Source of the DNA: Pseudosulfitobacter koreensis | GTDB lineage: Bacteria > Pseudomonadota > Alphaproteobacteria > Rhodobacterales > Rhodobacteraceae | Assembly: GCF_024733015.1 (NCBI RefSeq) | Contig: NZ_JANKJG010000006.1 | Coordinates: 62,001-126,000 of the forward strand | Length of the DNA stretch: 64,000 nucleotides | Direction of reading: 5' to 3' | In this document: positions 1 to 64,000 of the stretch, one piece after another | Layout of the letters: every line of letters begins with the position of its first letter | Numbering within the stretch: the first letter of the stretch is position 1 | Notes under the pieces: generated by a model | Seen by the model: the letters and a program-made list of their open reading frames with translations, nothing else | What the model was told of the DNA's origin: nothing | The model's database searches: none | Position numbers and translations under genes: made by a program

Positions 1-1413
1 GATGTCGATCCGCGTCGCCTCGACGATCTCGCTGGACCGCGAAAGTATACCGCGATCGGCTTCGTTGCGGTTCAGGCGGACGCGGTTCAGCCGCAGTGTT
101 TGAATGGGACCAAAGGCAAGGTCGACCTTCTCGCCCGCAGCGACGGGCGCGAAATCGAACTGCCCCACCATCTGCCCATCAACAAAGGCCGTGGCAAACC
201 CGCTGCCCAGAAGCTGTTCGCCGGTCGTGTTGGTCAGACGCGCCATGCGATAGGCAACATCGTCCTGCAGAGGCACGGCGCGGGCAAAGACGTCCGGGGT
301 GAAATCGACGCTGTCCAGTGCGATGCGCACATCGTCCGCGCCATTGGCGACACTGACAGGCCGGGGAAAGGCATATTGCACGCTGGGGCCGTCCAGCATG
401 GTCATCGCGACGGTCGGCGCCTCCATCACGGGCGCGGGCAGGGCCATGTCTGCTGTGGCGCCCAGTGCGGCCTCTGACCTCATGCGGGGCTGCGGATCTT
501 CGCGGTCTTCGACGCGGCGCAGTTCGGGATAGATCTCGCTGGGGCGGGTCTGGCCGCTGGGTTGGACCGTGGCAAGGGTCAGGGCGACGTCGCGCCAGTC
601 CTCGCCGCTGTTCTGGGCCACTTCTGCACCTCGCTCCATCTTCAGCGTGGGGGTGTCGCCTGTCGTCAGGCGCAGGTCATAGACTGGATACCACAGGGCG
701 CTGTCCACCTGATAGCTGACCTCGAGCGTGGCCGCGCCTGCCTGTGCGGCGGTGGCCGTCAGCGTCAGGCGGGTGCGGTCCTGATCTGCTGTCAACAGGG
801 CGTCCAGCGCGGCTTGCGCGTCGTTAAGGTCTTTCACTCGGTCCTCGCGCTCTGCATTCAACAGGCGCATCGACGTGCGGGCGGTTTGCGCGGATTGCCC
901 TGCGGCCAGTGTCTGATCGCCGATCATCTGGGACAGGTCGCGCAATGTGTCCACATCGGCGGGCAGGGTTTCCGAGGTGCCTAAGGCAGTCAGGAAATCG
1001 GCCTGCGCCTTGGCGGCCTGCACCGCGATCTGGGCCAGCGCTATGCGGTCGTCCAATGCATCCAGCGTCACCTGCGCGGCCTTTACGGCATCGCGCGCAG
1101 CCGTGATCCGGGCGGACACCTGATCCGGGGCCGGGGGCTGGTTGCGGTCGCGAAACGACACCGATTGCAGTTGCGCGCCCGCCAACCTGACCGAGATGCG
1201 GGCCGGATCGACATATTGCGGCAGGTCGGCCAGCACCAGATCATGCGTGCTCTGCGGCAGTGTCACGGTGGTGGTCCGCGTGACCAGCGCGCCGCGCGGA
1301 TAGACGGTGATGGCGGATGGGGCGCTGTCGATGGCCAGCGTGTCGGCCCATGCGGTCAGCGGACAAAGCAACGCACTGATCGCAACGGCGGGGGCGAGAA
1401 TGGCAAAGCGCAT
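1..1413 (-). CDS. DUF4139/DUF4140 (mucoidy inhibitor MuiA-like) secreted protein, C-terminus cut by window edge
   Basis: The reading frame is open from an ATG at 1413 to the window edge, so 471 codons are visible and the C-terminus is missing. The N-terminus (MRFAILAPAVAISALLCPLTAWA) is cut here for length but is a clear Sec signal peptide of about 23 residues. A DUF4140-like domain follows (about 30-130), then an Ala/Gln/Asp-rich predicted coiled coil (about 95-185), then the DUF4139 beta domain with the motif YQVDSALWYPVYDLRL. This order matches the MuiA-like envelope family, whose biochemical function is unknown. An AAGG ribosome site lies about 9 bases before the ATG. The family assignment is by recalled domain pattern. 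Confidence 0.8.
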   Translation of the reverse strand, partial: MRFAILAPAVAISALLCPLTAWADTLAIDSAPSAITVYPRGALVTRTTTVTLPQSTHDLVLADLPQYVDPARISVRLAGAQLQSVSFRDRNQPPAPDQVSARITAARDAVKAAQVTLDALDDRIALAQIAVQAAKAQADFLTALGTSETLPADVDTLRDLSQMIGDQTLAAGQSAQTARTSMRLLNAEREDRVKDLNDAQAALDALLTADQDRTRLTLTATAAQAGAATLEVSYQVDSALWYPVYDLRLTTGDTPTLKMERGAEVAQNSGEDWRDVALTLATVQPSGQTRPSEIYPELRRVEDREDPQPRMRSEAALGATADMALPAPVMEAPTVAMTMLDGPSVQYAFPRPVSVANGADDVRIALDSVDFTPDVFARAVPLQDDVAYRMARLTNTTGEQLLGSGFATAFVDGQMVGQFDFAPVAAGEKVDLAFGPIQTLRLNRVRLNRNEADRGILSRSSEIVEATRIDI

Positions 1414-1462
1414 ATCGGGGGACCTTGTGAAATTCAATGTGCCCCAGCCTGCGAAAGCAGCG

Positions 1463-1496
1463 CCCAAAAGAAAAGGGGCGCCAGCAAGCGCCCCTT
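1463..1496 (-). terminator. Rho-independent terminator of asd
   Basis: A perfect 9-bp stem (AAGGGGCGC at 1473-1481 paired with GCGCCCCTT at 1488-1496) with a 6-base loop. On the minus strand it is followed by TTTTCTTTT. It lies 27 bases beyond the asd stop codon and before the DUF4139 gene on the same strand. Confidence 0.9.
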
Positions 1497-1522
1497 GAAT
1501 TCTGTACATATTTCGGCGGAAT

Positions 1523-2545
1523 TCAGCCCTTTTTCAGGATCCGCTGGCCCAGCACTTCGGCGATCTGCACCGCGTTCAGGGCCGCGCCCTTGCGCAGGTT
1601 GTCGCTGACGCACCACAGGTTCAGCCCGTTGTCGATGGTGCTGTCCTGACGGATGCGGCTGATGAACGTGGCAAAGTCGCCGACGCATTCGACCGGCGTG
1701 ACATAGCCACCGTCTTCGCGCTTGTCGATCACCATGACACCGGGCGCTTCGCGCAGGATGTCGCGGGCTTCGTCCTCGTCCAGGAACTCTTCGAACTCGA
1801 TGTTGATCGCCTCGGAGTGCCCGACAAAGACCGGAACCCGCACGCAGGTCGCGGTGACCTTGATCGACGGGTCGATGATCTTTTTGGTCTCGGCGACCAT
1901 CTTCCATTCTTCCTTGGTCTCGCCCGAGTCCATGAAGACGTCGATGTGCGGGATCACGTTGAATGCGATTTGCTTGGTGAACTTGCGCGCAGGCTTGTCA
2001 TCGGTGGGGTTGTAGATCGACTTGGTCTGGTCCCACAGCTCGTCGATGCCTTCCTTGCCCGCGCCAGACACCGACTGGTAGGTGCTGACGACGACCCGCT
2101 TGATCCGCGCGCGGTCGTGCAGGGGCTTCAGCGCCACGACCATCTGCGCGGTCGAGCAGTTGGGGTTGGCGATGATCTTGCGCTTCACCGCCAGTTCGAT
2201 GGCGTCTGGGTTCACCTCGGGAACGATCAGCGGAATGTCGTGGTCGTAGCGATAGAGCGACGAGTTATCAATGACATAGCAGCCCGCCTTGGCGGCGATG
2301 GGCGCGTATTTCTTTGTCGCGTCCGACCCTACGGCGAACAGCGCGATGTCCCAGCCGGTGAAATCGAACGTGTCGAGATCCTTCGTCTTGAGTGTCTTGT
2401 CGCCAAAGCTGACCTCCGTGCCCATTGACTTGCGGCTGGCCAGGGCGGTGATTTCATCAATCGGAAACTGACGCTCGGCCAGGATGTTCAGCATTTCGTG
2501 GCCCACGTTTCCGGTGGCACCAACGACGACGACGCGATAACCCAT
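1523..2545 (-). CDS. asd: Aspartate-semialdehyde dehydrogenase
   Basis: Catalyses NADPH-dependent reductive dephosphorylation of aspartyl phosphate to aspartate semialdehyde, the branch point to lysine/diaminopimelate, threonine and methionine. The protein has 340 residues, normal for the family. The N-terminal NADP site reads GATGNVG (about residues 8-14) and the catalytic Cys is in the PNCST motif (about 130-134). The ATG at 2545 is chosen because it directly precedes the nucleotide-binding strand and has GGAGAA just upstream; an in-frame extension to 2650 looks non-coding. The gene lies downstream of an MFS gene on the same strand and ends at a strong terminator. Identification is secure. 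Confidence 0.97.
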   Translation of the reverse strand: MGYRVVVVGATGNVGHEMLNILAERQFPIDEITALASRKSMGTEVSFGDKTLKTKDLDTFDFTGWDIALFAVGSDATKKYAPIAAKAGCYVIDNSSLYRYDHDIPLIVPEVNPDAIELAVKRKIIANPNCSTAQMVVALKPLHDRARIKRVVVSTYQSVSGAGKEGIDELWDQTKSIYNPTDDKPARKFTKQIAFNVIPHIDVFMDSGETKEEWKMVAETKKIIDPSIKVTATCVRVPVFVGHSEAINIEFEEFLDEDEARDILREAPGVMVIDKREDGGYVTPVECVGDFATFISRIRQDSTIDNGLNLWCVSDNLRKGAALNAVQIAEVLGQRILKKG

Positions 2546-2621
2546 TGCGATTCTCCATTTTTGGGTGCTTGGCGTCCATATACCGCTTGTCCCCGCGTTG
2601 AAAGGGGCGCGGATGGCTGTT

Positions 2622-3794
2622 TCAGTCGGTGTTGTCTCGGGAAAACCCATAGACCGCTAGCCCGGCAATCAGGGCAATCCCGAAGAACCCGAAGATCGCC
2701 GCATAGGGGGCTGCCGCATCGCCGCCTTGTGCACCCGCGTGCAGCCGCCCGCTGACGAATTGCATCAGCCCGACACCGCCGATGCCAAAGAGGTTCAGCA
2801 GGGTCACTCCGCGCCCCGTCAGATGCGGCGGCACAAAGCTGCGGCCATGGGCGATCATCATCGGGAACGACGCACCGAAAAGGCCCACGGCGCACATCAG
2901 CGCAATCGCGGTCCACATGCCGGGCTGCGGGAACGCCCACAGCGCCAGCACCGACAGGGCGGTCAGCGTGCTGCCGACAAAATTCACCCATTTGCGGCTG
3001 CCCACCAGACGGTCGAGCGGGCCGTAGATCACCACGCCCAGAATCATCGCCAGGCCCATCAGCAGCGTCGCCATCCCGATCTGCGACTGGCTGGCGTCAA
3101 AGACGTCGCGCAGATAGGGGCCAATCCACAGGCCACGGATCGCACCGGCGGGGGCGTAATGCACGAACACCAGCGGCAGGATCAGCCAGAGCACCGGCAT
3201 CTTCAGCAGGTCGAACACCGATCCGCGCAGATCGCTTTGCGGCTTTTCGGGGTCCTTCACGGTCACGAACACGCCAGCCGCCACCACCGCCGACAGCACC
3301 GCCAGCCCACCCATCGACGCGCGCCAGCCGATCAGCTCGGCCGAGATCGCCATCGGATAAGACGCGATCAGGTTGCCCGTGGTGCCCGCGCCCACCATCA
3401 GCGCGGCCAGCGTGGCGAACTGAACCGGGGGGAATTCGCGCGCAAAGATGTAGTAGGACGCCATCAGCACCGGGGCGCAGCCGATCCCGATCAGCACCAT
3501 CGCCATGTGGATGTGCAGGGCACCGGTCGCCAGCGCAAAGAGTGCTGCACCGCCGCCGCCGCCCAGCAGCAACAGCGAGGCCGCAGTGCGCCGTGGCCCC
3601 AATGTGTCAAGCGCCCAGCCCACGGGAAGCTGCATCAGCGCGAATGAGATGAACCAAAGCCCGGACGCAAAAGCCAGGTCTTCAGCGCCCACGCCGATAT
3701 CGGCCTCAAGCGGGCCCGCAAGTACCGCCAGAAAGGCGCGAAAAAACTGGCTGAGCACATAGGCCAGCGCCAGCAGAAACAGTCCGGTCCGCAT
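2622..3794 (-). CDS. Major facilitator superfamily transporter
   Basis: A 390-residue hydrophobic protein with about 12 predicted transmembrane helices. The loop between helices 2 and 3 carries GWALDTLGPRR, the MFS motif A (GxLaDrxGrr type). The first helix starts straight after the initiator (MRTGLFLLALAYVLSQFFRA), supporting the start at 3794. Substrate cannot be read from sequence. It ends 76 bases upstream of asd on the same strand, so cotranscription is possible but no functional link is obvious. It runs divergently from the DUF3095 gene starting at 3903. Confidence 0.88.
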   Translation of the reverse strand: MRTGLFLLALAYVLSQFFRAFLAVLAGPLEADIGVGAEDLAFASGLWFISFALMQLPVGWALDTLGPRRTAASLLLLGGGGGAALFALATGALHIHMAMVLIGIGCAPVLMASYYIFAREFPPVQFATLAALMVGAGTTGNLIASYPMAISAELIGWRASMGGLAVLSAVVAAGVFVTVKDPEKPQSDLRGSVFDLLKMPVLWLILPLVFVHYAPAGAIRGLWIGPYLRDVFDASQSQIGMATLLMGLAMILGVVIYGPLDRLVGSRKWVNFVGSTLTALSVLALWAFPQPGMWTAIALMCAVGLFGASFPMMIAHGRSFVPPHLTGRGVTLLNLFGIGGVGLMQFVSGRLHAGAQGGDAAAPYAAIFGFFGIALIAGLAVYGFSRDNTD

Positions 3795-3902
3795 GAGGAA
3801 GGCCTTTCAAGCTTTGGTGAAGCTTGGTTACACGGGCAGTCAGGCCGTGCAAGAGTGCGTAGTATTACGGATCAGACCGCAGTGGCGAAAGGGACAGCGA
3901 TC

Positions 3903-5042
3903 ATGGACGACTTTTATGACCGCCTGCCGCTGCAGGACGCCTTTGGCACGCTGTCGGATGCCGAATGCTACGCGCCCTTGCCCGACGATTGGGTGGTGGG
4001 GGCTGCGGATATCGTGGGCTCGACGCAGGCGATTGCCGAAGGGCGCTATAAGACCGTGAACATGATCGGGGCCGCCGTGATCTCGGCGCAGATCAATGCC
4101 GCCGAGGGGCGTGCCTTTCCCTTCGTGTTCGGGGGCGATGGTGCGGCCTTTGCCTGTCCGCAGGAACAGGCCGAGGCGGCGAAACGCGCGCTGAGCGCCG
4201 TGCGCCGCTGGGCAGAGGAGGAGTTTGGGCTGAGCCTGCGCGTGGCGCTGGTGCCGGTGGCCGCGATCCGCAAGGCGGGCCGCGAGGTGGCGGTTGCACG
4301 CTATCAGGCGTCGCAGGGTGTGGATTACGCCATGTTCATCGGCGGCGGCATCAGCTGGGCAGAGGCGCAGATGAAGCGCGGGCAGTATGATCTGCCGCAT
4401 GCGCCTGCGGGCACCCAGCCCGATCTGACCGGGTTGTCGTGCCGCTGGAGCCAGATGAAGGCGCGCAACGGGCAGATCCTTTCGGTGCTGATCCAGCCCG
4501 AAGATGGCGCGGAGGCGGCGGCGTTCGCAGCGCTGGTGGACAAGGTTCTGGGTGTTGTCGGCGATCTTGAACGCAACGGCCACCCCGCCCCGGTGGACGG
4601 CCCCGGCACCGACTGGCCACCCGCGGGGGCCGAAATGGAGGCCCGCGCAACACGTGGCAGGCTGACGGTGGCCAAGCGCAAGCGGCAGATCCTGTTCGAG
4701 ACATTTATGGCGTGGGTGCTGGTCAAGACCGGGTTGAAGGTCGGCGGTTTCGATGCGCGCCGCTACGCGCGTGTCGTGGGCGAGAACGCTGATTTTCGCA
4801 AGTTCGACGACGGGCTGAAGATGACACTGGATTGCGACGACGTCACCGCTGCGCGTCTGACCGAGGTTCTGGAAACCGCACGGCAGGCGGGCTTGATCCG
4901 CTACGGCACGCACAGCCAGAGCGAGGCGATGATGACCTGCATCGTGCCGTCGATCATGCGCGACGATCATGTGCATTTCATCGACGGCGCGACAGGGGGC
5001 TATACGCAGGCGGCCACGCAGATCAGGGGCGCGGGCCCCTGA
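3903..5042 (+). CDS. DUF3095 protein with class III cyclase-like metal-binding motifs
   Basis: A 379-residue protein matching the DUF3095 family, which is often described as adenylate-cyclase-like but has no assigned reaction that I know of. Near the N-terminus it carries ADIVGST (Asp36) and FGGDGAAF (Asp79), which resemble the two metal-binding aspartate motifs of class III nucleotidyl cyclases and GGDEF-like folds. No signal peptide or membrane segment is seen, so it is probably cytoplasmic. The ATG at 3903 has AAAGGGA upstream and is preferred over an in-frame GTG at 3855. It stands alone between divergent and convergent neighbours. Nucleotide cyclase activity is inference only. Confidence 0.82.
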   Translation: MDDFYDRLPLQDAFGTLSDAECYAPLPDDWVVGAADIVGSTQAIAEGRYKTVNMIGAAVISAQINAAEGRAFPFVFGGDGAAFACPQEQAEAAKRALSAVRRWAEEEFGLSLRVALVPVAAIRKAGREVAVARYQASQGVDYAMFIGGGISWAEAQMKRGQYDLPHAPAGTQPDLTGLSCRWSQMKARNGQILSVLIQPEDGAEAAAFAALVDKVLGVVGDLERNGHPAPVDGPGTDWPPAGAEMEARATRGRLTVAKRKRQILFETFMAWVLVKTGLKVGGFDARRYARVVGENADFRKFDDGLKMTLDCDDVTAARLTEVLETARQAGLIRYGTHSQSEAMMTCIVPSIMRDDHVHFIDGATGGYTQAATQIRGAGP

Positions 5043-5060
5043 GGCATATGCCGGATTTGG

Positions 5061-5081
5061 ATATTTAAGGCCAAAAGAAAC
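5061..5081 (+). repeat. Dispersed intergenic motif ATATTTnnGGCCAAAAGAAA, copy A
   Basis: Sits in the 42-base gap between the converging DUF3095 and aldolase genes. It agrees with copy B (39780-39800) at 19 of 21 positions. Copy C lies at 54730-54749 in the opposite orientation. Function unknown; see findings. Confidence 0.75.
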
Positions 5082-5084
5082 AGG

Positions 5085-5852
5085 TTATTTGATCCATTTC
5101 GACGCGACCGCGCGGGCGGTGTTTGCCAACATGGCTGCATCGACACCGACCGCGACAAAGCGGGCGCCCGCGTCTATTGCGGCGTTCAGCACGGCTTCGT
5201 CGCTGCTGAGGATACCCGGAGCCTTGCCCGAGGCCGCGATGCGGCGGGTTGCGTCCAGTATCGCCTCCATCACAACCGGATGCGAAAGCTGCCCCATGTG
5301 CCCCAGATCGGCAGAGAGGTCGGCGGGGCCGATGAACACACCGTCGACGCCGTCGATCGTCAGGATCTCGTCGAGGGCGGCAAGGCCCGCGCGGTTTTCG
5401 ACCTGTACCAGCAGGCAGGTCTGGTCGTCCGCCGTCTGGCCGTAGTCTGCGATCTTGCCGAAGCCCGCCGCACGGGTGCTGGAGTAGCCCACGCCGCGAA
5501 TGCCGAAGGGCGGGTATTTCATCGCGCGCACCAGCTGGCGCGCCTGATCGGCGCTTTCGACCATCGGCACCAGAACGGTTTGCGCGCCCGCGTCCAGCAC
5601 CTGTTTGATCATCCAGGTCTCGCCCACGGGCACGCGCACGGCAGCCTGCGACGGCGACGCCTCGAGCGCCATCAGCTGATCGCGGATGACCGTGATGTCG
5701 TAGGGCGTATGTTCGCCGTCGATCAGCAGCCAGTCAAAGCCCATCGCGCCCATCAGTTCGGTCGTGTTGACCGTGCCAAGGCTGAGCCATGCCCCAAAAA
5801 CGGTTTCGCCGTTGGCGAGGGATTGTTTGAACGTGTTGATCAGGGCTGGCAT
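5085..5852 (-). CDS. HpcH/HpaI family 2-oxo-acid aldolase
   Basis: A 255-residue class II, metal-dependent aldolase of the HpaI/GarL type (4-hydroxy-2-oxoheptanedioate or 2-dehydro-3-deoxyglucarate aldolase). Visible family features are LLIDGEH (catalytic His about residue 48), the RVPV strand, the IRGVG loop, LVQVEN with a metal-binding Glu, and FIGPADLSADLG near the C-terminus, which holds the metal/substrate-binding Asp. Exact substrate cannot be told: no homoprotocatechuate or glucarate genes flank it. The upstream region contains a short AGGAGAGACC-like ribosome site. It converges on the DUF3095 gene with a 42-base gap holding a dispersed repeat. Confidence 0.9.
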   Translation of the reverse strand: MPALINTFKQSLANGETVFGAWLSLGTVNTTELMGAMGFDWLLIDGEHTPYDITVIRDQLMALEASPSQAAVRVPVGETWMIKQVLDAGAQTVLVPMVESADQARQLVRAMKYPPFGIRGVGYSSTRAAGFGKIADYGQTADDQTCLLVQVENRAGLAALDEILTIDGVDGVFIGPADLSADLGHMGQLSHPVVMEAILDATRRIAASGKAPGILSSDEAVLNAAIDAGARFVAVGVDAAMLANTARAVASKWIK

Positions 5853-5937
5853 CGGTCTCTCCTGCGGGGGGCGGTCATTGGAGCGCAGCTTATGCCGCTC
5901 TCGCAGGATTTGACCAGAGGCAGCAGGCAGCGGGGGA

Positions 5938-6666
5938 TCAGATGACCTTGATCACGTGCTTGCCCACGGCCAGCATATAGCCGCGCCGCGCGATGTTCTT
6001 GACCAGAAGCTCGCTGACGATCTGGTTGCCCAGCGTGTCGCGCAGGCGTTTGATCCGCGTGGCACCAGCGGCTTCTTCGCAATCCGACGCGTCGCGGCCC
6101 GAGATGATCGCCTCAATCTCGACACCCGACAGCACGTCGTCGTCCATCCGCGCCTCGGCCAGGATCGACATGGTTTCCATAGCGGCATCCGTCAGCTTGA
6201 AACCCAGGTTGTTGAGGTAGACGGTGTTTTCCTCGCGGCTGATCAGCAGCGAGTTCACCTCGATGCCTGCACGCTCGATCTGGGCCAGGCGGCGGCCCAT
6301 GCCGACCAGCATCACCAGAAAGATCAGTGCAGCCACCAGCAGGGCGGTGGCGAAGGTCAGCAGCACGAAGATGACGAAGCGGTAGCTGTTCAGCGTCGCC
6401 GAAAAGGCGGTGCCCGATTGCGCCAGGATCTCAAGCAGCTTGATCTCGGACTGGCTGGTCAGATCGGCGTTCTCGACAAAGATCTGCTCGACCTGCGCGT
6501 TGAAGGCACCGGCGTCGGGCAGAGTCAGGAACAGCACGATGGCGGCGGCCAGCAGGATTGCCACGATCGCCGCGATGCCGCCCAGCACCAGTCGTTCACC
6601 GGTCTGGCGCATCTCAGAAGCGGAGGAAGTATTGTCCGGCACTGTCTTTCCTTTGATCGAGGCCAT
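5938..6666 (-). CDS. Membrane-anchored protein with C-terminal winged-helix (OmpR-like) domain
   Basis: About 242 residues from an ATG at 6666, or 224 from an ATG at 6612. The latter sits one base after the stop codon of the upstream gene (TGA-G-ATG), a plausible coupled start. Two strong transmembrane segments are seen (LVLGGIAAIVAILLAAAIVL, and FVIFVLLTFATALLVAALIF) around a periplasmic loop of about 45 residues. The C-terminal region has IKRLRDTLG followed by IARRGYML, which resembles recognition helix and wing of OmpR/PhoB-type DNA-binding domains (RLRxKLG … VRGxGYxL). Such a C-terminal cytoplasmic winged helix after two membrane helices is the reverse order of ToxR/CadC. Function is unknown; DNA binding is inference. 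Confidence 0.75.
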   Translation of the reverse strand: MASIKGKTVPDNTSSASEMRQTGERLVLGGIAAIVAILLAAAIVLFLTLPDAGAFNAQVEQIFVENADLTSQSEIKLLEILAQSGTAFSATLNSYRFVIFVLLTFATALLVAALIFLVMLVGMGRRLAQIERAGIEVNSLLISREENTVYLNNLGFKLTDAAMETMSILAEARMDDDVLSGVEIEAIISGRDASDCEEAAGATRIKRLRDTLGNQIVSELLVKNIARRGYMLAVGKHVIKVI

Positions 6667-6901
6667 CGGGGCCGAACACAGACATGATCTGTAGCAACGT
6701 CCAGCCGCTTGCGGCAAGCCGGTTCCTCAGTTCGGCCTGCGCCGTGCCCTGATCACAGGCCGAAACCTGCGCCACACCGTAGTGCAGGCGCAGGGGGTCG
6801 TCTTTCTTTGCCTTGTAATCGGCAAAGCAATCTGCGGCCTGGGCCGCTGCCGGAGCGGCCAGCAGGGCGGCACAGGCAAGGGAAAGAAGGATGTGTTTCA
6901 T
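6614..6901 (-). CDS. Small secreted protein of unknown function
   Basis: A 95-residue protein with a signal peptide (MKHILLSLACAALLAAPAA, predicted cleavage after AQA at about residue 22). The mature part has two cysteines (Cys25 and Cys49) that could form one disulphide. The start at 6901 is chosen because the signal peptide begins there; upstream in-frame sequence looks non-coding. Its stop overlaps or abuts the start of the membrane winged-helix gene, so the two are very probably cotranscribed and translationally coupled. I do not recognise the family; no enzymatic motif is visible. Confidence 0.75.
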   Translation of the reverse strand: MKHILLSLACAALLAAPAAAQAADCFADYKAKKDDPLRLHYGVAQVSACDQGTAQAELRNRLAASGWTLLQIMSVFGPDGLDQRKDSAGQYFLRF

Positions 6902-7084
6902 GTGACTGACTGTGCGCCTTGTCGCCGCGATATTCAATAACCGCAAGGGTTTCGCGGGGCTGATATCGGATAACAGCCGACTGATATTGTGTGACTTCGG
7001 CCAAACCGCCCATCGTCGGTCCAAGGTTCGGCCAATCAGGCAGGGCCACCCAACAACGCATCACCCGATTGAAAGGAACACACC

Positions 7085-7579
7085 ATGCCGGTTTTCACGC
7101 CACGGTCCCTGCACCGCAAGTTCATCGCCCTTGTCGCAGGCCTGTCCATTGCCATCACGGGGCTGTCCGTCACGCCCGCCGCCGCTGATCAGGATGACAC
7201 GGCGCGTGCCCTTGCGGCGATCCTTGGTCTCGCGATCATCGGGGCTGCGATCAACGATTCCCGCAAGGACAACGACCGGGTCACGCGGCATGACAGCTAT
7301 CGCCCGGACTATCGGCCCGATCACCGCCCTGTGCGCCCGCGTCCGCTGCCACCGCGTGCCGACAATCGCAAGCTGCTGCCGCAGGCCTGCCTGCGCACGT
7401 TCCAGACCCGCCAGGGCAAGATCAACGGCTTTGGCGACAAGTGCCTGAGCAAGAACTACCGCTATTCCAACAGCCTGCCACGCGCCTGCGAAGTGCGGTT
7501 CCGCAATCGGAACGGCGTTGGCGTGGGGTATGACGCGCGATGCCTGCGTCACCAGGGCTACCAATTGGCCCGCCGTTAA
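7085..7579 (+). CDS. Secreted, Arg/Pro-rich hypothetical protein
   Basis: 164 residues starting with a long signal peptide (n-region MPVFTPRSLHRK, hydrophobic core FIALVAGLSIAITGLSV, cleavage near AAA). A small hydrophobic stretch (ALAAILGLAIIGAAI) follows, then an Arg/Pro/Tyr/Asp-rich low-complexity linker (YRPDYRPDHRPVRPRP). The C-terminal region carries four spaced cysteines (CLRTF, CLSKN, CEVRF, CLRHQ), probably two disulphides in the periplasm. A GAAAGGAACA ribosome site precedes the ATG. It ends at a strong terminator and appears monocistronic. Function unknown. Confidence 0.78.
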   Translation: MPVFTPRSLHRKFIALVAGLSIAITGLSVTPAAADQDDTARALAAILGLAIIGAAINDSRKDNDRVTRHDSYRPDYRPDHRPVRPRPLPPRADNRKLLPQACLRTFQTRQGKINGFGDKCLSKNYRYSNSLPRACEVRFRNRNGVGVGYDARCLRHQGYQLARR

Positions 7580-7627
7580 AAAGGCGGTGTCATGACCGGG
7601 GATGGGTCCCTGTTGCCGGTCGAACTG

Positions 7628-7661
7628 GGGGGAGGGTGTTCGGGCACCTTCCCCCTTTTTT
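7628..7661 (+). terminator. Rho-independent terminator
   Basis: An 11-bp stem (7628-7638 with 7645-7655, one G-U pair) and TTCGGG loop followed by six T residues. It closes the secreted-protein transcription unit ending at 7579. Confidence 0.93.
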
Positions 7662-7758
7662 GTTGTGCAGGCCCGCGTATCGGTTTCATGGATATCCGTG
7701 TTTTCGTCGCGGGCAAGCGCGTGTATAACCCCAAGTCAGCATATGGGGATGTGACAGG

Positions 7759-8360
7759 GTGCCGGATTATTCATTCGAGCTTGAGATCGGTGGTTGCGTG
7801 GCGGGCGTCGACGAAGTGGGTCGGGGACCGCTTGCGGGGCCGGTCATGGCGGCTGCCGTGGTGCTGGACCCGGCCGACATTCTGGAAGGGCTGAACGATT
7901 CCAAGGTGCTGACCGCCAAGCGCCGCGCCGCTCTCTATGCCGAGTTGATGTCGCGCGCGCATGTGTCGCTGGGCATCGCGACGGTGGAAGAGATCGACGA
8001 ACACAACATTCTGCGCGCCTCGCATCTGGCGATGGTGCGCGCGATTGCGGGGCTGCCGATGTGCCCCGATCACGTGCTGATCGACGGCAACATGGTGCCC
8101 CGTGGGCTCAACCTTCCCGCGACCACGGTGATCAAGGGCGACGGGCGGTCGGTGTCGATTGCGGCGGCCTCAATTGTGGCAAAAATCAGGCGCGATGCGG
8201 TGATGGTGGATTTGGCGCAACAGCATCCCGGTTATGGCTGGGAGACCAACATGGGCTATCCGTCGAAAAGCCACAAAGAGGCGCTGTTGCGAATTGGTGT
8301 GACCCCACACCATAGACGTTCGTTCAAACCTGTACACAATATCTTGTATCAAGATAAATA

Positions 8361-8361
<1 letters not shown>
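7759..8361 (+). CDS. rnhB: Ribonuclease HII
   Basis: Cleaves RNA in RNA-DNA hybrids and starts removal of ribonucleotides misincorporated in DNA. The 200-residue length is typical. Active-site acidic residues are visible: GVDEVGRG (Asp18, Glu19), VLIDGN (Asp109) and the later KIRRDAVM (Asp146). The start is a GTG at 7759; no better ATG lies upstream in frame. The stop at 8361 is followed by the ccrM leader; rnhB-ccrM adjacency is a recurring arrangement in Rhodobacteraceae as I recall. Confidence 0.96.
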
Positions 8362-9562
<1,201 letters not shown>

Positions 9563-9657
9563 TCCCTTTCGGGACCGATACACCACAGTTTTACGAACAC
9601 CGCCGGTGCCCCCGCGACTTTCACCCATTGTCGCACTCACATGGGGCACCTACCTAT

Positions 9658-9684
9658 GCCCCGCCGTCATGGCGGGGCCTTTTT
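9658..9684 (+). terminator. Rho-independent terminator of ccrM
   Basis: Perfect 8-bp stem GCCCCGCC/GGCGGGGC (9658-9665 with 9671-9678), 5-base loop, then CTTTTT. Located 96 bases after the ccrM stop and just before the converging alkB-like gene. Confidence 0.9.
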
Positions 9685-9700
9685 CGTTTTGCGGCAGCGG

Positions 9701-10849
9701 TCAGCGCGGGCGCGGATTGGTCGCCTTGTTATAGGCGCTCCAGTCGGTGATCTCGGGGTAATACATGTCCCGCCAGGCCCGCACGCGCGGGTGCATCACC
9801 CGTTTCCACACGCGCGGCACCATCGCCGCCATCGTCATCACCGGATAGCCGTAGGGCAGTTGCGGCGCGTCCGCTTCGGTGTGGTTTTGCAGCACGGGAA
9901 AGCGGCGGTCTGGTTTGTAATGATGGTCCGAATGCCGTTGCAGGTTGATCAGCAGCCAGTTCGACGCGCGGTGGGTCGCGTTCCACGAATGGCGCGGGTG
10001 GACGTGTTCGTATTTGCCCTCGCCCAGATGTTTGCGCGTCAGGCCGTAGTGTTCGATGTAGTTGACCAGCTCAAGCTGCCAGACCGCGACGCCCGCCTGC
10101 AACAGGAACAGGCCCAGTCCGGCCCAGCCGCCAAGCGCAAAGGCAAGCACCAGGAAGGTGCCTTGCAATGCCCAATACTTGAAGAACGGGTTCGATAGAT
10201 CACTCCATGGCAGATCCTTGCGGGCCAGCATGTCCTTTTCCGCGCGCCATGCGCTGATCAGCGATTCCTTCAGCACACGCGGGTAAAAGCGATAGAAACT
10301 TTCACCCATGCGCGCGGTTACTGTGTCGCGCGGGGTGCCGACATAGCGGTGATGCACCAGCATGTGTTCGGATCGGAAATGCGAATAGAGCACCATTGCC
10401 AGCAGGGCATCGGCGCACCAGCGCTCCAGCTTCGAGCGTTGGTGCATCAACTCGTGCGCATAGTTGATGCCCACGGTGCCGGTGATCGCGCCGACACCAA
10501 AGAACAGCACCAGTTTTTCCAGCGTGCCCAGATGCTCGGCCGGGGCCACATACCAGATCATGCCGAACAGGGTGATGAACTGCAGCGGTGCCCAGGCGAT
10601 CGTGATGGCGCGATACCAGAACAGATCGTCGTCATCGGTCTCGGGGTCGGCGTTGTCGGGGTCAAGGCCCACGGCAAAGTCCAGCGCGACAAACAGATAC
10701 CACGTGAACACCGGCAGCAGAATCACCGTCCAGCCCCCCATGACGGCGCAGGCCCACGCCAGCGGCAGCAGCAGGATCGACATGGCATAGGGTGCCGCGC
10801 GCGTCAGCTTCGTCATATCGGTGGCGGGGATGTAGTGGGACGTGGTCAT
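9701..10849 (-). CDS. AlkB-like integral-membrane alkane/fatty-acid monooxygenase
   Basis: 382 residues from the ATG at 10849 (a GTG at 10858 is an alternative). Member of the membrane non-haem di-iron hydroxylase family. All histidine boxes are present: HELMHQ (132-137), EHMLVHH (161-167) and QRHSDHH (304-310), plus the AlkB signature NYIEHYGL (263-270). About six transmembrane helices are seen. The family oxidises terminal methyl groups of medium- to long-chain alkanes or related lipids using rubredoxin electrons. No rubredoxin, rubredoxin reductase or alkane regulator is adjacent, so the electron donor must be encoded elsewhere and the natural substrate is uncertain. Confidence 0.9.
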   Translation of the reverse strand: MTTSHYIPATDMTKLTRAAPYAMSILLLPLAWACAVMGGWTVILLPVFTWYLFVALDFAVGLDPDNADPETDDDDLFWYRAITIAWAPLQFITLFGMIWYVAPAEHLGTLEKLVLFFGVGAITGTVGINYAHELMHQRSKLERWCADALLAMVLYSHFRSEHMLVHHRYVGTPRDTVTARMGESFYRFYPRVLKESLISAWRAEKDMLARKDLPWSDLSNPFFKYWALQGTFLVLAFALGGWAGLGLFLLQAGVAVWQLELVNYIEHYGLTRKHLGEGKYEHVHPRHSWNATHRASNWLLINLQRHSDHHYKPDRRFPVLQNHTEADAPQLPYGYPVMTMAAMVPRVWKRVMHPRVRAWRDMYYPEITDWSAYNKATNPRPR

Positions 10850-10916
10850 GGTGCGCACTCGGCTGGTCAGTTGATCAATGGCAGTATAGCGCAGCCCGCA
10901 GATGAACCAAGCGCGC

Positions 10917-11972
10917 TTAATGCCGCGTCAGATCGAAGGCCTTGCGCATGACCGTTGGCAGGTCCGAGGGGCCGAATTCCGTTTTGGTCATGTACCCTGC
11001 CGTATTCGGGCCCGCGTCAGGCTTCTGATCGGTGTCCGACAACATCACGGTCAGGATCAGGTGAAAATGCGTGAAGGTGTGGCGCACTTCGCCTTGCACT
11101 TTGCTCCACTGGGCATTGACGGGCGGCGTTCCTTCGGGGCGATCAAGGCTGACATCGACCCAATCCGATCCGGGCCAGCCCAGCATCCCCCCCAGCAGGC
11201 CACGGTCGGGGCGGCGCTCCAGCAGATAGGCACCATCGGACCGGCGCGCGATATAGACTGTGCCATGACGCACCGGCTTGGCCTTTTTCGGCGTCTTGCG
11301 GGGAAGCTCCGGTGCGGTGCCACGCTGCCGGGCGAGGCAAGGATCACTCCAGGGGCAGATGCCGCAGGCAGGGGATTTGGGCGTGCAGATCGTGGCCCCC
11401 AGATCCATCACCGCTTGCGCGTAATCGCCGGGGCGCGCGTCTGGCGTCAGCGCCTCGGCGTGGGTCATCAGTATCGGTTTCGCCGCAGGCAGGGGCGTGT
11501 GTTCGTCGTAGATCCGCGCCATCACCCGCTCGACGTTGCCGTCCAGCACCGCATGAGGCAGATCGAACGCGATCGAGGATAGGGCCGCAGCGGTATAGGG
11601 CCCGATCCCCGGCAGCATCAGCAGTGCAGCATGATCCGCCGGAAACGCGCCACCGTGCTCAGCTACCACCGCACGCGCGCATTTCAGCAGGTTGCGGGCG
11701 CGGGCATAGTAGCCAAGGCCCGCCCATTCGGCCATCACATCGCCATCCTCCGCCGCGGCCAGATCGGCCACCGTGGGCCAGCGCATGGTGAAGCGGTTGA
11801 AATACGCGGTGACAGCGGCGACAGTCGTTTGCTGCAGCATCACCTCTGACAGCCAAACGGCATAGGGGTCGGGCCGCACACCTGCGCGCTTGTCGGCGGG
11901 CGGGGTCCGCCACGGCATCGCGCGGGCATGAACATCATACCAGTCCAGCAACTCTTTAGACAGATCACGCAA
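10917..11972 (-). CDS. mutY: A/G-specific adenine glycosylase MutY
   Basis: Removes adenine mispaired with 8-oxoguanine in base-excision repair. 351 residues. Catalytic Glu43 lies in SEVMLQQT, the helix-hairpin-helix is LPGIGPYTA (about 120-128), catalytic Asp144 is in VLDGNVERV, and the 4Fe-4S ligands Cys196, Cys203, Cys206 and Cys212 follow the C-x6-C-x2-C-x5-C rule. The C-terminal NUDIX-like domain that recognises 8-oxoguanine is present. The start appears to be TTG at 11972: an AGGAAAGG ribosome site lies 8 bases upstream and the first in-frame ATG would remove part of the domain. Divergent from dciA. Confidence 0.96.
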   Translation of the reverse strand: MRDLSKELLDWYDVHARAMPWRTPPADKRAGVRPDPYAVWLSEVMLQQTTVAAVTAYFNRFTMRWPTVADLAAAEDGDVMAEWAGLGYYARARNLLKCARAVVAEHGGAFPADHAALLMLPGIGPYTAAALSSIAFDLPHAVLDGNVERVMARIYDEHTPLPAAKPILMTHAEALTPDARPGDYAQAVMDLGATICTPKSPACGICPWSDPCLARQRGTAPELPRKTPKKAKPVRHGTVYIARRSDGAYLLERRPDRGLLGGMLGWPGSDWVDVSLDRPEGTPPVNAQWSKVQGEVRHTFTHFHLILTVMLSDTDQKPDAGPNTAGYMTKTEFGPSDLPTVMRKAFDLTRH

Positions 11973-12057
11973 GATTTATGCCTTTCCTAGACGGCTATGT
12001 CTGGCAGCGGGCGCGCAAATCCTTATGATCCCGGCCAACCTCTGGGGGAACATAGTC

Positions 12058-12564
12058 ATGGCTCGGCGTCACGCCACCACAAAAGGGTTCAAACGAACCG
12101 CAAGCTTGCTGACAGGGCGCATCCGCACCGCCAGCGAGAGCCGTGGCTTTGCGCAATCGCGTCTGTTGACCCATTGGGCCGAAGTGGTGGGCGACGATAT
12201 CGCCGCCATCGCCCATCCTGTCGAGGTCAGCTATGCCCGTGGTGGTATGGGCGCGACGCTGACCTTGCTGACCACCGGCGCGCAGGCTCCGATGCTGGAA
12301 ATGCAAAAGGAACAGCTGCGCACCAAGGTCAACAGCGTCTATGGCTACAACGCCATCGCCCGTATCCGGGTGACGCAGACCGCGCCCACAGGCTTTGCCG
12401 AAGGGCAGGTGGCATTCGGCCATCGCAAGCCCGACGTGCCCAAGGAGATCGACCCGAGCCTGCGCGCTCGCGCCGAAGAAACAACCGCCCCCGTCGCCGA
12501 TGAAGGCCTGCGCGCCGCATTGGAACGGCTGGGCACCAACGTACTCACAAAAGCAAAACGCTAA
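12058..12564 (+). CDS. dciA: DciA-like (DUF721) helicase-loader domain protein
   Basis: 168 residues. The core (THWAEVVGDDIAAIAHPVEV … LTLLTTGAQAPMLEM… EQLRTKVNSVYGYNAI) matches the DUF721/DciA family, which in many bacteria lacking DnaC acts in loading the replicative helicase DnaB. The C-terminal 50 residues are polar and likely disordered. The ATG at 12058 has GGGGGAA 9 bases upstream; an ATG at 12025 is less well placed. Alphaproteobacterial DciA domains vary, so the helicase-loading role is inferred from the family. It precedes the DsbA-like gene with a 12-base gap, so they are likely cotranscribed. Confidence 0.85.
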   Translation: MARRHATTKGFKRTASLLTGRIRTASESRGFAQSRLLTHWAEVVGDDIAAIAHPVEVSYARGGMGATLTLLTTGAQAPMLEMQKEQLRTKVNSVYGYNAIARIRVTQTAPTGFAEGQVAFGHRKPDVPKEIDPSLRARAEETTAPVADEGLRAALERLGTNVLTKAKR

Positions 12565-12576
12565 GAGGTAAGTCTC

Positions 12577-13263
12577 ATGAAAAGAGTGATCGCAATTCTG
12601 ACAGCCATCGCGGTTGTCGCCGTCGCAGGCTGGTTCCTGACAAGCGGCAACAGCTCGACCGAACTGTCCGGCACACCGCTGGGTTCCGCCAATGCGCAGG
12701 AAACCGGCGCGGACAGCGATATCGACATTTCGGACGTTCAGGAAATGACATTGGGCAACCCCGATGCGCCTGTCACGATGATCGAATACGCCAGCTACAC
12801 CTGCCCGCACTGCGGTGCCTTTCACACCGGGCCGTTCAAGCAGTTGAAGGCCGACTATATCGACACCGGCAAGATCAACTTTGTCTACCGCGAGGTCTAT
12901 TTCGACGGGCCCGGCGTCTGGGCATCGCTGATGGCGCGCTGTGCGGGTCCGGAAAAGTTCTTTGGCATCACCGATCTGCTTTATGCAGGCCAGTCCACTT
13001 GGGCGAATGCCGGTGGACGTGATCCGGTCGCCATTGCCGCCGAGCTGAAAAAGATCGGGCGTCTGGCCGGGCTGGATGGCGACACGGTCGAAGCCTGCAT
13101 GCAGGACGAAGAGCAGGCCAAGAAGATGGTCGAGTGGTTCCAGGCCAACGCCACCGAACATGGGATCGAGGGCACGCCCAGCTTCGTGATCAATGGCGAG
13201 ACATATAGCAACATGGCCTACTCCGAGCTGAAAACAGTCCTCGACGAAGCAGGTGCCGAATAA
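12577..13263 (+). CDS. DsbA-family thiol-disulphide oxidoreductase
   Basis: 228 residues. An N-terminal hydrophobic anchor or signal peptide (residues 1-20) is followed by a linker and a thioredoxin-fold domain with the active site CPHC at 76-79 and a cis-Pro loop GTPSFVI near residue 200. This is the DsbA/BdbD-like arrangement of Rhodobacteraceae periplasmic disulphide oxidants or isomerases; which direction it works in cannot be read. An AGAGGTAAG ribosome site precedes the ATG. Its stop TAA overlaps the ATG of the CoA transferase by one base, indicating an operon. Confidence 0.92.
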   Translation: MKRVIAILTAIAVVAVAGWFLTSGNSSTELSGTPLGSANAQETGADSDIDISDVQEMTLGNPDAPVTMIEYASYTCPHCGAFHTGPFKQLKADYIDTGKINFVYREVYFDGPGVWASLMARCAGPEKFFGITDLLYAGQSTWANAGGRDPVAIAAELKKIGRLAGLDGDTVEACMQDEEQAKKMVEWFQANATEHGIEGTPSFVINGETYSNMAYSELKTVLDEAGAE

Positions 13264-14384
13264 TGACTGCACCGCTTGCCGGTCTGAAGGTTATCGAACT
13301 GGCACGTGTACTGGCCGGCCCCTGGGCCGGTCAGACGCTGTCGGATCTGGGGGCCGAGGTCATCAAGGTCGAGGCCGCAGCAGGTGACGACACGCGCCAA
13401 TGGGGTCCACCCTTCGTGACCCGCGACGACGACGTGTCTGCCTCGTATTTCCATTCGACCAATCGCGGCAAGGCGTCGATCATCGTCGATCTGCGCACCC
13501 CCGAAGGTCAGGCCCGCCTCAAGGCGCTTCTGGCCGATGCGGACGTGATGATCGAGAATTTCAAGGTGGGTGGGCTGGCCAAGTACGGGCTGGATTACGC
13601 CTCGCTCAAGGATGAATTTCCCAAGCTGATCTATTGCTCGGTCACGGGCTTTGGTCAGACCGGCCCCTATGCCCACCGTGCGGGTTATGACTTCATCATC
13701 CAGGGCATGTCGGGCCTGATGTCGATTACGGGCGAGCCCGATGGCCAGCCGCAGAAATCCGGCGTAGCGATCACTGATATCTTCACCGGCGTCTACGCGA
13801 CCACTGCCATCCTCGCCGCTGTGCACCAGCGCAGCCAGACGGGCCGAGGCCAACAGATCGACATGGCGCTGCTGGACGTGGCCGTGGCGATCACCGCCAA
13901 CCAGGCGATGAACTATCTGACCAGCGGCAAGGCTCCGGGCCGCATGGGCAATGCGCATGTGAACCTGACGCCCTATCAGGTGTTTGATTGCGCCGACGGG
14001 CACATCATCATCGCCACCGGCAACGATGGCCAGTATCAGCGGCTTTGTCGCCTGCTAGGGCTGGACGAGATGGCTGTGGCACCGGAGTTCCTGAAAAACT
14101 CCGACCGGATCGCCAATCGCGACGAGATGACCCGCAAGCTGACGGCGGCGACAGCGCTGCGCGCGCGCGATGATCTGCTCGCCGCCTGCGAGGCCGAAGG
14201 GGTGCCCGCCGGGCCGATCAACGACATGGCCGATGTGATGGCAGACCCGCAGGTCGTCGCACGCGGCATGCAGATCGAGCTGGACGGCGTACCGGGTGTG
14301 CGCACGCCCATCGTGTTTTCTGGATCAGAGCTGTCGTTGCACCGCCCCGCGCCGAAGCTGGGCGAAGACGACACGCTTTTGTAA
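13263..14384 (+). CDS. CaiB/BaiF family (class III) CoA transferase
   Basis: 373 residues. The N-terminus (LKVIELARVLAGPWAGQTLSDLGAEV, shortened: LARVLAGPWAG, DLGAEVIKVE) and the later GFGQTGPYA and GYDFIIQGMSG motifs are characteristic of formyl-CoA transferase-like class III enzymes, which transfer CoA between acyl groups through an Asp-anhydride intermediate. The substrate is not deducible. It overlaps the upstream DsbA-like gene by one base and ends 3 bases before the converging lpxK stop codon. Confidence 0.92.
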   Translation: MTAPLAGLKVIELARVLAGPWAGQTLSDLGAEVIKVEAAAGDDTRQWGPPFVTRDDDVSASYFHSTNRGKASIIVDLRTPEGQARLKALLADADVMIENFKVGGLAKYGLDYASLKDEFPKLIYCSVTGFGQTGPYAHRAGYDFIIQGMSGLMSITGEPDGQPQKSGVAITDIFTGVYATTAILAAVHQRSQTGRGQQIDMALLDVAVAITANQAMNYLTSGKAPGRMGNAHVNLTPYQVFDCADGHIIIATGNDGQYQRLCRLLGLDEMAVAPEFLKNSDRIANRDEMTRKLTAATALRARDDLLAACEAEGVPAGPINDMADVMADPQVVARGMQIELDGVPGVRTPIVFSGSELSLHRPAPKLGEDDTLL

Positions 14385-14387
14385 GCC

Positions 14388-15371
14388 TTACGGTTGCGGC
14401 AGCGCCTTCAGCCTTTCATCAAGCGCCGAAGCGTCGTCAAAGTGCAGGCGGACGGGCAGGGTGATAACCTTGCTCCGATAGGCAGGTGGCAGGCGCGCTG
14501 CGTCTTTCTCGGTCGTCACCAGCTGCGCGCCACGCGCACGGGCGTCGGCCTCAAGCCGGGACAGCAGCGCTGTCGACAGCGTCTGGTGGTCGCCCAAGGG
14601 TTCGGCGTGCACGATCGTGGCCCCGAGCCCCCGCAGTGTGTCAAAGAACTTTTGCGGTCGGCCAATGCCTGCGAAGGCGAAGACCGGCGTGTCGGTCCAG
14701 TCCATTCCGGTTTGCAGCGGCTTTAGCTCGGCGCGCACGTGGGGCAAGGTCGTATCGGGCCGGAACGCTGCCTGATCTTCGGCGCTCCCGATGCTCAGAA
14801 GAAGATCCGCGCGCGCCAGACCCGTGGCCACGGGTTCGCGCAGCGGCCCCGCGGGCAGGCAGCGACCATTGCCGAAACCTGTTGCGGCGTCCACCACAAC
14901 GATGCTGACATCCTTGGCCAGATCAGGGTTCTGCAGACCGTCGTCCATGATCACCACCGTGGCCCCCGCCGCTTGAGCGGCTTGGCCCCCGGCAGCGCGG
15001 TCGCGGGCGACCCAGACCTCGGCGAAGGCGGCCAGCAACAGCGGCTCGTCGCCCACCTGTTTGGCACTGTGGCGTGCGGGATCGACACGCACCGGGCCCG
15101 CCAGCGATCCGCCATAGCCGCGCGTGACGATGTGCGGTGTGTGATAAAGATCGCGCAATTTCTCGGCGACCGCGATCACAGTCGGCGTCTTGCCTGTGCC
15201 GCCCGCGTTGATGTTGCCGACGCAGACCACCGGAATATCCAGCCGCAAGGGGCTGCCCTTTTCCAGCCTGCGCGCGCTTGCACGGGCATAGAGATGGCCC
15301 AAGGGAGCCAGCAGCCGCGCCTGCCACGCGGGGCGCTCGGGGGTAGTGTTCCAAAAATCGGGCGCGCGCAT
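14388..15371 (-). CDS. lpxK: Tetraacyldisaccharide 4'-kinase
   Basis: Phosphorylates the 4' position of the lipid A disaccharide at the inner membrane. 327 residues; the P-loop [11 protein letters not shown] is at residues 52-62 and the second conserved region [10 protein letters not shown] (about 143-152) is a family hallmark. The ATG at 15371 overlaps the stop codon of waaA (TGATG), so the two are translationally coupled. The pairing waaA-lpxK with a DUF4170 gene is a lipid A biosynthesis cluster. Confidence 0.96.
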
Positions 15372-16588
15372 CAATTCGGGCCGTCCTGTCGGGCGTCCAG
15401 CCCATCCTGCACCAGGGCGATGATACGTTCCATCGTGTCTGCTCCTTCGGTCACCACGTCCCAGCCCGCCATCGCCATTTTCGCCGCCTGATCGGGTGCG
15501 ATCAACCAGGTGACGGCCGCGCCCAGGCTCTCGGCGTCGTTGACGATGCGCGCGGCCCCGGCATTGGCCAGCCTGCGGTAGGCATCCAGATGCTTGCCGA
15601 CGCTGGGCCCGTACAGAACCGCCGACCCCAACGCTGCAGCGGCAAAGGGGTCCTGTCCGCCCTGTCCCGTTACCAGCGACCCGCCGAGGAATGACACAGG
15701 GGCTACGCGAAACCACAGGCCGATCTCATCAGGCAGATCGGCCAGCAGCACGGCGGTGTTCTCGTCAGGATAAGCGCCATCGGACCAGCGCACCATGCGC
15801 AGGGCATCCAGCGTGCACAGGTTGGTGGCCATCGCATCGGCGGCGGCATCCTGCGGGTTCAGGATCAGCAGCAGCCGGTGCGACAGGCGCTGGGCGCGGC
15901 GGTGGGCCGTCAGAACGGCAGAGACTTCGGGGGCGGTCACCCCGGCGGCGAACCAGACCGGGCGCCCCGAAAGCGATTGCGACAGTTCGTCCACATCCTG
16001 TTGCGCGGCAGGCAGTGCCTGACCGCCGGGCACCAGGGGCGCTGTGCGGTCGATCTTGGCCAGCGGCACGCCCAGCTGCTTCATCCGCGCCTCGGCGGCA
16101 TCGCTGCGGGCCAGCACATTGTCGAAATGCGCCAGCAACTGTTTGGGCACTTCGGTCAGCCAGCGGTCGCGGCGGGTGTCGAACCCTTCGGCACCGGCAT
16201 CCACCAGGTACATCGGACAGCCCGACGCCGCCGCCGCCTCGACCAGATTGGGCTGAAGCGCGCCCCAGACCCAGATCACCGCGTCGGGCTTCCAATGCGC
16301 GATGAAACCTGCGGTGGCCACGGGATGTTCCGGCGGCAGTTCGGCAGTCAGCAGGTTCGGATCGTCGCTTGCGAACGGCTCTGCCGGGCCGGTCACCAGC
16401 ACGCGCAGCCCATAGCGCGCGGCGATCAGGCGACGTGCCAGATCGCGCACATGCGTGGCCTTTCCCGGCTCTGCGGCATGCAGCCAGACCAGTTCGCCCT
16501 CGGGACGGGGGGCGTATTCGGGCAGTTTGGGCGCGGGCCCGCGACGGGTCAGCGCCCTATAGGCTGCAAATCCCAGCGAACGTGCCAT
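15371..16588 (-). CDS. waaA: 3-deoxy-D-manno-octulosonic acid transferase-like protein, canonical catalytic Glu missing
   Basis: 405 residues, similar in length and fold signature to WaaA/KdtA, which adds Kdo to lipid IVA. The N-terminal membrane-proximal region is followed by [10 protein letters not shown] (35-44), where the family normally has WxHxxSxGE; Lys43 sits at the Glu position, although Glu40 is three residues earlier. The C-terminal domain keeps the nucleotide-sugar-side motifs FLGGSL and [11 protein letters not shown] with GPSVGKH. Position between lpxK and DUF4170 supports a lipid A-core role. Whether it is catalytically normal Kdo transferase is uncertain; see findings. Confidence 0.85.
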
Positions 16589-16597
16589 GGCTGCGGA

Positions 16598-16840
16598 TCA
16601 ACCCAGCTCTTCGGTTGCGGCGGCGGCGTTCTTTTCATCGCGCAGACGGTGCAGGTGGGCGATGAAATAACGCATGTGCGCGTTGTCGACCGTGCGCTGG
16701 GCTTCGGTCTTCCAGGCGTCATAGGCGGCGGCATAGTTGGGGAAAATGCCGACGATGTGCAGGTCATCGACGTTCTTGAACACGTTCTCGGAGGGGGTGA
16801 CAAGCTCGCCTCCGAAGACGAGATGCAGGCGCTGGGTCAT
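16598..16840 (-). CDS. DUF4170 protein
   Basis: An 80-residue soluble protein matching the DUF4170 family of alphaproteobacteria, which is typically found next to Kdo transferase genes. Conserved features visible are LHLVFGGEL, HIVGIFPNYAAAYDAWK and MRYFIAHLHRL. It ends 9 bases before the waaA-like start, so it is very probably in the same operon. The function is unknown; no catalytic motif is seen. Confidence 0.85.
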   Translation of the reverse strand: MTQRLHLVFGGELVTPSENVFKNVDDLHIVGIFPNYAAAYDAWKTEAQRTVDNAHMRYFIAHLHRLRDEKNAAAATEELG

Positions 16841-16907
16841 GGTTTTGGTCCTTTGGTCGGCAAAATATCTGGATCACGTGCAGTGTGCGCAAGGCCCGGT
16901 GGCAGGG

Positions 16908-17696
16908 TCAAGCCGATGGTGGGCGCAATGCGGCATGCAAGCCGCTGTGCACCACTGGTGTCGCTGCGATGACCCCGTTCAGCGTGGGGTGCGGATTGTT
17001 GAAGCGCAGCGGCAGGCCTGCACGGTCGGTGATGGTGCCGCCTGCCTCGCTGACGATCAGGGCCCCGGCGGCAATGTCCCATTCCCAACTGTCACGCAAG
17101 GTCAGCATACCGTCGAAACGCCCCTCGCCGACCAGCGCCAACCGGTAGGCCAGCGACGGACGGTGCCCGCGTTTCAAGGCAGGCGGCACGCCTGCGCGCC
17201 AGTGATGCGGCTGCATTGCGGGCTTGGTGACCAGAACCGAGCAATCCTGCATCCGGTCGTTGGCCGAGACGGTCAGCGGGCTGTCGTTCAGCGCCGCACC
17301 TTGCCCCAGCGCCGCGGTATAGAGCTTGTCCAGCATCGGCAGATAGACGGCAGCGGCGGTGATCGTGCCGCCTTCGGCCACGGCGATGCTGTGCGCCCAT
17401 GTCTTGCTGCCCTCGACAAAGCTGCGGGTGCCGTCGATGGGGTCGATGATGAAGACGGTGTCGGCATCCAGCCGCGCGGTGGTGTCCTCGGTCTCCTCGG
17501 ACAGCCAGCCATAATCGGGGCGGGCGCTGCGCAACACGTCGGTCAGCATGTCATTGACGGCCAGGTCGGCCTCGGTCACCGGACCCGCGTCGCCGGGTTT
17601 GTCCCAGCGTTGCGCGTCGGGCCCGGTAAAGCTGCATGCGATCCGGCCGGCCCGGCGCGCCGCGTCGATCAGCAGGGGAAGATCAGCTGCCGGCAA
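16908..17696 (-). CDS. Inositol monophosphatase-family (CysQ/HisN/SuhB-like) phosphatase
   Basis: 262 residues with the Li-sensitive, Mg-dependent phosphatase signatures: WLSEET (Glu67-Glu68), DPIDGT (85-90) and the C-terminal WDIAAG motif. Candidate substrates are 3'-phosphoadenosine 5'-phosphate, inositol phosphates or histidinol phosphate; sequence alone does not decide. The start is TTG at 17696: an in-frame stop lies two codons upstream, so no earlier start is possible, and GGAATG serves as ribosome site. It overlaps the end of pmbA by 14 bases, so translation is coupled to pmbA. Confidence 0.9.
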   Translation of the reverse strand: MPAADLPLLIDAARRAGRIACSFTGPDAQRWDKPGDAGPVTEADLAVNDMLTDVLRSARPDYGWLSEETEDTTARLDADTVFIIDPIDGTRSFVEGSKTWAHSIAVAEGGTITAAAVYLPMLDKLYTAALGQGAALNDSPLTVSANDRMQDCSVLVTKPAMQPHHWRAGVPPALKRGHRPSLAYRLALVGEGRFDGMLTLRDSWEWDIAAGALIVSEAGGTITDRAGLPLRFNNPHPTLNGVIAATPVVHSGLHAALRPPSA

Positions 17697-19029
17697 GGGT
17701 CATTCCCGGCACCAGCAAGGACGGCACGACACGGCTGAGATGGGTGCGCGCGTCGTTGGCGGGCACGATGGCGCGCAGCATGTCGCGCAGATTGCCCGCG
17801 ATGGTGCACTCGTTCACCGCATGGACGACTTCGCCGTTTTCGACCCACAGCCCCGACGCCCCGCGCGAATAATCCCCGGTGTTGGGGTTGATCGTCGAGC
17901 CGATCATGGAGGTGACCAGCAGGCCCGTGCCCATGTCGCGGATCAGGTCGGCGCGGCTGGCGGTGCCTTGGGTCAGGGCCACGTTCCAGATGCTGGGTGA
18001 CGGCCCGGACGAGGTGCCGCGCGCGGCATTGCCGGTGGACGGCATCCCCAGCTTGCGCCCCGTCGCCAGATCCAGTGTCCAGCCGGTCAGCACGCCGGCA
18101 TCAACGATGGCACGGCGCGTGGTCGGCAGCCCCTCGGCGTCGAAGGGACGCGAGCCCGAGCAACGCGCGCGGTGCGGGTCTTCGATCAGCGAAAGGTCAT
18201 CGGGCAGGACGCTTTCGCCCAGGGCACCCAGCAACCACGACGACCCTCGCGCGATGGCGGCCCCGTTTGCCGCCGACAGCAGGTGGCCGATCAGGGTCGA
18301 GGAAACGCGCTCGTCGAACAACACCGGATAGGTTCCGGTGCGCGGTTTGCGCGGGTTCAGGCGTGCAACGGCACGCTCTGCGGCCTCGCGGCCAATCTCT
18401 TCGGGGCTGCGCAGATCGGCCTGAAAGATGCGCCCGTCGCCCGAATAATCCCGCTCCATCCCGTTGCCGGTGCCCGCGATTGCGACGCAGCTGATGCCGC
18501 GATCTGTGCGGGCATATCCCCCGGCAAAGCCGTTGCTGGCCGCAATGTGCACCTGGCTCGCGCCATAGGCCGCCGAGGTTTGCGACACCTGGCTCACACC
18601 GTCCTGCTCCAATGCCGCCGCTTCGGCGCGGGCCGCGTCATGTTCCAGCGTGGCCGCATCGGGTTCGGGGGTCGGGTCACTCAATTCCAGTACACAAACA
18701 TCCCAGTCTTGTACCAACTGTTCCGGATCAGCGAGACCCGCGTAGGGGTCCTTGGGTGCCTCGCGGGCCATCGCCACGGCGCGTTCAGACATCTGGGCAA
18801 TCGTGCGCTCGGAAATATCCGAGGCCGACACGTTCGCCACACGGTTGCCGACGAAGACGCGCAGGCCGATTTCCACACCCTCGGAGCGTTCCGCATGTTC
18901 CAGCGCGCCCCCGCGCACATCGACCGATACCGATGTGCTCTGCACGGCCATCGCATCCGCGGCATCAGCGCCCGCCGTTCGGGCGGCATCAAGCAATTGA
19001 TCGGTCAGGGCTTCAAGGGAACGGGTCAT
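17683..19029 (-). CDS. pmbA: TldE/PmbA metalloprotease-family protein
   Basis: 448 residues of the TldD/PmbA family. PmbA (TldE) forms a heterodimeric protease with TldD that trims peptides; this protein lacks the HExxxH zinc motif carried by TldD, as expected for the partner subunit. Recognisable regions are GLRVFVGNRVANVSASD, YAGLADPEQLV and GTYPVLFDERVSSTLIGHL. The ATG at 19029 has CGGAGAA upstream; an in-frame extension to 19149 crosses the terminator of the upstream gene and is rejected. No tldD is in this window. Confidence 0.93.
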   Translation of the reverse strand: MTRSLEALTDQLLDAARTAGADAADAMAVQSTSVSVDVRGGALEHAERSEGVEIGLRVFVGNRVANVSASDISERTIAQMSERAVAMAREAPKDPYAGLADPEQLVQDWDVCVLELSDPTPEPDAATLEHDAARAEAAALEQDGVSQVSQTSAAYGASQVHIAASNGFAGGYARTDRGISCVAIAGTGNGMERDYSGDGRIFQADLRSPEEIGREAAERAVARLNPRKPRTGTYPVLFDERVSSTLIGHLLSAANGAAIARGSSWLLGALGESVLPDDLSLIEDPHRARCSGSRPFDAEGLPTTRRAIVDAGVLTGWTLDLATGRKLGMPSTGNAARGTSSGPSPSIWNVALTQGTASRADLIRDMGTGLLVTSMIGSTINPNTGDYSRGASGLWVENGEVVHAVNECTIAGNLRDMLRAIVPANDARTHLSRVVPSLLVPGMTLAGS

Positions 19030-19104
19030 CAAATTCTCCGGCTGAACTGGGCATGAGGTAGCCCTCGCACCCGCCGCGCACAAGGGGGCGGGGCTTTGCC
19101 TGCA

Positions 19105-19137
19105 CCAAAAAGGGGCCGTACCTGCGCACGACCCCTT
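19105..19137 (-). terminator. Rho-independent terminator of the DUF2125 gene
   Basis: A 10-bp stem with one G-U pair (19110-19119 with 19128-19137) followed on the minus strand by a run of T residues (19107-19111 complement). It lies 24 bases after the DUF2125 stop codon. Confidence 0.9.
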
Positions 19138-19160
19138 CCGACATTTCATCTGAAAGACGT

Positions 19161-20693
19161 TTACCTGATGCGCTGACCGTTCGCCAGAACCTGTCCCGCT
19201 TCGTTGACTTCGATCGTGGAATTCAGCGTGTCGGGCGCATCGCCCGGCACTGCGAACAGGCCCATCATCATCCGCGCACCCTGTGCCTGCTGTTCAGGCA
19301 AAAGACCCATGGCGACCAGTTTGTCGAGCAGGCCGTTGCCGCCGACCAGCGTCAGGTCAAGGCTGCCAACGGGCTTGGGCATTCCGTCAAAGGTGGTCAT
19401 GTCGCTGTTGTCGAAGGTAAACGAGCCCGTACCGTTAAGTTCCGCGCCTGCGGCCTCGACGGTCAGGGTGCGGATATCCAGCGCGTTCAGCTCGCCCGGG
19501 GCCGCGTCCGAGGTTTCCATCGCGGCGGCAGCTTGCGGATCAAGCAGATCGACATCCAGGGTGGTCTTGCCCGCCAGATCCACGGCAATGGTGGCCGGAT
19601 CGCGCGGCAACTGCGCCTGCGGGTCGAACATACCCCAAAGCACTTCGGACATGGTGAAACCTTCCAGCGCCAGCGTCAGGCCGAAGTCCTGCGGCTCTTC
19701 GGATTTCTGCACCGGGATCACCATCCCGAACCCAAGTGTTTCCATGTTTAGGTCGATGGGAATCGGCATCTGCGATGCCATCGCCTTGAGCACCAGACCG
19801 GACTGCGAACCGGAATAGGACAAACCGTCTTCGGACATCGACACCGACAATGCGCCCCCGATCGACGAGGTGTTCATGGTGCCGCCGCCGTCCGGTCCGT
19901 CGAACTCGATGTTCGAGTTGCCCTGTTCAAAGGTGAATTCACCCAGAAAGTTGAAACCGGCCTCGATCATCGCGTTCATGTCCGAGGGGTCGTCGATGGT
20001 GGGAATGTTGCCGCCGCCGGTAAAGGCCAGGGTTTCCATGCCGCCGGTGATCGTGGCCGCGCCGTCATCGTCGGGGCTGGTGAATGCGATGTCATAGGTG
20101 ACTGGGCCGGTGGTCAGGGTCTGGCTGACATTGCGCAACTCTTCCTGCATGACCCGCGACACGCCGCTTAAGTCTGCGATGGTCACGCTGGCGCGCGCAG
20201 TGTCGCGGTCCATGGCCTCGTCGTCGACCATCAGCTCAGCCAATGCGATGCCCATAGTGTCTGCGGAATAGGTATAGGTCATGTCCTCGCGGTCGCCGGT
20301 GACGACCATGACAAAGCCGCTCTGCGTATAGTCCAGCGTCATGTCGAAGGTCTCGCCGCTGGCGGGGTCTGCATCCACGGTGATCTTGCTGACCGCCGGG
20401 ATTTCCACCGACACGCTGCCATCGCCGACATCGGTAAAGGTCAGCGTGTCCATCGTGATCGAGGTGTCGGCGGTGTCGCCTTCGCCCTCGATCTCCATAC
20501 GCATGCGCACGTCGGATATGGTCAATGTGTCGCCCGACTGGGATTCGGCGCCGGTGACTTCATAGCCTACGTCGCTCATGTAATCGCGCCAGTTGTTCCA
20601 GACTTCGGCGGCGGTCAGGTCGGCGTATGCGGCGGTGCTTCCAAGACAAATGGCAAGGGCTGTGCTGCTGGAATAGCGTGCGAAACGGGTCAT
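19161..20693 (-). CDS. DUF2125 domain secreted protein
   Basis: 510 residues with a signal peptide (MTRFARYSSSTALAICLGS, cleavage near AYA-D). The mature chain is acidic, rich in Thr/Ser/Asp/Gly and alternates short beta-strand-like segments, consistent with the DUF2125 family of alphaproteobacteria, a predicted periplasmic or outer-membrane-facing beta-rich protein of unknown function. AGAGGATC precedes the ATG at 20693. The gene is monocistronic, with a terminator downstream and a perfect 16-base palindrome in the divergent promoter region. Confidence 0.87.
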   Translation of the reverse strand: MTRFARYSSSTALAICLGSTAAYADLTAAEVWNNWRDYMSDVGYEVTGAESQSGDTLTISDVRMRMEIEGEGDTADTSITMDTLTFTDVGDGSVSVEIPAVSKITVDADPASGETFDMTLDYTQSGFVMVVTGDREDMTYTYSADTMGIALAELMVDDEAMDRDTARASVTIADLSGVSRVMQEELRNVSQTLTTGPVTYDIAFTSPDDDGAATITGGMETLAFTGGGNIPTIDDPSDMNAMIEAGFNFLGEFTFEQGNSNIEFDGPDGGGTMNTSSIGGALSVSMSEDGLSYSGSQSGLVLKAMASQMPIPIDLNMETLGFGMVIPVQKSEEPQDFGLTLALEGFTMSEVLWGMFDPQAQLPRDPATIAVDLAGKTTLDVDLLDPQAAAAMETSDAAPGELNALDIRTLTVEAAGAELNGTGSFTFDNSDMTTFDGMPKPVGSLDLTLVGGNGLLDKLVAMGLLPEQQAQGARMMMGLFAVPGDAPDTLNSTIEVNEAGQVLANGQRIR

Positions 20694-20742
20694 GAAATCG
20701 ATCCTCTGAGGGCGGTTGAATGTCGTGTTGCCACTATGGTGT

Positions 20743-20758
20743 TGCAGGGGCCCCTGCA
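20743..20758. promoter_or_regulatory. 16-base perfect palindrome in divergent promoter region
   Basis: TGCAGGGGCCCCTGCA lies between the divergent DUF2125 (start 20693) and SDR (start 20855) genes, about 50 bases from the former. It could be an operator; no regulator is identified. Confidence 0.4.
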
Positions 20759-20854
20759 CGTCAAGGGGGAGGAAGGGTCAGGATTCTCCCCACTGGACGT
20801 ATGCGCGCATGCACACTACCCCTTGGACGGAATCGAACTGGGGGATGCTGCGAT

Positions 20855-21604
20855 ATGGATATGACAGGACAAGTGGTGATGATCACCGGCGCAAGCCGCG
20901 GGATCGGGGCCGAGACCGCGCGGATTTTCGCCGCCGCAGGGGCAAAGGTGGCGCTGCTGGCCCGCAGCGACAACGAGATTGCCGAACTGGCGGGTGAAAT
21001 CGGTCAGGGGGCCATCGCAATTCCCTGCGATGTCAGCCGCTATTGGGAGGTCGAGGCAGCAGTCAACGCGACGGTGAAAACCTTTGGCGGGCTGAACGTG
21101 CTGATCAACAACGCAGGCGTGATCGAGCCGATCGCGCACCTGATTGATGCGGACCCCGCCGAATGGTCCAAGGTGATCGACATCAACCTCGGCGGCGTGT
21201 TCAACGGCATGCGCGCGGCGGTGCCCGAAATGATCAAGGGCGGCGGCGGTTCGGTGCTGACCATCAGTTCGGGCGCGGCCCACGGCCCTGTCGAGGCATG
21301 GAGCCATTATTGCGCCTCCAAGGCCGCGGTGCACATGCTGACCGCCTGTCTGGACAAGGAAAACGCCACCGACGGCATCCGCGCGATGGGCCTGTCGCCC
21401 GGTACGGTCGCCACTCAGATGCAGCGCGAGATCAAGCAGAGCGGCGTGAACCCGATCAGCAAGCTGGATTGGTCCGACCACATCCCCGCCGACTGGCCCG
21501 CGAAGGCGCTGCTGTGGATGTGTTCCAAGGAGGCCGACAGCTACTGCGGTCAGGAAATCTCGCTGCGCGACGAGGGTATCCGCGCCAAGGTCGGCCTTTC
21601 ATGA
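20855..21604 (+). CDS. Short-chain dehydrogenase/reductase
   Basis: 249 residues of the classical SDR family. Cofactor motif TGASRGIG (11-18), NNAG (85-88), catalytic Ser139, Tyr152 and Lys156 (YCASK) are all present. Substrate unknown. GGGGATG lies upstream of the ATG at 20855; a second ATG at 20861 is also possible. The stop overlaps the next gene start as ATGA, so the SDR and the crotonase-family protein are coupled and may act in one acyl or alcohol pathway. Confidence 0.93.
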   Translation: MDMTGQVVMITGASRGIGAETARIFAAAGAKVALLARSDNEIAELAGEIGQGAIAIPCDVSRYWEVEAAVNATVKTFGGLNVLINNAGVIEPIAHLIDADPAEWSKVIDINLGGVFNGMRAAVPEMIKGGGGSVLTISSGAAHGPVEAWSHYCASKAAVHMLTACLDKENATDGIRAMGLSPGTVATQMQREIKQSGVNPISKLDWSDHIPADWPAKALLWMCSKEADSYCGQEISLRDEGIRAKVGLS

Positions 21605-22215
21605 TCGAAACGACCCGCGAGGGCGGCGTCTGGACGGTCACGATCAACCGTCCGGACAAGGCGAACTCGTTGACGCCCGATATGCTGTCGGAACTGGCCG
21701 ATATTGCCGAGGGTGCACATGAAGCGCGCGCGCTGATCCTGACGGGTCGGGGAAAGGTGTTCAGCGCCGGTGCCGATCTGGACGCCGCGCGCGCAGGGAT
21801 GGCCACCTCGCCCGATTGGGAACGTCTGTCCGCTGCCATCGCGCGGCTGCCGGGGCTGACCATCGCCGCGCTGAACGGCACGCTTGCGGGCGGTGCGACC
21901 GGCTTGGCTCTGGCCTGTGATCTGCGCATCGCCGTGGCCGGTGCCAGGTTCTTCTATCCGGTGATGAAGCTGGGTTTTCTGCCGCAGCCTTCCGACCCTG
22001 TGCGCATGGCGGCCCTGATCGGCCCGGCGCGGACCAAGCTGATCCTGATGGGCGGCCAGAAGATCGACGCCGAAACAGCGCTTGCCTACGGATTGATCGA
22101 CCGCATCGTAGATGCCGATACGCTGGTGCAGACCGCCCGCGACATCGCCGCCGACACGTTGGCCGCAGACCCTGAAATCGCACGGCAGATCAAGGAGATG
22201 TGCGGGCCGGTCTGA
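21601..22215 (+). CDS. Enoyl-CoA hydratase/isomerase-family protein lacking both canonical Glu residues
   Basis: 204 residues, shorter than the usual 255-260 because the C-terminal trimerisation helices are reduced. The CoA-binding and oxyanion-hole segments are kept: FSAGADL (54-60) and GTLAGGATGLALACD (93-107). At the two positions where enoyl-CoA hydratases carry catalytic Glu, this protein has Val121 (YPVMKLG in place of QPEIxLG) and Lys146. It is therefore probably not a standard hydratase, and may be an isomerase, hydrolase or other crotonase activity. It is translationally coupled to the upstream SDR. Confidence 0.85.
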   Translation: MIETTREGGVWTVTINRPDKANSLTPDMLSELADIAEGAHEARALILTGRGKVFSAGADLDAARAGMATSPDWERLSAAIARLPGLTIAALNGTLAGGATGLALACDLRIAVAGARFFYPVMKLGFLPQPSDPVRMAALIGPARTKLILMGGQKIDAETALAYGLIDRIVDADTLVQTARDIAADTLAADPEIARQIKEMCGPV

Positions 22216-22260
22216 CAGTTCATCTTGCCGGATAAACTTCGGGGGAGGCGCGAAGGCGCC

Positions 22261-22280
22261 GGGGGCAGAGCCCCCTTTCT
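22261..22280 (+). terminator. Possible terminator after the SDR-crotonase pair
   Basis: A 6-bp stem GGGGGC/GCCCCC with an AGA loop (22261-22275) followed by TTTCT. The loop is tight and the T-run short, so confidence is moderate. The GC-rich hairpin resembles those next to the dispersed motif copies B and C. Confidence 0.5.
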
Positions 22281-22305
22281 AAAACAATGGCGAAGCCCTC
22301 CCCCC

Positions 22306-22611
22306 TCACCGCCCCCGCCGCTTGCCCGGCACCCTCGACGCAAAGCCCGGCGGGCGTTTGGACACCCAGTCCAGAAACCGCGCCATTCGAGGTTCGGCAC
22401 GGATCATCTCGGGCGTGTTGTATTGCCGCGCCAGCTCGACCTCCGAAAACGTGCGATGCACCTCGCGGTGGCAGATGTGGTGCAGCAGAACCACGGGGCC
22501 GCCCTTGCCGCCTTTCAGCTTCGGGATCAGATGATGCAGGCTTTGCGGCACGTCCGGCGGGATCGACCGCAGGCAGAGCGGACAGATCGGCGTTTGGCTG
22601 TCATCGGGCAT
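22306..22611 (-). CDS. HNH-like zinc-finger protein
   Basis: 101 residues. It contains CPLC … LHHLIPKLKGG … LLHHICHREVH, i.e. a CxxC pair, a His-His and a second Cys-His group typical of HNH-family domains. The C-terminus is basic (GFASRVPGKRRGR). Restriction or recombination genes are absent nearby. Rhodobacteraceae carry stand-alone HNH proteins like this; nuclease activity is not demonstrable from sequence. The ATG at 22611 directly precedes the CPLC region and has AGGATC upstream. Confidence 0.75.
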   Translation of the reverse strand: MPDDSQTPICPLCLRSIPPDVPQSLHHLIPKLKGGKGGPVVLLHHICHREVHRTFSEVELARQYNTPEMIRAEPRMARFLDWVSKRPPGFASRVPGKRRGR

Positions 22612-22667
22612 CGTCGGGCTTGATCCTTGGCTGGCGGGCGGGCAAGACGGGGTGTTCGCGAAAGGAA

Positions 22668-23864
22668 ATGACCTTGCAACAGGATCTGTCCACAAAAACC
22701 GCTGCCGTGATCGGCGCAGGCCCCGCCGGGCTGATGGCCGCCGAGGTGCTGGCGCAGGCCGGGGTGCAGGTCACCCTCTACGATCACAAACCGTCGATTG
22801 GTCGCAAGTTCCTGATGGCGGGCAAGTCGGGTCTGAACCTCACGATGGATGCGCCTTTTGACGGGTTCCTGCCGCATTACGCCGAAACCGCCGATGTCCT
22901 GCGCCCTATCTTGCAGGCATTCGATCCCGCAGCCGTGCAGGACTGGGCGCGCAGTCTTGGACAGGATGTGTTCACCGGATCGTCAGGCCGTGTGTTCCCG
23001 CATGCGATGAAGGCGTCGCCGTTACTGCGCGCCTGGCTGGTGCGGCTAGCGGATATGGGGGTGCAGCTGCAGACACGCTGGCGCTGGACCGGATGGGATG
23101 GCGATGCGCTGATCTTTGATCAGGGGCGCATCACGGCGGATGTGACCGTTCTGGCGCTGGGCGGGGCGAGTTGGGCGCGGCTGGGATCTGACGGGGCTTG
23201 GTCTGAAACACTCCAGGGTCAGGACATCGCAGTCGCACCCTTTGGTCCGGCCAACGTGGGCCTGCGCGTGGACTGGTCGGCGCATATGGCGCCGCACTTC
23301 GGCCAGCCGGTCAAGGCCGTCGCCTGGCGGGCAGGTGACACGATCTCGCGCGGCGAGGCGATCCTGTCGGCCAAAGGCCTCGAAGGTAGCGGCATCTATT
23401 CCATCGCCCGCGCCGTGCGCGAAGGGGCCGCGCTGACGGTCGATCTGATGCCGGACCAGACCGTGCAACAGGTTGCCCAACGTCTGGCAAGAAAACGCGG
23501 CAAGGAAAGCCACGCCAACCACATCCGGAAGGCGCTGAAGCTGGAGCCGTTGAAGCTGGCGCTGGCACAGGAATGTGCGCGGCCCCTGCCGCAGGATCCG
23601 CAGGCGCTGGCGCGCGTGCTCAAGGCGTTGCCGGTGGCGCACGCGGGCCTGCGCCCGATGGACGAGGCGATCTCGACCAGCGGCGGGCTGCCCTTCGCCG
23701 CGCTTGATCCGCATCTGATGCTGACATCCCGTCCGGGCACCTTTGCGGCGGGCGAGATGCTGGACTGGGAGGCCCCGACCGGCGGCTATCTGATCACCGC
23801 CTGTCTTGCGACGGGCCGCTGGGCGGCGCAGGGGGCAATCGCCCACCTGCAAGCCGCCGCCTAG
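22668..23864 (+). CDS. FAD-dependent oxidoreductase, YhiN/TIGR03862 type
   Basis: 398 residues with an N-terminal Rossmann FAD motif GAGPAG (16-21), the second conserved segment GRKFLMAGKSGLNL typical of HI0933/YhiN-like flavoproteins, and a C-terminal dinucleotide-binding return (GTFAAGEMLDWEAPTGGY). The reaction of this family is not established. The ribosome site AAAGGA is only one base from the ATG at 22668; a TTG two codons later (22674) would be spaced normally and may be the true start. It ends on a CTAG tetramer whose TAG is shared head-on with the GST stop. Confidence 0.9.
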   Translation: MTLQQDLSTKTAAVIGAGPAGLMAAEVLAQAGVQVTLYDHKPSIGRKFLMAGKSGLNLTMDAPFDGFLPHYAETADVLRPILQAFDPAAVQDWARSLGQDVFTGSSGRVFPHAMKASPLLRAWLVRLADMGVQLQTRWRWTGWDGDALIFDQGRITADVTVLALGGASWARLGSDGAWSETLQGQDIAVAPFGPANVGLRVDWSAHMAPHFGQPVKAVAWRAGDTISRGEAILSAKGLEGSGIYSIARAVREGAALTVDLMPDQTVQQVAQRLARKRGKESHANHIRKALKLEPLKLALAQECARPLPQDPQALARVLKALPVAHAGLRPMDEAISTSGGLPFAALDPHLMLTSRPGTFAAGEMLDWEAPTGGYLITACLATGRWAAQGAIAHLQAAA

Positions 23865-24427
23865 TGGTCGAGCGCCGCGCGGAACGCAGGGCGTGCGCGC
23901 AACTTCTTGAGGTAGCCCGAGAGTTTCTCGTCCAGTGGCGGAAACCCCACGCCTGCCGCCCAGCCCATGCAGTGCGCCGCAAGTATGTCGGGCACCGTCA
24001 TCTCGTCGCCCATCAGAAACTCTGACTGCAGCCTGTTCGACAGGACCTTCATGGCCTGCGCGTATTGCTCGTGCATCCGCGCTTCCAGATCAGGCAGGGC
24101 ATCCTTGTGGCGGGTGTTGGTCCAAAGGGTCGCGTCGACCTCGTCGATCAGCCACAGGGTCATCGCATCCTGATGCGCACGCTGCGGCGTGCCTGCGGGG
24201 GCGGTGAACTTGCCGTGCTTGTCCGCCAGATAGGTCATGATCGCCACGCTGTCGGTCAGGCTGTGGCCCTCGTCGATCAGCGCGGGGATCTTGCCCAGCA
24301 CGTTGTGCTTCAGCACGGTATCCGACCGTGGGCCCGCGGGGTCCTGGTCATAGGCCTCGCCCAGTTCCTCAAGCAGCCACATCACGCGCAGTGCGCGGGA
24401 CTTGGTGGCACCGATGACAGTGTACAT
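23861..24427 (-). CDS. Glutathione S-transferase family protein
   Basis: 188 residues with an N-terminal thioredoxin-like domain (MYTVIGATKSRALRVMWLLEEL; shortened: TKSRALRVMWLLEE, LGKIPALID, DSVAIMTYLADK) and an all-helical C-terminal domain. The residues LGKIPAL with the cis-Pro and SVAI (the gamma-glutamyl-binding Ser) are conserved. A possible catalytic Ser lies near residue 10. Physiological substrate unknown. GGAGGA precedes the ATG at 24427. Its stop overlaps the converging flavoprotein stop. Confidence 0.92.
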   Translation of the reverse strand: MYTVIGATKSRALRVMWLLEELGEAYDQDPAGPRSDTVLKHNVLGKIPALIDEGHSLTDSVAIMTYLADKHGKFTAPAGTPQRAHQDAMTLWLIDEVDATLWTNTRHKDALPDLEARMHEQYAQAMKVLSNRLQSEFLMGDEMTVPDILAAHCMGWAAGVGFPPLDEKLSGYLKKLRARPAFRAALDH

Positions 24428-24561
24428 GTGAAATCCTCCTGATTTTTCAGTCCACAGATGGCGTGATGGCCACCCGAAAGGCAAGGCGTGTGCTGACAAT
24501 ATCTGTCACGTGCTTCGGATAGCCTGCCTGCATCACATAGACCGGAACAGGGAGAAGACAC

Positions 24562-24987
24562 ATGGCACGAACAGGGTCCTGCATCTGCGGTGGCGTGCGC
24601 TACAGCATCGCGGCGGATCTTCGACATACGGGGGCCTGCCACTGTGGCATGTGCCGCAAATGGTCGGGGGGCGTCTATCTGGGCATCGAAGTGGCGGCCA
24701 AGGATTTCGAGCTGCAGGCAAAGGACAGCCTGAGCATCTATGCCTCTTCGCCGTGGGCCGAACGCGGATTTTGCAACACCTGCGGGTCGAGCATATTCTA
24801 TAGGGTAACGGCAGAAGGGCCGCATCAGGGCACCTTTCATGTCGGGCTCGGCACCTTGGACGATCCGGGTGGCATCACCCTGACCGAAGAGATCTTCATC
24901 GACATCAAACCGCAGGGCTATGCCTTTGCCGGGGACACGGCCAAGATGACCGAAGCGGAGGTTATGGCGATGTTTGCGCCGGGTTAG
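24562..24987 (+). CDS. GFA-family (CENP-V/GFA) zinc protein
   Basis: 141 residues of the glutathione-dependent formaldehyde-activating enzyme/CENP-V fold. All zinc cysteines are visible: Cys7-x-Cys9, Cys26-x-Cys28-x2-Cys31 and Cys71-x2-Cys74. Many members do not act on formaldehyde, so the specific function is open. AGGGAGAAG precedes the ATG. It is a single gene between divergent GST and convergent holA. Confidence 0.92.
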   Translation: MARTGSCICGGVRYSIAADLRHTGACHCGMCRKWSGGVYLGIEVAAKDFELQAKDSLSIYASSPWAERGFCNTCGSSIFYRVTAEGPHQGTFHVGLGTLDDPGGITLTEEIFIDIKPQGYAFAGDTAKMTEAEVMAMFAPG

Positions 24988-24990
24988 GCC

Positions 24991-25992
24991 CTAGCGCGCG
25001 GCCAGCATCGCAAGCCGGATAAAGGCGCGTTCCACCAGCGCCATCGCGGGCGCGTGTTGCCCGGCAGAGCGCAGGGCAAGGTCGGTGTCGGTCAGCACGG
25101 TCAGCGCGGTTTCCAGCTTCGCAGGTCCCCAGCTGCGGGCCTGCGCCATCATCTTGTCGCGGTGAGGCCCCCAGATCTGCGGACGGCCCGACGTATCGAC
25201 GGCGGCGCGGTGCAGGGTGCGGAAATGACGCATCGCACCGATGCACAGGGTCACGGCGGTGACGCCCTGAGCCTGCAGCTTGCGCATCACCGGCCCGATG
25301 TCGGCGGCGCGCCCGTCACCCACGACCAGAAGCACATCGTCCACATCCGCCTCGGTCGAGGTGGGGGCGTTGGCCACGATGTCGGCGGCGGTTAGCGGCG
25401 TGCTGTCGCCGTGTTTATAGAGGCTGATCTTTTCCAGCGTCTGCCGGAAATCGCCGGGGTCCAGATCGCGGGCCAGATCGTTCAGCATGTCCATCACCGC
25501 ACGGTCGGGAGCGGTGACGTTTGCTGTGCGCAGGGCTGCCTCGATCTCGTCGCGTGTGGGTAGGTTGTCGTAGATGCCCACCGCCAACGCGGATTTGTGG
25601 CCCTCGAAGGCCTTGCGCAGTTTCGACGTGGGTTTCAGCGCCCCTGCGGACACGATGAGCTGCGCATCGCCTGCCTGCCAGTCGGCGAGGGCCGCGATGA
25701 TGGTCGAAGCGGTATTTTCGTTGGCATCCTCGACAAAGGCGGCGCGGGGACCGGGAAAGAACCCGATGGCCTTGATCGCGTCCAAGAGCATCGCGGGGTC
25801 CTTGCGCAGGTCGGCGGCGGGGATGCGGGTCAGGCGCATTTCCTCTTCGCCCTTTTCCCCGATCAGCGCCTTCAGCAGTTGCTGGCGTTTCAGGGCCACA
25901 CGCATCGCATCGGCCCCGTAGATCAGGATGCCGGTGCTGTTCGGGTCAGGTTTGGCGAAATAGCCGTTCGCCTGCGCGCCCGCCAGTTTCAT
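24991..25992 (-). CDS. holA: DNA polymerase III delta subunit
   Basis: 333 residues; the clamp-loader subunit that opens the beta clamp. The N-terminal region (ILIYGADAMRVALKRQQLL), a LIVSAGALKPTSKLRKAFE segment and the C-terminal collar domain (AITLCIGAMRHF-like VTLCIGAMRHFRTLH) match alphaproteobacterial HolA. Its ATG overlaps the lptE stop by 4 bases. The order leuS-lptE-holA is conserved in alphaproteobacteria and supports the call. Confidence 0.94.
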   Translation of the reverse strand: MKLAGAQANGYFAKPDPNSTGILIYGADAMRVALKRQQLLKALIGEKGEEEMRLTRIPAADLRKDPAMLLDAIKAIGFFPGPRAAFVEDANENTASTIIAALADWQAGDAQLIVSAGALKPTSKLRKAFEGHKSALAVGIYDNLPTRDEIEAALRTANVTAPDRAVMDMLNDLARDLDPGDFRQTLEKISLYKHGDSTPLTAADIVANAPTSTEADVDDVLLVVGDGRAADIGPVMRKLQAQGVTAVTLCIGAMRHFRTLHRAAVDTSGRPQIWGPHRDKMMAQARSWGPAKLETALTVLTDTDLALRSAGQHAPAMALVERAFIRLAMLAAR

Positions 25993-26456
25993 AGCTTGGT
26001 GGCGATCAGCCGATCGACGATCATGTCACCCAATATGGTCATCAACCGCTTGCGGGCGTCACGCTCGGCGGCCAGCGTGGCCACGGTGGTGCCGGTCGCG
26101 GAGTAGCCGGTAAAATTGGTCACGGTGCCGGTGCCTATGACCGCGCCGTTCTCGGAACTGGTCAGGACATAGGTGGCAGTGCCCAAGAGGTTATAGCGGT
26201 CGATGTCGCCGTCGGCGTCGATGGCCAGACCTTCCTGAGTCACGATCAGGTCGATGCCCAGATCGAATGTCGGCGTGGCCGCACGGCCCAGACGGCGTTC
26301 GATCTGTTGCAGCAAAAGCTGGTCGTCGCGGGTGTCAGGCGCTTCGACCAGCACCCGGCCTTGCAATGCCGTGCCTGCGCCCTGCGGCCCATAAACGGGC
26401 GCGAACCCGCATGCGGCCAGCAAGGGCAGGGCAAGCAGCGTTCTATACAACGACAT
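25989..26456 (-). CDS. lptE: LPS-assembly lipoprotein LptE
   Basis: 155 residues. The lipobox LLAAC gives a lipidated Cys at about residue 16, so the protein is an outer-membrane lipoprotein. The body ([25 protein letters not shown]…) matches RlpB/LptE, the partner that plugs the LptD barrel during LPS insertion. It overlaps the end of leuS by 14 bases and the start of holA by 4, so all three genes form one operon. Confidence 0.92.
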
Positions 26457-29106
26457 TGACGATCCGTCCCGGCACCACGATCACCTTTTTCGGCTGGCCC
26501 CCGTCGAGAGCCTTTTGAACAGGTTGGCTGGCCAGCGCCAGCTTTTCAACATCTTCCTTCGTCATGTCGGCGGGCACGGTGATTTCCCCGCGCCGCTTGC
26601 CGTTGATCTGGATCGGCAGGGTCACGGTGTCGTCGACCATCATCGCTTCGTCCGCCTGCGGCCAGTCGGCCAGCGTGATCAGGCCCGCACCGCCCTGATG
26701 CGACCAGATCGCCTCGGCCAGGTGGGGCGTCATCGGTGCCATCAGCTGCGCCAGCGTCATGATCGCCGTGCGCTGCGCCGGGTGGCCCGCCTTGGATTTC
26801 TGCAAGGTCGCGGTAAAGGCGTAGAGCTTGGCAATCGCGGCGTTGAAGCCGAAGGATTCGATGGAAACGGTCACGTCATGGATGCATTTGTGCATCGCGC
26901 GCAGCAACTCGTCGTCGCCTTCGCCCGCCGTTTCCTTGTCCATGTCGGTGATCCGATGCGAGATGTTCCAGACCCGGCTGAGATGCTTGTACGCAGCCTC
27001 GGCGCCCGATGCGGTCCATTCCACGTCGCGTTCGGGCGGGCTGTCGGACAGCACGAACCAGCGCGCGGTGTCCGCGCCATAGGCCGAGATGATGTTCAAC
27101 GGATCGACCACGTTTTTCTTGGACTTCGACATTTTGACGCTTGCTTCGACAGTGATCGGAACAAGACTGCCGATCGGCTCAAAATATGCCGTCAAACCTT
27201 CAGCCGTTTCCTCTATTTCCTCGGGATAGAAATATCGTTTCACTATTCGGTGTGTTTTGTCGCCTTCAACGGCACTATCAGATTTGCCATTTAATATCTC
27301 TACAGGTTGTTCCCACGCATAGCAGGCGTGGGTCACCATGCCTTGCGTAAAGAGCGCATCGAATGGCTCGATGGCGCTGGCAGGCAGGTGCCCGGTGATG
27401 TGCATCGCGCGGGCAAAGAAGCGCGAATACAGCAGGTGCAGAATCGCGTGCTCGACCCCGCCGATGTACTGATCGACGTTCATCCAGTACGCCGCGTCTT
27501 CGGGGTCGGTCGGTGTGGTGGCGTTCGGCGCGGTGAAGCGGGCGAAATACCATGACGAATCGACAAAGGTATCCATCGTATCGGTTTCGCGCTGCGCCGG
27601 TTCCCCGCATTTCGGGCAGGCACAGTCCCGCCATGTCGGGTGACGGTCCAGCGGGTTGCCGGGGGTGTCAAAGCTGACGTCGTAGGGCAGTTTGACCGGC
27701 AGGTTCTCTTTCTTTTCTGGCACCACTCCGCAGCTCGGGCAATGCACCACGGGAATCGGGCAGCCCCAATAGCGTTGCCGCGACAGGCCCCAGTCGCGCA
27801 GGCGGTACTTGGTCACGCCCTGGCCCACGCCGTTGGTCTCGCAGGTCTCGATGGCTTCGATGATCGCGGCGTCGCCGGTCATGTCGCGCGGCTCGCCGCC
27901 CAATGGGCGGTTGAAATGTACGGTCACGTCCTTGCCCGGCACGAATGCGTCGCCGCCGTCTTCGGGGGCGGTGAACCCTTCGGTACTGGTGGGCACGAAG
28001 GTCGATGTCACCGGCAGATCGTACTTGCGGGCAAATTCCAGATCGCGCTCGTCGTGGGCAGGACAGCCAAAGATCGCGCCGGTGCCATAGTCCATCAGGA
28101 TGAAGTTGGCGATGTAGACGGGCAATTCCCACGCCGTGTCGAAGGGATGGCGCACGCGCAGGCCGGTGTCGAAGCCCATCTTCTCGGCGGTCTCGATCTC
28201 GGCGGCTGTGGTGCCGCCCTTGCGGCATTCGGCGTTGAAGGCGGCAATTTCGGCATTGTCACGCTCAAGCGTCTTGGCCAGCGGGTGATCGGGTGAGATA
28301 CCGACAAAGGACGCACCGGCCAGCGTGTCGGGGCGGGTGGTGTAAACCTCGACACGGTCGAACCCTTCCGGCGCGGGGGCACCTTCGTCGGGCTGGCCGA
28401 TCAGCGAGAACGCAAATTGCAGACCGCGCGATTCGCCGATCCAGTTTTCCTGCATCAGCCGCACCTTGGCGGGCCAGTTGTCCAGCCCGTCCAGCGCGTC
28501 CTTCAGCTCGCCCGCCATGTCGGAAATCTTGAAGAACCACTGCGTCAGCTCGCGCCGCTCGACCTCGGCGCCCGAACGCCAGCCCTTGCCGTCGATCACC
28601 TGTTCGTTGGCCAGAACGGTCATGTCGACGGGGTCCCAGTTCACTTGTGCGTTCTTGCGGTGCACCAGCCCTGCGTCGAGGAAATCGAGAAACAGCGCCT
28701 GCTGCTGGCCATAGTATTCCGGGTCGCAGGTGGCGAATTCGCGTGACCAGTCGATGGACAAGCCCAGCGGCTTCATCTGGCCGCGCATGTCCTTGATGTT
28801 GGCATAGGTCCAGTCGCTGGGGTGGCCGCCGATGGCCATCGCGGCGTTTTCCGCGGGCATCCCAAAGGCGTCCCAGCCCATCGGGTGCAGCACGTTGTGA
28901 CCCGTCGCCATCTTGTAGCGCGCCACGACGTCGCCCAGTGTATAGTTGCGCACATGGCCCATGTGGATGCGCCCCGACGGATATGGGAACATTTCCAGCA
29001 CGTAATACTTGGGGCGGCTCTCGTCGCGCTTGGCCTGGAATATTCCGGCCTTGTCCCAGGCATCCTGCCAACGGGCTTCGATATCTGAGGGGGTATAGCT
29101 GGCCAT
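26443..29106 (-). CDS. leuS: Leucyl-tRNA synthetase
   Basis: 887 residues. Class I motifs are visible: the HMGHVRNY signature (HIGH type, about residues 47-54) and KMSKSKK (about residue 657). The CP1 editing domain, zinc fingers (CPSCGVVP and [10 protein letters not shown]) and anticodon-binding domain are present. The ATG at 29106 is chosen because [14 protein letters not shown] is the family N-terminus. A low-G+C patch (27181-27300, 49 of 120 bases G or C by my count) encodes residues 603-642, the leucine-specific domain just before KMSKS; flanking codons are typical. The gene leads the leuS-lptE-holA operon. Confidence 0.98.
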
Positions 29107-29181
29107 GTGAAATTGTCCTGTCTGACACGAAAACGCCGGGCGATTGGCCCGGCGCAACTGTTAAAGCGAAATGTCGGGGGC

Positions 29182-29673
29182 TTAAAGCCTGTTGTCGGCA
29201 ATCCGCAACTGGCGCGCGCGGGTCAGGATCGCATCCTCGATCGCGCGCGTGGTTGCCGCATCCACCGGACCGCCGCGCGTTTGCAGCGCCACGTTCAGCG
29301 AACGCGCATCCAGGGCAGGGTCCTTGATCAACACGGTCGCGCGGTAGGTGTTGCCACCGTTCGGAGGGGTGCCGAACCCGGTCACGATCACACCCGTAAA
29401 CGGATCGACGGATTGCACCGGCAGGAAATCCAGCACCTCAAGCGAGGCCTGCCAGATGTATCGGTTGACCGACACCTCGGTCTCGTTCGATCTGCGGTTG
29501 AACGCGTTCCAGATCGTGTTGGTGGTGTCGATGTTACGCGGGTGCGTCGGGTCGGAATATTGTTCCGGCCGTTCGGTCGCGGGACTGCCGAACTGGCCCA
29601 GAGAGCCGCATGCCGTCAAAGCACCCAAGGCCACAACCGCCGCCGTGAATTTGAAAAAGGATTTCCGCCCCAT
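29182..29673 (-). CDS. DUF3576 lipoprotein
   Basis: 163 residues with a lipobox (ALTAC, lipidated Cys near residue 22), then a domain matching DUF3576 (VNRYIWQASLEVLDFLPV, DPFTGVIVTGF). The C-terminal half is mixed alpha/beta with a strand RATVLIKDPALDARSL. Function unknown, probably periplasmic face of a membrane. It lies upstream of leuS on the same strand with a 75-base gap, so cotranscription is possible. ATG at 29673 chosen for the signal peptide start. Confidence 0.87.
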   Translation of the reverse strand: MGRKSFFKFTAAVVALGALTACGSLGQFGSPATERPEQYSDPTHPRNIDTTNTIWNAFNRRSNETEVSVNRYIWQASLEVLDFLPVQSVDPFTGVIVTGFGTPPNGGNTYRATVLIKDPALDARSLNVALQTRGGPVDAATTRAIEDAILTRARQLRIADNRL

Positions 29674-30008
29674 GCCTGCACACCTATGCCTGTTTGGCAC
29701 TTGGTCTACCCAAGCGAGGGTGTCGGGGCAAGGTCTATGTCGGAAACTGCCGCGTTTGGCGCAAATTCCCCGGTTTATACATTATAAGGAGCCAAGAAGG
29801 AAAACGCGCCACGCCGTGCTGGTGCCGGACAGCCTGCGGAAATGCGTCGGAATTGTGGTGTGGCAAAGCTGCATCAATAATCGAACACATTGTGTCACTG
29901 CCGTGTACTTTGCTTGCCAACTTGGGGGCAAAAGAGGGAAACACCTTTCATACCCTCATCGGATTCCCCGACGTGGGCATGTGAAATTTGAAACTCGAGG
30001 GACAACTC
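29674..30008. other. 335-base intergenic region between divergent DUF3576 and porin genes
   Basis: Contains no convincing open reading frame or RNA gene. It must hold the promoters of the DUF3576 lipoprotein (minus) and porin (plus). The sequence between 29860 and 29930 is AT-rich and includes a short dyad ACACA-T-TGTGT (29885-29895), a possible regulator site. The porin ribosome site GAGGGACA is at the right end. No clear -35/-10 pair could be assigned. Confidence 0.5.
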
Positions 30009-30980
30009 ATGAAAAAAGTTCTCTTCGCCACGACTGCCCTGGTCGCCACCGCTGGTGTCGCAGCTGCAGACGTAACTTTCGGCGGTTACGGCCGTTTTGG
30101 TATCATCCACGTTGAAGGTGCTGCCAACGAAACCACCATCACCAGCCGTTTCCGTCTGCAGATCGACGCGACTGCTGAGTCCGACTCCGGTATCGTTTTC
30201 GGTGCCCGCGCACGTATCCAACAGGACAACGACGGTTCTTCGAACGGCGCTCTGCTGGGTTCTGACGCTGCTTCGGCATCGGGTACATTCCGCAACGACC
30301 GTCTCGAAGGCGGCATCAACGGCGTTCGCTTCTTCGCTCGTTCGGGCGGTCTGGAAGTCGGCGTTGGCAACATCTTCGGCGCGATCGACTCCATGCCTGG
30401 CATGTACCCCACAGAGCTGGGTCTGACAGGTCTGTCGTATGACTACATCATCAACGGCGCTGGCGCATACTCGGCGACATATGACTCCGATGGTAACGGC
30501 GCAGCAGGTTTCAACGGCGTTGAAGTCATGTACGCAATGGGCGACCTGAGCGCGCACATGTCGTACTCCGAGCTGGACCTGGTTGCAGGTAACGGCAACC
30601 TGGAAGGCGACCGTCTGGAAGCACACGTTGCTTACGCATTCAGCGGCTGGACCGTTGCTCTGGGTCTCGCAGACTCCGACATCGTGACAGACACCGAAGT
30701 TGCCCTGACCGTTGCTGGTTCGGTTGGCATTGCTGACCTGACATTCGGTTACGCAAACAACGGCACACAAGGCGACGCATTCGCAATCAACGCCGGCTTC
30801 GACGTTGGCGCCGCGACACGTGTGAACGTGGTTGTGCTCGACCAAGAAAACTATGCAGACACCGTTTACGGTGTTGGCGTGAACCACGACCTGGGCGGCG
30901 GTACTTCGGTCCGCGGTGGTATCCAGAACAACAACGCCGGCAACACCGTTGCCGACCTGGGTGTTCGCTTCAACTTCTAA
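30009..30980 (+). CDS. Alphaproteobacterial porin
   Basis: 323 residues; a signal peptide (MKKVLFATTALVATAGVAAA) followed by 16-strand barrel-type sequence with alternating aromatic/Gly strands (VTFGGYGRFGIIHVEG first strand) and a C-terminal Phe (RFNF), the outer-membrane assembly signal. Matches Rhodobacter/Roseobacter general porins. Codon choice shifts towards GTT, GGT, CGT and GCT compared with neighbours, as expected for an abundantly expressed protein. GAGGGACA precedes the ATG. Ends at a strong terminator; monocistronic. Confidence 0.95.
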   Translation: MKKVLFATTALVATAGVAAADVTFGGYGRFGIIHVEGAANETTITSRFRLQIDATAESDSGIVFGARARIQQDNDGSSNGALLGSDAASASGTFRNDRLEGGINGVRFFARSGGLEVGVGNIFGAIDSMPGMYPTELGLTGLSYDYIINGAGAYSATYDSDGNGAAGFNGVEVMYAMGDLSAHMSYSELDLVAGNGNLEGDRLEAHVAYAFSGWTVALGLADSDIVTDTEVALTVAGSVGIADLTFGYANNGTQGDAFAINAGFDVGAATRVNVVVLDQENYADTVYGVGVNHDLGGGTSVRGGIQNNNAGNTVADLGVRFNF

Positions 30981-31002
30981 GTTGAACGACATCTGACGAT
31001 TT

Positions 31003-31035
31003 GGGGCAGTCCTTTTGGGCTGCCCCTTTTCTTTT
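31003..31035 (+). terminator. Rho-independent terminator of the porin gene
   Basis: Stem GGGGCAG/CTGCCCC (31003-31009 with 31020-31026), with inner CC/GG pairing in the loop, followed by TTTTCTTTT. Confidence 0.93.
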
Positions 31036-31094
31036 GTGGCCCCTTTCCTTTCTGCCGCCCGGCTTGGTATCTGAAGACAACCAAAGGGGGACGT

Positions 31095-31748
31095 ATGGGA
31101 CTTCAGGATATTCAGGACCGGATCGCCAAGGCCTGCGCCGACGCAGGGCGTGCGGCGGATGCGGTTCAACTGATCGCGGTCAGCAAGGTACAGCCGAACG
31201 AACGTATCCGCGACGTGCTGGAGCAGGGTCACCGCTGTTTCGGCGAGAATCGCGTGCAAGAGGCGCAGGGCAAGTGGCCGGAGTTTCGCGAAACCTTTGA
31301 GGGAATCGACCTGCACCTGATCGGCCCGCTGCAAAGCAACAAGGCGCGCGCTGCCTTTGGTCTGTTTCAATTCATACATTCTCTGGACCGTCCCAAACTG
31401 GCGACCGCCTTGGCGCGGATCGCGCAGGAAGAGGGGCATTGCCCCGAGCTGTTCGTGCAGGTGAACACCGGCGAAGAGGATCAGAAAGCGGGCGTGATGC
31501 CCGCGCAGGCCGATGATTTCATTGCGGAATGTCGCGGAATGGATCTGCCCGTGCGGGGGCTGATGTGCATCCCCCCGGTGGACGAAGAACCCGCGCTGCA
31601 TTTCGCACTGCTGGCCAAGATCGCCGAGCGCAACGGTTTGGGCGGTCTCAGCATGGGCATGAGCAGCGATTTCGAGCGTGCGATTGCCTTGGGGGCCACG
31701 CATATCCGCGTGGGATCGGCCATTTTCGGGGAACGCGTTCCGACCTAG
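31095..31748 (+). CDS. YggS/PLPBP pyridoxal-phosphate-binding protein
   Basis: 217 residues of the PLP homeostasis family (YggS, PROSC). The PLP-binding Lys31 is in LIAVSK, and the barrel strands HLIGPLQSNK, FIHSLDR, FVQVNTG, GLMCIPP and LSMGMSSDFERAI are canonical. It regulates free PLP and amino-acid balance and has no known catalytic turnover. A GGGGGA ribosome site precedes the ATG at 31095. Its stop TAG lies in a CTAG shared with the converging YkuD gene. Confidence 0.94.
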   Translation: MGLQDIQDRIAKACADAGRAADAVQLIAVSKVQPNERIRDVLEQGHRCFGENRVQEAQGKWPEFRETFEGIDLHLIGPLQSNKARAAFGLFQFIHSLDRPKLATALARIAQEEGHCPELFVQVNTGEEDQKAGVMPAQADDFIAECRGMDLPVRGLMCIPPVDEEPALHFALLAKIAERNGLGGLSMGMSSDFERAIALGATHIRVGSAIFGERVPT

Positions 31749-32245
31749 CGGGCGGGTACGATCAGGCGCGTGCCGATGCGGATGCGCGCCGCGATCCGTG
31801 CCAGATGATCAGGGCGCAGGGCCACGCAGCCCTCGGTCGGGTATCCCGGTCTGCGCCAGCGGTGCATGAAGATGGCAGAACCGCGCCCCGCCACGGCATC
31901 GGGCCAGTTCCAATCAAGTATGATCACCAGATCATAAAGCGGATCGGCGCGGCGCAGGCTTTCGTGGCTGTGGTCATAGGGCGCGCAAACTTGCTGGTTG
32001 TAATCCGGCTGACCGGAAGCATCCGACCACAGATCACGCGGCCCGATGGGAATTGCCCATGGCGCAGGCGCAGGGATGCGGTCGGGACGGTAGAGCATAC
32101 CAACAACCCGGTGCACGCCCACCGGCGTCGCGCCATCGCCCTCGCGTTTGTCTTGGTAAATCCCGCCCTTGCCGATGGTGCAGGGATAGACCAGCCCGCC
32201 AAAGCGCAGACCGCGCGGAGTCAGGACCATATCGGAAGGGGTCAC
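31745..32245 (-). CDS. YkuD-family L,D-transpeptidase without visible signal peptide
   Basis: 166 residues from a GTG at 32245 that overlaps the ribA stop as GTGA (an ATG at 32230 is the alternative). The YkuD catalytic signature is IFMHRW … TEGCVAL with His128 and Cys140. No export signal is visible from either start, which is odd for an enzyme that would crosslink peptidoglycan; export by another route, a missed start, or a cytoplasmic role are all possible. Coupled to ribA. Confidence 0.85.
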
Positions 32246-33330
32246 AGCAGATGGCCCGACTTGCGCGCCTTGGTCGCCAGATAGGCGGTGTTGTGGCGAT
32301 TCTCGCCGACTTTCAGCGGCACGCGTTCGGCCACGGTGATGCCGCAGGTGGTCATCATGTCGACCTTCTTGGGGTTATTGGTCAGCAGGCGCACCGACGA
32401 AAACCCCATGGATTTCAGAATATCGGCCCCCAGACGAAAATCGCGCTCGTCATCCTCAAAGCCCAGGCGGTGATTGGCCTCGACGGTGTCAAACCCCTGA
32501 TCCTGCAGGGAATAGGCGCGCATCTTGTTGATAAGCCCGATGCCGCGCCCTTCCTGATTGAGGTAGAGCAGAACGCCCGCGCCTTGTGCGCCCATCTGGT
32601 GCAGCGCCCCGCGCAGCTGCGGGCCGCAGTCGCATTTCAACGATCCCAGAATGTCGCCAGTAAAACACGCGGAATGCAGCCGTGCCAGAACCGGCTTGCT
32701 GCGGTCGGGGCGGCCGATTTCGATGGCGTAATGCTCCTCTGCACCGTCCTCGGGGCGGAAGATGTGCAGCCGCCCTGCCTCGGATGCTTCCATTGGCAGG
32801 CGCGCCGCCACGATCGGGTGCAGCGGGCTGGACGACGCGATGTGATCGGCCAGCCGTTCCAGTGGCAGCGTGGTCAGCGCGTGTTGCGCGGCAAAACTGC
32901 GCGCGTCGGTCAGCGGCAACACCACGGCGGCGGGCAGCAAACGCGCGGATTTGCACAAGGCAAGTGCTGCGCGATGCGCCAGTGCAGTGCCGTCCCGGTC
33001 GGAGCGCAGTGGTCCCTTCATCGGGCTGCGCAGGTCGTCGGCGGGGTCTGCGATGGCCTGCACCCAGCCCGGCGTCGCATCATCGGGCAGGACCAGCCGC
33101 GCCAGATCGCCGTCATAGGCGCGCGCCTTCAACGTCGCGGCGCGCCGTGCGGTGATCGCAAGGACGGGCGCACTGCCCAGTGCCAGCACATCGGCCAGCC
33201 GCTGCGGCGTCAGTGTTTCAGCCGCCAGGATCAGCGCGGCATCGTCTCCGGTCAGCACCACGGGCACGCCCATGCGCAGATCGGCCCGCGCGCGCGCAAG
33301 CTGTTCGATGATGTCGGGGGTAAAGGCCAT
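32242..33330 (-). CDS. ribA: GTP cyclohydrolase II with N-terminal RibB-like domain
   Basis: 362 residues. The C-terminal half is GTP cyclohydrolase II, first step of riboflavin synthesis: zinc Cys222, Cys233 and Cys235 ([14 protein letters not shown]), [10 protein letters not shown], and TNNPKKV are present. The N-terminal 180 residues align in layout with the DHBP synthase (RibB) half of bifunctional RibBA but lack its clear acidic motifs, so this half is probably inactive. ATG at 33330 chosen as the domain start; longer in-frame sequence to 33549 appears non-coding. Coupled to the downstream YkuD gene. Confidence 0.93.
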
Positions 33331-33491
33331 GTGCCGCGTCCTGATCTGTCTCGCTTTGTCATGTAAGCCATGCGAAGAGAAAATGAAACATTTGCCCGGT
33401 TTGGCACACGTCCGCGTGAAAGCCTTGCAGCAAAACTTGTCAGGTTCGTGATGCACGCTCATTTGGTCTTGCAGAACACAGGAGGCCCACA

Positions 33492-34178
33492 ATGGCACAA
33501 CTGAAAAAAATTCTGCTGGTCGACGACGACGAGGACCTGCGCGAGGCACTGAGCGAGCAATTGGTGATGACCGAGGACTTTGACGTCTTCGAGGCCGCCA
33601 ACGGGGCCGAAGCGATGACCAAGGCCAAGGAAGCGCTCTATGATCTGGTGATCCTGGACGTTGGCCTGCCCGACACCGATGGCCGCGAGTTGTGCCGCCT
33701 GATGCGCAAGCAGGGGGTGAAGGCCCCGGTGCTGATGCTGACCGGACATGACAGCGACGCCGACACCATCCTGGGTCTGGACGCCGGTGCGAACGATTAC
33801 GTGACCAAACCGTTCAAATTCCCGGTCCTGCTGGCCCGTATCCGCGCGCAACTGCGGCAGCACGAACAGTCAGAAGACGCGGTGTTCCAGTTGGGGCCGT
33901 ACACGTTCAAGCCATCAATGAAGATGCTGGTGACCGAGGACGACAAGAAGGTGCGTCTGACCGAAAAGGAAACCAACATCCTCAAGTTTCTCTATCGCAG
34001 CACCGATGGGGTGGTGGCGCGCGATGTGCTTCTGCACGAGGTCTGGGGCTATAACGCCGGTGTCACCACGCACACGCTGGAAACCCACATCTACCGGCTG
34101 CGTCAAAAAATTGAACCCGATCCCTCCAACGCGCGTTTGTTGGTTACGGAATCCGGGGGCTATCGTTTGATGTCCTAG
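33492..34178 (+). CDS. cenR: OmpR-family response regulator, CenR-like
   Basis: 228 residues: receiver domain with acidic pocket Asp11-Asp12-Asp13, phosphoacceptor Asp56 in ILDVGLP and the conserved Lys in VTKPF, followed by an OmpR/PhoB winged helix ([16 protein letters not shown] … [13 protein letters not shown]). The N-terminus and overall sequence resemble, from memory, CenR of Rhodobacteraceae, an essential envelope-stress regulator encoded away from its kinase CenK; no kinase is adjacent here either. The specific symbol is therefore tentative, while the family call is secure. ACAGGAGG precedes the ATG. Confidence 0.85.
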
Positions 34179-34278
34179 TGATTTATTCTAGTATCACGGG
34201 AACTCAGGCAGGCGCTACCACGTTTCCATTCTATCCCGCTGCATGTCCGGGTTATACATGCACCTCCCTGTTGGACTT

Positions 34279-34308
34279 GGCCGGGCCTTTGTGCCCGGTC
34301 TTTTTTTT
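34279..34308 (+). terminator. Rho-independent terminator of the response-regulator gene
   Basis: An 8-bp stem (GGCCGGGC 34279-34286 with GCCCGGTC 34293-34300, one G-U pair), a CTTTGT loop and eight T residues. It lies about 100 bases after the stop codon, so the message has a 3' untranslated tail. Confidence 0.93.
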
Positions 34309-34450
34309 GTTCAGTCGCAGCCCCTTGCGCCTTTGGGTACTGCGTTACCCTGCACGGAATCACCAAACCACCCAATGTGGCGGGGTTTTTCGGTGGCGGC
34401 GCGCCCGTGAGGGGCATAGGGTCCAGCCACTGCAAATATGGGGCATCTAA

Positions 34451-35239
34451 ATGGCATTTTCTCTCGCAACCTGGAACATCAACTCGGTCCGTCTGCGCGA
34501 GCCGATTGTGCTGAAGCTGTTGGCCGAACACGGGCCGGATGTGCTGTGCCTGCAGGAATGCAAGAGCCCGGTGGACAAGATCCCGCGCGAGGCGTTCACC
34601 GCTGCGGGCTATACCCACATGGTCGCGCGCGGTGACAAGGGCTATAACGGTGTCGCGATCCTCAGCCGTATGCCCATCGAGGAAGTCGGCGCCGAGGACT
34701 TTGCAGAGCTTGGCCATGCGCGCCACGTGTCGGCGCAGTTGGAGAACGGCGTGACAGTCCACAACTTCTATGTGCCCGCAGGCGGCGACGAGCCGAACCG
34801 CGAGCGCAACGTGAAGTTCGGGCAAAAGCTGGATTACCTGACCGGCATGCGTGACTGGTTCCACGCAAAGAAACCTGAAAAGTCGATTCTGGTTGGTGAT
34901 CTGAACATCGCCCCGCGCGAAGATGACGTCTGGGACCACAAGAAGCTTCTGAAGATCGTCAGCCATACACCCATCGAGGTCGAACATCTGGCACAGGTTC
35001 AGGATGCAGGTGACTGGGTGGATGTGACCCGCAAGGACATCCCCGAGGGTCTGCTGTATTCGTGGTGGTCCTACCGCGCAAAGGATTGGGATGCCGCTGA
35101 CAAGGGCCGCCGCCTCGATCATATATGGGCCACGGGCGATATCGCGCAGGCGGGCCATTCCAGCCATGTGCTGCGCGAAGCGCGCGGTTGGGAAAAACCC
35201 AGCGATCATGCGCCGGTCTTTGCGACCTTCGACCTTTGA
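34451..35239 (+). CDS. xth: Exodeoxyribonuclease III
   Basis: 262 residues of the EEP-type AP endonuclease family, acting in base-excision repair at abasic sites. Visible active-site regions are ATWNINSVR (Asn near residue 7), LCLQECK (metal-binding Glu), NFYVPAGGDEPN, GDLNIAPREDDVW (catalytic Asp/Asn) and SDHAPVFATFDL at the C-terminus (Asp-His). ATATGGGGCA ribosome site precedes the ATG. It precedes the thioredoxin-TPR gene by 55 bases and may be cotranscribed. Confidence 0.95.
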   Translation: MAFSLATWNINSVRLREPIVLKLLAEHGPDVLCLQECKSPVDKIPREAFTAAGYTHMVARGDKGYNGVAILSRMPIEEVGAEDFAELGHARHVSAQLENGVTVHNFYVPAGGDEPNRERNVKFGQKLDYLTGMRDWFHAKKPEKSILVGDLNIAPREDDVWDHKKLLKIVSHTPIEVEHLAQVQDAGDWVDVTRKDIPEGLLYSWWSYRAKDWDAADKGRRLDHIWATGDIAQAGHSSHVLREARGWEKPSDHAPVFATFDL

Positions 35240-35294
35240 ATTTGGCGCAATCGCGCACATATAGACGACAAACACTGATGCAAGGACGGATGAA

Positions 35295-36212
35295 ATGGAA
35301 TTGAACCTGAGTGCTGCAGCGCCCGAAGCGGCGGATCTGATCAAGGACGTGTCCGAGGCGACGTTCATGGCCGACGTGGTCGAAGCCAGCCAGACGGTGC
35401 CGGTGATCGTGGACTTCTGGGCGCCGTGGTGCGGCCCGTGCAAGACGCTGGGTCCGCTGTTGGAAGACGCCGTGCGCGCGGCCAAGGGTGCCGTGAAGAT
35501 GGCCAAGGTCAACGTGGACGAGGCGCAAGGCATTGCCGGACAGTTGCAGATCCAGTCGATCCCGACGGTCTATGCATTCTACAAGGGTCAGCCGGTCGAT
35601 GGATTTCAGGGGGCCGTGCCGCCCTCCGAAGTGACCGCCTTTGTCGAGCGTGTGATCAAGGCGGGCGGCGGCGAGTCCCCCAGCGACACGCTGAACGATG
35701 CGGTCGAGGCGGCGGACGAGATGCTGACCGATGGCGCGTTCGAGGATGCATCGCAGACATTCCAGGCGATTCTGGAAGAAGAGCCTGCGCATGCCGGTGC
35801 CTATGGCGGCTGGGTCCGCGCGCACATCGCGATGGGCGATCTGGACCAGGCCGAGGCGATCCTGAACGGTGCACCGGTCGAAATCTCCAAAGCGCCCGAG
35901 CTGGAGGCTGCTCATGCGCAACTGGAACTGGCGCGACAGGCGGCAAACGCAGGTCCGGTCGATGAATACCGCGCGGCGGTCGAGGCCAATGCCGACGACC
36001 ATCAGGCGCGGTTCGACCTGGCCAAGGCGCTGCATGCGCACGGTGACGCCGAAGGTGCCGTGGCCGAGTTGCTGGAGCTGTTCAAGCGTGACCGCGAGTG
36101 GAACGACGCCGCTGCAAAGACCCAATTGTTCACCATTTTCGACGCGCTGAAACCGAACGATCCGGTGGTTCTGAACGGTCGCCGAAAACTTAGCTCAATG
36201 ATATTTGTCTGA
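35295..36212 (+). CDS. Thioredoxin domain-TPR protein (YbbN/CnoX-like)
   Basis: 305 residues. An N-terminal thioredoxin domain with WCGPC (Cys46, Cys49) is followed by a helical TPR-like C-terminal half (ETFEAILEEEPAH-type repeats, NDAVEAADEMLTDGAFEDAS, then EYRAAVEANADDHQARFDLA), the layout of CnoX/YbbN holdase chaperones that protect proteins under hypochlorite or oxidative stress. In this case the CxxC is complete, so redox activity is likely. No signal peptide is seen. It is followed by a Lon-substrate-binding domain gene and Trm112, a protein-quality and tRNA-modification run. Confidence 0.93.
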   Translation: MELNLSAAAPEAADLIKDVSEATFMADVVEASQTVPVIVDFWAPWCGPCKTLGPLLEDAVRAAKGAVKMAKVNVDEAQGIAGQLQIQSIPTVYAFYKGQPVDGFQGAVPPSEVTAFVERVIKAGGGESPSDTLNDAVEAADEMLTDGAFEDASQTFQAILEEEPAHAGAYGGWVRAHIAMGDLDQAEAILNGAPVEISKAPELEAAHAQLELARQAANAGPVDEYRAAVEANADDHQARFDLAKALHAHGDAEGAVAELLELFKRDREWNDAAAKTQLFTIFDALKPNDPVVLNGRRKLSSMIFV

Positions 36213-36238
36213 GCCGTTTGGCGGGCTAGGTAAGGGTT

Positions 36239-36883
36239 ATGCGCAAGGCAGTTGATCTTCCCGACACGATACCCGTTTTCCCCCTTCCGGGGGCGTTGCT
36301 GTTGCCGCGGTCACATTTGCCGCTGCACATCTTCGAGCCGCGTTATCTGCAGATGCTGACAGACGCGCTGAAAACCGACAGCCGGATCATCGGGATGGTG
36401 CAGCCCAACCCGGTCCCCGGACGGTCGGAGAAGGGGTTGCAGACCATTGGCTGCGCCGGGCGCGTCACCCAGTTTTCCGAGACGGAAGACGGTCGTTACA
36501 TGGTAACGCTGACCGGCATGTCGCGGTTCCGTGTGGTCGAGGAGATTGAAGGGTTCACGCCCTATCGGCGCTGCCGGGCGTCATGGGTCGGGTTCGACCG
36601 CGATCTGGGCGACAGCGAAAGCGACGATACACTGGACCGTGGTCCGTTTCTGTCTCTGCTGGGCCGCTATTTCGAGGCGCGGGATCTGTCCGCAGATTGG
36701 GACACGCTAAAAGAGGCGGACGATGAACTGCTGGTCAACTCGCTGTCGATGATGCTGGACTTTCAGCCTGAGGACAAACAGGCGCTGCTGGAAGCGCCAT
36801 CGCTGGACACGCGCCGCGAGACGCTGGTGACACTGATCGAATATGCGCTGCGCGGCGGCGGCGAAGGGGATTTGTTGCAATGA
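36239..36883 (+). CDS. LON peptidase substrate-binding domain protein
   Basis: 214 residues resembling the N-terminal substrate-binding domain of Lon protease without the ATPase or protease modules. Motifs seen: [25 protein letters not shown] and [23 protein letters not shown]. Its role is unproven; it may bind substrates or act as an adaptor. The stop overlaps the start of the Trm112 gene by four bases. Confidence 0.92.
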
Positions 36884-37065
36884 CCGGTCAGACCATCGAA
36901 ACCGACCGCAAGATGCTGGAGGCGCTGGTCTGTCCGCGCACCCACCGCACCCTGCGCTATGATGCCGAACGGCAGGAACTGATCTCGGAAGGCACGAAAC
37001 TGGCCTATCCGATCCGCAACGGCATTCCGATCATGCTGGACAGCGAAGCGCGCGTGATCGACTGA
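36880..37065 (+). CDS. Trm112 family zinc-finger-like protein
   Basis: 61 residues. Trm112 proteins activate RNA and protein methyltransferases in eukaryotes and archaea; the bacterial homologues (YcaR type) are small and of unclear role. The [11 protein letters not shown] strand and [11 protein letters not shown] are characteristic. Only one Cys is present, so the zinc site of the family is degenerate. Coupled to the Lon-domain gene by ATGA overlap. Confidence 0.9.
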
Positions 37066-37092
37066 CCTTTTCAGGTAGGGCAGGGGGGTCGC

Positions 37093-38319
37093 CTAGAGCG
37101 GTTTGCCCTGCATCAAACGCGGCAGATCTCCGGTCAGTCCAGCGGCTTCACGGATGGCACCGCGCCGCAATCCGGGCAGTGCGCCGATGACGCCCATGCC
37201 GATGTCCCGACCCATGCGGAGGATCGGACTATCGTTGGAAAACAGTCGGTTGAATGCATCCGTTGCCATCGCCAACGCGGTGTTGTCGAAGCGGCGCCAT
37301 TCCTGATAGCGGGCCAGTGTCGCGATGCTGCCGATGTCTTCGCCACGCCGGGTCGCGTCGGTCAGCACTTCGGCCAGCGCGGCGATATCGCGCATCCCGG
37401 CATTCAGGCCCTGACCCGCGATGGGGTGCACCCCATGCGCCGCATCCCCGATCAGCGCCACACGGTTCGCGACCATTTCCGTCGCCAGCGACAGGCCGAG
37501 TGGATAGGTCCAGCGTTTGCCGGTCAGGCGAATGTCTCCGAGAAAGTCACCAAAGCGCGGGCGCAACATGTCGATGTATTGCGCATCCGTCAGTGCGTCG
37601 AAGGCGCGCGCGTTCGCATCGGTTTCCGACCAGACGATCGAGCAGACATTGCCGGGCAGCGGCAGGATTGCCAGCGGGCCCTGCGGCATGAAGAACTGGT
37701 GCGCGATCCCGTGGTGCGGCAGGTCGTGTTCGATGGCGCAGACCAGCGCTGTCTGGTTGTAGGACCACGCCACCCGCTTGATCCCGGCACGCTGGGCGGT
37801 GCCGCTGCTTCGGCCATCCGCGCCGACGGCCAGCCTTGCCGTGATCCTCTTGCCGTCGGCCAGCGTCAAGGTGACGCCAGCGGCGTGGGGGCTTTGGTCA
37901 GTGACCGTCTGGCCGGAGACCTGCGTGATGTGATCGCAGGCGTCCATCGCGTCGATCAATGCACGGCGCAGGTGCCGGTCCTGAACCATGTAACCCATTG
38001 GTCCTTCTTCGATTTCCGCGTGATCGAAGTGCATGAAGAACGGCGATGGCCCTTCGCCCGCGCGCCCGTCGGTCACTTTGATCTCCAGCATGGGCTGGGC
38101 GTTGTCAGCCAGCTGATCCCAAAGACCAAGCCCCGCAAGCAATCGCTGCGACGTCAGCGCGACGGCATAGGAGCGCCCGTCGAAGGCCGCATTCTTGCGC
38201 ACGGACTGTGCCGTGGCGTCGATGACGGTGACGCGGTGGCCCTGGGCCGCCATGGCCAGTGCCAGAAGGGGGCCGTTCAGCCCGCCGCCGATGACGGCGA
38301 TATCGGTATCTGTGTCCAT
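37093..38319 (-). CDS. UbiH/UbiF-family FAD-dependent ubiquinone hydroxylase
   Basis: 408 residues. N-terminal FAD motif VIGGGLNGPLLAL, the middle motif GADGRSSGTAQ-like (AVGADGRSS), and the C-terminal GDAAHGVHPIAGQGLN, which is the UbiH/Coq6 family signature, are all present. It probably hydroxylates a ring position in ubiquinone synthesis; which position is not readable. ATG at 38319 chosen just before the FAD motif; it is divergent from the amidase with about 80 bases between starts. Confidence 0.93.
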   Translation of the reverse strand: MDTDTDIAVIGGGLNGPLLALAMAAQGHRVTVIDATAQSVRKNAAFDGRSYAVALTSQRLLAGLGLWDQLADNAQPMLEIKVTDGRAGEGPSPFFMHFDHAEIEEGPMGYMVQDRHLRRALIDAMDACDHITQVSGQTVTDQSPHAAGVTLTLADGKRITARLAVGADGRSSGTAQRAGIKRVAWSYNQTALVCAIEHDLPHHGIAHQFFMPQGPLAILPLPGNVCSIVWSETDANARAFDALTDAQYIDMLRPRFGDFLGDIRLTGKRWTYPLGLSLATEMVANRVALIGDAAHGVHPIAGQGLNAGMRDIAALAEVLTDATRRGEDIGSIATLARYQEWRRFDNTALAMATDAFNRLFSNDSPILRMGRDIGMGVIGALPGLRRGAIREAAGLTGDLPRLMQGKPL

Positions 38320-38401
38320 GCCGCTCAATATGGACGCGCGGCGGGGATTGTCCATGCGACAAGGCGCAGATACCGTCTGGAAAACGCAAGGGAGTGGCGC
38401 G

Positions 38402-39730
38402 ATGCAGGACTGGTTGTGGATGACGGCAAGCGATTTGGGTCGTGGGATCGGCGCGGGGGAGATTGACCCCGTCGCACTGACGCAGACCTATCTGGACGCC
38501 ATAGAAAGCCACGATTTGCGCGACCGTATCTATGCCCGCGTGACCCGCGAGCGCGCCTTGGCCGAAGCGGGTGCTGCCGCCGAACGTGCGGCGTCGGGGC
38601 AGAGGCGGTCCTTGCTGGACGGGGTGCCGATCAGTTGGAAAGACCTGTTCGATACGGCAGGCATCGGGACCGAGGCAGGGTCGAAGCTGCTGGAAGGCCG
38701 CGTTCCAGACCGCGACGCGGTGGTCTTGCAGGCGGCGACGGCGGCGGGGCTGGTGTGCCTGGGCAAGACGCATATGAGCGAACTGGCGTTCTCGGGGCTG
38801 GGCTATAACCCGTCAACCGCCACGCCGCCTTGCGTGAACGATGCGGATGCGGTGCCGGGTGGGTCGTCTTCGGGGGCGGCCACATCGGTCGCCTTTGGCC
38901 TTGCGGCGGCGGCGATCGGGTCGGACACCGGTGGATCAGTGCGCATCCCGGCGGCCTGGAACGATCTGGTAGGGCTGAAGCTGACCTCGGGGCGGGTATC
39001 GCTGGAGGGGGTGGTGCCGCTGGCGCTGAAATTCGACACGCTGGGTCCGCTGGCCCGCAGCGTCGAGGATTGCGCGCAGCTGCTGGCTGTCATGGAGGGC
39101 GGCAAGCCCGCCGATCTGGCAGGTGCCTCGCTGAAGGGGCGGCGTCTGGCGGTGGTCGAGACGGTGTTCATGCAGGACGTGCGGGAACAACCGCTTGCTG
39201 CGTTCGAAGACGCTGTCGCGCGGATGCAGGCCGCGGGGGCCATCGTCGAGCGGATCGAGGTGGACGCGGTGCAGGAAGCACTGGATTGCGCCGGGCCCCT
39301 GATCCCGACAGAGGCGTATGGTCTGTGGCGGGATGTGATCGAAGCAAACCCCGATGCGATGTTTTCCGGGGTGCTGAACCGGTTCCGGCTGGGTGCGGAC
39401 GTCAGCGGCGCGGACTACGTTGCCGCCTGGGCCGCACTCGATGCTGCGCGGTCGCACTATGACGCGGCGGTGGCGGGCTATGACGCGGTGATCGTGCCGA
39501 CGGGGGCCAACATGCCGCCCAATCTGGAACGGTTGAAGACCGATGATGACTATTACCGCACCGAGAACCTGATGACCCTGCGCAACACGCGCATCGGCAA
39601 CCTGCTGGGCCTGAGCGCGTTGAGCCTGCCCACGGGCGTGCCGAGCTGTGGCGTGATGCTGATGATGCCGCCCAATTGCGAAGAGGCGCTGTTGCGGCTG
39701 GGCGCTGCGGCAGAGGCTACTCTGGCCTGA
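38402..39730 (+). CDS. Amidase-signature family hydrolase
   Basis: 442 residues. The Ser-cisSer-Lys triad is intact: Lys80 (VPISWKD), Ser155 (GGSSSGAA) and Ser179 (DTGGSVRIP); the spacing 75 and 24 residues equals that of FAAH (142, 217, 241). The substrate is not apparent, and it is not a GatA since gatB/gatC are absent. AAGGGAG precedes the ATG at 38402. It ends before a GC-rich hairpin and dispersed motif copy B. Confidence 0.93.
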   Translation: MQDWLWMTASDLGRGIGAGEIDPVALTQTYLDAIESHDLRDRIYARVTRERALAEAGAAAERAASGQRRSLLDGVPISWKDLFDTAGIGTEAGSKLLEGRVPDRDAVVLQAATAAGLVCLGKTHMSELAFSGLGYNPSTATPPCVNDADAVPGGSSSGAATSVAFGLAAAAIGSDTGGSVRIPAAWNDLVGLKLTSGRVSLEGVVPLALKFDTLGPLARSVEDCAQLLAVMEGGKPADLAGASLKGRRLAVVETVFMQDVREQPLAAFEDAVARMQAAGAIVERIEVDAVQEALDCAGPLIPTEAYGLWRDVIEANPDAMFSGVLNRFRLGADVSGADYVAAWAALDAARSHYDAAVAGYDAVIVPTGANMPPNLERLKTDDDYYRTENLMTLRNTRIGNLLGLSALSLPTGVPSCGVMLMMPPNCEEALLRLGAAAEATLA

Positions 39731-39779
39731 GAGGTCGATTTTTTTGGGGCTCTGCCCCCGCCCTGCGGGCGTCCCCGGG

Positions 39780-39800
39780 ATATTTGCGGCCAAAAGAAAC
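39780..39800 (+). repeat. Dispersed intergenic motif ATATTTnnGGCCAAAAGAAA, copy B
   Basis: Located 50 bases after the amidase stop codon and preceded by GC-rich hairpins (GGGG-CTCTG-CCCC, then CGCCC-TGC-GGGCG) and CCCCGGG. Same orientation as copy A, inverted relative to copy C. Confidence 0.75.
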
Positions 39801-39921
39801 GCCCGCAGTGCGCGAATGACACAAGTTGCCGTTTTGACGTGGTTTTGGTGGACGCGTCGGGGGCCCTTGCGCTATCCTGCGGGGAAACGGGGCGATAACG
39901 ATCCCGATCCGAGGCAGTTAC

Positions 39922-41112
39922 ATGAATTTTCCCGAGCGGTTCTCGAACCTTCCGGCCTATGCGTTTCCGCGTCTGCGGGCGCTTTTGGACCATCACGCGC
40001 CCGGCGGGGACGTGGTGCATATGACCATTGGCGAGCCGAAACACGTGTTTCCGGCCTGGGTTACGGATGTGATTTCGCAGAACGCTGCCGGGTTCAACGC
40101 CTATCCGCCGAATGAGGGCAGGCCGGAATTGCGCGCGGCGTTCTGTGCCTGGGCGGCGCGGCGCTATGGTCTGACGCTGGACCCCGAGACCAATGTGCTG
40201 CCGCTGAATGGCACCCGCGAGGGGTTGTATAACGTTGCGATGGCGCTTTGCCCCGAGCAGAAGAACGGGCAGCGGCCTGCGGTGCTGATGCCGAACCCAT
40301 TCTATCAGGTCTATATGCTGGCGGCGACATCCGTCGGGGCCGAGCCTGTGTTCGTGAACGCGACCGAGGCCACGGGACATCTGCCTGACTATGCGTCCCT
40401 GGCTGCGGATGTGCTGGACCGGACGGTTGCCTGCTACATCTGTTCGCCTGCGAACCCGCAGGGGGCGGTTGCTGGCCATGCCTATTGGGCGGATCTGATC
40501 GCGCTGGCGGAAAAGCACGATTTCCAGATCTTCGCCGATGAATGCTATTCCGAGATTTACCGCGACGTGCCGCCCGTGGGCGTCTTGCAGGTTGCGCGGG
40601 ATGTGGGTGCCGACCCTGAGCGGGTCGTGGCGTTTCATTCCCTGTCGAAACGGTCGAACCTGCCGGGGCTGCGGTCGGGTTTCGTCACCGGCGGGCCGGA
40701 CAGCATCGCGCGGATGCGGCAGTTGCGCATGTATACGGGCGCGCCCCTTCCCTTGCCGTTGCAGGCGGCGGCAGCGTCGGTCTGGGCCGACGAGGCGCAT
40801 GTCGACGAAAACCGCGCGCTTTACCGCGAAAAATACGATCTGGCGGACCGTATTCTGGGCAATGTCGCAGGCTATGTTTCCCCGCAGGCCGGGTTCTTCC
40901 TGTGGTTGCCGGTCGACGACGGCGAGGCCGCAGCGCTGAGCCTGTGGCAGGCGACGGGTGTCCGCGTGTTGCCGGGGGCCTATCTCAGCCAGAAGGACGC
41001 CGAGGGGGTCAACCCCGGACAAGGATATATTCGGGTCGCCATGGTGGCCCCAAAGCCGGATGTGGAGCGGGGCCTTACGGCGATCCGCGACCATCTTTAC
41101 GGCGTGCAATAA
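39922..41112 (+). CDS. dapC: Class I/II aminotransferase, DapC-like
   Basis: 396 residues of the fold-type I PLP aminotransferases. The PLP lysine is in [12 protein letters not shown] (about residue 239). The N-terminal [11 protein letters not shown] is close to that of N-succinyldiaminopimelate aminotransferase DapC, so a role in lysine/peptidoglycan precursor synthesis is likely but not certain. No other dap genes are adjacent. It is followed by ftsK after 16 bases, so cotranscription is likely. Confidence 0.88.
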
Positions 41113-41128
41113 CGAGGGACCCAAAGCA

Positions 41129-44122
41129 ATGGCATATCAGACACGCGGGCGCGATCCACTGTTGGACACCAACATGGCCGAGGCTATCGAGAAACGGGGC
41201 AAGGAGCTGATCGGCATTGCCCTGCTGATTGCCGGACTGATGGCTGCGGCGATGATCGGATCGTATACGCCGGATGATCCCAACTGGATGGTCTCGACCG
41301 ATGCGCCGGTGCAGAACTGGCTGGGGCGCACGGGTGCGTCGATTGCCGCACCGCTGTTCATGATTGCGGGCTGGGGTGCCTGGGGTATTGCCGCCGTGCT
41401 TTTGGTCTGGGGCGCGCGCTTTGCGCTGCACGCGGGCGACGAGCGGGCCGTGGGCCGGTTGATCTTTGCCCCGATCGTGGTGGCCTGTGGCGCGATCTAT
41501 GCCGCGACGCTGGAGCCCGATGCAGAATGGTTGCGCACGCATTCCTTCGGGCTGGGCGGGCTGTTCGGCGACACGGTGATGGGGGCGATCCTGACCATCC
41601 TGCCGCTGGGCTCTGCCTTTGCGGTCAAGACGATGTCGTTCCTGATGGGTGTCGGCATCGTGGTGCTGTCGGCCTTCGTGCTGGGGTTCACGGGCCCCGA
41701 GCTGAAGCGGATCGGGCGTTTCATGATGATCGGGCTGATCATGGTCTATGCGTGGATGATGACGCTGCTGGGCCGCGGGGCCACGGGGGCCGTGCACGGT
41801 GCGCGCACGCTCCAGGCGAAGACGGCCGAGCGCCGGGCGATGAGGCGCGCGCAAGCCGAGGAATATGCGGCCTATGACGCCCATGCCTATGCCCCGCCAG
41901 CCGAGCCGCAACTGACGCGCGGCATGTTCCAGGCCGAAGCGCCGCCCAAAAGCGGCTTGTTGGCACGGATGCCAGGGCTGGTGAAGCGCCCGGACGTGCA
42001 GCATGAGACAGAGATGCCCGAGCCCGAACTGGTGGAACACTACAGCATGGTCGATGTGGGCGAAGGCCCCGGAGACGATCGCATCAGGGCCAAGATCGCG
42101 GATGTGATCAAGAGCCGTGTGCGCCAGGTGCCCGTGTTGCAGGCCGATGCGACCAAGCCGCTGACCGGGGGGCGTGGCCGTGGGCCGCAGCCGCTGATCC
42201 TGAACACCACGCGCACGGCTGAACTGCCTGCGGAACCCCCGTTGACGGCTGCCGCAGCACCTGCCGCGTCGCTGCGGGCAGAGCCGCGCCTGACTGCATC
42301 GCGCACCGCGCCCGACTATTTCTCGCAGCCGGTTGCAGCGCCTGTGCGCAGGCCCGAGCCCGCGCCGCTGTCACGACCAGAGCCTTATGCCGAGCCTTAC
42401 GCAGAGCCCGAAGCCTATGCCGATCAGCTGATCGAGGATGAGGACGAGGGCATGGACGCGCTGTCGCTGGAACAGCCGCAGTCCCCCGCGCCGACCATCC
42501 CCATTGCCGAGCCGCGCAAGGTCGTTCAGCAGCCCGCGCGCAAGGTGGTCCAGCCCAGCAGACAGGCCCGCGCCGAGGCGCAGCCCGCCCTGTCTTTCGA
42601 AGACACCCATCCGGGGTTTGAACTGCCGCCGCTGAACCTGCTGGAAAGCCCCGAGACCGTTCAGCGTCTGCACCTGTCGGACGAAGCGCTGGAAGAGAAC
42701 GCGCGGATGCTGGAAAGCGTGCTGGACGACTATGGCGTCAAAGGCGAGATCGTCAGCGTGCGCCCCGGCCCTGTGGTCACGATGTACGAGTTGGAACCTG
42801 CGCCGGGTCTGAAAGCCAGCCGCGTGATCGGTCTGGCGGATGACATCGCGCGTTCGATGGCAGCGCTTTCGGCGCGTGTGTCCACCGTGCCGGGTCGCTC
42901 GGTGATCGGGATTGAATTGCCCAACGAGCACCGCGAAAAGGTGGTCCTGCGCGAGATCCTCGCCAGCCGCGATTTCGGCGACAGCAACATGCGCCTGCCG
43001 CTGGCGCTGGGCAAGGATATCGGCGGCGACAGTGTTGTCGCGAACCTGGCCAAGATGCCCCACCTGCTGATTGCCGGTACGACCGGTTCGGGCAAGTCGG
43101 TGGCGATCAACACGATGATCCTGTCGCTGCTCTACAAGCTGACGCCGCAGGAATGCCGTCTGATCATGATCGACCCCAAGATGCTGGAACTTAGCGTTTA
43201 TGACGGTATCCCGCACCTTTTGTCCCCCGTCGTGACTGACCCGAAAAAGGCCGTTGTCGCGCTAAAATGGACCGTGGGCGAGATGGAGGAACGCTATCGC
43301 AAGATGTCCAAGATGGGCGTGCGCAACATCGAAGGCTACAATGGCCGCGTGCGCGAGGCATTGGCCAAAGGCGAGATGTTCAGTCGCACGGTTCAAACCG
43401 GGTTTGATGACGACACCGGCGAGCCGATGTTCGAGACCGAAGAATTCCAGCCCGTCGCACTGCCCTATATCGTGGTCGTCGTCGACGAGATGGCCGATCT
43501 GATGATGGTTGCCGGCAAAGAGATCGAGGCCTGCATCCAGCGTTTGGCGCAGATGGCACGTGCCTCCGGCATCCACCTGATCATGGCGACGCAGCGGCCC
43601 TCGGTCGACGTGATCACCGGCACGATCAAGGCGAACTTCCCCACGCGGATTTCGTTCCAGGTGACGTCGAAGATCGACAGCCGCACGATCCTGGGTGAGA
43701 TGGGGGCCGAACAACTTCTGGGCATGGGCGACATGCTCTACATGGCGGGCGGCGCCAAGATCACCCGCTGCCACGGTCCATTCGTCAGCGATGAAGAGGT
43801 CGAGGAGATCGTCAACCACCTCAAGGCTTACGGCGCGCCTGACTATGTCAGTGGCGTGGTCGAAGGACCCGACGAGGACAAGGAAAGCAACATCGACGCG
43901 GTGCTGGGCTTGGGTGGCAACACCGATGGCGAAGACGCGCTTTATGACACTGCCGTCGCGATCGTGATCAAGGATCGCAAGTGTTCAACCAGCTATATCC
44001 AGCGCAAGCTGGCCATCGGCTATAACAAGGCCGCGCGACTGGTCGAGCAGATGGAAGACCAAGGCGTGGTCAGCGCGGCCAACCACGTTGGCAAACGCGA
44101 AATTCTGGTGCCCGAGCAATAA
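41129..44122 (+). CDS. ftsK: DNA translocase FtsK
   Basis: 997 residues. Four to five N-terminal membrane helices (residues about 25-190) anchor it at the septum, followed by an acidic Pro/Glu-rich linker (about 200-500) and the motor. Walker A is GTTGSGKS (about residue 650), Walker B is [10 protein letters not shown] (about 780). The C-terminal gamma domain ([24 protein letters not shown]) binds KOPS sites. Family role: clearing DNA from the septum and activating dif recombination. GAGGGA lies before the ATG at 41129. A strong hairpin follows the stop. Confidence 0.96.
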
Positions 44123-44137
44123 CGCGCCCTGCCATTC

Positions 44138-44168
44138 GGCTCCCTTTCAATGTCAACGAAAGGGGGCC
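44138..44168 (+). terminator. Hairpin after ftsK (terminator-like, no T-run)
   Basis: An 11-bp stem with one G-U pair (GGCTCCCTTTC 44138-44148 with GAAAGGGGGCC 44158-44168) and a 9-base loop. No downstream T-run, so it may stabilise the 3' end rather than terminate by itself. Confidence 0.5.
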
Positions 44169-44328
44169 AGACCGGCCTATGCGTTTTCACAGAATAGCGG
44201 TCTATGAGCCATGCTGCGGCGTGGTTTTGCCCGTTGATAGTGGTTTTGCGCGGCTTGATATCGCATATCACCGCGCGCGCCCCTATATCTGTCAGCAAGA
44301 AACACCTGTAAAAACGAGGCAAATCATC

Positions 44329-44934
44329 ATGCTGAGCTTGAAAACCTTTCTGCCCGCCTGCGCCATCGCGCTGAGCGTTGCCAGTTCCGCTGCGGCGGAC
44401 AAACTGTCGCTGAACGAGATTTCGCAGTACCTGAACACGCTGCGCACGGCGCAGGGCGATTTCACCCAGATCAACGACGACGGGTCGATCAGCACCGGCG
44501 AGATCTTCATCAAGCGTCCGGGCCGCGTGCGGTTCGAATACAACGCCCCCGACACCGCGCTGGTGGTGGCAGGTGCCGGTGCCGTGGTCATCTACGATTC
44601 GAAATCGAACGCCCCGCCCGAAAGCTATCCACTGTCGAGAACGCCGCTGTCGATCATTCTGGCCAACAACGTCGATCTGGGGCGGGCGCGTATGGTCACC
44701 GGCCACACCTATGACGGCACGGCCACGACGGTGACGGCGCAGGACCCCGACAACCCGGATTATGGTAACATTCAACTGAAATTCACCGGCAACCCGGTGC
44801 AGTTGCGCCAATGGGTGATCAACGATAGCGGCGGGTCCAGCACGACCGTGGTTCTGGGTGACCTCAAGGTCGGTGGCACGCTGGCCAACAGCATGTTCGA
44901 CACCGGCAGTCCGGGGCGGGCACCGGGCCGCTAG
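44329..44934 (+). CDS. lolA: LolA-family outer-membrane lipoprotein carrier
   Basis: 201 residues with a signal peptide (MLSLKTFLPACAIALSVASS, cleavage AAA-D). The mature chain follows the LolA pattern: LNTLRTAQGDFTQI, GEIFIKRPGRVRFEY and WVINDSGGSSTTV. LolA carries lipoproteins across the periplasm from LolCDE to the outer membrane. The ATG at 44329 is preceded by GAGG at a good distance; the longer in-frame extension to 44179 is not a signal sequence and is rejected. Confidence 0.92.
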   Translation: MLSLKTFLPACAIALSVASSAAADKLSLNEISQYLNTLRTAQGDFTQINDDGSISTGEIFIKRPGRVRFEYNAPDTALVVAGAGAVVIYDSKSNAPPESYPLSRTPLSIILANNVDLGRARMVTGHTYDGTATTVTAQDPDNPDYGNIQLKFTGNPVQLRQWVINDSGGSSTTVVLGDLKVGGTLANSMFDTGSPGRAPGR

Positions 44935-44956
44935 GCCCGGAGCATCCCGAGGCCGC

Positions 44957-45538
44957 TCAGCGGCGGCACCGGGCCAGTTGCGTGGCATACATGTTGGAGC
45001 GGGCATCGACCTTGCCCGCGACCTGCACCAGCCACGTCTTGCTGTTGTAGCTGCCGCGCGCGTACCCGGTGTGCCCCTCGTGATAGGCAAGATACTGGTT
45101 GCGCGCATCAGTCAGCGCGATGCTGTTCCGGCGGTTGGTGGTGGTCATGTACCACCCCATGAAGTCCGTCGCGTCCTTGATCCGGTCGCGGCGCGCGCGG
45201 TAGCTGCCGGTTTCACGCTGATACTCTTCCCAGGTCGCATCAAGGGCCTGCGCATAGCCATAGGCGCTGCTTTGACGGCCCATCGGCAGCACCCCCGCCG
45301 CATAGCGGAAGGGCGTGCGCGCGTTCGAGACGAATTTGCTTTCCTGGTGAATGGTGGCCATCTGCACATGTACCGGCACGCCCCACCGGCGTTCAGTGGC
45401 GCGGAAGGCGCGCAGATATTCAGGACGCTGCTGCACGATGGCACAGGCGTCGTCCAGCTTGCTGGGCGCGGTCGATTGCCCGCCCCCGCACGAAGCCAAC
45501 ACCAGCAGCACGATCATTGCTCGTAAAGTTCTGCTCAT
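44957..45538 (-). CDS. Lipoprotein with transglycosylase-SLT-like domain
   Basis: 193 residues. The N-terminus has a lipobox (VLASC, Cys near residue 17) so it is a membrane lipoprotein. The body contains MATIHQESKF (catalytic Glu candidate) followed by SSAYGYAQALDATWEEYQ and DFMGWYM, the ES(…)GYAQ(…)W pattern of lytic transglycosylase SLT domains. Substrate is presumably peptidoglycan. ATG at 45538 chosen for the signal peptide; a TTG at 45556 in the same frame is the alternative. Confidence 0.85.
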   Translation of the reverse strand: MSRTLRAMIVLLVLASCGGGQSTAPSKLDDACAIVQQRPEYLRAFRATERRWGVPVHVQMATIHQESKFVSNARTPFRYAAGVLPMGRQSSAYGYAQALDATWEEYQRETGSYRARRDRIKDATDFMGWYMTTTNRRNSIALTDARNQYLAYHEGHTGYARGSYNSKTWLVQVAGKVDARSNMYATQLARCRR

Positions 45539-45665
45539 TTTGTTACTCTGCCTCAAGATTCCACCACATTTAGCGGGCGGATTGTTTTGCAGCTACACTA
45601 GCAAATTTCGTCGCCCGAGGAAATCATCTTTGCGTGCATGGGCGGCGCTTTGCGCCCTGATGCAG

Positions 45666-45684
45666 TTGCGCCACGTGTGCGCAA
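45666..45684. promoter_or_regulatory. 19-base near-perfect palindrome upstream of hspQ
   Basis: TTGCGCCACGTGTGCGCAA, arms TTGCGC/GCGCAA around CACGTGT, lies between the divergent transglycosylase and hspQ genes, about 90 bases before the hspQ ATG. A candidate operator; no regulator known to me. Confidence 0.4.
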
Positions 45685-45775
45685 ACGCCAATGATTGTTT
45701 CCGAGCCGTACTAAGCTGTTTCATGGACAAAACCTGCTTGAAAAGGCTACATTCCCCCGATAGGGGCTGGAACTT

Positions 45776-46102
45776 ATGTTGAGATTGCGTGCGAAATATC
45801 ACCTTGGGCAGGTTGTCCGTCACAAGAAACACCCGTTCCGCGGCGTGGTTTTTGACGTGGACCCACAGTTTTCCAATACCGACGAGTGGTACGAGGCGAT
45901 CCCCGAAGACAGCCGCCCGCGCAAAGAACAGCCGTTCTATCACCTGCTCGCCGAGAACGACCAAAGCTATTACGTGGCTTATGTGTCCGAGCAGAACCTG
46001 GTGGCCGACTATTCGGGCGAGCCGGTGGATCACCCCGACATCCCTGATCTCTTCGGTCCGTTTCAGGACGGCGCCTATCCCCTGCATTTCCAGCTGAACT
46101 GA
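45776..46102 (+). CDS. hspQ: Heat-shock protein HspQ
   Basis: 108 residues of the HspQ/YccV family, a hemimethylated-DNA-binding-fold protein that in enterobacteria enhances Lon-dependent proteolysis. Conserved segments are YHLGQVVRHKKHPFRGVVFDVDP, WYEAIPEDSRPRKEQPFYHLL and YVSEQNL. An AGGGG site precedes the ATG at 45776. The start agrees with the family N-terminus. Confidence 0.95.
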   Translation: MLRLRAKYHLGQVVRHKKHPFRGVVFDVDPQFSNTDEWYEAIPEDSRPRKEQPFYHLLAENDQSYYVAYVSEQNLVADYSGEPVDHPDIPDLFGPFQDGAYPLHFQLN

Positions 46103-46109
46103 GGCGATA

Positions 46110-46139
46110 GGGGCGCGCGGACCAAACCGCGCACCCCTT
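46110..46139. terminator. Bidirectional terminator-like hairpin
   Basis: 11-bp stem with one mismatch (46110-46120 with 46127-46137) between converging hspQ and ggt, followed by TTGATTT on the plus strand. Confidence 0.7.
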
Positions 46140-46143
46140 GATT

Positions 46144-47721
46144 TCAGTACCCTAGCGCGCAGCCGTCCTTGCGCGGGTCGCTTGCGCCTTCCAGCACACC
46201 GCTGTCGTGCAGGCGGATGGCCTGCGCCCCGCCCAGAGCACCGTCCGAGATTTCCACCTTGTGCCCCATGTCGGTCAGCTTCTGTCGCACGGCGTCGGAA
46301 TAGCCGCGTTCGATCTGCAGCACGCCCTTTTCGGCAAAGCAGCGCGGTGCGTCGATGGCCGACTGCGGGTCCATGCCGAAATCGGTCAGGTTGGTCGCAA
46401 AGCGCGCATGCCCGGCGGGCTGGTACTGACCGCCCATCACCCCAAACGGCATGATCGGCTTGCCGTTCGACCGGATGATGCCCGGAATGATCGTGTGCAT
46501 CGGGCGCGTGCCGCCCTTCAACTCGTTCGGGTGCCCTTCGCTCAGCGAGAAACCGGCCCCTCGGTTCTGCAACAGGATGCCGAACTTGTCCGATGCGATG
46601 CCCGAGCCGAAGCCGTGAAAGATCGAATAGATCAGTGACACCATCATGCCGTCGCCATCGACAACGGTGATATAGATCGTGTCCTTGTGGACAGCTTCGG
46701 AAATGGTCGTGGCACTTGGCATCGCGCGCTTGGGGTCGATCAGGGCGGCCAGTTTGGCGGCGGTGTCGTCCGACAGCAGGTGGTCCAGCCGGGTCATGTG
46801 GTCAGGGTCGGCCAGAAACCGGTTGCGTGCATCATAGGCCAGCTTGGTGGCCTCGGCCTCGATATGCGCGCGCTCTGCGCCGAAGGGGTCCATCGACGCG
46901 ATGTCGAAATGCTTGAGGATGTTCAGCAGCAACAGCGCCACGGCACCCTGTCCGTTCGGCGGATGCTCGACGACCTCGATGTCCTTGTAAGATCCGGCAA
47001 TGGGCGACGTGTCGGTGCACGCGGCATCCGCGAAATCCTGTGCCGTATGCGCGCCGCCCATGCCGGTCAGCGTGGCGATCATGTCGTCCGCGACCTCGCC
47101 CTTGTAGAACGCGTCGCGGCCATCCTTGGCGATGCGGCGCAGCACCTCGGCCTGACCGGGGGCGCGGAAGACATCGCCGACCTTGGGTACGGTGCCGTTG
47201 ACCATATAGGTCTGGCGCGCCGATCCCTGCAGCACGTCAGCGGAATCATTCCAGTCCGACGCAACGCGGGGGGCCACGGGGACGCCGGTTTCGGCATAGT
47301 GGATCGTGGGGGCCAGCAATGCATCAAGGCCCAGTTTGCCCACGCGGTCCGACAGGGTGCAGAACGCATCCACGGCACCCGGAATGGTTACTGCATGCGG
47401 GCTGCCCAGCGGAACGGTGTCATGGCCCGCCTCGCGAAGCATTGCGGCGTTCAGCGCGGCGGGGGCGCGGCCCGATCCGTTCAGGGCGTGGACCTTGGTC
47501 TCGCCCGGCATCGACCACAGCACAAAGCAATCGCCGCCGATCCCTGTCATCTGCGGCTCGCAGATGCCCAGCAGGACGGCGCCCGCGATGGCCGCGTCCA
47601 TTGCGTTGCCGCCGCGTTTCAGGATGTCGATGGCGGTGGCGGCTGCCAGAGGGTGCGATGTCGCGCACATTCCGTTTGTGGCCAGAACGGGCGAGCGGCC
47701 CGGAAAATGAAAGTCGCGCAT
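46144..47721 (-). CDS. Gamma-glutamyltransferase family protein
   Basis: 525 residues in one chain, matching the Ntn-hydrolase gamma-glutamyltransferase family that self-cleaves before a catalytic Thr. That Thr is Thr348 in DTIYITVVDGDG; E. coli Ggt has TTHYSVVD here, so the second Thr and the His are replaced by Ile and Tyr, as in the YwrD-like branch. The conserved GGQYQPAGHAR and PRC(F)AE region near the C-terminus is present. No signal peptide is seen, so it is probably cytoplasmic, also unlike classical Ggt. AGGGAGCAACC precedes the ATG at 47721. Confidence 0.88.
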   Translation of the reverse strand: MRDFHFPGRSPVLATNGMCATSHPLAAATAIDILKRGGNAMDAAIAGAVLLGICEPQMTGIGGDCFVLWSMPGETKVHALNGSGRAPAALNAAMLREAGHDTVPLGSPHAVTIPGAVDAFCTLSDRVGKLGLDALLAPTIHYAETGVPVAPRVASDWNDSADVLQGSARQTYMVNGTVPKVGDVFRAPGQAEVLRRIAKDGRDAFYKGEVADDMIATLTGMGGAHTAQDFADAACTDTSPIAGSYKDIEVVEHPPNGQGAVALLLLNILKHFDIASMDPFGAERAHIEAEATKLAYDARNRFLADPDHMTRLDHLLSDDTAAKLAALIDPKRAMPSATTISEAVHKDTIYITVVDGDGMMVSLIYSIFHGFGSGIASDKFGILLQNRGAGFSLSEGHPNELKGGTRPMHTIIPGIIRSNGKPIMPFGVMGGQYQPAGHARFATNLTDFGMDPQSAIDAPRCFAEKGVLQIERGYSDAVRQKLTDMGHKVEISDGALGGAQAIRLHDSGVLEGASDPRKDGCALGY

Positions 47722-47806
47722 GGTTGCTCCCTTGGTTGTCAGACAACTGATACCTAACGGGGCAAAGGCCAAAGGCCAAGTCGCGGTGATGCGGGAGAAA
47801 TAAGAT

Positions 47807-47853
47807 CCTCGGTGCCGTGCACTGGGTGGGGGCTGTTACACACGACACCGAGG
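47807..47853. repeat. Long inverted repeat
   Basis: 13-base arms (47807-47819 with 47841-47853, one mismatch) around a 21-base loop, in the 268-base gap between ggt and the anti-sigma kinase gene. It may act as a terminator for the anti-sigma operon on the minus strand or as part of a small RNA; no T-run follows. Confidence 0.5.
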
Positions 47854-47988
47854 GAAGCTATATGCAGCTACAAGGACAGTATTGCCTGCGGATCAAGGCG
47901 GGAATGTGGAGCTATTCAGGCCCTTTTGGGGTTTGGTTCAACAGTCGCCTTTTTCCTGACAGGATGGCGCATGTCCCTCGCTTCGCGT

Positions 47989-48459
47989 TCAGCGCAGCGC
48001 AACCGCCATGCGCAGCGACAGCTTGTTTGTCGCCCCCTCGCGAAGATAGGTGACGTCCCGCGCCAGATCCCGGATCAGGAACCAGCCAAAACCACCCTCT
48101 GGCATGTCCGACAAATCGACATTCACGTCCACGGCCAGCCCCGGCGGGGCACGGCCATCGGGCATGGGTGCCCCCTGGTCGGTGATGGTGAAATGCAGGC
48201 CGTCGCGATGTTGCCGACAGATGACCTCGATGGGGCCCCGGCGCGCACCGTTGCCATAGGCATGTTCGCTGATGTTGTTGACCGCTTCGGCCAGAACCAG
48301 ATCCACCGCGCTCAGGTCTTCGGACGCAAGGGGCAGGGGGGACAGCGTCCGTTTCAGTTGCTCAAGCACCTGTCGTGCCGCCTGCGGCCCGCTTTGCACG
48401 GTGATCTGGACGGGTGGCAAGGCGTTGTGCACCCTTTGGACCGGGCTGCCTTGCATCAT
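47989..48459 (-). CDS. RsbW-like anti-sigma serine kinase (HATPase)
   Basis: 156 residues from an ATG at 48459 (a GTG at 48465 is an alternative). The GHKL ATPase pattern of anti-sigma kinases is visible: LVLAEAVNNISEHAY (N box), TITDQGAPM (G1 box) and GGFGWFLIRDL (G2 box). In partner-switch systems such kinases bind a sigma factor and phosphorylate a STAS antagonist. The STAS gene lies immediately upstream (7 bases), but no sigma factor or PP2C phosphatase is present in this window. Confidence 0.9.
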   Translation of the reverse strand: MMQGSPVQRVHNALPPVQITVQSGPQAARQVLEQLKRTLSPLPLASEDLSAVDLVLAEAVNNISEHAYGNGARRGPIEVICRQHRDGLHFTITDQGAPMPDGRAPPGLAVDVNVDLSDMPEGGFGWFLIRDLARDVTYLREGATNKLSLRMAVALR

Positions 48460-48466
48460 GTCCACG

Positions 48467-48805
48467 TCAGACCGCGAGTGCGCGGCGCGCGTCGTCGAGC
48501 GTGGCGTAAAGGCTGAAGACCGAATCCATCCGTGTCAGCTTGAACACCTTGTCCACAGTGGGGGTCAGCCCGGCCAGCGCCAGCTTGCGCGGCGGGGCAA
48601 GGTGTTTCATCGCGGCGACGATCGCGCCCAGTCCGCTGGAATCGATGAATTCCACCGCTGACAGGTCCAGCAGCACCAGATCGGGGCCATCTGCGGTCTC
48701 CGTGCGCATCGCGTCCTTGAACTCGATCGCGACGGCGGCATCTATCCGCGCGTCACGCACCGTCACTATGCGCACCCGCTCTTCTGTTTTGCTGGAGAGT
48801 TCCAT
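48467..48805 (-). CDS. STAS-domain anti-sigma antagonist
   Basis: 112 residues from an ATG at 48805. This start is favoured because GAGGGATATT provides an ideal ribosome site. STAS fold with the phosphorylatable Ser in FIDSSGLGAIV (about residue 58). It is the expected partner of the downstream RsbW-like kinase and the two form one operon. Confidence 0.92.
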   Translation of the reverse strand: MELSSKTEERVRIVTVRDARIDAAVAIEFKDAMRTETADGPDLVLLDLSAVEFIDSSGLGAIVAAMKHLAPPRKLALAGLTPTVDKVFKLTRMDSVFSLYATLDDARRALAV

Positions 48806-48895
48806 AATATCCCTCACGTCATTCGCTCGCGATCATGCTTAGGTCGCAAAACTTACCAACCCGTGACCACGGGCAGAACATTCAGAAGGTGAACC

Positions 48896-50068
48896 ATGAC
48901 CGAAGTGATCATTTCCGGTGCATCGCGCACACCTATGGGCAGCTTTCAGGGCGCTCTTTCCGGTTTGACAGCCGCCGAACTGGGCGGTGCCGCGATCCGC
49001 GCAGCGCTGGCAGGGGCCGGCACAGACACGGTGGACGAGGTGCTGATGGGCTGCGTGTTGCCCGCAGGCCAGGGGCAGGCTCCGGCGCGTCAGGCCGGTT
49101 TCGCTGCGGGACTGGGCAAGGAGGTGCCTGCGACAACGCTGAACAAGATGTGCGGTTCGGGCATGAAGGCGGCGATGATCGCCTTCGACCAGATCGCGCT
49201 GGGTCACACCGACCTGATGATCGCGGGCGGCATGGAAAGCATGACACAGGCCCCGTACCTCCTGCCCAAGATGCGCGAGGGTGCGCGCTTGGGGCATGGT
49301 CAGGTCATTGACCACATGTTCCTCGACGGGCTTGAAGACGCCTATGACAAGGGGCGCCTGATGGGCACCTTTGCCGAAGACTGCGCCGAGGCGTTCCAGT
49401 TCACCCGCGAAAAGCAGGACGATTATGCGTTGGCCTCGCTCAGCCGCGCGCTTGAGGCACAGGAAAGCGGTGCCTTTGCTGATGAAATCGCCTCGGTCGA
49501 CGTCAAATCCCGCAAGGGCTCGGTCACGGTCAGCGCGGACGAACAGCCCGCCAACGCCCGCCCCGACAAGATCCCGCAGCTTAAGCCCGCGTTCCGCGAG
49601 GGCGGCACCGTCACTGCGGCCAATTCCTCGTCGATCTCGGATGGGGCGGCGGCTCTTGTCCTCAGCTCTGCCGAGGCGGCCAAAGCGCGTGGTCTGACCA
49701 TGCGTGCGCGCATCCTGGGCCACGCCAGCCATGCGCAGGAACCGGGCCTGTTCACCACGGCCCCCGTGCCTGCCGCGCAAAAGCTGCTGGCGCGGATCGG
49801 CTGGACCAAGGACGACGTGGATCTGTGGGAGGTCAACGAGGCCTTTGCCGTGGTGCCGCTGGCCTTCATGCACGAAATGGGGCTGAGCCATGACATCGTG
49901 AACGTCAACGGCGGTGCCTGTGCGCTGGGCCACCCCATCGGTGCATCGGGCGCGCGGATTATCGTGACGCTGCTGAACGCACTGGAAAAACGCAACCTCA
50001 AGCGGGGCGTGGCCGCCATCTGCATCGGCGGCGGCGAAGGCACCGCCATCGCGATCGAACGTATATGA
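48896..50068 (+). CDS. Acetyl-CoA acetyltransferase (thiolase)
   Basis: 390 residues. The acyl-accepting Cys86 is in LNKMCGSGMK, the second motif NGGACALGHPIGASGAR holds the catalytic His and the C-terminal CIGGGEGTA the second Cys. The thiolase could serve beta-oxidation or polyhydroxybutyrate precursor synthesis; no phaB or phaC is adjacent. Ends with an ATGA overlap with the sulphoxide reductase gene. Confidence 0.95.
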   Translation: MTEVIISGASRTPMGSFQGALSGLTAAELGGAAIRAALAGAGTDTVDEVLMGCVLPAGQGQAPARQAGFAAGLGKEVPATTLNKMCGSGMKAAMIAFDQIALGHTDLMIAGGMESMTQAPYLLPKMREGARLGHGQVIDHMFLDGLEDAYDKGRLMGTFAEDCAEAFQFTREKQDDYALASLSRALEAQESGAFADEIASVDVKSRKGSVTVSADEQPANARPDKIPQLKPAFREGGTVTAANSSSISDGAAALVLSSAEAAKARGLTMRARILGHASHAQEPGLFTTAPVPAAQKLLARIGWTKDDVDLWEVNEAFAVVPLAFMHEMGLSHDIVNVNGGACALGHPIGASGARIIVTLLNALEKRNLKRGVAAICIGGGEGTAIAIERI

Positions 50069-50517
50069 TGGTCAACTACCAGACGCTCGCGCAGACGCTG
50101 CAATCGCTGACCGAGGGCGAGGATGATGCCGTCGCCCTGATGGCGACGGTTGCCTGCGAGGTGCATCATTCCGACGACAGGTTCGACTGGACCGGGTTCT
50201 ACCGGGTCACCGCGCCCGAAATGTTGAAGATCGGCCCCTATCAGGGCGGGCACGGCTGTCTGCAGATCCCGTTTTCGCGCGGGGTTTGCGGCGCTGCGGC
50301 GCGCACCGGACAGGTGCAGCTGGTGCCTGACGTCGAGGCCTTTGCCGACCACATCGCCTGCGCCAGCAGCACACGGTCGGAACTGGTCTTGCCGGTGCAT
50401 GACCGTAATGGCGATCTGATCGCGGTCTTCGACATCGACAGCGACCAGCCCGATGCGTTCACCCAAGGCGACGCCGAGGCGTTGGAACGTATTCTGGCGG
50501 GCATTTTCAGCCGCTGA
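50065..50517 (+). CDS. msrC: Free-methionine-(R)-sulphoxide reductase (fRMsr, GAF domain)
   Basis: 150 residues of the GAF fold. The three cysteines Cys65, Cys75 and Cys99 (HGCLQ, GVCG, IACAS) have spacings 10 and 24, identical to Cys84/94/118 of the E. coli enzyme. It reduces free Met-R-sulphoxide with thioredoxin. Coupled to the thiolase by overlapping ATG and stop; the relation to that gene is probably only transcriptional. Confidence 0.94.
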   Translation: MMVNYQTLAQTLQSLTEGEDDAVALMATVACEVHHSDDRFDWTGFYRVTAPEMLKIGPYQGGHGCLQIPFSRGVCGAAARTGQVQLVPDVEAFADHIACASSTRSELVLPVHDRNGDLIAVFDIDSDQPDAFTQGDAEALERILAGIFSR

Positions 50518-50527
50518 TCGACGCGCG

Positions 50528-50552
50528 GTGAAATAATCTCTTGATTTTTCAC
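50528..50552. promoter_or_regulatory. 25-base repeat, operator copy 1
   Basis: GTGAAA…TTTCAC arms enclosing 13 bases, located 11 bases after the msrC stop. It matches copy 2 at 20 of 25 positions. Probably a binding site of the XRE-cupin regulator encoded downstream (inference). Confidence 0.65.
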
Positions 50553-50567
50553 GGGCGCCGCCGCACC

Positions 50568-50592
50568 GTGAAATTATCAAGTCATTTTTCAC
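50568..50592. promoter_or_regulatory. 25-base repeat, operator copy 2
   Basis: Same arms GTGAAA…TTTCAC. Its start is 40 bases from copy 1 (close to four helical turns), and it ends 12 bases before the XRE-cupin ATG at 50605, where it would overlap the promoter or ribosome site. Confidence 0.65.
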
Positions 50593-50604
50593 CGCGAGTC
50601 GCAG

Positions 50605-51177
50605 ATGCTGCAATCCAATCCCGATACGGCCAAAACGCTGGGCGCGGATCTGCGTGCGCTGCGCAAGGCGCGGGGGATCACCTTGCAGGACATGGCGGAC
50701 GCGCTGGGCCGCTCCGTCGGTTGGCTCAGCCAGGTCGAGCGTGATCTCTCCGAGCCGTCGATCACCGATCTGCGCCATATCGCGGCGCACCTGGGCGTGT
50801 CGGTGTCGATGCTGTTTCGCTATGCCGCCGCACCTGCGGACGAGGCAGGCTATATCGTGCGCAAGAACGCGCGCCGTCCCATCGGGACGCCCATCGCCGG
50901 ACTGGTCGAGGAACTGCTGTCGCCCGATCTGACTGACGACTTCGAGATGGTGCATTCCACCTTTGCACCGCATTCCCAGATTGCCGACCCGGTCACGCGC
51001 CCGACGCAGGAAGTCGGCTATCTGGTCTCGGGCACGCTTGAACTGGAGATTGCAGGCATCCGCTACACTATCCAGCCCGGCGATAGTTTCCGCATTCGCG
51101 GCGAGCCTTTCCGCTGGATCAACCCCCATGATACGCCCGCCGTGGCGATCTGGGTCATCGCGCCCCCTGTGTATTGA
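50605..51177 (+). CDS. XRE-cupin transcriptional regulator
   Basis: 190 residues. An N-terminal helix-turn-helix of XRE type ([36 protein letters not shown], roughly 12-48) is followed by a C-terminal cupin domain (EVGYLVSGTLELEIAG … IQPGDSFRIRG … HDTPAVAIWV). XRE-cupin proteins usually sense small metabolites. Placement directly upstream of the demethylating dehydrogenase genes suggests it controls betaine/dimethylglycine catabolism, and the paired repeats in its leader suggest autoregulation. Ligand unknown. Confidence 0.93.
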   Translation: MLQSNPDTAKTLGADLRALRKARGITLQDMADALGRSVGWLSQVERDLSEPSITDLRHIAAHLGVSVSMLFRYAAAPADEAGYIVRKNARRPIGTPIAGLVEELLSPDLTDDFEMVHSTFAPHSQIADPVTRPTQEVGYLVSGTLELEIAGIRYTIQPGDSFRIRGEPFRWINPHDTPAVAIWVIAPPVY

Positions 51178-51342
51178 GGGTGATGTGATGGGCCGCGCAT
51201 TTCCAGACGGGCAAAACCGTGACGAGGTCAACTTCGGGCGCGCGTCCGGTATGCTTGCGGCCTCTAGACGCCTGACATGCCACCTCTTCACCGAAGCCAG
51301 CGGCGATCATTCCCGTATCCCCGCACATGAGGACCGCGACGC

Positions 51343-53790
51343 ATGAGCACCTTTCCCACCACGGCCCGTGTGGTCATCATCGGCGGCGGTGTCGTCGGCA
51401 CCTCGGCGCTCTACCATCTGGCCAAGGCGGGTTGGACCGATTGCGTCCTGCTGGAAAAGAACGAGTTGACCGCAGGCAGCACCTGGCACGCGGCGGGCAA
51501 CTGCCCCAGCTTCAGCACCTCCTGGGCGGTGATGAACATGCAGCGCTATTCGCTCGGCCTCTATGCCGGACTTGCCGAGGCGGTGGATTACCCGATGAAC
51601 TACCACGTCACCGGATCGGTGCGGCTGGGCCATTCCCGCGAACGGATGCAGGAGTTCGAGCGCGCCCGTGCGATGGGCCGCTATCAGGGTCTCGACCTCG
51701 AGATGATGGCCGTCAGCGACATCAAGGACCGCTATCCGTTCATCGAGGTTCACGATCTTGCGGGTGCCCTGTGGGACCCTGACGACGGCGACATCGACCC
51801 CGCGCAACTGACACAGGCGCTGGCCAAGGGCGCGCGCAGCATGGGCGCCCGCATCGAACGCTTCTGTCCCGCCACCGGTATCAGCCGCGAAGGTGGCGAA
51901 TGGATCGTCCACACCGACAAGGGCAACATCCGCTGCGAAAAGGTGGTGAACGCCGCCGGATATTATGCGCAGCGCGTTGGCGAATGGTTCAAACCTTTCG
52001 GCGGGCGAACCGTGCCGATGACCGTGATGAGCCATCAGTATTTCCTGACCGAGGAAATCCCGGCCCTCGCCGACTGGACCCGCGAAAACGGCCGCAAGGT
52101 GCCGCTGCTGCGCGATGTCGACAGCTCGTACTACCTGCGGCAGGACAAGAACGGGCTGAACCTTGGCCCCTACGAGCGGAACTGCCGTGCGCATTGGATA
52201 ACACCCGACGATCCGATGCCGGAGGACTTCAGCTTTCAGCTCTATCCCGACGATCTGGAACGGCTGGAATGGTATATCGAGGATGCGATGGCCCGCGTAC
52301 CGATCCTCGGCACCGCCGGTGTCGGCCGCGTGATCAACGGACCCATCCCCTATGCGCCCGACGGTCTGCCGCTGCTGGGTCCGATGCCCGGCGTGCCCAA
52401 CGCTTTCGAAGCCTGCGTGTTCACCTTTGGCATTACCCAAGGCGGCGGCGCGGGCAAGGTGCTGGCCGAATGGGTCACCGAAGGTCAGACCGAATGGGAT
52501 ATGTGGTCCTGCGATCCGCGCCGCTATACCGACTATACCGATCAGGACTATTGCAATCATAAGGCGACGGAGACCTATGGCCACGAATACGCGATGCACT
52601 TCCCGCGTCATTCCTGGCCTGCAGGACGCGATCGCAAACTGTCGCCCGCGCATGATCTGGTGTTGGCAAAGGGCGGCGTCATGGGCGCCTACAACGGCTG
52701 GGAACGCGCCAACTGGTTCGCCAAACCCGGCGACGACCTGAGCGAGGCGGCGACCCAGACATGGGAGCGCGCAGGCCCATGGTCTGTGCGCGTGCGCGAA
52801 GAAGTCGAGGCGGTGCGCGACGACGTCGGTGTGCTGGACCTGCCGGGGTTCTCGCGCTTCGACCTTTCGGGCGCAGGTGCCGCCGAATACCTGCGCGGCA
52901 AGATTGCTGGCGGCCTGCCCAAGGTCGGGCGCATGAACCTCGGCTATTTCCCCGACAGCCGGGGCCGCATCCTGACCGAAATGTCGATCCTGCGGCACGC
53001 CCAGGATGCGTTCACCCTGATCACCGCGGCGACCGCCCAGTGGCACGACCGCGACGTGCTGCGCGAGGGGCTTCCCGTAGCGCTGTCACTCACTGACCAT
53101 ACGACAGAGTACGGAACGCTGATCGTCACCGGGCCCAACAGCCGCGCGCTGTTTGAACGTCTGGACACGCAGGCAGACCTAGCCGCCCCTTGGCTCACGC
53201 ATCAACCAGCCAGGGTGGCGGGCATCGACTGCGCCCTCGCGCGGGTCTCCTTCGCAGGCGAACTCGGCTGGGAAATCCACGCGGCCAACGCGGATATCGC
53301 CGCACTCTACGCCGCCGTGACCGGCGCAGGCGCGAGACCTTTCGGAATGTACGCGCTGAACGCGCTGCGCATCGAAAAAGGCTACCGCACGTGGAAGGGC
53401 GACCTCAGCACAGACTATACCCTGTTCGAAGGCGGCCTCGACCGCTTCGTCAAACTGGACAAACCGCAGGACTTCCCCGGCAAACAGGCGCTGATGAACG
53501 AGCGGCAACGGGGCGTCGCGAAACGCTTCGTCACGCTGATCGTCGACGCAGGCGACGCCGACGCGCCCTATATGTCGACGCTCTGGCATAACGGCGTGGT
53601 CGTCGGCGAAACCACCAGCGGCGATTGGGGCTTCCGCGTCAATGCGTCGATCGCGCTGGGCATGGTGCGCGCTGATCTGGCCGTGGCTGGCACCGAACTG
53701 CATGTCGAGATCTTCGGCACGAAATGCCGCGCCGTGGTGCAACCGGAACAGCCCCTGTGGGACCCCGACAACATCCGCTTGCGGGCCTGA
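51343..53790 (+). CDS. FAD/GcvT-type dimethylglycine/sarcosine dehydrogenase-like protein, divergent copy
   Basis: 815 residues. N-terminal FAD motif IIGGGVVGTSALYHL (about 12-26), flavinylation-type motif GSTWHAAG with His49 (the covalent-FAD His of dimethylglycine dehydrogenase), and a C-terminal GcvT aminomethyltransferase domain (FAGELGWEIH, RIEKGYRTWKGDLS). Dimethylglycine and sarcosine dehydrogenases demethylate their substrate and pass the one-carbon unit to tetrahydrofolate. After His49 this copy has NCPSFSTSW where the second copy has LIAQLRASAN, so substrate preference may differ. ATG at 51343 overlaps no other gene. Confidence 0.92.
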   Translation: MSTFPTTARVVIIGGGVVGTSALYHLAKAGWTDCVLLEKNELTAGSTWHAAGNCPSFSTSWAVMNMQRYSLGLYAGLAEAVDYPMNYHVTGSVRLGHSRERMQEFERARAMGRYQGLDLEMMAVSDIKDRYPFIEVHDLAGALWDPDDGDIDPAQLTQALAKGARSMGARIERFCPATGISREGGEWIVHTDKGNIRCEKVVNAAGYYAQRVGEWFKPFGGRTVPMTVMSHQYFLTEEIPALADWTRENGRKVPLLRDVDSSYYLRQDKNGLNLGPYERNCRAHWITPDDPMPEDFSFQLYPDDLERLEWYIEDAMARVPILGTAGVGRVINGPIPYAPDGLPLLGPMPGVPNAFEACVFTFGITQGGGAGKVLAEWVTEGQTEWDMWSCDPRRYTDYTDQDYCNHKATETYGHEYAMHFPRHSWPAGRDRKLSPAHDLVLAKGGVMGAYNGWERANWFAKPGDDLSEAATQTWERAGPWSVRVREEVEAVRDDVGVLDLPGFSRFDLSGAGAAEYLRGKIAGGLPKVGRMNLGYFPDSRGRILTEMSILRHAQDAFTLITAATAQWHDRDVLREGLPVALSLTDHTTEYGTLIVTGPNSRALFERLDTQADLAAPWLTHQPARVAGIDCALARVSFAGELGWEIHAANADIAALYAAVTGAGARPFGMYALNALRIEKGYRTWKGDLSTDYTLFEGGLDRFVKLDKPQDFPGKQALMNERQRGVAKRFVTLIVDAGDADAPYMSTLWHNGVVVGETTSGDWGFRVNASIALGMVRADLAVAGTELHVEIFGTKCRAVVQPEQPLWDPDNIRLRA

Positions 53791-53829
53791 TCCCATGAAT
53801 GTCAAAGCGCAGGGGATTCTATCAGGGAC

Positions 53830-54729
53830 ATGACCGATACGATGACAGAAATAATCCTCCTCGACGGCGGCATGGGTCAGGAACTGATCCACCGCGCGGG
53901 CGACACGCCGACACCTTTGTGGTCCACACAAGTGATGATCGACCATCCCGGATTGGTGGCGGAAATTCATCGCGATTTCAGGTCCGCAGGGGCAATGGTC
54001 GCAACCACGAACACCTATGCGATCCACCACGACAGGCTCGCAGGCACCGGCATGGAAGATGCCTTCGGCAGCCTGATGGCCCGCGCCCTGACCGAAGCCC
54101 GCGACAGCGGCGCGCCGTGTATCGCGGGGGCCATCGGCCCGCTTATCGCCTCGTACCGGCCCGATCTGCACCCCGATGCACAGACCGCCGTTCCCCTCTA
54201 TGCCGAAGTCGCGGGGCTGCTCGCCCCCACATGCGATCTGCTGATCTGCGAAACCGTCGCCTCGCTCGACCATGCGCGCAGTGTGCTGGCGGGTGCCTGC
54301 CCGACTGGCAAACCCGTCTGGCTGGCCCTGACCGTGGACGACCGCGACGGCTCCAGACTGCGCTCGGGCGAGCCGCTGAAAGACATCCTGCCAATCGCCG
54401 AAGAGCACGCCACAGCAATCCTCATCAACTGCTCCGCCCCCGAGGCGATCCCGGCCGCCCTCGCGATCCTCTCAAAAGGTACGCTACCGTATGGTGCCTA
54501 TGCCAACGGCTTCCAGCGCATCACCAGGGAATTCCTGCAAACCCGCCCCACCGTCGCAGACCTGCAATCGCGCCACGACCTTACCCCGCCGCTCTACGCC
54601 GACCACGTCATGGCCTGGGTCGATGCAGGTGCCACCATCGTCGGCGGCTGCTGCGAAGTCGGCCCCGCCCATATCGCCGAAATCGCCCGCCGCCTGATCG
54701 CGGCAGGTCACAGGCTTGCACGTCCCTGA
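53830..54729 (+). CDS. Homocysteine S-methyltransferase family protein (betaine-homocysteine type candidate)
   Basis: 299 residues. The zinc ligands Cys201, Cys274 and Cys275 (NCSAP, VGGCCEV) and the LLDGGMGQEL N-terminus are intact. Such enzymes move a methyl group from betaine, S-methylmethionine or dimethylsulphonio compounds to homocysteine to make methionine. Its place between two dimethylglycine-dehydrogenase-like genes favours glycine betaine as donor, giving dimethylglycine. Start at 53830 or 53842. Confidence 0.9.
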   Translation: MTDTMTEIILLDGGMGQELIHRAGDTPTPLWSTQVMIDHPGLVAEIHRDFRSAGAMVATTNTYAIHHDRLAGTGMEDAFGSLMARALTEARDSGAPCIAGAIGPLIASYRPDLHPDAQTAVPLYAEVAGLLAPTCDLLICETVASLDHARSVLAGACPTGKPVWLALTVDDRDGSRLRSGEPLKDILPIAEEHATAILINCSAPEAIPAALAILSKGTLPYGAYANGFQRITREFLQTRPTVADLQSRHDLTPPLYADHVMAWVDAGATIVGGCCEVGPAHIAEIARRLIAAGHRLARP

Positions 54730-54749
54730 TTTCTTTTGGCCCCAAATAT
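54730..54749 (-). repeat. Dispersed intergenic motif ATATTTnnGGCCAAAAGAAA, copy C
   Basis: Minus-strand orientation; it directly follows the stop codon of the homocysteine methyltransferase gene, then a GC-rich hairpin (GGGGGCTGGCCCCC). On the plus strand the order is T-rich motif, CCCGGG, hairpin, the mirror of copy B. Confidence 0.75.
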
Positions 54750-54806
54750 CCCGGGGGTTCGGGGGCTGGCCCCCGTTTAACCGCCCACCCTGAATGGAGA
54801 CCCAAG

Positions 54807-57254
54807 ATGCCTGACCTTCCAGATAGTGCCCGCACAATCATCATCGGCGGCGGGGTCATCGGCTGCTCGGTCGCCTATCACCTCACGCAACTGGGCTGGA
54901 CCGACGTCGTCCTGCTGGAGCGCAAGCAGCTTACCTCCGGCACCACCTGGCACGCCGCCGGCCTGATCGCGCAACTGCGCGCCAGTGCCAACATGACCAG
55001 GTTGGCCAAATACTCGCAAGAGCTCTATGGCAATCTAGAAGCCGAGACAGGCGTCGCCACGGGGTTCAAACGCGTCGGTTCGATCACCGCCGCCCTGACG
55101 GACGAGCGTCTGGAAGAGCTGCAACGTCAGGCCGCAATGGCCCGCGCATTCGGCGTTGCGGTCGAAGAGATCAGCCCCTCCGAGATCAAGGCGAAATACG
55201 AACACCTGAACATCGACGGTGTGACGGGGGGCGTCTATCTGCCGCTCGACGGGCAGGGCGATCCGGCCAATATCGCGCTTGCGCTGGCCAAGGGGGCGCG
55301 GCAGCGCGGCGCGCGCATTCAGGAACGCGCTGCCGTCACCGCGATCACCCGCGCGGGTCGTCGTGTCACCGGTGTTGACTGGCAGGGCGAGGATGGCACC
55401 AGCGGTCACATCGCCTGCGATACGGTGGTGAACTGTGCGGGCATGTGGGGTCATCAGGTCGGGCGGATGATGGGCGTCAACGTGCCGCTGCAAGCCTGCG
55501 AGCACTTCTATATCGTCTCGGAAGCGATCCCCGGCCTCACGCCAATGCCAGTGTTGCGGGTGCCGGACGAATGCGCCTATTACAAGGAAGACGCGGGCAA
55601 GATCCTGCTCGGCGCGTTCGAACCTGTCAGCAAGCCATGGGCGACGGGCGGCATCCCCCCCGACTTCGAGTTCGACCAGCTGCCCGAGGATTTCGACCAC
55701 TTCGAGCCGATACTGGAGGCTGCGGTCAACCGGATGCCGATGCTGGCTGAAGCGGGCATCCATACGTTCTTCAACGGCCCCGAAAGCTTCACACCCGATG
55801 ATGCCTATCACCTCGGCCTCGCGCCAGAGATGGACAACGTCTGGGTCGCGGCGGGCTTCAACTCGATTGGTATCCAGTCGGCGGGCGGGGCAGGCATGGC
55901 GCTGGCGCAGTGGATGGACGCAGGCCAGAAACCCTTCGACCTTGGCGATGTCGATATCGCGCGGATGCAGCCTTTTCAGGGCAACAAGACCTACCTCGCC
56001 GCCCGCGCGTCCGAGACGCTTGGCCTGCTTTATGCCGATCATTTCCCCTATCGGCAAAAGGCCACCGCACGCGGCATTCGCCGCACGCCGTTTCACCACC
56101 ACCTGCTGGAACAGGGCGCGGTGATGGGCGAGCTGGCGGGATGGGAACGTGCCAACTGGTTCGCCAACCCGGACCAGACGCCAGCGTATAGTTATAGCTG
56201 GAAACGTCAGGCGTTCTTCGAAAACGTAGCCACCGAACACCGCGCCGTGCGCGAGAATGTCGGAATCTACGACATGTCGTCCTTCGGCAAGATCCGCGTC
56301 GAAGGGCCGGACGCCTGCGCTTTCCTCAACCACATCGGCGGCGGCCAATACGATGTGCCCGTTGGCCGCATCGTCTATACCCAGTTCCTGAACCCGCAAG
56401 GCGGAATCGAGGCGGACGTGACCGTCACCCGCCTGAGCGAGACTGCCTATCTGGTCGTCACCCCCGCCGCCACGCGTCTCGCCGACCAGACATGGATGAT
56501 GCGCAACAAGGGCGATCACAACGTGATCCTGACCGACGTGACGGCGGGCGAGGCGGTGCTTGCCGTAATGGGGCCGAACGCGCGCAAGCTGCTACAGATG
56601 GTCTCGCCCGCAGATTTCGGCAACGAAACCAACCCCTTCGGTACGGCACAAGAGATCGAGATCGGCATGGCTCTGGCCCGCGTGCACCGCGTGACATATG
56701 TGGGCGAACTGGGCTGGGAGGTCTATATCAGCGCCGACATGGCAGCTCATGTGTTCGAGGTGCTGCATGCCGCCGGACAGCAGCTCGGGGCCAAACTGTG
56801 CGGGATGCACATGATGGACACCTGCCGTATCGAAAAAGGGTTCCGCCATTTCGGTCACGACATCACCGCCGAGGATCACGTGCTGGAGGCGGGTCTGGGC
56901 TTTGCCGTCAAGCTGGACAAACCCGCCTTCATCGGGCGCGACGCGGTGCTCCGCAAAAAGGAGACAGGGCTCATGCGTCGTCTGGTGCAGTTTCGCCTGA
57001 CTGATCCAGAGCCGCTGCTCTACCATAACGAGCCGGTGCTGCGCGACGGCAAGATCGTGGGCTACCTCAGTTCGGGGGGGTACGGTCACCACTTTGGCGC
57101 GGCGATGGGCATGGGGTACGTTCCCTGCGAAGGCGAAAGCGTGGCGGATGTGCTGGCCTCGTCCTACCAGATCGACGTCGCCGGACGCCGGTACGCAGCA
57201 GAAGCCTCGCTGAAACCTTTCTATGACCCGACCGGGGCGCGCGCTAAAGTCTGA
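54807..57254 (+). CDS. FAD/GcvT-type dimethylglycine/sarcosine dehydrogenase, canonical copy
   Basis: 815 residues, the same length as the first copy. FAD motif IIGGGVIGCSVAYHL, covalent-FAD motif GTTWHAAGL with His49 and the canonical RASANMTRLAKYSQELY stretch, then a GcvT domain (YVGELGWEVY, RIEKGFRHFGHDITAEDHVLEAGLGFAVKLDK). Most likely a sarcosine or dimethylglycine dehydrogenase yielding glycine or sarcosine plus methylene-tetrahydrofolate. GGAGA precedes the ATG at 54807. It follows the homocysteine methyltransferase by 77 bases. Confidence 0.93.
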   Translation: MPDLPDSARTIIIGGGVIGCSVAYHLTQLGWTDVVLLERKQLTSGTTWHAAGLIAQLRASANMTRLAKYSQELYGNLEAETGVATGFKRVGSITAALTDERLEELQRQAAMARAFGVAVEEISPSEIKAKYEHLNIDGVTGGVYLPLDGQGDPANIALALAKGARQRGARIQERAAVTAITRAGRRVTGVDWQGEDGTSGHIACDTVVNCAGMWGHQVGRMMGVNVPLQACEHFYIVSEAIPGLTPMPVLRVPDECAYYKEDAGKILLGAFEPVSKPWATGGIPPDFEFDQLPEDFDHFEPILEAAVNRMPMLAEAGIHTFFNGPESFTPDDAYHLGLAPEMDNVWVAAGFNSIGIQSAGGAGMALAQWMDAGQKPFDLGDVDIARMQPFQGNKTYLAARASETLGLLYADHFPYRQKATARGIRRTPFHHHLLEQGAVMGELAGWERANWFANPDQTPAYSYSWKRQAFFENVATEHRAVRENVGIYDMSSFGKIRVEGPDACAFLNHIGGGQYDVPVGRIVYTQFLNPQGGIEADVTVTRLSETAYLVVTPAATRLADQTWMMRNKGDHNVILTDVTAGEAVLAVMGPNARKLLQMVSPADFGNETNPFGTAQEIEIGMALARVHRVTYVGELGWEVYISADMAAHVFEVLHAAGQQLGAKLCGMHMMDTCRIEKGFRHFGHDITAEDHVLEAGLGFAVKLDKPAFIGRDAVLRKKETGLMRRLVQFRLTDPEPLLYHNEPVLRDGKIVGYLSSGGYGHHFGAAMGMGYVPCEGESVADVLASSYQIDVAGRRYAAEASLKPFYDPTGARAKV

Positions 57255-57314
57255 TGCTCTGGTGCCCCGCGCACCGCAGTGCTACGCATCGGGCGAACCA
57301 GCAGGACAGACCCG

Positions 57315-58256
57315 ATGCGCACACCCCCCGCCCCGAACGTACTGGCCCCGAGTGGCGACACACCGCAGGGACTGGGCTTTGCCCTAGGGGCCTACATCCT
57401 CTGGGGCTTTCTGCCGCTCTACCTCAAGATGGTCAGCCATATTCCTGCCGCCGAAGTGGTGGCGCACCGGATCATCTGGGCGGTGCCGATCGCAGCCGCC
57501 TTGCTGATCATGCTGGGGCGTACCGCAGACATCCGCACGGCACTGCGCAGCCCGCGCACATTGGCGATGGGCTGCGTCACCGCCGCGCTGATCACGGTCA
57601 ACTGGGGCATCTATGTCTGGGCCATCGCCGAAAACCGCGCGCTGGATGCGGCGCTGGGGTACTACATCAACCCGTTGTTCAGCGTGGCGCTGGGCGCCTT
57701 GCTGCTGGGTGAAAAGCTGGACAGGTTGCAACTGGCCGCGGTCGCTCTGGCGCTTGGCGCGGTCGTGGTGCTGGCCGCCTCGCTTGGCTCCGTGCCCTGG
57801 GCCGCAGTCGGGATCACCGTCAGCTGGGGCTTTTACGCGCTGGCCAAGAAACAGCTGCCCATCGGCCCCAATCAGGGTTTCCTGCTCGAAGTGCTTTTGT
57901 TGCTGGGCCCGGCGTTAATATATGTGATCTATCTGGGGGCCACGGGGCAAAGCCATTTCATGACCACCGGCAGTTACGACACCTGGCTGCTGCTCGGCTG
58001 TGGGGTGGTTACGGCGGTGCCGCTGATTCTCTATGCCAATGGGGCCAAGCGTCTGCGTCTGACCACCATAGGCGTGCTGCAGTATGTGGCGCCCACGATG
58101 ATCTTTCTGGTGGCGGTCTTTATCTTTGACGAACCTTTCGGGCAGGCGCGGATGATCGCCTTTCCGATGATCTGGGGGGCGCTGGTGATCTACACGATCT
58201 CGATGGTCCGCCAGATGCGCGCCCGCCGCGTCCAGCCATTGGCCGCGTCTAGCTGA
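57315..58256 (+). CDS. rarD: RarD-type EamA transporter
   Basis: 313 residues with ten predicted transmembrane helices in two EamA repeats. The N-terminus (GLGFALGAYILWGFLPLYLK) is that of RarD, an inner-membrane transporter of unknown substrate. The ATG at 57315 is preceded by AGGACAGACC. Its end overlaps the converging NTF2-like gene by 8 bases. Confidence 0.91.
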   Translation: MRTPPAPNVLAPSGDTPQGLGFALGAYILWGFLPLYLKMVSHIPAAEVVAHRIIWAVPIAAALLIMLGRTADIRTALRSPRTLAMGCVTAALITVNWGIYVWAIAENRALDAALGYYINPLFSVALGALLLGEKLDRLQLAAVALALGAVVVLAASLGSVPWAAVGITVSWGFYALAKKQLPIGPNQGFLLEVLLLLGPALIYVIYLGATGQSHFMTTGSYDTWLLLGCGVVTAVPLILYANGAKRLRLTTIGVLQYVAPTMIFLVAVFIFDEPFGQARMIAFPMIWGALVIYTISMVRQMRARRVQPLAASS

Positions 58257-58659
58257 TCGTCTCGCGGAAGGTGGCAAAATCGGGGTCTTTCGCGATGCGC
58301 GCCATCATCGCCTCGCGCAGGGCACCGATGGTCTTGTGGGGGCGCATGGCGACTTCGAATTCCTGTATCAGCCCGTCATCGTTCAACGTGATCAGGTCCA
58401 CGCCGACCGCATCCAGCCCCTCGACCTTGCACTTGAAGGCCAGCATCCAGTCGCGCCCCTCGCCCAGAACACGGCGATAGGTGAAATCGGTGAACACCGC
58501 ATTCACGTGCCCCAGCACAGCCGACACCGCCGCGCGGCCGGTCCATGTCTTCCAATAGGTCGGCGGCATGAACCGGACGTCTTCGGCAAAAAGCGGCAGG
58601 ATCGCGTCGTCATCCTTGGCCAGAACCGCGTCGTGAAAGCTTTGAATGGTGGCGTGCAT
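58249..58659 (-). CDS. NTF2-like (SnoaL) protein
   Basis: 136 residues of the NTF2/SnoaL fold (MHATIQSFHDAVLAKDDDAI, VRFMPPTYWKTWTGRAAV, GVDLITLNDDGLIQEFEVAM). Such domains bind small hydrophobic ligands or act as isomerases/cyclases; no function can be named here. AAAGGCC precedes the ATG at 58659. Overlaps the rarD end by 8 bases. Confidence 0.85.
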   Translation of the reverse strand: MHATIQSFHDAVLAKDDDAILPLFAEDVRFMPPTYWKTWTGRAAVSAVLGHVNAVFTDFTYRRVLGEGRDWMLAFKCKVEGLDAVGVDLITLNDDGLIQEFEVAMRPHKTIGALREAMMARIAKDPDFATFRETIS

Positions 58660-58717
58660 ATCAGGGCCTTTCGGTGTCTGTGCTTGAAACCATAGCCTAC
58701 ATCTGGAAAGCAGCGGC

Positions 58718-59365
58718 ATGGAAACTGTTTATACCCCTCCGACCGATCCGCTGGTGTTTTTGCACGATGATCCCGATATTGTGGCGGTGGACAAACCTGC
58801 GGGTCTGCTCAGCGTGCCCGGACGGGGCGACCATCTGGCCGATTGCCTGATCACCCGGGTGCAGGCCGTGTTTCCCACCGCGTTGCTGGTGCACCGGCTG
58901 GACCGCGACACCAGTGGCGTCATGGTCTTTGCGCTGACGCCCCATGCGCAGCGCACGCTGTCGACACAGTTCGCCGAGCGTCGGACGCAAAAGGCTTATG
59001 TCGCGCTGGTGCAGGGCCTGCCCGATCAGGACAAGGGCACCGTCGATCTGCCGGTGATCGTGGACTGGCCGAACCGCCCGCTGCAAAAGGTCTGCCACGA
59101 GACGGGCAAACCCGCGGTGACAGACTGGCGCGTGACCAAGCGGCACAGTGACACCGCGCGGGTGCGACTGGTGCCGCACACGGGCCGCACCCATCAATTG
59201 CGGGTGCATATGCAAGCGCTGGGCCACCCGATCCTGGGCGATCCGTTCTATGCAACGGGCGCCGCTGCCGATTATCCACGCATGATGCTGCACGCGGAAG
59301 AACTGCGCGTGAAACACCCCGAGAACGGCCAGTCCATCCGTTTCCGCGCGAAGGCACCGTTTTAG
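58718..59365 (+). CDS. rluA: RluA-family pseudouridine synthase
   Basis: 215 residues with the catalytic motif HRLDRDTSG (Asp62) and the RTHQLRVHM motif of RluA/RluC/RluD enzymes. No S4 domain is present, as in RluA. RNA position (23S 746, tRNA 32 or other) cannot be told. It is divergent from the NTF2-like gene. Confidence 0.92.
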   Translation: METVYTPPTDPLVFLHDDPDIVAVDKPAGLLSVPGRGDHLADCLITRVQAVFPTALLVHRLDRDTSGVMVFALTPHAQRTLSTQFAERRTQKAYVALVQGLPDQDKGTVDLPVIVDWPNRPLQKVCHETGKPAVTDWRVTKRHSDTARVRLVPHTGRTHQLRVHMQALGHPILGDPFYATGAAADYPRMMLHAEELRVKHPENGQSIRFRAKAPF

Positions 59366-59375
59366 GGGGGCACGC

Positions 59376-60227
59376 TCAGGCGGACGTGCCGACGCTGATC
59401 CAGCGGGCGGGCAGAATGTCTGGGTTGGACGGGGCGGCGTTCGCAAACCATCGGGCCGGGCCTGCGACGAGGCTGTCTTGGGTTTCGCCCAGCCAAGCGC
59501 CCCACCAACTGAACGATGAATTCGCAATGATGTTGTGCTGGCAGAGAGTCATCAGTCGCAGGTCTTCATAGTCTGCATCGGGTCCATTGAAATCCACGAC
59601 GACCTTTTCAAATGGCAATGGCAGGTTGTCCTTGGCCCACGCCGGATCGTCGGAGAAAACGAACACGGTCGGATCAGTATCCATACGCTTACGAATGGCA
59701 TCAAGCGCCGCGTCGTAATAGGCCTGATCGCACAGTGCCATCGCGTTCACCGAAACATAATCCCCACGCCGGACATGCAGCGCCACGGACGGGCCGCTGG
59801 CAATCTGCGCGGCCATCTCGGCGTTCCGGGTGGACATCGGCGTGCGGAACGCGAAAGCGCGGCGGATATCTTGTGCAATGTCGGCAAAATACCGCTCGGA
59901 TTGCCAGTAGCCGTGCAGATAACCGTCATCTGTCCAACCCGTGAAGGCCGGATCGAACCCCAGCGTCTTTTCGTGCCGGATGCGCGGGCGCAATCCCATC
60001 GCCCGCCACGCGGCATAGGCCAACGGACGCGTGTGCCTGGCAGGCGGCAACGGCGCTTTCGCAAGCTGGGGCAGATCGAACACGCGCAACAGCGTACCAT
60101 CGCCCTTGTGCAATGCCGTGCGGTCGTCCAATACCACCCGCGTACACAGGCGTTCGGCCAAAGCGCGGGCAGCGGCATATTGGAACATCTGGTTGCCCAG
60201 GCGTCCATGCAGTCGGGAAAAGATCAT
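59376..60227 (-). CDS. Alpha-1,2-fucosyltransferase (GT11) family protein
   Basis: 283 residues. GT11 motifs: GRLGNQMFQYAAARAL at the N-terminus, HVRRGD (151-156) for GDP-fucose binding and SSFSWWGAWL near residue 245. It probably decorates a surface glycan with fucose or a related sugar. The ATG at 60227 is chosen as the family start. It is divergent from the FkbM-type methyltransferase gene. Confidence 0.91.
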   Translation of the reverse strand: MIFSRLHGRLGNQMFQYAAARALAERLCTRVVLDDRTALHKGDGTLLRVFDLPQLAKAPLPPARHTRPLAYAAWRAMGLRPRIRHEKTLGFDPAFTGWTDDGYLHGYWQSERYFADIAQDIRRAFAFRTPMSTRNAEMAAQIASGPSVALHVRRGDYVSVNAMALCDQAYYDAALDAIRKRMDTDPTVFVFSDDPAWAKDNLPLPFEKVVVDFNGPDADYEDLRLMTLCQHNIIANSSFSWWGAWLGETQDSLVAGPARWFANAAPSNPDILPARWISVGTSA

Positions 60228-60307
60228 GACCTTGCCTTGGTTAGCGGTTATTTGTCTGTGATGAATACGCGCTTGTGCGCGACCGGACCAGATCAAAGGG
60301 GCCTTCC

Positions 60308-60973
60308 ATGTCGATCAAGAGCGAGCTGACCAAGCTTTGGAACATCGCGACCAGCCCGTCATACCGCGCCGCGCGTGCACCGTACCGTGCATTCCGCAAA
60401 GAGCACGGATCGCAAACCCCGGCCCAGTTTCCGCATGTCCGACAGGGCGATGTGGTGCTTGATATCGGTGGCTACCTTGGTGATTGGTCCGCTGACATGA
60501 CCAAGCGCTATGGCGTCGTGTCTCATGTCTTTGAACCCAACCCCGGTTTCGCAGCAGCGATGGGGGAACGCTTTGGTGACTATACGGATGTGCATGTGCA
60601 CGCCTATGCCGTGGGCAGTGAAGATGGCGCATTGGAACTTTCGGACCAGGCCAACGCATCATCTGCGCTGGTCAACGAGGGACCGACGGTCAAGGGCATG
60701 GTGCGCGCACTGGGCGCGGTCAGCGCAGACCTGGCGCTGGGCGATGTTGCCGTGATCAAGATGAACATCGAAGGCGGTGAATACGATCTGTTGCCTGCGA
60801 TGATCGACAGCGGGTTCATGCAGCGGGTCGACCGGTTGGTCGTCCAGTTTCACAAATACTCCTCCGAAGACGTGGCGCGGCGGGATGCAATCCGCGAGGG
60901 GCTTTCGCACACGCATGTCTGCGAATGGGCCTATCCGTTCGTCTGGGAGCAGTGGGCGAGAAAAGACGCCTAA
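60308..60973 (+). CDS. FkbM-family methyltransferase
   Basis: 221 residues. The SAM-binding motif I VVLDIGGYLGDW (about 49-60) and the later VIKMNIEGGEYDLL are typical of FkbM methyltransferases, which O-methylate sugars or lipids. With the adjacent fucosyltransferase it may modify a surface polysaccharide. AAGGGG precedes the ATG at 60308. Its 3' end lies in a 12-base tandem repeat that includes the stop codon. Confidence 0.9.
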   Translation: MSIKSELTKLWNIATSPSYRAARAPYRAFRKEHGSQTPAQFPHVRQGDVVLDIGGYLGDWSADMTKRYGVVSHVFEPNPGFAAAMGERFGDYTDVHVHAYAVGSEDGALELSDQANASSALVNEGPTVKGMVRALGAVSADLALGDVAVIKMNIEGGEYDLLPAMIDSGFMQRVDRLVVQFHKYSSEDVARRDAIREGLSHTHVCEWAYPFVWEQWARKDA

Positions 60974-61011
60974 CGAGACGCCTAACGAGACGCCTAACGA
61001 GACGCCTGACA
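60964..61011 (+). repeat. 12-base tandem repeat at the 3' end of the FkbM gene
   Basis: Four copies of AGACGCCTAACG (the last one changed to GCCTGAC). The unit is in frame with the gene and each copy includes the stop codon TAA (the fourth TGA). Confidence 0.9.
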
Positions 61012-61030
61012 GTGCGCCGAGAACGACTCA

Positions 61031-61052
61031 GGGCGAAGGATAACCTTCGCCC
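61031..61052. terminator. Hairpin between converging FkbM and aldehyde dehydrogenase genes
   Basis: Perfect 9-bp stem GGGCGAAGG/CCTTCGCCC with an ATAA loop. No T-run on either strand. Confidence 0.55.
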
Positions 61053-61077
61053 CCCCGTGCCTCGGGATCAGCCCCGA

Positions 61078-62517
61078 TTACTCGGCAGCCCAGCCCGAGA
61101 CGGCTTTGACTTCGAGGAAATCCTCGATGCCCCAGACGCCGCCTTCGCGGCCGTTTCCGGACTGTTTCATGCCGCCGAAGGGCGAGCCGGCCGCGCGGCT
61201 GGTGCCGTTCATCTCGACCATGCCCGAGCGCAATTTCTGCGCCAGACGGTTGGCGCGCGCGCCGTCCTGGGTCTGGACGTAGTTGGTCAGACCGTAAACC
61301 GTGTCGTTGGCAATCTCGACCGCCTCTTCTTCGGTGTCGAAGGGGATGATCGACAGCACCGGGCCAAAGATTTCCTCGCGCGAGATGGTCATGTCACGGT
61401 CGACGTCGGCAAAGACGGTCGGCTTGACGTAGAAACCCCGGTTCAGACCCTCGGGACGGCCCGTGCCACCGGCGACCAGGCGTGCGCCTTCGTCGATGCC
61501 CTTCTGGATCAGGTCCTGGATCTTGTTCCACTGCACTTCGTTCACCACGGGCCCGATGTGGTTGCCCTCTTCCGACGCGGGGCCGACAGTGACCTTGCTG
61601 GCGACGTCTGCGGCCTCGTCCACGACGCGGTCGTAGATGCCGCGTTGCACCAGCATCCGGCTGGGCGCGTTGCACGACTGGCCGGTGTTGTTCATCATGT
61701 GCAGAACGCCGCGTTTCACGGCCTTTTCATCGGCATCTTCAAAGATCAGGTTGGCGCCCTTGCCACCCAGCTCCAGATGCACGCGTTTCAGCGTGTCAGC
61801 CGCATTCTTGGAAATCAGCGTGCCTGCGCGGGTCGAGCCGGTGAAGCTGACCATATCTACGTCCTTGTGGCCCGACAGGGTGCTGCCGACGCCGGGGCCG
61901 TCGCCGTTGACCAGGTTGAACACGCCTGAGGGGAACCCTGCCTCGTCCATCAGCTCGGCAAAGATCATCGCGTTCAGCGGGCTTTCCTCGGACGGCTTCA
62001 GAACCATCGTGCAGCCTGCGATGGCTGCCGCGCCGACCTTCAGCGTGACCTGGTTCATCGGCCAGTTCCAGGGCGTGATCAGGGCCGCGACGCCAACCGC
62101 CTCATAGATGATCCGGTCGTTCGGGGCATGGTCCCCCAGCGGGCGGACAAAGTCGAACTTTTTCGCCGCCGCCACAAAGTTGGACAGGTGCCAGATGCCG
62201 GCGCCGGCCTGCGACGATTTCGACATGGAAATGGGCGCGCCCATCTCGTTGCTCATGGCCTGTGCCAGATCTTCGGCGCGCGACTTGTAGACCTCGATCA
62301 GCTTTTCGACCAGCGCGATCCGCTCGGCGGCGGGGGTCGCCATCCAGCCTGGCAACGCGGCCTTGGCGGCAGCGACGGCAGCATCGGCATCGGCCTGACC
62401 ACCCAGCGAAATCACGGCACAGGGTTCTTCGGTGGACGGGTCGATGACGTTGTGGTCACGGCCCTCGATCGGCGCAACCCACTGACCGTTGATATAGAAC
62501 TCGCGTTTCTCGAGCAT
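61078..62517 (-). CDS. Aldehyde dehydrogenase family protein
   Basis: 479 residues. Catalytic Cys282 in GQSCNAPSR and general-base Glu249 in LELGGKG. The NAD-binding helix TGSTRAG follows family pattern. Substrate unknown; could oxidise betaine aldehyde or other aldehydes but the specific signature cannot be read. Its upstream region has a GGAGG ribosome site before the ATG at 62517, and it is divergent from the peroxiredoxin gene. Confidence 0.94.
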   Translation of the reverse strand: MLEKREFYINGQWVAPIEGRDHNVIDPSTEEPCAVISLGGQADADAAVAAAKAALPGWMATPAAERIALVEKLIEVYKSRAEDLAQAMSNEMGAPISMSKSSQAGAGIWHLSNFVAAAKKFDFVRPLGDHAPNDRIIYEAVGVAALITPWNWPMNQVTLKVGAAAIAGCTMVLKPSEESPLNAMIFAELMDEAGFPSGVFNLVNGDGPGVGSTLSGHKDVDMVSFTGSTRAGTLISKNAADTLKRVHLELGGKGANLIFEDADEKAVKRGVLHMMNNTGQSCNAPSRMLVQRGIYDRVVDEAADVASKVTVGPASEEGNHIGPVVNEVQWNKIQDLIQKGIDEGARLVAGGTGRPEGLNRGFYVKPTVFADVDRDMTISREEIFGPVLSIIPFDTEEEAVEIANDTVYGLTNYVQTQDGARANRLAQKLRSGMVEMNGTSRAAGSPFGGMKQSGNGREGGVWGIEDFLEVKAVSGWAAE

Positions 62518-62651
62518 AGTAAAGCCTCCTTATTAACTGCGGAATTTGGCGTTACTCTTTCACCCCGCACCGCGACACGCAAGACAGGGGATGCAACCGG
62601 GCAAAAGCCACACTACATTGTGCAGTAGAATTCAAAATAGGAGGACCATTC

Positions 62652-63305
62652 ATGTCCCTGCGCATCAACGACACCATCCCCGACCTGACCGTCGAAACCG
62701 ACCAAGGCAGCTTTGGCCTGCACGACTGGATCGGCGACAGCTGGGCCATCCTGTTTTCGCACCCCAAGGATTTCACCCCCGTCTGCACCACCGAATTCGG
62801 CGCGGTCGCGCAACTGTCCGACGAATGGGCCAAACGCGGCACCAAGGTGATCGGCGTCAGCGTCGATGGCGTGGAAGAGCACAAGAAATGGAAGGGCGAT
62901 ATCGAATCGTCCTCCGGGGCCAAGGCCGGTTTTCCAATCATCGCCGACAGCGGATTGGAAGTGTCCAAGGCCTTCGACATGCTGCCCGCCGAAGCCTACA
63001 TGTCCGATGGCCGCACCCCCAACGACAGCGCCACCGTGCGCGCGGTGTTCATCATCGGCCCCGATAAAAAGCTGAAGCTGTCGATGACCTACCCGATGAC
63101 CGTTGGCCGCAACTTTGCCGAGGTGGTCCGCGCGCTGGACGCGCTGCAAACGTCCTCTGGTCACGGTGTGGCGACGCCCGCCAACTGGAACGTGGGCGAT
63201 GACGTGATCATCCCGGCGACGGTCTCGGACGAAGACGCCAAGGCCAAGTTCGGCAGTTTCGAAACTGTTCTGCCCTACCTGCGCAAGGCCGCTTTGCCCA
63301 AGTAA
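62652..63305 (+). CDS. 1-Cys peroxiredoxin (Prx6 type)
   Basis: 217 residues. The peroxidatic Cys45 is in PVCTTE and no other Cys occurs, so it is a 1-Cys peroxiredoxin needing an external thiol reductant. The long C-terminal part (about 165-217) is typical of the Prx6 class. GGAGGACCATTC precedes the ATG. A perfect 8-bp GGCGCGCC stem at 63317-63337, inside the converging gene, might help end transcription. Its stop is directly adjacent to the stop of the converging gene. Confidence 0.95.
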   Translation: MSLRINDTIPDLTVETDQGSFGLHDWIGDSWAILFSHPKDFTPVCTTEFGAVAQLSDEWAKRGTKVIGVSVDGVEEHKKWKGDIESSSGAKAGFPIIADSGLEVSKAFDMLPAEAYMSDGRTPNDSATVRAVFIIGPDKKLKLSMTYPMTVGRNFAEVVRALDALQTSSGHGVATPANWNVGDDVIIPATVSDEDAKAKFGSFETVLPYLRKAALPK

Positions 63306-64000
63306 CTAGGCTTGCGGGCGCGCCGCCACGGCGCGCCTGTACCGCCAGCGTTTGATCTCCCGCATCAGCTTGCCGCTGGTGCGGGTTTTCTTTTGGATGG
63401 TCGAGCCGCCCAGGTCCGCCGTCAGTTCGCGCACGCCGTTGGGCAGGATCGTCTGAACGGTCTGGCCGTGCACCCAGTGCATTTGCAGAAACGTGTCCAC
63501 GGGCCTGTCCAGAATCTCGGTCGCGGCCAGAAGCCGCTGTGCCGCAGTGCGCCCGACCACCTGAAGCACGGTTTGCAGGCCGATCACACGGGGCAGCATC
63601 AAGGTGCAGGGCCCGTTGCTGGCCAGCTCCCGCAGGGCAAGCTCGTGGGTTTTGGCAGGGATGCGGATAAAGCTGTCGGCAGTGGCATGTGTCTCGATCA
63701 GCGCTTGTACATGGGTCCAAAGCACGGGGTCCAGCGCCAGATCATCCTCGGCCACCAGCGCATACTCCCAGCCTTCGGTCACGATCCGCTGCCAGCAGGC
63801 CCGATGCGACAGAAAACAGCCCACTTCGCCCGCGCCGATGGAAAACGGATAGGGCGGCTGGTGGACATCGCCCGGCGCAGGCGTCACGCCTGCATCGGCA
63901 CCGCGCACGGCCTCGATCAAGCTGGCTCCCGGCAGCGTCTGCAACAACACCTCTACGTTCGAGCGGCGCTGCGTGGCGCTGGACATATGAATGATCAGGG
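63306..64000 (-). CDS. Glycosyltransferase family 25 protein, N-terminus cut by window edge
   Basis: The frame is open past the only ATG in the window (63986) to the edge, reading …LIIHMSSATQRR, which looks like the first strand of GT25 proteins, so the real start is probably outside. Motifs: GAGEVGCFLSHRACWQ and YALVAEDDLALD. GT25 enzymes add galactose or similar sugars to LPS. Ends 1 base from the peroxiredoxin stop. Confidence 0.82.
   Translation of the reverse strand, partial: LIIHMSSATQRRSNVEVLLQTLPGASLIEAVRGADAGVTPAPGDVHQPPYPFSIGAGEVGCFLSHRACWQRIVTEGWEYALVAEDDLALDPVLWTHVQALIETHATADSFIRIPAKTHELALRELASNGPCTLMLPRVIGLQTVLQVVGRTAAQRLLAATEILDRPVDTFLQMHWVHGQTVQTILPNGVRELTADLGGSTIQKKTRTSGKLMREIKRWRYRRAVAARPQA

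Follow-up and report, generated by a model that had tools for sequence, protein, structure and literature searches.

Regulators of the XRE-cupin type have been described as local repressors which occupy palindromic sites in dimeric form and in some cases also control their own genes (PMC7901475). Their sites measure 15–25 bp and lie near the promoter, and the site of DbuR covers the −10 element (PMC12724383). The closest described counterparts of the locus presented here are the Pseudomonas repressors PauR, PsdR, ErfA and DbuR, which resemble it in the combination of an HTH domain with a cupin, in a palindromic operator and in a small local regulon beside a catabolic operon, sometimes with autoregulation (PMC7901475, PMC12724383). 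Unlike in those systems, the operator here occurs in two copies at a nearly fixed distance, at one promoter whose putative elements lie between them. Neither GTGAAA nor TTTCAC was found in the text of a survey of XRE motifs or of the XRE-cupin paper. Among full-length NCBIfam models, PuuR, the repressor of the putrescine operon of E. coli, matches the regulator best; the score of 46.7 bits falls far short of the 211 bits required for the equivalog (NF007408), and PuuR belongs to another metabolic context.

Growth on methylated glycines ties marine bacteria to the osmolytes of phytoplankton, and the enzymes that demethylate these compounds are already known. The literature searched contained no described regulator for the demethylation operon of this locus. 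The betaine and choline regulators BetI and GbdR belong to other families (TetR and AraC, respectively). Their metabolic area is related to that of the present locus (PMC4744692; PMC3572970). In Ruegeria pomeroyi, betaine, choline and carnitine raise the level of proteins for dimethylglycine and sarcosine demethylation (PMC12478193). In the literature searched, the genes SPO3396–SPO3401 were matched only in work on choline and on sRNA.

The regulator and its operon

The window, that is, the whole stretch of 64,000 nucleotides that was analyzed, contains the following genes around the regulator:

50065 to 50517, forward strand: msrC-like gene with a GAF domain (Pfam), upstream of the regulator
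50605 to 51177, forward strand: XRE-cupin regulator of 190 aa (Pfam HTH_31/HTH_3 and Cupin_2; fold match to 1Y9Q)
51189 to 51345, forward strand: remnant of a presumably gfa-like (GFA) gene that has lost ~230 bp internally (alignment with congeners L003, L115 and L118; reading frames of congeners L116 and L117)
51343 to 53790, forward strand: demethylase 1, dimethylglycine/sarcosine dehydrogenase-like, DAO-FAO_M-GCV_T (Pfam; 548–555 bits with mammalian DMGDH chains)
53830 to 54729, forward strand: homocysteine S-methyltransferase-like protein (match to profile PF02574)
54807 to 57254, forward strand: demethylase 2, dimethylglycine/sarcosine dehydrogenase-like, DAO-FAO_M-GCV_T (Pfam; 478–482 bits with mammalian DMGDH chains)

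Both HTH_31/HTH_3 and Cupin_2 are found above cut-off in the regulator, which gives it the XRE-cupin architecture, and its structure model (mean pLDDT 79.4, pTM 0.56) matches the HTH-cupin protein 1Y9Q with an E value of 4.7e-14. By inspection, the usual His-X-His metal motif is absent from the cupin. The residues R132, E136, W171, W183 and Y190 are kept and would suit a zwitterionic methylamine; R132, W171, W183 and Y190, which are invariant, are candidate residues of the binding pocket.

The initial annotation took the downstream genes for a betaine/dimethylglycine demethylation set. The second half of this description is supported, the best match of both demethylases being mammalian dimethylglycine dehydrogenase, but the betaine part is not: the S-methyltransferase scores 131 bits as a homocysteine S-methyltransferase versus 55 bits as a betaine-homocysteine methyltransferase, both under the cut-off. 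The order of the regulator, the two dimethylglycine-dehydrogenase-like enzymes and the S-methyltransferase is largely kept in most orthologs, often with further genes within the operon which, from their sequences, we take to be gfa-like and LysE-type exporter genes. Between the regulator and the demethylase, the gfa-like gene is intact in all five congeners compared and was therefore lost in the present genome. GlxA-type AraC regulator-like genes are inserted among the downstream genes of the operon in some relatives (L128, L152, L163). Read-through into the regulator from the upstream thiolase–msrC genes is possible.

The paired putative operators and their conservation

Two repeats precede the regulator gene:

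50528 to 50552, forward strand: predicted operator copy 1, GTGAAATAATCTCTTGATTTTTCAC (exact sequence; conserved in orthologs)
50568 to 50592, forward strand: predicted operator copy 2, GTGAAATTATCAAGTCATTTTTCAC (exact sequence; conserved in orthologs)

On recheck, the reported coordinates, the GTGAAA…TTTCAC arms, the identity of 20 of 25 positions and the copy-to-copy spacing of 40 bp all proved exact, as did the regulator ATG at 50605, 12 bases past copy 2. The gap of 87 bp between msrC and the regulator (50518–50604) is likewise correct; its description as nearly filled is a slight overstatement, as the copies account for 50 of the 87 bp and extend over 65 bp end to end. In each copy of 25 bases, exact arms flank 13 bp (GTGAAA-N13-TTTCAC). 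The palindromic symmetry is confined to these arms; over the whole repeats, 14 and 12 of the 25 positions are symmetric.

The 3.48-Mb genome contains exactly two matches to GTGAAA-N13-TTTCAC, both at this locus, against a chance expectation of 0.044 exact matches per genome at the base composition of the window. For comparison with relatives, the upstream regions of 122 orthologous regulators (47–100% identical) were searched, counting sites with at most two arm mismatches. At least one site was present in all 122, two or more in 101 and a single recognizable one in 21, while the reversed pattern occurred in 1 of the 122 regions and in none of the downstream stretches. In 80 loci with organism names, mostly from Sulfitobacter, Tateyamaria, Roseobacter and Roseovarius relatives and from genomes partly overlapping the first set, paired sites were found in 76. 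The palindrome pair is conserved at the equivalent position across roseobacters. Among the arm mismatches, A for G at position 1 and T for C at position 25 are the commonest, so that the consensus becomes RTGAAA-N13-TTTCAY; with this relaxed pattern, the whole genome again yields the same two matches and no others. Extra single matches in relatives, which might have pointed to a wider regulon, are mostly coding (e.g., inside AccC-like and enoyl-CoA-hydratase-like genes) and were dropped.

The proposal that the repeats are operator-like and kept before orthologous regulators has thus survived the comparison that could have overturned it. The site is absent before 12 XRE-cupin genes that are paralogs or distant homologs (23–39% identity). 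It is extremely unlikely that another factor binds the repeats and that the regulator gene is merely adjacent: the sites of the genome are confined to this gene, the paralogs lack them, and they track the orthologs regardless of the upstream gene. As 1.08 Mb of ortholog loci contained no further site and the genome holds only two, the regulator appears to have a single local target, in keeping with the few local targets of XRE-cupin proteins. The conserved 25-bp site also falls within the size of XRE-cupin operators (palindromes of ~15–25 bp near a promoter), with the promoter placed by inference. The conserved twin operator is real, and its most likely role is autorepression by the XRE-cupin protein through promoter occlusion.

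A variant with overlapping sites 12 bp apart occurs in some orthologs (L124, L097, L128, L144, L104; 59–72% identical), where the packing of two dimers on the DNA may become visible.

The inverted arms might also be read as an RNA attenuator or terminator hairpin in msrC read-through transcripts, and the 93-nt stretch 50518–50610 indeed folds as one long hairpin of −45.8 kcal/mol (z −7.25, and −3.97 against arm-preserving shuffles). We consider this reading very improbable and have set it aside, given that the fold, strong as it is in the window, is neither conserved (z between −0.8 and 0.2 in three of five congeners) nor covarying (no within-site covariation of the outermost pair, Fisher p 0.33, with A–C in 38 of 215), and that transcription starting at the predicted promoter would include only part of copy 2. 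The hairpin at 50518–50610 is shared with the nearest relative (L003); three other congeners show it weakly or not at all.

The putative promoter and the operator spacing

A sigma-70-type promoter probably lies across the two copies, as judged from the following elements:

50541 to 50546, forward strand: putative −35 hexamer TTGATT within copy 1 (TTG conserved in copy 1)
50564 to 50569, forward strand: putative −10 hexamer CACCGT abutting copy 2 (17-bp spacer; promoters of the 39/40-bp class conserve CAnCGT)

Among 95 operator pairs, TTG stands at offset 11–13 of copy 1 in 86 and of copy 2 in 1. A profile of 63 promoters with 39-bp spacing shows nearly invariant arms and variable cores, together with CTTG in copy 1 and CAnCGT (CAnnGT) reaching into the first bases of copy 2; beyond the arms and these promoter-like bases, the information content of the upstream sequence is close to zero. 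Wherever TTG is present in promoters with an operator distance of 37–41 bp (73 of 73), the −35/−10 spacer comes out at 15–18 bp, and the usual operator spacing of 39–40 bp therefore fits promoter geometry. For the clade with 33–36-bp spacing, TGAAAT within copy 2 makes the best −10 candidate. A consensus promoter scan of the locus did not report CACCGT, which is a weak match to the sigma-70 consensus.

The spacing had originally been described as near four helical turns and suited to cooperative binding of two dimers. Selection of the spacing for such cooperativity on a single helix face would be compatible with repression from the two copies, and the spacing is tight in the main clade (mostly 38–41 bp). 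However, the usual 39–40 bp correspond to 3.7–3.8 turns, the 33–36-bp clade is out of phase by roughly half a turn, and overlapping 12-bp forms and single recognizable sites (21 of 122) also occur. With promoter geometry already explaining the distance, selection for cooperativity seems unlikely, and the geometry of the putative promoter appears to account for the main spacing better than cooperativity on one helix face. What looked striking in the 40-bp spacing is thereby given a plain explanation. The split into long and short spacings amounts to two changes on the regulator tree. Neither an actively maintained promoter spacing under varying operator spacing nor a compensation of operator spacing by the position of the −35 element (rank correlation 0.46) is claimed, as the two variances were equal and the phylogenetic test had no power.

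The best explanation, which we regard as quite probable, is that the copies serve the XRE-cupin regulator as twin operators which span its promoter and allow it to repress both itself and the demethylation operon by promoter occlusion. Dimers of the regulator would occupy copies 1 and 2 and thereby cover both the −35 element inside copy 1 and the −10 element abutting copy 2; from the position of these elements, the transcript would start within copy 2, at about 50575–50577. Since the copies flank the start signal of the regulator gene, which heads the operon, the regulator most likely switches off itself and its operon. The regulator and the downstream demethylation genes, presumably on one transcript, would be repressed together and at this operon only. 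Binding of a ligand to the cupin would free the promoter of the repressor; plausible candidates are methylated glycines and related compounds of the pathway.

A role as activator or dual regulator, with ligand-dependent recruitment of the polymerase from copy 1 and feedback via copy 2, is improbable. The weak −10 element could signal a promoter in need of help, but copy 1 over the −35 element and copy 2 over the predicted start region are typical repressor positions, and most of the XRE-cupin proteins characterized so far act as repressors (PMC7901475, PMC12724383).

GANTC sites beside the operator

Two features of the window concern DNA methylation:

50596 to 50600, forward strand: GAGTC, a CcrM (GANTC) site shortly past copy 2 (GANTC stands beside an operator in most paired ortholog promoters)
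8462-9562 of the window: CcrM-like DNA methyltransferase with a RAMA domain

Of 154 paired ortholog promoters, 106 (~69%) have GANTC next to an operator, its N variable and its position locked: between the copies in 48, after copy 2 in 52 and at both places in 6. Most of the sites between the copies are found 25–27 bases from the copy-1 start. For the right-flank segments, the observed GANTC count was 102 versus a mean of 14 after shuffling and versus 6–35 for other five-letter motifs of equal make-up. GANTC was present at 78 of 122 loci here versus 17 of 60 (28%) for the promoters of two control genes, and its density was 7.1 per kb versus 2.0 and 4.3 per kb in two true promoter controls. Part of the signal is thus a general feature of promoters, and an earlier estimate of about ninefold enrichment over other intergenic DNA (more over coding DNA) was scaled down after these controls.

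The genome also encodes GcrA, so that GANTC in the promoter is found together with both GcrA and a CcrM-like enzyme in the organism. In Caulobacter, GANTC between −35 and −10 typifies one class of promoters with cell-cycle timing (PMC4287350), and MucR is able to shield GANTC against methylation (PMC5172544). As a tentative and rather doubtful extension, the operator–promoter may be a composite of a metabolite repressor and the CcrM system, in which the repressor could shield GANTC, or methylation/GcrA could set the inducibility. The relevant places would be shortly past copy 2 or, between the −35 and −10 elements, 1–2 bases past copy 1. If true, such a composite would couple the catabolism of methylated osmolytes to the cell cycle.

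The outcome of this work is a predicted operator, promoter and regulator for a demethylation operon, with an ortholog of the regulator in 165 of the 346 family genomes sampled in a family search at one genome per genus.
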